From a bacterium (GTDB lineage: Bacteria; SM23-81; DAOVCL01): a stretch of DNA of 21,797 nucleotides. The translations under genes and the position numbers were made by a program. A model generated the notes under the pieces. The model did not search any database and had not been told where the DNA came from. It worked only from the letters and a program-made list of their open reading frames with translations. Of the stretch, positions 1 to 21,797 are shown piece by piece (position 1 is the first letter of the stretch; every line of letters begins with the position of its first letter). The stretch covers positions 1 to 21,797 of the forward strand of contig JAOZPP010000056.1 of assembly GCA_029932675.1 (NCBI GenBank). Reading direction: 5' to 3'.

Positions 1-88
1 TCAAAGAACACATCCAAGGCCAATTTTGCCCCTTTGACTGTCAAACTTGGGCTTTGAGCAAGTGAAAATGAAAGCTCGCCCTCCTTTC

Positions 89-110
89 GGACAGGGCTGA
101 AGCCCTGTCC
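89..110. repeat. Perfect 9-bp inverted repeat
   Basis: GGACAGGGC, loop TGAA, GCCCTGTCC. A GC-rich hairpin with a four-base loop, not followed by a T-run, so it does not look like a simple intrinsic terminator. It is probably one member of the dispersed hairpin family seen through this intergenic region. Its flanks do not match those of the 54-base units downstream. Confidence 0.6.
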
Positions 111-137
111 CTACGGTTTCTACTGGGGTTTAACCTG

Positions 138-191
138 GCACCAAAATGCGGTAGAACCTTGGCTGTCAGGAGGTAACTCCTGACAGCACAT
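138..191 (+). repeat. 54-base hairpin repeat unit, copy A
   Basis: Left part matches the consensus GCACYAAARTGCKGTAGAAC (17 of 20 identical to copy B at 314). It is followed by a perfect palindrome at 162-187 (11-bp stem, loop GTAA) and the closing box CAGCACAT. Length and boundaries equal those of copy B, but the stem sequence is different. The T-run after CACAT (191-195) would also let this hairpin act as a plus-strand terminator for a gene outside the window. Confidence 0.6.
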
Positions 192-200
192 TTTTATATC

Positions 201-230
201 CGCGTAGTTCTGCGTGAATCTGCGGTTCCC
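201..230 (+). repeat. Three imperfect 10-bp direct repeats
   Basis: Consecutive decamers CGCGTAGTTC, TGCGTGAATC and TGCGGTTCCC share a yGCG core at the same phase. The tract has the helical-turn periodicity of a repeat or binding array, but with three units it could equally be a dispersed repeat fragment. No coding sense was found in it. Confidence 0.4.
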
Positions 231-247
231 TCACCTTTACCTTTTCA

Positions 248-271
248 CCGTCAGAATCGGGGTTCTGACGG
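248..271. repeat. Hairpin repeat with CAGAA-TCGGGG-TTCTG core
   Basis: CCGTCAGAA, loop TCGGGG, TTCTGACGG: a perfect 9-bp stem. The same core and loop occur in the hairpin at 21763-21788, where the outer stem pairs are different but still complementary. A near-copy of this left arm plus loop lies in the opposite orientation at 21736-21753 (16 of 18 matches). Confidence 0.6.
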
Positions 272-313
272 CTCAGAGGGAGCCACATAGAGACCCCTAA
301 AGGGGCCCAACCC

Positions 314-367
314 GCACTAAAGTGCTGTAGAACTCTCGCCTGGTAGGGCAGAGCCCTACCAGCACAT
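314..367 (+). repeat. 54-base hairpin repeat unit, copy B
   Basis: Diverged copy of the unit at 138-191. It begins with the small palindrome GCAC-TAAA-GTGC, continues with GTAGAAC, and has its own perfect 10-bp stem (340-349 with 353-362, loop AGA) before the same CAGCACAT closing box. The arms have a different sequence from copy A yet remain perfectly complementary. A related mini-hairpin, CCCC-TAAA-GGGG, lies just upstream at 294-305. Confidence 0.6.
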
Positions 368-395
368 CAATGATGGTTCTTTGTCTCCTGCCTAC

Positions 396-422
396 CCCTT
401 TTTCCTCCTGAATGAAAAAGGG
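396..422. other. 8-bp inverted repeat abutting the helicase promoter
   Basis: CCCTTTTT, 11-base loop, AAAAAGGG. The right arm ends at the base before the proposed -35 hexamer (423-428), so it could be an operator or a weak terminator. Only the symmetry is seen; the role is inference. Confidence 0.35.
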
Positions 423-451
423 TTGACGGCGGGGAGGAATGGAGTTAGTTT
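423..451 (+). promoter_or_regulatory. Candidate promoter for the DinG-like helicase
   Basis: TTGACG (423-428), 17-base spacer, TAGTTT (446-451). The -35 matches five of six consensus bases; the -10 keeps the first two bases and the last. It leaves a short leader of about 15 bases, containing the ribosome binding site AGGAGG at 458-463. Confidence 0.4.
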
Positions 452-471
452 AAGCGAAGGAGGAGCTGCTT

Positions 472-2445
472 ATGGAGATGAAAGAGGTCTTTGGGAAGGG
501 GGGGCTGATCTCCAAAAGGCTACAGGGTTGGGAGGAGAGGTCAGAACAGGTGGAGATGGCCGAAGCCGTTCAGTGGGCCATAAGGGAAGGAAAACATCTG
601 GTAGTGGAAGCGGGAACTGGAACGGGGAAGAGCCTCGCCTATCTTGTGCCCCTCATCTTATGGGCAGTGGAGGAGAGAAAAAGGGCGATAATTTCCACCA
701 ATACAAAGACCCTCCAACATCAACTATTGGACAAGGACATCCCCCTTCTACAGGGTTGCCTTCCGGTCAAGTTCAGCTCCTGCTTGGCCCTTGGCTCCCA
801 GAACTGGCTCTGCCTCAGGAGGCTCAATCAGGTCCTCTCCGGCGGGTTGCTTCTCAACCCGATGGATCAAAGGGAGTTAACCAAAGTTCTCCAGTGGGAG
901 AGGAGGACGAGGACGGGAATAAGATCTGAGCTGGAAAGGAAGAGGAGGATCGGAATCTGGGACAGAATCTGCCGCGAACCAGACCTCTGCATGGGAAAGG
1001 ATTGTCCTTATGAAGATAGGTGCTATTACCAGGGGTTCAGAAGGAGGTTATTTGAGGCAAACCTAATCGTGGTAAACCACCATCTCTTCTTCGCCAACCT
1101 CTCTACCAATGGAATGCTCCTCCCCCCCTATCAGGCTGTAGTCTTCGACGAGGCCCACAGCGTCGAGGAAGTGGCCACCAGCTATTTGGGGGTTAGGTTC
1201 TCTAATTCTCAGCTAAACTACCTCCTAAACTTCCTCTACAATCCGCAAACTGGAGGTGGTCTAATCAATAGGCTGGGCAAAGTGGGAGGGGAGGAAAGGG
1301 AGAGGCTACAAACTATCACCAGCGAAACAAGGACAGCGGGGGAGCTATTCTTTGGAGAGGCCCTCAGCCGCTTTGGCCCTGAACAGAGGTCTGTGAGGGT
1401 AAGGGAGAGGAACCTCATCACCAACCATTTAGGGGAACCATTGAGGAGGTTAGCCTATGCCTTGAGGGATGTGGGAAAGGTGATCCGCGACAAGGAAAAG
1501 GAGGTGGAAATCTCCGCCTTGGCGGAGAGGTGTATGGAATTCAGCCGGACCATAGATCGCTTCTTAGATCAGAGCCTGGAGGGTTGGGTCTACTGGATAG
1601 AGATTGAACCCAAAAGGAAAAGGACTTTAGTGGCTATTAATATGGCGCCGATAGATATAGCTGATGAATTTAGGAAGAGAATCTTGGATAGGACCCATCC
1701 AGTTCTGTTTACCTCGGCCACCTTAGCGGTGGCTCATAGGTTCGACTTCCTTAAGCAGAGGCTGGGCCTGGATGAATGCCGGGAGCTAATCCTTCCCTCC
1801 TCATTCGATTATCGGAAACAGGTTCAGCTCTACATCCCCCAAAATGGTCCTGACCCCAGACTAAACCCCGAGAGATATACGGAATTTGTTGCTAAGGAGA
1901 CAGAAGAGATCTTGAAGATCACTAAAGGGAGGGCATTCGTCCTCTTCACCAGCTATGGGATGATGGAAAGGGTATATTCCCAACTATCTGAGAGGCTTGA
2001 TGGCTTCACCTTGCTAAAGCAGGGGGGCGCCTCCAGGGAGGAGCTCCTGGCTGAGTTCAAAGCCAAAGTGGGCTCTATCCTCTTTGGGGTAGCCACCTTC
2101 TGGCAGGGGGTGGATGTCCCCGGCGAGGCCCTCCAATGTGTAATACTGACCAAGCTCCCCTTTGAACTCCCCAATGAGCCCATAACAGAGGCGCGCATAG
2201 AATCCCTTCGGAAAAGGGGAACAAATCCTTTCCTGAACTATCAACTGCCCCAGGCCATAATGACCTTAAAACAGGGCTTCGGTAGGCTAATCAGGAATAG
2301 AGGGGATTATGGGCTGGTGGCCATTCTTGATACCAGGATGAGAAGAAAATCTTATGGGACAAAGTTTATCGATTCGCTTCCCAAATGCAAGACGACCAAT
2401 AGCTTAGATGAAGTAAGGGAATTTTTCCAAAGTATCCCTCGCTGA
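472..2445 (+). CDS. dinG: DinG/XPD-family ATP-dependent DNA helicase
   Basis: Superfamily 2 helicase of the DinG/XPD Fe-S group, which unwinds DNA 5' to 3' during repair and at damaged forks or R-loops. Visible motifs are a Q-motif-like start (R23 to M29), Walker A (A47-S54, AGTGTGKS), DEAH box (226-229), a GVDVPGE segment and motif VI QGFGRLIR (601-608). Four cysteines, C114, C173, C178 and C184, have the 5- and 6-residue spacing of the E. coli DinG iron-sulfur cluster ligands. There is no N-terminal exonuclease domain, unlike the longer Bacillus-type DinG; at 657 residues it is close to the E. coli protein. Start ATG 472 has AGGAGG eight bases upstream; ATG 478 is a less likely alternative. 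It is convergent with the fxsA-like gene. The family is clear; the exact subgroup is less certain. Confidence 0.93.
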   Translation: MEMKEVFGKGGLISKRLQGWEERSEQVEMAEAVQWAIREGKHLVVEAGTGTGKSLAYLVPLILWAVEERKRAIISTNTKTLQHQLLDKDIPLLQGCLPVKFSSCLALGSQNWLCLRRLNQVLSGGLLLNPMDQRELTKVLQWERRTRTGIRSELERKRRIGIWDRICREPDLCMGKDCPYEDRCYYQGFRRRLFEANLIVVNHHLFFANLSTNGMLLPPYQAVVFDEAHSVEEVATSYLGVRFSNSQLNYLLNFLYNPQTGGGLINRLGKVGGEERERLQTITSETRTAGELFFGEALSRFGPEQRSVRVRERNLITNHLGEPLRRLAYALRDVGKVIRDKEKEVEISALAERCMEFSRTIDRFLDQSLEGWVYWIEIEPKRKRTLVAINMAPIDIADEFRKRILDRTHPVLFTSATLAVAHRFDFLKQRLGLDECRELILPSSFDYRKQVQLYIPQNGPDPRLNPERYTEFVAKETEEILKITKGRAFVLFTSYGMMERVYSQLSERLDGFTLLKQGGASREELLAEFKAKVGSILFGVATFWQGVDVPGEALQCVILTKLPFELPNEPITEARIESLRKRGTNPFLNYQLPQAIMTLKQGFGRLIRNRGDYGLVAILDTRMRRKSYGTKFIDSLPKCKTTNSLDEVREFFQSIPR

Positions 2446-2484
2446 GCCTGCCTTCAAGGAGATCAGGGGTTGGATAATGGATTA

Positions 2485-2506
2485 AGAAGCCAATTATCGC
2501 TTTTTT
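2485..2506 (+). terminator. Weak terminator-like hairpin after dinG
   Basis: AGAAGC pairs imperfectly (one G-T) with GCTTTT across an eight-base loop and is followed by a T-run (2501-2506). It lies 40 bases past the dinG stop and overlaps the tail region of the convergent gene. The stem is short, so this is only a candidate. Confidence 0.2.
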
Positions 2507-2511
2507 CGAGG

Positions 2512-2910
2512 TCAATCTATGTGATAGCTGGTATGAACTGCCTCCCTTTGGACGAACCTTTCCAACCTCCTCTTCAGCCACCTTTTTATAGGCAATCTGG
2601 TATAGGGGATGAGGAGAATAAACCCGAGGAGGTCAGTGATCAAACCTGGGGTCAAAAGGAGAAGCCCGCCAGAGAGGACGAAGGCCCCATCGAGGAGCCC
2701 TTCTGTGGGGATCTCTCCCTAGGAGACCTGCCCCCTTATCAGTTTGATAACCTTAATCCCCTGGCTTTTGGCCAAGGCCGCTCCCAAAAGGGCGGTGCCA
2801 ATCACCAAAGCTATGGTTGGCCCTATCCCAATCCAGTGCCCAAGCTCCAGGAGGAGAAAGATCTCCAGAAGAGGAATGAGGGCAAAGGCCAAAAGGATCT
2901 TCCAGAACAT
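2512..2910 (-). pseudogene. fxsA: FxsA-family membrane protein, interrupted by in-frame TAG
   Basis: FxsA is a small cytoplasmic membrane protein; in E. coli its overproduction relieves phage T7 exclusion by F. Reading from ATG 2910 (2908-2910 on the complement) gives MFWKILLAFALIPLLEIF and the hydrophobic segment typical of the family. Codon 64 is TAG (2719-2721). In the same frame, directly after it, translation continues with GEIPTEGLLDG, a second hydrophobic segment GGLLLLTPGLITDLLGFILL, and a basic tail, ending at TGA 2512-2514. The joined product is 132 codons, the normal FxsA length, and the family's conserved GE(L/I)P...LLDG and LLLTPG motifs lie wholly after the TAG. Only one base needs to differ for a sense codon such as AAG. 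TAG is a normal stop in at least five neighbours, so this is a nonsense mutation, a sequence error, or local readthrough. The upstream ATG at 3015 would overlap the divergent amidase gene and is less likely. Confidence 0.8.
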
Positions 2911-2938
2911 AGGACTTAATATAGGGAGAAAATTAGGG

Positions 2939-3694
2939 ATGGCAAGGAAGAAATCAGGAAAGACGGATTTGAAAAGGCTATACCAGCTCAGTTCAGAGGA
3001 ATTGGGCGGACTCATAGAAGAGCTGAGAGCTAAAAGGATAGAGGAGAGGATAAAGAGGCTATGTTCTATGGCCCTGGGAACCCCCTACCAGCCTCAACCT
3101 TGGGAGGGGTCATCTACCTTTCACCTCCAGTCGATGGACTGTTTGACCTTCGTGGAGGAGATCATGGCCTTAGCCCTTGCCCCGGACAGAGGCGCTCTCC
3201 TTCCCACCCTGCGGCGACTGAGATTTAAAAACGGAGAGGTTGGCCCTTTCACCAGAAACCATTTCATCACCGCAGACTGGCTACCAAACAACTCCACGTT
3301 CTTAGAGGATATTACCCCCCTTTTGGGAGGTAGTGACACCCGGTTTATTGAGAAATATATCAATAAGAAAGAGTTTTTCAGGAAAAGGGGGCTAACTTGG
3401 GATGGTGAACCAACGACTTATATCAAATCAGCTTACCTTCCTCGGTCAATGCTTCCTTCCCTTCTCCCCTCCTTCCCCCCTCTCACAATCGTCGCCGTTG
3501 TCAAAGAGAGGCCAGATGTGGTGATCACCCATTTAGGATTTGGTCTCCATGATTCCCCCACTGTGGTTGGGTTTATCCATACCAGTCAAGAGATGAAAAT
3601 GGTTGCCAAAACAGACCTTTTGTATTACATTAAAAAGGATAGGGAAATCTTAGGGATTAAAGTCATCAGGTTGCAGGATAAATGGAGGAGATAG
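2939..3694 (+). CDS. DUF1460 N-acetylmuramoyl-L-alanine amidase-like protein
   Basis: Member of the DUF1460 family, papain-like (NlpC/P60-related) enzymes acting on cell-wall peptides or amide bonds. The catalytic signature is SMDCLTFVEE with Cys68; RNHFITADWLPNN (106-118) matches the family's conserved R-x-H...DW..N region; His198 in DVVITHLGF is the likely catalytic histidine. Length is 251 residues from ATG 2939. The open frame extends upstream to 2744, but that part lies over the fxsA-like gene and is not protein-like. GGAG at 2924-2927 is a plausible ribosome binding site. Most family members are exported, yet no signal peptide is visible here, which is odd: either the start is misjudged or the protein is cytoplasmic. 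It overlaps rarA by 13 bases, so the two are probably co-transcribed. Substrate is not predictable from sequence. Confidence 0.8.
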   Translation: MARKKSGKTDLKRLYQLSSEELGGLIEELRAKRIEERIKRLCSMALGTPYQPQPWEGSSTFHLQSMDCLTFVEEIMALALAPDRGALLPTLRRLRFKNGEVGPFTRNHFITADWLPNNSTFLEDITPLLGGSDTRFIEKYINKKEFFRKRGLTWDGEPTTYIKSAYLPRSMLPSLLPSFPPLTIVAVVKERPDVVITHLGFGLHDSPTVVGFIHTSQEMKMVAKTDLLYYIKKDREILGIKVIRLQDKWRR

Positions 3695-5049
3695 ACCTCT
3701 TCGAAAAGAAGGAAGAACCAGGGCTTGCCCCTTTAGCCGAGAGGATGAGACCTCAAAGTTTAGAGGAGTTTGTAGGCCAGGAACACCTTTTGGGGGAGGG
3801 GAAGCCCTTAAGAAAGGCCATCGAATCAGGGGAGATGGGTTCAGTGATCTTTTGGGGCCCACCGGGGAGTGGGAAGACAACCCTTGCTCGCCTGATAGCC
3901 AAATACACAAACTCATATTTCGTCTCCTTTAGTGCCGTGCTCTCCGGGGTGAAGGAGATAAGGGAGGTCATCAAGGTCTCCCAATATCAGCGGAGGACCC
4001 ACCAGAGGCAGACAATTCTCTTTGTGGATGAGATTCACCGCTTCAACAAGGCTCAACAGGATGCCTTCCTTCCCTATGTGGAGAAAGGGGTTATCAAACT
4101 AATTGGGGCGACAACCGAAAACCCCTCCTTTGAGGTTATCTCTGCCCTCCTCTCTCGCTGCCAGGTATATACCCTTAACCCCCTATCCAAGGAGGAAATA
4201 TTGGTTATCCTGAGGAGGGCCCTAAGAGATAAGAGGAAGGGATTGGGCGAATATAGGGCCCAGGTAGAGAAGGATGCCTTAGAGTATATCGCCCAGTTAG
4301 CCAATGGTGACGCTCGAGTTGCCCTTACCGGAATAGAGTTCGCCATAAATACTACTCCCCCAAATGAGGATGGCCAGAGGAGGATCACCCTAAAAATTGC
4401 CCAAGAAGCTCTCCAGAAGAGGATCCTCCTCTATGACAAGTCCGGTGAGGAACACTACAACCTAATTAGTGCCCTCCACAAAAGCCTGCGCGGTTCTGAT
4501 CCAGATGCGGCCCTTTACTGGTTGTCCAGGATGTTGGAATCCGGCGAGGATCCACTATATATTGCTCGGAGGATGGTGAGGTTTGCCTCTGAGGATGTGG
4601 GAAATGCCGACCCCAGGGCACTGCAGGTCGCCCTGGCGGCCAAGGACGCTTATGATTTCTTGGGTTCGCCGGAGGGAGAGCTTGCCCTAGCCCAGGCAGC
4701 GGTCTACTTGGCCACTGCTCCCAAATCCAACGCTGTGGATAGGGCCTTTGCTAAGGCAAAGGAAGATGTGCAGAAGACCAGGGCTATGCCTGTTCCCTTG
4801 CACATAAGGAATGCCCCTACGGCACTGATGAGAAAACTTGGCTATGGGAAGGGTTACAAGTTTCCCCATAATTTCCCTGGACACTATGTTGCCCAAAGCT
4901 ATCTCCCAGAGAATTTAAAGGGGAGGAGGTATTACGAACCCACGGATTTCGGATTTGAGAGAAAGATTAGGGAGAGGTTAGAGCAATGGAGGAGGATGAG
5001 GGGGGATTCCCTGGAGAATTCTGACCCTTCTGATAAAGCCCATTCATAG
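3682..5049 (+). CDS. rarA: Replication-associated recombination protein A (AAA+ ATPase)
   Basis: RarA/MgsA is a tetrameric clamp-loader-like AAA+ ATPase that acts at stalled forks and single-strand gaps. Walker A GPPGSGKT is at 59-66, Walker B with DEIH at 116-119, sensor 1 GATTENPSF at 142-150, and a likely arginine finger R159 in LLSRCQV. The C-terminal half has the RarA-specific region including SGEDPLYIARRMVRFASEDVG in sense, the zinc-independent tetramerisation part (seen as the family pattern, not proven). At 455 residues it is of usual length. ATG 3682 lies inside the end of the amidase gene, and GGAGGA straddling that start suggests translational coupling. Stop is TAG. Together with ruvX just downstream it makes a genome-maintenance block. 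Confidence 0.95.
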   Translation: MEEIDLFEKKEEPGLAPLAERMRPQSLEEFVGQEHLLGEGKPLRKAIESGEMGSVIFWGPPGSGKTTLARLIAKYTNSYFVSFSAVLSGVKEIREVIKVSQYQRRTHQRQTILFVDEIHRFNKAQQDAFLPYVEKGVIKLIGATTENPSFEVISALLSRCQVYTLNPLSKEEILVILRRALRDKRKGLGEYRAQVEKDALEYIAQLANGDARVALTGIEFAINTTPPNEDGQRRITLKIAQEALQKRILLYDKSGEEHYNLISALHKSLRGSDPDAALYWLSRMLESGEDPLYIARRMVRFASEDVGNADPRALQVALAAKDAYDFLGSPEGELALAQAAVYLATAPKSNAVDRAFAKAKEDVQKTRAMPVPLHIRNAPTALMRKLGYGKGYKFPHNFPGHYVAQSYLPENLKGRRYYEPTDFGFERKIRERLEQWRRMRGDSLENSDPSDKAHS

Positions 5050-5085
5050 GATTCTCAACCGATGAGGGTATGCTAAGAAGACCAT

Positions 5086-5529
5086 TTGACTGGGAGGGTT
5101 AAAATAACGAAAAAGGAGAAAAGGATATTGGCCATTGACTTCGGGGAGAAGAGAGTGGGGCTTGCCTTGAGCGATCCCCTGGGGCTCATTGCCAAAGGGA
5201 TGGAAACTTTGGAGCCAAGGGATGAAGGGGATCTCCTGGGGAGGATAGCAGAGACGGTGGCCCAGGAGGGGGTAACAGAGATAGTGGTTGGTCTTCCTCT
5301 GAATATGGATGGAAGCAAAGGGCCAACCGCAAAAAAGGTTTTGAAATTCACGGAGAAGCTGAAGGATAGGGTAAAAAAACCGATTGTCACCTGGGATGAA
5401 AGGTTGAGTAGTGTATCAGCCCATAAAACCTTAATTGATATGAGGAAAAGGATAAAGGGGAAAAAGGGAGAGGTGGATAGGTTGGCTGCGACAATAATCC
5501 TTCAGTCCTATCTGGAGAGCCAAAGATGA
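5086..5529 (+). CDS. ruvX: RuvX/YqgF Holliday junction resolvase-like nuclease
   Basis: RNase H-fold protein; family members process the 5' end of pre-16S rRNA and have also been described as Holliday junction resolvases. Motifs: ILAIDFGEKRVGLALSD (Asp18), VVGLPLNMDG, TWDERLSS with its acidic residue, and VDRLAATIILQSYL with the last catalytic Asp, so all expected acidic positions are present. Start is ambiguous. TTG 5086 gives the full first strand with a short basic N-terminal extension but a poor ribosome site. TTG 5128 has AAGGAG nine bases upstream but trims the protein to MAIDFG. No ATG is available in frame. The TGA stop overlaps the ATG of mltG (ATGA at 5526-5529), so the two are coupled; this pairing is common in bacteria. 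Confidence 0.92.
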   Translation: MTGRVKITKKEKRILAIDFGEKRVGLALSDPLGLIAKGMETLEPRDEGDLLGRIAETVAQEGVTEIVVGLPLNMDGSKGPTAKKVLKFTEKLKDRVKKPIVTWDERLSSVSAHKTLIDMRKRIKGKKGEVDRLAATIILQSYLESQR

Positions 5530-6542
5530 GGGGCTTGCCGAAAAGCTTCCTGGGGGAATTTCTCATAGTCTGCCTTCTTACTTTAATAATCCTTCTTGGG
5601 TTTGCCCTTTTTGCCCCTCCGGTGCCCCGTACTCACCAGCCCCCTTTGGTGGTATCCATAGGAAGGGGTATGGATGTACGGGGAATCGCCCATACCCTCG
5701 GTGAGAAGGGCTTAATTGGGAGTGAGGGGTTCTTCATCTTCTTCACCAAACTACTCGGTTGGGAAAAGGAGCTCAAGGCAGGGCGATACAGCATCAGGCC
5801 GGGAAACTCCCTGTGGGGGATCTTACACCTCCTGCGCAAGGGAGAATCGATCACCGAAAGGGTGACTATCCCAGAGGGTTTGACCTCAAAGGAGATTGCT
5901 GGCCTTTTGAGGAGAAGGTTGGAGGTCGACTCTACAGCCTTTATGGCCTTAGTCACCGATAAAAGCTTCTGCCAAAGGTTAGGGGTCAATGCCTCCTCTT
6001 TAGAGGGCTATCTCTTTCCCAACACCTATAACCTCTGTTGGGGAATGAAGGAGGAGGAGATAGCTAAGCTAATGGTGGAGGGACTCTTTAAGGTGATCAC
6101 GCCTGACCTAAAGAACAGAGCTGAGGAGTTGGGCCTCAGCCTTCACCAAGTCCTCACCCTGGCCTCGCTCATAGAGAAGGAAACAGGCGTCCCTGAAGAG
6201 AGGCCTCTAATATCGGCTGTATTCCACCGCCGATTGAAGATAGGAATGCCCTTGCAGTGTGACCCCACAGTGATCTATGTCCTTTCCCCCTTAAACCGTC
6301 CCTTAACGAGAAGAGACCTTCAGGTCAAATCCCCTTATAACACCTATCTCCATCCAGGCCTCCCCCCTGGCCCCATCTGCAATCCGGGGTCAGCCTCCAT
6401 AAGAGCAGCTCTCTGGCCTGCTAAGACAAACTATCTCTACTTCGTGGCGCAGGGAGATGGAACCCACATCTTCTCCCGCACCAATCGGGAGCACATAAAC
6501 GCCCGCAGGCGGGTGAGAAGTCTGCAGAGGAAGGAACTTTAG
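5526..6542 (+). CDS. mltG: Endolytic murein transglycosylase MltG (YceG-like)
   Basis: MltG cuts nascent glycan strands in the periplasm close to the inner membrane and so sets strand length. One N-terminal transmembrane segment (about residues 10-30) is followed by a LysM-like subdomain (about 40-95) and the YceG catalytic domain. The active-site glutamate is E217 in SLIEKETGVPEE, corresponding to E218 of E. coli; GMPLQCDPTVIY and the late YFVAQGDGTHIFS segment are also conserved. At 338 residues it has normal length. It is the last gene of the run that starts with the amidase-like gene; a strong promoter for the next cluster begins 42 bases after its TAG stop. Confidence 0.95.
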   Translation: MRGLPKSFLGEFLIVCLLTLIILLGFALFAPPVPRTHQPPLVVSIGRGMDVRGIAHTLGEKGLIGSEGFFIFFTKLLGWEKELKAGRYSIRPGNSLWGILHLLRKGESITERVTIPEGLTSKEIAGLLRRRLEVDSTAFMALVTDKSFCQRLGVNASSLEGYLFPNTYNLCWGMKEEEIAKLMVEGLFKVITPDLKNRAEELGLSLHQVLTLASLIEKETGVPEERPLISAVFHRRLKIGMPLQCDPTVIYVLSPLNRPLTRRDLQVKSPYNTYLHPGLPPGPICNPGSASIRAALWPAKTNYLYFVAQGDGTHIFSRTNREHINARRRVRSLQRKEL

Positions 6543-6584
6543 CTAATTACAAAGAAAAGCATAAAGCCACAGTCCGGAAAGTGC

Positions 6585-6613
6585 TTGACAGACCCTGTCT
6601 AACCCTTTATCAT
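6585..6613 (+). promoter_or_regulatory. Strong sigma70-type promoter for the lipoprotein cluster
   Basis: TTGACA (6585-6590), exactly 17 bases, then TATCAT (6608-6613). The -35 is perfect and the -10 matches five of six. Transcription would start near 6620 and leave a leader of about 85 bases before the lipoprotein gene. The leader contains only a five-base hairpin (AAATC/GATTT near 6664-6678), so I see no riboswitch. Confidence 0.65.
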
Positions 6614-6703
6614 TGGGGAAATTTAATAGACGCAGACCTCTATGCCTATTTAGCAAACCCACTGAAAATCTAAGGATTTCCCAATCAATAGGGGAGGTAG
6701 GAG

Positions 6704-7456
6704 ATGTTAAGACAAATTCTGCTATTTATCCTGGCCTTTCTCTCCTTCATTGGGGTTCAATGCTCCAAGAATCCAGTGAAGGAGAGGTATTTGGAACCTC
6801 CTTTTAACTTAGTTGCCGACTCCGGGCTCGAGGGGAAGGTCTACCTTAGCTGGCAGGCTCCGAGATCAGGAGGGGAGACCGGATATAAATTATACAGGAG
6901 GAAATCAGGCCAAAGCTACTCCTCCATTGCCTCGCTCCAGGCTACCGAATATACCGATACAACTGTCTCCAATGACATCATCTACTATTATGTTGTCACT
7001 GCACTCTACCCCCAGGGAGAGAGTGAATACTCCAATCAGGATTGGGCTTTGCCAGGGAAGAACCAACCCCCCTGGATAGAGAAGGTTAAGTTAGACCCAG
7101 ATACGCTTAATTGGGCCGGGCCAGACACTGTTTCCCACATTGAAGTTTGGGTTGCTGACAATCAAGGTATAGCTGATGTAATTAGTGTCCAATTTAAAAG
7201 CATCAGACCCGATAGCAGCGAAAGGGGTCCTTTCCGCCTCTATGATGATGGGGATATAGATGGAGTTTCCGGAGACAAGATCAAAGACGATGGGGTCTTC
7301 TCCCTCAACATAACCATAGGTTCACCAGGTAACCCTGAGACGCTGGTGGGAGAGTATAGGTTCATCTTTACCGCTTCTGACCATTACGAAACCAGCCTTC
7401 CGGACACCCAATATTTCTACATTGTAAAAGAGGACTCCACAGGGGGGAGTTTATGA
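6704..7456 (+). CDS. Probable lipoprotein with fibronectin type III domain
   Basis: Exported, membrane-anchored protein of unknown role. The N-terminus MLRQILLFILAFLSFIGVQC is a lipoprotein-type signal with candidate lipidated Cys20, followed by SKNP. The lipobox is poor (Gln just before Cys), so anchoring is inferred. Residues about 33-115 form an FnIII domain (KVYLSWQAP, GYKLYRRKSG, YYYVVTAL). Residues about 120-245 are a second beta domain with an acidic loop LYDDGDIDGVSGDKIKDDG, resembling calcium-binding loops or the Ig-like domains of secreted proteins in FCB-type bacteria. GGGGAGGTAGGAG lies just upstream of ATG 6704. Its TGA overlaps the next ATG by four bases, so it is likely co-translated with the Asp-box protein. 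Confidence 0.75.
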   Translation: MLRQILLFILAFLSFIGVQCSKNPVKERYLEPPFNLVADSGLEGKVYLSWQAPRSGGETGYKLYRRKSGQSYSSIASLQATEYTDTTVSNDIIYYYVVTALYPQGESEYSNQDWALPGKNQPPWIEKVKLDPDTLNWAGPDTVSHIEVWVADNQGIADVISVQFKSIRPDSSERGPFRLYDDGDIDGVSGDKIKDDGVFSLNITIGSPGNPETLVGEYRFIFTASDHYETSLPDTQYFYIVKEDSTGGSL

Positions 7457-9375
7457 AAAAGTTTAGGATTTGGTTCCTTACCCTCAGCGTTTTGCTGGGT
7501 GCCTCCTATTTGGCTGCCCAAATTCCCAAGGATTTCGCCACCCAGGCCTTGGGAAGAATCTCCGGAAATGGCATCGGGGATATCAGATGGGATGGTGCAC
7601 ACCTCTGGGTGGGCACATCAAGCGGAATAAACAAATTAGTCGGTGGGCCATTCAGCCCAGAGGGGTGGATGGTTTATACGACCAAGGACGGGTTGGCCCG
7701 GAACAACATCTTCGCCCTGATGCCTGTAACCGTTGATGTTATCTGGACAGCCACGGGATATGCCGAACAAGTGGGAGGGGACTACTTTCCTGCCGGGGCA
7801 GGGATTAGTTTGACCAAAGAGGGGGGGGAGAGTTGGAAATCATTTTCTACCCAATACATCTTTCGCAACTACTACTTTCAACCCGGATTTGAGAGGGGTG
7901 ACGGCTTCGCTTCCGTCTTTAAGGTTGACACCTCCGACCTCCCTATCTCCATCGATACGGTAAGGGTCTACATAGGCAAAGAGGGGTCCGCTCCCTTCAC
8001 CCTTCAGATCTGGCAGGACAATGGAGCTGAGAGCCCCGGCGATACCATCCGCACTAAGACCTGTGAGATAGAGGGCGATTCGACCAAGTTTACTGACATC
8101 GACCTCACCTCCGATGGCATTGAGGTTGAAAGCCCATCTTTTAGAATTGGCCTCAAATTCCGCACCCAGACCTCCCTCTCCATTGCCCGGGATGCCCGGG
8201 GGATAGCCAAGAAGAGAAACCTCATCTATCGGGATACCCAGGGAAGGTGGTGGTTTTCAGAGGATATTGGCCTGGGAGGTGATTGGATCCTGCGGGCCAA
8301 GGTCAGGACGGCACGGGATAGCACGGGCTTCTGGCTGAAGAATGATAGCTTCCAGTTTGGGGAGAAGATCATCGATGTGGGTCGCCCTATTTATGACATT
8401 GCCATCCAAGATACCACCGTCTGGGTTGCTGCCTTCTACGGGGGTCTGGCCAAGAGCATGGATTGGGGGCAGACCTGGGATAAGGTCGTGCCAGAGGACA
8501 AACCATTTGATCCCACCTATAGCGACTACAACCAGCGGGCCTTCTCAGTGGTCACCTCTGGCGACACTATATGGGTAGGAACTGCAGATGGGATCAACCG
8601 TTCGGCAGATGGGGGAAAGACCTGGGTAAACTACAATTCTGTAGATACCCGTATCCCAGGCAACTTCGTGGTCAGCTTGGGGGTGCAAAAATATGGTGGA
8701 AAGACGGTTATTTGGGCGGGAACAAGGCCCACGGACAAGGACAACGGCTTCACGGGCATTGTGAAGACGGAGGATGGGGGGAATACCTGGCGGAACTACA
8801 TGGAGGGGTATACAGCCTGGAACTTCAGCTTTCAAGACTCAGTGGTCTGGGCAGCCACCGATCAGGGACTGATCAGGTCAAAGGATGGGGGAAGACATTG
8901 GGATTTCTTCGACATCATCGACGATTCTACCAATGATCGGGTCTATATCGACGAGGTTATTTCAGTAAAGGTCACGGAATTACAGGATACCATAGTCTGG
9001 GTGGGAACCTATCAGGGACTGGCTTACTCTAAGGACTGTGGAAAGACATGGCGGATAGTTAAATCCTATATGCCCATTGGAGCCGACAAGGCTCCCCTAA
9101 CCTATGCTTTTCCCAACCCCTTCTCCCCCTCCCGCTCGGGGGCGATAAGGATTATGTATCACACGGCTAAAGCCGGCCGCACAGTGGTGAAGATCTACGA
9201 TCTGGCCCTTGATCTGGTAAAGACGTTGAGCATAGAGGACTTTGCCGGCGACCGAGGAATTAACTGGGATGGGAGGAATGGAAAGGGACACAGGGTAGCC
9301 AATGGAGCCTATCTCTATAAGGTGGAAGGGGCTGACGGTCGGGTGGCCTGGGGCAAGATTGTCGTTATGGATTAA
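7453..9375 (+). CDS. Secreted Asp-box/beta-propeller protein with FlgD-like C-terminal domain
   Basis: Exported protein of 640 residues. It has a signal peptide (1 to about 22, ending LAAQ) and an N-terminal propeller blade (IRWDGAHLWVGTSSGINKL). Six Asp-box motifs of the S-x-D-x-G-x-T-W type lie at about 121-128, 335-342, 384-391, 439-446, 476-483 and 526-533. Between the first and second is a beta-sandwich-like insertion (about 160-285). The last 90 residues (YAFPNPFSP, TVVKIYDLALDLV, WDGRNGKG, GAYLYKVEG) are the FlgD Ig-like domain found at the end of many secreted proteins in candidate phyla, similar in position to type IX sorting domains. Asp-boxes are structural in sialidase and sortilin propellers; no sialidase catalytic set was recognised, so no enzyme activity is claimed. 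Next gene starts ten bases later. Confidence 0.82.
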   Translation: MKKFRIWFLTLSVLLGASYLAAQIPKDFATQALGRISGNGIGDIRWDGAHLWVGTSSGINKLVGGPFSPEGWMVYTTKDGLARNNIFALMPVTVDVIWTATGYAEQVGGDYFPAGAGISLTKEGGESWKSFSTQYIFRNYYFQPGFERGDGFASVFKVDTSDLPISIDTVRVYIGKEGSAPFTLQIWQDNGAESPGDTIRTKTCEIEGDSTKFTDIDLTSDGIEVESPSFRIGLKFRTQTSLSIARDARGIAKKRNLIYRDTQGRWWFSEDIGLGGDWILRAKVRTARDSTGFWLKNDSFQFGEKIIDVGRPIYDIAIQDTTVWVAAFYGGLAKSMDWGQTWDKVVPEDKPFDPTYSDYNQRAFSVVTSGDTIWVGTADGINRSADGGKTWVNYNSVDTRIPGNFVVSLGVQKYGGKTVIWAGTRPTDKDNGFTGIVKTEDGGNTWRNYMEGYTAWNFSFQDSVVWAATDQGLIRSKDGGRHWDFFDIIDDSTNDRVYIDEVISVKVTELQDTIVWVGTYQGLAYSKDCGKTWRIVKSYMPIGADKAPLTYAFPNPFSPSRSGAIRIMYHTAKAGRTVVKIYDLALDLVKTLSIEDFAGDRGINWDGRNGKGHRVANGAYLYKVEGADGRVAWGKIVVMD

Positions 9376-9385
9376 AGGGGGGAAA

Positions 9386-10309
9386 GTGCATACCAGAAAT
9401 ACACCTATCTTATTTCTTCTTTTCTTCTTCATCCAGCCCTGCCTGATGGCTGCTGAGGAAGGGGGATATGCAGGGGCCTTCTTAAGGATGGGGGTAGGGG
9501 CGAAGGCTCTGGGGATGGGGGAAGCCTTTGTCTCAGTGGCTGATGATGCCTCTGCCGTCCACTACAACCCGGCAGCTCTCTCCTTCGTTGGGAAGAGGGT
9601 ATTCACTTCAGCCTATCGGGCGCTCTCCTTGGGAAGGAGGTTTAGTTACTTAGGATATGCTCAACCCTTGCGGCATGAGGCTGGGGTGGGGATAGGGTGG
9701 ATCAGCGCCGGTTTGGATGATATCGATGGGCGAGATGAAGATGGGCAGCCAACTAGGAAATTCTCTGACAGCGAGAACGCCATCACCTTCTGTTTCTCCA
9801 AGCGAACCATCCCCCACCTGGCCTTTGGACTGGCCATCCGGTATTTCCAACAGAAGTTGGCTGGGGTAAGTACCAATACTGTAGGGTTGGGTTTTGGGGG
9901 AATCTATAAGAAGGAGAAGAAATTCTCCGTAGGTTTCTCCGTGCAGAACTTGAGGTCCAAATATAGTTGGGATACCAAGGAGCTCTGGGAAAGAGGAACT
10001 ACCACTACAGATACGATACCAACAAACTACAGGATAGGCTTCTCCTATTGGCTCCTCAACGGAAGGCTACTCACTGCCTTTGATCTGGAGAAGAACCTTA
10101 AACAAACGATGAAGTATCACTTCGGGGTAGATTTCAAAATCTATAAGGACTTCAACTTGAGGTTAGGATATAATAACGACCGCTTTGCCTTTGGGGGAGG
10201 ATTGTCCCAGAGGTATAAGGATTTCGAGTTCACCTTCAATTATGCTTACCTGCCAGAAAAGGCAGCCGTAGCACCAGCCAAAATCTATTCCTTAGAGGTT
10301 AGATTCTGA
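9386..10309 (+). CDS. PorV/PorQ-like outer-membrane barrel protein
   Basis: Member of the PorV/UPF0164-like family of 14-strand FadL-type barrels; PorV shuttles cargo of the type IX secretion system in Bacteroidota. After the signal peptide (about 1-23, hydrophobic core ILFLLFFFI, ending LMAA) comes the family hallmark: GAFLRMGVGAKALGMGEAF, then VSVADDASAVHYNPAALSF. The rest is alternating beta strands ending in a phenylalanine (EVRF), as usual for barrel proteins. GTG 9386, just after an AGGGGGG tract, gives a clean signal peptide and avoids overlap with the preceding gene; the open frame upstream to 9302 would spoil the signal. It directly follows the FlgD-domain protein, suggesting that this barrel helps export or anchor it; that is inference. 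Confidence 0.82.
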   Translation: MHTRNTPILFLLFFFIQPCLMAAEEGGYAGAFLRMGVGAKALGMGEAFVSVADDASAVHYNPAALSFVGKRVFTSAYRALSLGRRFSYLGYAQPLRHEAGVGIGWISAGLDDIDGRDEDGQPTRKFSDSENAITFCFSKRTIPHLAFGLAIRYFQQKLAGVSTNTVGLGFGGIYKKEKKFSVGFSVQNLRSKYSWDTKELWERGTTTTDTIPTNYRIGFSYWLLNGRLLTAFDLEKNLKQTMKYHFGVDFKIYKDFNLRLGYNNDRFAFGGGLSQRYKDFEFTFNYAYLPEKAAVAPAKIYSLEVRF

Positions 10310-10357
10310 CCTTGGGGGTCGCCCCGTTCCCACTTTGGGATTTTGCCTCACTTTAAT

Positions 10358-12448
10358 ATGGACTGGAACCTGCTCAACCTCCTAATGCTCGTTGGCTATA
10401 TGGGCCTTCTGGTCTATATGGGCATTCTCTCCGAGCGGGGGATGGCCAGATCAGCCAGTGGATACCTCTTAGCCAACCGTACAGCTACCCTCCCTTGGAT
10501 CGTAATGTCCATATTTGCCACCGGGGTAGGCACTTTAGCCTACATCGGCACGGTGGGGATGATCTCGGGAGGAGGGGTAATAGACCTCTGGTTTGAATTC
10601 TTCTGGTGTATTGGCACCCCGATAATGACCCTGCTCTTCGCCCGTAAGCTAAGAACCAGTGGCATAATCTCCTTCTGGGACTCCTTAGCCTTTAGATATG
10701 GCCCGGTAACTGTGTTGGTATATGCCTCCTTTCTGATAGTGGCGGTCCCCTTTGGGTTTGCCCAGATGCTCAAGGGAGCTGGCCTTACCTTCTCGGATAT
10801 GTTCCCCATCCTGGGGAATATCGGGTTCATCGACCCTGTTGTCCTCGGAGCACTCATAGTCTTGGCAGTAATCTCCATCTATCTGGCCTTTGGAGGATTT
10901 AAGGCCTGCCTGGTTACGGATATGATGCAGGGGATTCTCACTTGGGCGGCGATGATAGTCCCCACGGTAGCCATATTCCTTATCTTAGGGGAGGGCAGTT
11001 TGGTCAAGGGGTGGCACCACATAATCTCCTTTTTCCAAACCCACCAGATGGGTGCCTATTTAGAATTCAGCAAAGTTGTGGGACCCACCGCCCCCGCGCA
11101 TGAATACACCTACTCCTTCATCTCTGCCATGCTCATTATGAATGTGCTCCTCATAATGCTCCCCGGGGAGTTTTATGGCTCCCGGTATATGGCCGCCCAA
11201 AATGAACGAACCGCCAGGCAGGGGCCCATCCTTGCTCTGATCCTCACCACCATCCCCTATGGGCTTATGGTGAATATAACTGGCTTGGCCTTCAAGGCCT
11301 ATGCCCCAGAGATCCCTGGGGATGAGCTTTTCACCGGAACCCTGGAGAAGCTGGCTACCACCCACGCCATACCTATGATGGCAAGCTCCCTTCTCCTCAT
11401 TGCCCTCCTGGCTGCGGTAATGGGGACCTTGGATTCCTCACTTATGGCCCGGATGTCCAACTATGTGCGGGGAATTTATAATCTCTGGCTGAACCCCAAG
11501 GCGACCCAAAAGCAACTGCTTAGGGCAAGCAGGATAATATTGCTCCTCCTTGTGCTGGTGGCCATAATCAGTGCCTTCATAATGCCCCCCAGCATCTGGT
11601 TCCTCAACCTGGCCATAAGCGCCATTGTGGGACCGATGTCCTTTGTGCTCATCATCGGTGCTTTCTTAGTGAGAAGAACTACCTGGCAGGGGGCCTTGGC
11701 CGGCGGACTGACCAGTTCAGGTTTAGCCCTTCTCTTCACTGCCATCCTCCGTGGGTTCAATAATCAATATCCCTGGATGGTCTGGGGGACATTGCAGAGG
11801 GCATGGCCCTCCTGGTTGCATTCACAATTCTTCACCTATCCCATTGGCATATTGATCTTCTTTTGGGTAAACCATAGGCTTCCCCCCATGCGGCCAGAGC
11901 ATATAGAGAGGTTCTTCTCAGCAGCTAAGACAGCGGAATATGTGCAAAGGTTTGGCTTTGATAGGCCATACCTGGTAATCACCAAAGACCTTTTAGAGGA
12001 GGTTAAAGGGTTTGAGATCAAGTCATTTGGTCGGGAACTCCGCCTCTATGGCCCCAAGGAGGAGCTGAAAGGGATTGCCGCTAAATATGGCTTTAAGTAC
12101 TATCCTCCCTACAAAAGGTATGAATCCTGGAGGGAGGTTATGGACCGGAGGCTCTTAGGAATGTATAGCCATGGATTGGACGTGGCCAAACAGAGGGAGG
12201 TGGAGCATACGGGGGAATATGAGAGAAGAGCCGCCAAAGTTGTCGGTGGGGTGTTAATGGCCTCATCCATTGCCATCTATTTTGGCATGTTCTGGTATTT
12301 CCCCTTAAGGTGGAAGATCTCGATGCTGCTCTATCTGCTCGGTTCTGGGTTAATGTTCTGCTCCCTCTGCATATTCTTTGAGGACTATAAGTGGGCCCGC
12401 AGGGTAGTAGATCTCTTCACCAGTGAGCGTCGCCACCCCTCAAGGTAG
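10358..12448 (+). CDS. Sodium:solute symporter family protein with long C-terminal extension
   Basis: SSS-family secondary transporter, LeuT-fold, expected to use the sodium gradient; the solute cannot be told. The first 490 residues carry the usual membrane core: SERGMARSASGYLLANRT, an unwound first helix ATGVGTLAYIGT, YLAFGGFKACLVTDMMQG and GTLDSSLMARMSNYVRGIY. After about residue 500 there is a non-family tail of nearly 200 residues: a soluble part (about 515-620) and two further membrane segments (about 628-646 and 654-676). Total 696 residues against about 500-550 for most SSS proteins. ATG 10358 is preferred, as the upstream TTG 10343 adds only five residues; neither has a good ribosome site. 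It lies 48 bases after the PorV-like gene, so it may belong to the same transcript. Confidence 0.85.
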   Translation: MDWNLLNLLMLVGYMGLLVYMGILSERGMARSASGYLLANRTATLPWIVMSIFATGVGTLAYIGTVGMISGGGVIDLWFEFFWCIGTPIMTLLFARKLRTSGIISFWDSLAFRYGPVTVLVYASFLIVAVPFGFAQMLKGAGLTFSDMFPILGNIGFIDPVVLGALIVLAVISIYLAFGGFKACLVTDMMQGILTWAAMIVPTVAIFLILGEGSLVKGWHHIISFFQTHQMGAYLEFSKVVGPTAPAHEYTYSFISAMLIMNVLLIMLPGEFYGSRYMAAQNERTARQGPILALILTTIPYGLMVNITGLAFKAYAPEIPGDELFTGTLEKLATTHAIPMMASSLLLIALLAAVMGTLDSSLMARMSNYVRGIYNLWLNPKATQKQLLRASRIILLLLVLVAIISAFIMPPSIWFLNLAISAIVGPMSFVLIIGAFLVRRTTWQGALAGGLTSSGLALLFTAILRGFNNQYPWMVWGTLQRAWPSWLHSQFFTYPIGILIFFWVNHRLPPMRPEHIERFFSAAKTAEYVQRFGFDRPYLVITKDLLEEVKGFEIKSFGRELRLYGPKEELKGIAAKYGFKYYPPYKRYESWREVMDRRLLGMYSHGLDVAKQREVEHTGEYERRAAKVVGGVLMASSIAIYFGMFWYFPLRWKISMLLYLLGSGLMFCSLCIFFEDYKWARRVVDLFTSERRHPSR

Positions 12449-12489
12449 ACCTTTATGGCTGGAAAGGCACTTGACTGGCCTTGAAATCC

Positions 12490-12512
12490 CTCCCCATCGT
12501 TTAAAAGGGGAG
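12490..12512. terminator. Candidate bidirectional terminator hairpin
   Basis: CTCCCC and GGGGAG are separated by 11 bases between the convergent symporter and cvpA-like genes. The position suits a shared terminator, but the stem is six pairs and has no clear T-run on either side. Low certainty. Confidence 0.25.
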
Positions 12513-12523
12513 ACTCCTGAACC

Positions 12524-13015
12524 TTAAATCCCCTTTAGCTCATCCTGAAAGGACTTAGAGATAAGCCTTGCCGCCTGGTTGGTCAGCTTCAGAAGTGTAG
12601 GGGCAAAGGCCGATCTTCTCACCACGACCTCTCCATGGGGGATGAAGGCTCCAGTGAGGAGACAGATCAGGCCAGCGATTAGAAAACCCTTCAAGAGACC
12701 GAAAAAGCCCCCAACTACCCTATCTATCCATCCTAACTTTGCGAAGTGGATTAGCCTGCTGAGCAGAGCGCCAAGTAAGCCAATCAAAGCTGCAGAGAGA
12801 AGAAAGACGGCTATAAAACTTAAGAGGGCGGATATGGACGAATTGTGAATTAAGGGTAGAATCAGTTCTTTCCCTATGGGGTATATTTGGCAAGCGAGGA
12901 TGAACCCAAAGATGACCGCCCCCAGGGCGAAGAGCTCCCTGATCAATCCCTTGATGAAACTATAGATCATGCTCAGGCCGATAATAGCGATTATAAGGAT
13001 GTCAAACCAGTACAT
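12524..13015 (-). CDS. cvpA: CvpA family inner-membrane protein
   Basis: CvpA is a small inner-membrane protein first linked to colicin V production and more generally to envelope integrity. The sequence opens MYWFDILIIAIIGLSMIYSFIKG, as in the family, with LIRELFALGAVIFGF after it. There are four predicted membrane segments (about 4-20, 30-48, 62-85, 103-125) and the conserved LGWIDRVVGGFFGLLKG loop. At 163 residues it is of normal length. Start ATG 13015 follows AGGGGA closely. It is convergent with the long symporter and divergent from the MATE gene; the 222-base spacer on its left on the complement should hold its promoter, but none is clear. Confidence 0.9.
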   Translation of the reverse strand: MYWFDILIIAIIGLSMIYSFIKGLIRELFALGAVIFGFILACQIYPIGKELILPLIHNSSISALLSFIAVFLLSAALIGLLGALLSRLIHFAKLGWIDRVVGGFFGLLKGFLIAGLICLLTGAFIPHGEVVVRRSAFAPTLLKLTNQAARLISKSFQDELKGI

Positions 13016-13099
13016 TTCCCCTTAATTGGTTTAAGCTCAGCACCTTTCTCTCCTTAGCTCATCCAGCCAACATAAGCTCCCTTCATAGCCCATTGAGAG

Positions 13100-13115
13100 A
13101 ACAGAGACCTCTGTT
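13100..13115. promoter_or_regulatory. 16-base palindrome between divergent cvpA and MATE genes
   Basis: AACAGAGACCTCTGTT is a perfect seven-base inverted repeat with a two-base centre. Its place in the divergent intergenic region (13016-13237) suits a regulator site, but no second copy or clear promoter pairs with it. A poor -35-like TTGGTC (13114-13119) overlaps its edge. Confidence 0.25.
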
Positions 13116-13237
13116 GGTCAAGATACCACAGAACTTTAATTTCGGCAAGAGAATTTTATTAGAAGGCAATTCATCGCTTTTGAGAGGACCCTAAAACTAT
13201 CTTGACAAAAGGGGGGCAAGGGGTTTCCTTAGGCCTG

Positions 13238-14638
13238 ATGAATACCGTCTCCAGAGAGGATATCCTCCAAGGTCCAATAATAAAGACTATCTTCCGCTTG
13301 GGTTGGCCGGTGATGATCTCCACCGTTCTCCAGGTCCTCTACAGCTTAGCGGACACTTTCTGGCTTGGTCACCTACCGGAAGGCGAGAGCGGGGCAGCGG
13401 TCGCTGGACTGCAGATCTCTTGGCCGATAGTCTTCTTCCTCATCTCCTTTGTAGCTGGCTTCGCCGCTGCGGGGATAGCTCTCATTTCCCAGTATACAGG
13501 TGCCCGTATGGGGGAGAAGGCTAACCTCTCCTGTGGTCAGATCTACTCCCTCTCCTTGGGCTTTGGGGCTTTACTGGGAGGTTTAGGCTATCTTCTCTCC
13601 CCTAAGCTCCTCCCGTTGATCACCCATTCCCAAGAGGTGACCGCAGTGGCCATTCTCTATATCCAGATCATCTTTTTGGGAATGCCCTTTATGTTCGCCG
13701 CCTTCCTCTTTGGTTCGGTCCTTCAAGCCTATGGAGATACCTTTACCCCTATGTTGGTCAATGGGATCACCGTGGCGCTGAATGTCATCCTCGATCCTTT
13801 GCTCATCTTTGGCTGGGGCCCTTTACCAAAGCTTGGGGTCTTAGGGGCAGCCCTGGCTACTGTGAGCTGCCAGATGATCTCCTCGGTGATCGCCCTTTAT
13901 ATCCTCTTCGAAGGAAGGAGGGGGATAAAACTCAAGCTGGCCAATATGAGGCCACGGTGGAAGTGGATCTCCAAGATATTTAAGATCGGCCTCCCCGCTT
14001 CCATAGGCAATTCGGGGACAGCTTTTGGCTTTGTAGTTTTGATGGCCGTTATCGGCCGAGTATCCAATGCCCCTGTTGCCCTGGCAGCTTATGGGATAGG
14101 GGATCGAGTGATCCACCTGATGTTTATTTGCATTGAAGGCTTAGGCGTGGGGCTGACCACCATTTTGGGGCAGAGCTTAGGGGCTGAGAAGGTCGGCCGA
14201 GCGGAGGTCGCTGCCAAGAAGGGTATGGCTCTTATGTTCACCATCCTGGTGGTCGAGACCTGTTTCCTCTGGCTATTGAGGAGGTCAATCCTTACCTTCT
14301 TCATCCCCGGCCGCTCAGACATAATAGATGAAGGGGCAAACTTCATATCCATATTCGTCTTTGGTATGCCCTTTTTCGGCATTTTCCGGGCGGTAGGTGC
14401 ATCCTTTCAAGGCTCAGGCCATAACATCCCTTCGATGATTATGGACCTCTCCCGGCTTTGGCTTCTCCGCGTCCCCCTCTGCTACCTTTTTGCCTTTACC
14501 CTCTCCAAAGGATCTACCGGCGTATGGATAGGTATGGCCATCAGCAATATAGTGGGGGCTGTCTTAGCCCTGCTCCTCTTTTCTACTGGCGTATGGAAGG
14601 AGAAGGTGATAGAGGAGAAGAGGCCGCTCGGGGTGTAG
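13238..14638 (+). CDS. MATE family efflux transporter
   Basis: Multidrug and toxin extrusion family transporter, exchanging drugs or other organic compounds for Na+ or H+ in the inner membrane. Twelve hydrophobic segments are seen in two halves. The start GPIIKTIFRLGWPVMISTVLQVLY and the SLADTFWLGHL segment are typical, as are VLQAYGDTFTPM, GWGPLPKLGVLGAALATV and the second-half repeat AVGASFQGSGHNIPSM. 466 residues from ATG 13238. The frame is open to TTG 13202, but the added 12 residues (basic, glycine-rich) are not family-like. No strong ribosome site is seen for ATG 13238; AGGGG lies at about 13219. Substrate cannot be predicted. It stands alone, with a promoter for the next operon about 50 bases after its TAG. 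Confidence 0.9.
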   Translation: MNTVSREDILQGPIIKTIFRLGWPVMISTVLQVLYSLADTFWLGHLPEGESGAAVAGLQISWPIVFFLISFVAGFAAAGIALISQYTGARMGEKANLSCGQIYSLSLGFGALLGGLGYLLSPKLLPLITHSQEVTAVAILYIQIIFLGMPFMFAAFLFGSVLQAYGDTFTPMLVNGITVALNVILDPLLIFGWGPLPKLGVLGAALATVSCQMISSVIALYILFEGRRGIKLKLANMRPRWKWISKIFKIGLPASIGNSGTAFGFVVLMAVIGRVSNAPVALAAYGIGDRVIHLMFICIEGLGVGLTTILGQSLGAEKVGRAEVAAKKGMALMFTILVVETCFLWLLRRSILTFFIPGRSDIIDEGANFISIFVFGMPFFGIFRAVGASFQGSGHNIPSMIMDLSRLWLLRVPLCYLFAFTLSKGSTGVWIGMAISNIVGAVLALLLFSTGVWKEKVIEEKRPLGV

Positions 14639-14687
14639 CTGGTTATAGCTCCCTGTGGAGAACCTTGTAAGCATTGTGATGTTTTCC

Positions 14688-14716
14688 TTGACAAATAGGG
14701 TTGGATGGTGTAAGCT
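14688..14716 (+). promoter_or_regulatory. Candidate promoter for small protein and PutP-like symporter
   Basis: TTGACA (14688-14693), 17-base spacer, TAAGCT (14711-14716). The -35 is perfect; the -10 keeps TA and final T. Start would fall near 14723, about 25 bases before the small gene. Confidence 0.45.
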
Positions 14717-14748
14717 TTCGGGAAGGCGAACTGATTTTAGGAGGTAAA

Positions 14749-14856
14749 ATGGGCAATGTGGAACTTTCCTTAAGTTTTTGGATTCTCTACCTTATCTTCC
14801 CGCTAAGCCTGTGGGTAATTGCGTTTATTAAATTCCTCAACGATAGGGGGAAATGA
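14749..14856 (+). CDS. 35-residue single-pass membrane protein, putative symporter accessory subunit
   Basis: Short gene missed by length cut-offs. ATG 14749 has an ideal ribosome site (AGGAGGT, five to six bases before). The product is MGNVELSLSFWILYLIFPLS continuing LWVIAFIKFLNDRGK: one membrane helix (about residues 8-28) and a short basic cytoplasmic tail. Its TGA (14854-14856) ends one base before the ATG of the PutP-like symporter, giving tight coupling, and the candidate promoter lies just upstream. Tiny hydrophobic partners encoded just before SSS-family symporters are known in other bacteria; whether this one belongs to such a family is inference from size and position only. Confidence 0.65.
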   Translation: MGNVELSLSFWILYLIFPLSLWVIAFIKFLNDRGK

Positions 14857-14857
14857 G

Positions 14858-16294
14858 ATGGGTACAACTCTCCCGGTTATCCTCACCTTTGCCCTCTATA
14901 CCCTCCTTGTCCTGGGGGTGGGCACATATGCGACGAAGTTTACCAAAACAATGGAAGACTTCTTCTTGGCTGGAAGGAGGCTGGGTGCTTGGGTAACGGC
15001 AATAAGTTCTGTGGCCAGCTCAGAGTCGGGTTGGGTGGTACTGGGATTGGTAGGGATCGCCTATAAGGAAGGGCTCTCGGCCGTATGGATCGCTCCGGGG
15101 TGCCTCTTGGGCTATGTGGTCAACTGGTATCTCTTAGCCTTCAGGCTAAGGGGAGAATCACAGAGACTGGGTGCCCTCACCGTACCCGATTTTTTGGAGG
15201 CAAAGAGTAAAGACCCTTCCCATCTGGTGAGATCGGTAGCCGTGGTGATTACCTTCTTCTGTATGATGGGATATGTGGGGGCCCAGTTTAACGCCGCCGG
15301 GAAGACTTTTGACGCCGTCTTTAAGATAAGCTATACCAATGGCGTCCTCTTGGGGGCGGTGATCACCATCGTCTATACCCTCTTAGGAGGCTTTAGGGCC
15401 GTCTCCTGGACCGATCTGCTTCAGGGGCTGGTGATGGTCTTTGGCCTGATATTCCTCCCCATAGTAGCAGTTCTCCACCTCGGAGGATTGGGAAATCTCT
15501 TCCAGGGACTAGCCCAACAACAAGGTCTTTCTTTCTTGAGCGTGAGCGGGGATAAAGTGGGTTTTGCCCTCTTGGGCTTGATCATCGGCTACTTGGGTAT
15601 CGGGTTAGGTTATCCAGGTCAACCACATGTGATTACCAGATATATGGCTGTGCGTGGGGAGCGGGAGATAAGGAGGTCAAGGTTTATCGCCATCACCTGG
15701 GGCATCTTGGTCTACTATGGGGCGATATTCCTCGGTCTGGCCGGGAGGTTAATCCTCCCCCAAATAGCCGATCCGGAATATACCTACCCCACAGTGGCCC
15801 TCAAGCTCCTCCCGCCAGTGGTAGCCGGGGTTATGTTGGCGGCGATTATGTCAGCAATAAGGTCGACAGCAGATTCTCAGCTCCTGGTGGCCGCCTCGGC
15901 TGTGGCCCGGGATGTCTACCAGAAGGTACTCCGTAAGGAGGCGGACCAGAAGAGACTTGTGTTAATAAGTAGGTTGACCGTGCTTGTCCTCGGTTTGCTC
16001 TCCTTTTTCTTGGCGGTAACAAGGTCAAGGGTCGTCTTCTGGTTTGTACTCTTCGCCTGGTCTGGTTTGGGGGCGAGCTTTGGCCCTCCCATCCTCTTCT
16101 CCCTCTATTGGAGGAGGACCAACAAATGGGGGATCATCTCTGGTATGCTGGTTGGCTTTGCCACCACTGTAGTTTGGAAGCTTACAGGCTTATCCTCGAG
16201 GACGATCTACGAACTTGTTCCCGCATTCCTCCTCTCTGCTCTGGCCGTAACCCTGGGCAGCCTACTTACTAAGGAAACTTCGAATATAAAATGA
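14858..16294 (+). CDS. PutP-like sodium:solute symporter
   Basis: SSS-family transporter close to the sodium/proline symporter group. It has about 13 membrane segments over 478 residues, normal length. Signature parts are MEDFFLAGRRLGAWVTAIS (family opening), ASSESGWVVLGLVG (helix 2, ligand and sodium site), YTLLGGFRAVSWTDLLQG, LGYPGQPHVITRYMAV (strongly PutP-like) and IMSAIRSTADSQLLVAASAVARD. A proline or related amino acid substrate is likely but not proven. ATG 14858 lies in GGGGAAATGAG right after the small membrane protein; the open frame upstream from 14819 overlaps that gene and is rejected. Probably co-transcribed with it. Confidence 0.88.
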   Translation: MGTTLPVILTFALYTLLVLGVGTYATKFTKTMEDFFLAGRRLGAWVTAISSVASSESGWVVLGLVGIAYKEGLSAVWIAPGCLLGYVVNWYLLAFRLRGESQRLGALTVPDFLEAKSKDPSHLVRSVAVVITFFCMMGYVGAQFNAAGKTFDAVFKISYTNGVLLGAVITIVYTLLGGFRAVSWTDLLQGLVMVFGLIFLPIVAVLHLGGLGNLFQGLAQQQGLSFLSVSGDKVGFALLGLIIGYLGIGLGYPGQPHVITRYMAVRGEREIRRSRFIAITWGILVYYGAIFLGLAGRLILPQIADPEYTYPTVALKLLPPVVAGVMLAAIMSAIRSTADSQLLVAASAVARDVYQKVLRKEADQKRLVLISRLTVLVLGLLSFFLAVTRSRVVFWFVLFAWSGLGASFGPPILFSLYWRRTNKWGIISGMLVGFATTVVWKLTGLSSRTIYELVPAFLLSALAVTLGSLLTKETSNIK

Positions 16295-16360
16295 AACCAT
16301 GGAGGGGGAGCACCGTCTAAATCTTTGAGACGAAACTTCAGCGCTACAAGGGGGGATGAG

Positions 16361-17776
16361 ATGGAGAGAAGGAGGACGAAGATAGTTTGCACTATAGGCC
16401 CAGCCTGCCGGGGTTTCTTAAGGGAGATGGTCGAGGCGGGTATGGATGTGGCGAGGTTAAACTTCTCCCACAGCACCCATTCTCAACACCAGGAAGACAT
16501 AAAGAGGATAAGGGAAATCTCTGTCCAATTGGACAAGCCTATCTCCATAATGCAAGACCTTCCTGGGCCAAAACTTAGGGTGGGAGAGATCGAGCCTATG
16601 GAACTAAAAGAAGGGGGGGAGGTTATCCTCTCAGCCAGGGGCGGGAAGGAAATTATCCCCATTCCCTACCAGGAGTTAGTGGAGGACACAAGGGTAGGGG
16701 AGCCCATATTTATGGATGATGGGAAGATCCAGTTGAGGGTTATAGGGAAGGAAGATGGCAAGCTAAGATGTGAGGTCTTGGAAGGAGGTATGCTTTCCTC
16801 CCACAAGGGGATAAATCTACCGGAGACCACCCTTTCCCTCCCCTCGGTGACGGAAGAGGATTTGGCCCATCTTCGCTTTGGAATAGGTGAGGGGGTGGAC
16901 TATGTAGCAGTCTCCTTCGTACGCAATGCTCAGGATATAGAAAGGGTGAAGGGAGAGATAAGGAAGATGGGGGCTGATACTCCGGTGATCGCCAAGATCG
17001 AAAAGAAAGAGGCACTAAAGGCAATAGATGAGATCGTGAAGGCGGCGGATGGAGTAATGGTAGCCAGAGGGGACTTGGGAGTAGAGGTGTCTATTGAGGA
17101 AGTAGCCATCGTCCAGAAGATGGTAATTGATAAGTGCAATTTTGAAGGTAAGCCGGTGATCACTGCTACCCAAATGTTAGAATCAATGGTGGAGAATCAG
17201 AGACCGACCAGAGCGGAAGTAACCGATGTCTCCAATGCTATATTTGATGGAACTGATGCGGTTATGCTTTCTGAGGAGACTGCAATGGGGAAGCACCCTG
17301 TTGAAGCAGTGGCGATGATGTCCAAGATAGCCTCGCGCACTGAGGCTTCTCTAAACTACAAGCAGATCCTCCTCTCCAAGCTCAATTATCGAGACGAGAC
17401 GATAGCCGATTCCATTGCTCATGCCACTTGTCAGATTGCAGAAGAGTTGCAGGTAAAAGGGATTGTAGTTTCCACCAACTCGGGAAGCACTGCCCTTAGG
17501 GTGTCGAGGTATCGTCCTCCAGCCCCAATCTTGGCCATTACGCCGCGGGAAGAAATCTGGAGGAGGTTGAACCTTATTTGGGGTGTATACCCCTATCGAG
17601 TGGGAGGGATCAAGGATACAGATGATATGATGGCTCAGGCTGAGAGAATGGGATTGGAGAGCGGTTTATTCCAAAGAGGTGATAAGGTAGTTATTACCGC
17701 TGGCGTTCCCTTCGGCCTCCCCGGAACGACCAATCTCCTTAAGGTGCAGATAATTGGGGGAGCGAACCTTCCATGA
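16361..17776 (+). CDS. pyk: Pyruvate kinase
   Basis: Last step of glycolysis: phosphoenolpyruvate plus ADP to pyruvate plus ATP, in the cytoplasm. Seen: RTKIVCTIGPAC (usually ...GPAS), R32-L-N34-F-S36-H substrate and nucleotide residues, catalytic K212 with metal ligand E214 in IAKIEKKEA, MVARGDLGVE, and ITATQMLESM with the catalytic threonine. The C-terminal allosteric domain is complete (STNSGSTALRVSRYRP, LIWGVYPY). 471 residues, standard length, without the extra PEP-utiliser domain of Bacillus enzymes. ATG 16361 follows AGGGGGG; the frame is open to TTG 16325 but that part is not conserved. Its stop is three bases from the stop of the convergent methyltransferase gene, so there is no room for a separate terminator. 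Confidence 0.96.
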   Translation: MERRRTKIVCTIGPACRGFLREMVEAGMDVARLNFSHSTHSQHQEDIKRIREISVQLDKPISIMQDLPGPKLRVGEIEPMELKEGGEVILSARGGKEIIPIPYQELVEDTRVGEPIFMDDGKIQLRVIGKEDGKLRCEVLEGGMLSSHKGINLPETTLSLPSVTEEDLAHLRFGIGEGVDYVAVSFVRNAQDIERVKGEIRKMGADTPVIAKIEKKEALKAIDEIVKAADGVMVARGDLGVEVSIEEVAIVQKMVIDKCNFEGKPVITATQMLESMVENQRPTRAEVTDVSNAIFDGTDAVMLSEETAMGKHPVEAVAMMSKIASRTEASLNYKQILLSKLNYRDETIADSIAHATCQIAEELQVKGIVVSTNSGSTALRVSRYRPPAPILAITPREEIWRRLNLIWGVYPYRVGGIKDTDDMMAQAERMGLESGLFQRGDKVVITAGVPFGLPGTTNLLKVQIIGGANLP

Positions 17777-17779
17777 AGT

Positions 17780-18412
17780 TTACGAGGGGCACTTCTTGAG
17801 GAGGACAATCACTTGGGAATGGAACAAGGGTATAGGTCTTTTAGCCGCTAAAGCCCTTAGCCCTTGGCTGCCCACCTCCTGGAGGAAATCAAGGGGGGAG
17901 GTCATCCTAATGTGGCGCCGCAGTCCTCTAAGCTTGCGGGCCCAAAAGTGGACCGGTGTGAAGCAGTAGAAGGAGAGGAGAACCCATCTCCTCGCCACCC
18001 GAGAGAGCTCTGAGAGGGCTTGACTTCTTCCCTCGGGTCCCATATGTTGAAATATCCGCATACTGAAGGTGAGGTCTATGGACCCCGGCTTGAAGGGTAG
18101 GGCCTTGATGTCGGCGACAAGGAAACCGCCTTTTTTTTCCCCTGCCCTCTCCCGGGCCCTTCTCACCTCCCTCAAGGAGAGATCGGCGGAGACCACATAA
18201 TCACCGTATTCCCGAAGGATGGGGGTGAACCTGCCATAGCCGGATGGAAGATCTAAGATGAGCCTCGACTTTAGGCCACTGAGCAACTTCTTGACTATTC
18301 CCTTCTCCCTGCGATCGATCAGCCTCTGGTCGAGGTGTGAATAACGGGTGCGTTCGTATTCGGTCTCCCCTACCTTATCCCCAAAGGTCTGTAGATGTTC
18401 CTGTCCCTCCAT
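17780..18412 (-). CDS. Class I SAM-dependent methyltransferase
   Basis: Rossmann-fold methyltransferase of the Methyltransf_11/25 type. Motif I is LILDLPSGYGRF (D54 to G60), the acidic end of strand 2 is VVSADLS, motif II region is VADIKALPFKPGSIDLTFSM (Asp pairs with adenine), and FQHMGPEGRSQALSELSRVA is the usual post-motif helix. 210 residues. Substrate unknown. Its ATG 18412 lies 43 bases inside the end of the WaaP-like kinase gene, in another frame, so the two are co-translated; a role in lipid or LPS modification is suggested by this pairing only. Confidence 0.83.
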   Translation of the reverse strand: MEGQEHLQTFGDKVGETEYERTRYSHLDQRLIDRREKGIVKKLLSGLKSRLILDLPSGYGRFTPILREYGDYVVSADLSLREVRRARERAGEKKGGFLVADIKALPFKPGSIDLTFSMRIFQHMGPEGRSQALSELSRVARRWVLLSFYCFTPVHFWARKLRGLRRHIRMTSPLDFLQEVGSQGLRALAAKRPIPLFHSQVIVLLKKCPS

Positions 18413-19146
18413 CGCTTTATCCTTACCTTTGTAGCTAATAGCTTGTCTCTAAACCTTAAAACCCTCGCTATCCTCCGATAATAGAGATAATCCCCCTTAC
18501 TATAGCTCTCCAAAAGGACCTTCCGTTCTATTGGTCCCAACTTGATCTTTACCAAATCAGTGGTTCTCCCCCAGAGGTAAACCCTTCCCTTCAGCTTGGC
18601 CCGGTTTAGATCGACGAAGTATAGCTTCTCCGGAGGGAATTCCCCCCGGCGAATGAAGACATTGTTTAACCGGGGATCTCGATGACAAAAGCCGGAGTCG
18701 TGCATCCTTCGGAGAAGCGAACCAAAGATCCCCAGCACCCTCTTCCTCTCCTCCCAACCCACCTCTTGCAGATAATTTCTTAGGTTGACTTTGGGGCCAA
18801 GTGATTCAGTGACATAGAGGTCCTGCAGTAAGAAGCCAAGCTTCCGCTGCTCTACAACCTTTATGGGCAGGGGCGTGGGTATTTGGTGGGCGAGGAGATG
18901 GAGGGCGGCCCTCCTGGAGCGGAAGGCCTTGGACCTTCTCAAGGGACTGAGGAGGAACCCTGCCCGGTTACGCCAACCGAACCTCTTTATCACTATCCTC
19001 TGGGAACCTCTGCCGAGGTCAGCCTCAACCTCGGCCACAAGGTTGGGGCGATCTCGGAAGACCTCCCGAGGCCTCTCCAGCAGCCCCTCCAGCTCATTAA
19101 GGAGTTGCTGGCCAGTATCTCTTGCCCCTGACTTCTGCTCCTTCAC
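18370..19146 (-). CDS. Kdo/WaaP-type lipopolysaccharide kinase family protein
   Basis: Protein-kinase-fold enzyme of the Kdo/WaaP family, which phosphorylates sugars in the inner core of lipopolysaccharide at the cytoplasmic face. Visible: nucleotide lysine K54 in IVIKRFGW, catalytic loop CHRDPRLNNVFI (H155, D157, N162), and metal-binding aspartate D179 in YFVDLNRAKL, matching the WaaP IDLHRA pattern. 258 residues, a usual size. GTG 19146 is the only reasonable start; it has no strong ribosome site, so the true N-terminus may lie a little further in. The C-terminal end is very basic (VRIKRWRDRN), which fits peripheral membrane contact. Acceptor is unproven; it could instead phosphorylate another envelope glycolipid. 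Confidence 0.78.
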   Translation of the reverse strand: MKEQKSGARDTGQQLLNELEGLLERPREVFRDRPNLVAEVEADLGRGSQRIVIKRFGWRNRAGFLLSPLRRSKAFRSRRAALHLLAHQIPTPLPIKVVEQRKLGFLLQDLYVTESLGPKVNLRNYLQEVGWEERKRVLGIFGSLLRRMHDSGFCHRDPRLNNVFIRRGEFPPEKLYFVDLNRAKLKGRVYLWGRTTDLVKIKLGPIERKVLLESYSKGDYLYYRRIARVLRFRDKLLATKVRIKRWRDRNIYRPLGIR

Positions 19147-19262
19147 TTAACTGCCCTCAGAAAGGCAACTTAACCCAATCAGACCAACTGGGGGAACCTC
19201 TACCCGTCAAGCTCACAGCAAGTGGCTTTGCCCTCTCCAGCGCGAAGACCCAAAGAGCGGAA

Positions 19263-19574
19263 CTACGCCTTCCCCTCTGTTTTTCCTATTTTCCCCTCCA
19301 ACTCCTCCAGTTTGGCCTTCAGCTCCTCTACCTCCGCCCTGGTGGCCAATCTCAGCTTCTTCAACGCCTTCTGGGTGGCCTCCTCTACCCTCTCCTCCAG
19401 CTCCTTCTTTGCCTTCTGGGATTCCTGCAAAAGGTCCTTCACCAGCTTCGGTCCCTCCTTGCTGGCTATTTCCCCCTTCTTCACCAGCTCATCGACCAGC
19501 CCTTCTACCTTCTCCCTGGTGAGGGCGGCTGCTCCCACACCGGCCAGCAAGGTCTTTTTCAGCAGATCTATCAT
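19263..19574 (-). CDS. Phasin-family-like coiled-coil protein
   Basis: Small highly charged protein of 103 residues resembling the poly(hydroxyalkanoate) granule-associated/phasin-like family (PhaI/PhaF type). It begins with an amphipathic segment MIDLLKKTLLAGVGAAALTR, then a regular Lys/Glu-rich heptad coiled coil to the end (LVKDLLQESQKAKKELEERV, AEVEELKAKLEELEGKIGK). ATG 19574 has AGGAGG eight bases upstream, ideal, so it is preferred to the GTG nine bases earlier. No polyhydroxyalkanoate synthase is in the window, so granule binding is not supported by context; many bacteria without storage polymer carry such proteins with unknown role. It has its own candidate promoter. Confidence 0.75.
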   Translation of the reverse strand: MIDLLKKTLLAGVGAAALTREKVEGLVDELVKKGEIASKEGPKLVKDLLQESQKAKKELEERVEEATQKALKKLRLATRAEVEELKAKLEELEGKIGKTEGKA

Positions 19575-19619
19575 TTTAATCACCTCCTCTCAAGGGATTA
19601 AACTCCTCTCTTAGCAGAA

Positions 19620-19648
19620 ACTACAAGTTTACTGCCAGTACCAAGCAA
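19620..19648 (-). promoter_or_regulatory. Candidate promoter for the phasin-like gene
   Basis: On the complement: TTGCTT (19648-19643), 17-base spacer, TGTAGT (19625-19620). Three and four of six consensus bases are kept and the spacing is ideal; start would fall about 40 bases before ATG 19574. Confidence 0.3.
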
Positions 19649-19678
19649 GACCAATTTAAGGTGCCCTGGTTCTCCCAT

Positions 19679-20500
19679 CTACCTTAGCTCAAATCTTATT
19701 CCCAACCTCCCTAAATCCTCCACTCTTCCCCCGCAATGATCCACATCATTGAGATGAAGGTATTGAGCAAAGCCAACGATGCCTCCATTGCCCTCTCTTA
19801 GTTTAACCCCCACTTCCACGAACCAGTCAAGAAAACCGCCCCTTTCCGAAAGGGAACCATCGGTAGAGACCACCCTTAGATTAGCGGCAAAATGTGGCAA
19901 CAACCCCTTTTTTAAAGGGTGAAGGGTAAATCCTACTGCCACCTCCCGGTTATAATCGACATCGGCTTTCCTGATCATCTTGCCCAGTGAGATCTCCCCC
20001 CTCAACAAGGCCACATCTTTAACCTTTCCCTCCCTTATAAACCCGATCACCAGGGTATTCCACCTCTCTGTGAAGCCATCAAAACGATCCTGATCATGCT
20101 TGCATTGATGGTTAAAGGCAATCTTCAGCTCACTCCCAGCCACCTCCTCCCTCAATCCAGGCTCAATTGTGTAATGGACCTTTTGTGGATTAAAGGTGGA
20201 AATATTCTTGCTTCTTTCAATGAGCGTTTCAATGTCTCCAAAAAGGTAAAAGGAACCACCTTTATACCTTACCAGGTCAAACTTAACTCTTGTCCCCCCA
20301 TTCCAATTGAGCTCTCTGTCATCGGTCAAATACTTGGCCCAATAGACGGTGGTCTTAGAGTTCAGAAACAACTCTAACCCTTTGTTGCCCCCTCCGATTT
20401 GAGCAAAACCTGGAGAGGATAAACCCAAGCTACAGGTGGGGACCAATACCAGGAGAAGGAAGATGAATATTCTCTTAATTGGCTTTATAACTCTGCTCAT
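19679..20500 (-). CDS. Predicted outer-membrane beta-barrel protein, unknown function
   Basis: I do not recognise a family with certainty. The protein has a signal peptide (about 1-34, core IFIFLLLVLVPTCSLGL, ending GFAQ), then alternating strands typical of a barrel (SFYLFGDIETLI, WNTLVIGFIREG, EVAVGFTLHPL, WFVEVGVKL, GIVGFAQYLHL) and a closing strand GIRFELR. A conserved-looking polar cluster, FNHQCKHDQDRFDGF, holds two His and two Asp and could be an active or metal site as in some lipid-modifying barrels, but this is a guess. 273 residues. Its ATG overlaps the stop of the 64-residue gene by four bases (ATGA), so it is the third gene of the patatin operon. Confidence 0.65.
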   Translation of the reverse strand: MSRVIKPIKRIFIFLLLVLVPTCSLGLSSPGFAQIGGGNKGLELFLNSKTTVYWAKYLTDDRELNWNGGTRVKFDLVRYKGGSFYLFGDIETLIERSKNISTFNPQKVHYTIEPGLREEVAGSELKIAFNHQCKHDQDRFDGFTERWNTLVIGFIREGKVKDVALLRGEISLGKMIRKADVDYNREVAVGFTLHPLKKGLLPHFAANLRVVSTDGSLSERGGFLDWFVEVGVKLREGNGGIVGFAQYLHLNDVDHCGGRVEDLGRLGIRFELR

Positions 20501-20691
20501 AAAACGTAGAAGACAAGGGCAAAAACCCCGAAAGACAGGGTAATAAAGCCTAAGAGGCGAAAATCGTCTCTATTTACCGATTCTGCTCCGAAAAACCTCA
20601 TTATCTGATCAGGAAAGAAGACCATAAGCACTCCACTTAATAGACAGGCAAAGCTCCCTAAAGTTTGAATTGTAGAGATGATATTGCCCAT
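20497..20691 (-). CDS. 64-residue membrane protein, unknown function
   Basis: Two predicted membrane helices (about residues 8-26 and 45-63) joined by FFPDQIMRFFGAESVNRDDF. The layout, a helix, a short Phe/Pro-containing loop with FG, and a second helix with LLGFITLSFGV, resembles small DUF2065-type inner-membrane proteins, without enough identity for a firm call. No strong ribosome site is seen; it starts 31 bases after the patatin stop and overlaps the barrel gene by four bases, so all three are probably one operon. Confidence 0.65.
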   Translation of the reverse strand: MGNIISTIQTLGSFACLLSGVLMVFFPDQIMRFFGAESVNRDDFRLLGFITLSFGVFALVFYVL

Positions 20692-20722
20692 TTCCGTCGA
20701 GAATTAAAGCACTTTTCTCCTT

Positions 20723-21688
20723 TTACCCGGCGAAAAATCGGCTTATCTCCGGCAGGAGATCCCTTGTCGCCTGCTCCCCTGCCCAGATAGCCTCCTTTGC
20801 CCGATAATATTCCAGGGGTTTCAAGAACCCCACTTCTGGATTTATCAATATATCAGGAGGATTATCCTTTAGCCTGGCAGCGAGGATCTCGTTTTCCATA
20901 ATGGAGATCGTCTGGAAGATGACATCGAAGATGCTGGGAGAAAGAGGCTTCTTACCTGATCTATCTCGAGCGAAGAGGTCACTAATTCGGGCAACTATCT
21001 CGGTCTGTCTGGCCTTAGATTGAATGTATTTTGCTATTCTGCTATTTACGATCCGGGAGTTTATCTTGCCCAATGAAGACCCCCCTTTGGCTTCGCTCCC
21101 CATGCCCATCCTCTGGGCATTCTTCCCCACAGAGACCATCACATTGACGGCTATCACCACCTCAGCCCCCATCTCTCTTACCACCGATACGGGAACAGGG
21201 TTAACCAATCCACCATCCACCAAGAACCTCTCCCCCAATCTCACCGGAGTGAATACCCCAGGAACGGATATGCTCGCCCTTACTGCCTCAGCAACAGAAC
21301 CCCTGTCAATGACCATCTCTTCCCCTGTATTGATATCTGTGGCTACAGCAGCAAAAGGAATCTTCAGCTCCTCTATATTGGCATCCCCCACAAAAGATTT
21401 GACAAACTCCCTCACCCTCCTTCCCTCAATTAGACCAGATCTGGCTATGGTGGGAGCAAGCATAAGCGCTGTCTGCTTTAGATCCATATTCAGAGCTATC
21501 TCCTCTAATCTCTCCATCTCCACTCCTGCCGCATAGATGGCCCCAATCAAAGCCCCCATGCTGGCCCCAGCCACGTAGTCAATGGGAATGCCATTTTCTT
21601 CTATGACCTTAAGAACTCCGATGTGGGCCAAACCCCTGGGCCCACCACCACCCAGGGCCAAGCCAATTTTTAGTCTCTTGGCTTCCAT
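20723..21688 (-). CDS. Patatin-like phospholipase (RssA/NTE type)
   Basis: Serine acyl hydrolase with a Ser-Asp dyad, acting on phospholipids or lysophospholipids. Oxyanion-hole motif GGGGPRGLAHIG (13-24), nucleophile S43 in GASMG, and catalytic D158 in VDGGLVNPVP are all intact, so it should be active. The rest follows the NTE/RssA pattern to IKINPEVG-like ILINPEVGFLKPLEY near the end. 321 residues from ATG 21688, which has AGGAG ten bases upstream; ATG 21697 sits too close to the same site, and the open frame running to 21787 covers the repeat region and is rejected. First gene of the operon with the 64-residue protein and the barrel, suggesting an envelope lipid task; that link is inference. 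Confidence 0.9.
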   Translation of the reverse strand: MEAKRLKIGLALGGGGPRGLAHIGVLKVIEENGIPIDYVAGASMGALIGAIYAAGVEMERLEEIALNMDLKQTALMLAPTIARSGLIEGRRVREFVKSFVGDANIEELKIPFAAVATDINTGEEMVIDRGSVAEAVRASISVPGVFTPVRLGERFLVDGGLVNPVPVSVVREMGAEVVIAVNVMVSVGKNAQRMGMGSEAKGGSSLGKINSRIVNSRIAKYIQSKARQTEIVARISDLFARDRSGKKPLSPSIFDVIFQTISIMENEILAARLKDNPPDILINPEVGFLKPLEYYRAKEAIWAGEQATRDLLPEISRFFAG

Positions 21689-21735
21689 TTTAGCCATTCT
21701 CCTGAAACGATAACTTGAACTACCCTGAGCTGGTA

Positions 21736-21788
21736 GATCCCCGAATCTGACGGCAATGGGTGGGTGGCAGAATCGGGGTTCTGCCACC
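21736..21788. repeat. Hairpin repeat and inverted partial copy at right edge
   Basis: 21763-21788 is GGTGGCAGAA, loop TCGGGG, TTCTGCCACC, a perfect 10-bp stem with the same core and loop as 248-271. Just left of it, 21736-21753 reads on the complement as a 16-of-18 match to the left arm plus loop of 248-265. It lies upstream of the patatin-like gene. Confidence 0.6.
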
Positions 21789-21797
21789 TCAGTGATA

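Follow-up and report, generated by a model that had tools for sequence, protein, structure and literature searches.

The only fxsA gene of the bacterial genome examined here is interrupted in frame by a TAG at codon 64, and the explanation with the best support, which we consider probable, is that a dispensable membrane-protein gene present in single copy has recently suffered a nonsense mutation. The gene lies in the window (the whole stretch analysed, 21,797 nucleotides), which is one complete contig carrying mostly housekeeping genes (Table 1). Its N-terminal part reads MFWKILLAF...KLIRGQVS up to the TAG, and the same frame then continues as GEIPTEGLLDGAFVLSGGLLLLTPG...HTSYHID to the terminal TGA with no base gained or lost, giving the overall translation MFWKILL...GQVS*GEIPTEGLLDGAF...YHID*. 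Scored across the stop, with one internal TAG, the gene matches the FxsA family (PF04186) at 119.8 bits (1.4e-34) against a curated cut-off of 25.2, and the halves scored separately reach 52.4 bits (N-terminal) and 58.0 bits (C-terminal). The family's conserved block order is kept over about 132 residues. Because both halves and the whole match, we take this to be a genuine fxsA broken at a single codon; it fits the family profile but is without one uninterrupted reading frame. The likeness of the halves to FxsA is not due to chance, as the congener has the same 132 residues in one unbroken frame, 82% identical. An earlier reading of the DNA letters (the sequence-only reading) had described an fxsA split by an in-frame TAG with the frame continuing without an indel, and both the translation and the profile matches bear this out. 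E. coli FxsA, when overproduced, relieves F-plasmid exclusion of phage T7; a search by sequence found no solved structure of the family, and a literature search in a limited collection of papers found no study of its mechanism.

Table 1. Features of the window and of the stretches compared with it (positions without a stretch name are those of the window).
Feature	Position	Strand	Basis or remark
fxsA, ATG at 2910 to TGA at 2512	2512..2910	-	
N-terminal half of fxsA (codons 1-63), with about two hydrophobic helices	2722..2910	-	PF04186 profile 1-55, E 6.5e-14
TAG codon 64, in frame; CAG (Gln) in the only congener compared	2719..2721	-	translation and congener alignment
C-terminal half of fxsA (codons 65-132 and TGA), intact, lacking an in-frame ATG or GTG	2512..2718	-	PF04186 profile 59-109, E 1.2e-15
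Weak sigma-70-like match ahead of the fxsA start codon	2918..2945	-	consensus match only; chance expectation about 0.6
AmiA-like amidase gene	2910-3694		
Amidase remnants, congener	L065:9440-10096		
640-aa protein and PorP/SprF-like membrane protein	7453-10309		
Window ORFs terminated by TAG	ends at 3694, 5049, 6542, 12448, 14638		
Further window genes terminated by TAG	ends at 18370, 19679	-	
DinG-type helicase, rarA/mgsA, ruvX, mltG/yceG, SSF and MATE transporters, cvpA, pyruvate kinase			genes of the window
FlgD-like/type IX sorting-tail fragment, congener	L065:3517-3693	-	
Best TAG-separated ORF pair, source genome	L081:11586-12521	-	case L081:12114
tRNA-Sec (anticodon TCA), source genome	L063 (G000:C9:5463-5552)		

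The source genome (3.03 Mb, 97% complete) yields a single FxsA match in a profile search; the intact second copy that the sequence-only reading had named as pointing to a plain decayed duplicate is absent. The same reading had proposed looking at codon 64 in close relatives, and in the congener (G001, contig DAOVCL010000046.1, stretch L065), the single additional genome from this genus in the comparison, fxsA carries no stop and codon 64 is CAG (Gln), in the context ...DQLSQGNIPTEG..., so that the two species differ at this codon by one C/T transition. Full-length fxsA also occurs in two genomes from the same phylum, and among 386 genomes searched an FxsA match was found in 74, with an internal stop in one of these, the window gene. 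With the match absent from the other 312, fxsA is dispensable at large scale, most of the sampled relatives being without the gene. Residue 64 is Q, E, A, G or I among FxsA relatives and is not conserved in the family, which argues that the position needs nothing special; the CAG to TAG direction hangs on one congener, since more distant relatives carry other residues there. On this comparison the ancestral codon was presumably CAG, and we infer that the TAG base is real in the organism and not an assembly error.

Nei-Gojobori counts between the two species give a dN/dS of about 0.23 (0.145/0.62) for codons 1-63 and about 0.10 (0.082/0.82) for codons 65-132, and at sites where three relatives agree the source genome carries one change of its own in the C-terminal half and five in the N-terminal half. 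These counts indicate that, before the break, purifying selection acted on the C-terminal half, which has not decayed since. As that half was constrained over nearly all of the divergence and is undecayed, the stop is either very young or not real, that is, an assembly base error; an undecayed C-terminal half is to be expected after a very recent mutation, yet also from an error or from functional readthrough. In the course of events that we favour, the chromosomal, single-copy fxsA would very recently have gained one nonsense change in the source lineage, CAG (Gln64) to TAG. RF1 would then terminate at codon 64 to give a product of 63 residues that retains just the first two hydrophobic segments, and the second half of the gene would go untranslated. 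Such a truncated, two-helix FxsA has presumably lost its function, which would make fxsA a young pseudogene, its membrane protein being dispensable.

The alternatives in which the TAG is decoded can be weighed against the translation apparatus of the source genome. Some general or partial reassignment of TAG, for which there is the one in-frame TAG, is scarcely credible: RF1 is intact (351 of 361 model positions, 515 bits), and of 254 long-ORF stops counted in 0.69 Mb of stretches sampled from the genome, 79 (31%) are TAG, 89 TAA and 86 TGA. Several of the TAG ends lie in a ribosomal-protein region (stretch L088), at what look like the expected ends of rpsH, rplE and rpsM. The five neighbouring genes that the sequence-only reading had listed as ending normally in TAG proved right when the ORF ends were checked, and two minus-strand genes bring the number in the window to at least seven; its exclusion of general reassignment is thus supported by RF1 and by the ordinary TAG termination of other genes. 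The genome search for a suppressor tRNA that it had called for found no CUA anticodon among the 41 tRNA matches typed across the source genome, and a truncated tRNA match at the end of contig C6 has the anticodon CTT. Pyrrolysine decoding of the fxsA TAG was rejected, with neither a pylS above cut-off nor a CUA tRNA present: the PylS N-terminal family has no match in the source genome, and the C-terminal family has sub-cut-off matches only, similar to those in 12 control genomes without an above-cut-off PylS. Functional readthrough or suppression yielding full-length FxsA would suit the frame that stays open and intact beyond the TAG and the low dN/dS of the C-terminal half, but is quite unlikely given RF1, the tRNA and PylS results, and a codon that reads CAG in the congener and differs from member to member of the family. 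The stop of a readthrough gene should be conserved in relatives, and this one is absent from the congener and from all other genomes, with both sides of it constrained. RNA folding downstream of the TAG is little above chance (z -1.57, 13 of 200 shuffles folding equally well), and an Rfam search of the window gave no match. A codon-statistics scan of the 0.69 Mb, which would have narrowly missed fxsA itself, found no second convincing TAG-split gene; it gave 37 same-frame ORF pairs (separated by 14 TGA, 12 TAG and 11 TAA), and the pairs that were inspected looked to be mostly neighbouring genes. The best TAG pair, in stretch L081, was rejected as a readthrough gene: the first ORF, of 135 residues and signal-like at its N-terminus, precedes an unrelated ankyrin-repeat ORF whose ATG is itself preceded, at about 12 bases, by a purine-rich AAAGGAG. 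Strong homologues cover the ankyrin side alone, none spanning the stop; these are probably two coupled genes. The genome does have a tRNA-Sec, which serves TGA and not TAG, and its TGA-split frames may therefore be selenoprotein genes. Very unlikely, too, is a TAG fixed in the species and usefully read through by an ordinary tRNA (e.g. tRNA-Gln CUG) to yield a short FxsA of two helices alongside the full one of four. If readthrough were true, fxsA would be an unusual instance of a membrane protein regulated through TAG where RF1 is present and a suppressor tRNA absent.

More improbable still is a split gene whose two two-helix half-proteins are translated separately and assemble in the membrane. 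The stop sits between what read as two hydrophobic hairpins, where a split could be tolerable, but no in-frame ATG or GTG follows it; the first TTG is codon 86, past the conserved GEIPTEGLLDG, and the one other candidate, an ATC at codon 67, would be a very rare start. The intact downstream frame is the sole positive support for readthrough, separate half-proteins and reassignment. Of the four options that the sequence-only reading had left, a fresh nonsense mutation and a sequence error stand, and readthrough and half-proteins fall away, the former for want of a suppressor tRNA or pyrrolysine system and the latter for want of a usable start. A wrong base in the assembly or consensus would give a picture identical to that of a nonsense mutation. 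That the assembly of this uncultured genome carries an erroneous or minority-variant base, the organism's own fxsA being intact, is unlikely on balance, though a possibility to be reckoned with: it would fit one substitution in a single-copy gene with an undecayed downstream half, in a fragmented assembly of 116 contigs, one of which makes up the entire window. The other examined genes of the contig, however, are not visibly broken, a small sample of homologues compared between the congener and the source genome contained no further in-frame stop in the presumed true frame of a source-genome gene, and a C-to-T transition is the most ordinary type of real mutation. A recent nonsense mutation is the reading that we prefer; whether a mutation recently inactivated the gene or the base is wrong, nothing points to recoding, and the case is an ordinary one.

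Next to fxsA and divergent from it lies an AmiA-like amidase gene, intact in the window; in the congener only fragments of it are left (residues 75-97, containing an in-frame stop, and residues 259-316), and the flanking rarA there is 84% identical; this decay indicates that gene loss by decay is ordinary at the fxsA locus. The same congener stretch contains a lone FlgD-like/type IX sorting-tail fragment, VRLEVYTIFG*KVASLVDG, with an in-frame TAG at a glutamine kept by source-genome homologues (L066, L067); it looks like a gene remnant, as the upstream part is missing. In the window itself, a protein of 640 aa carries BNR/Sortilin-like repeats and, at its C-terminus, a FlgD-like domain; after it comes a PorP/SprF-like membrane protein, and the pair resembles a type IX secretion cargo and its outer-membrane partner. 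For annotation, fxsA calls for a pseudogene label or a check of its base, and it is unfit as evidence of recoding in this lineage; outside annotation the case matters little.

Compared with other members of the FxsA family, the window gene is alike in being single copy, in its length and block order and in the match of both halves, and differs by the TAG at codon 64, which is absent from the 73 remaining genomes that have an FxsA match. It resembles pyrrolysine and other UAG-readthrough genes in having an in-frame TAG beyond which a conserved frame continues, but differs from them in the lack of pylS and of a CUA tRNA, in the variable position at which the stop falls and in the absence of that stop from the congener. 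Young nonsense pseudogenes are known in bacterial genomes, and the window fxsA is like the Salmonella set (PMC2916853) in consisting of one substitution in an otherwise intact frame of a dispensable gene that is intact in a sister species; a sense codon stands at the same site in the relative, and there is no second intact copy. Nothing tested sets the window fxsA apart from such pseudogenes.
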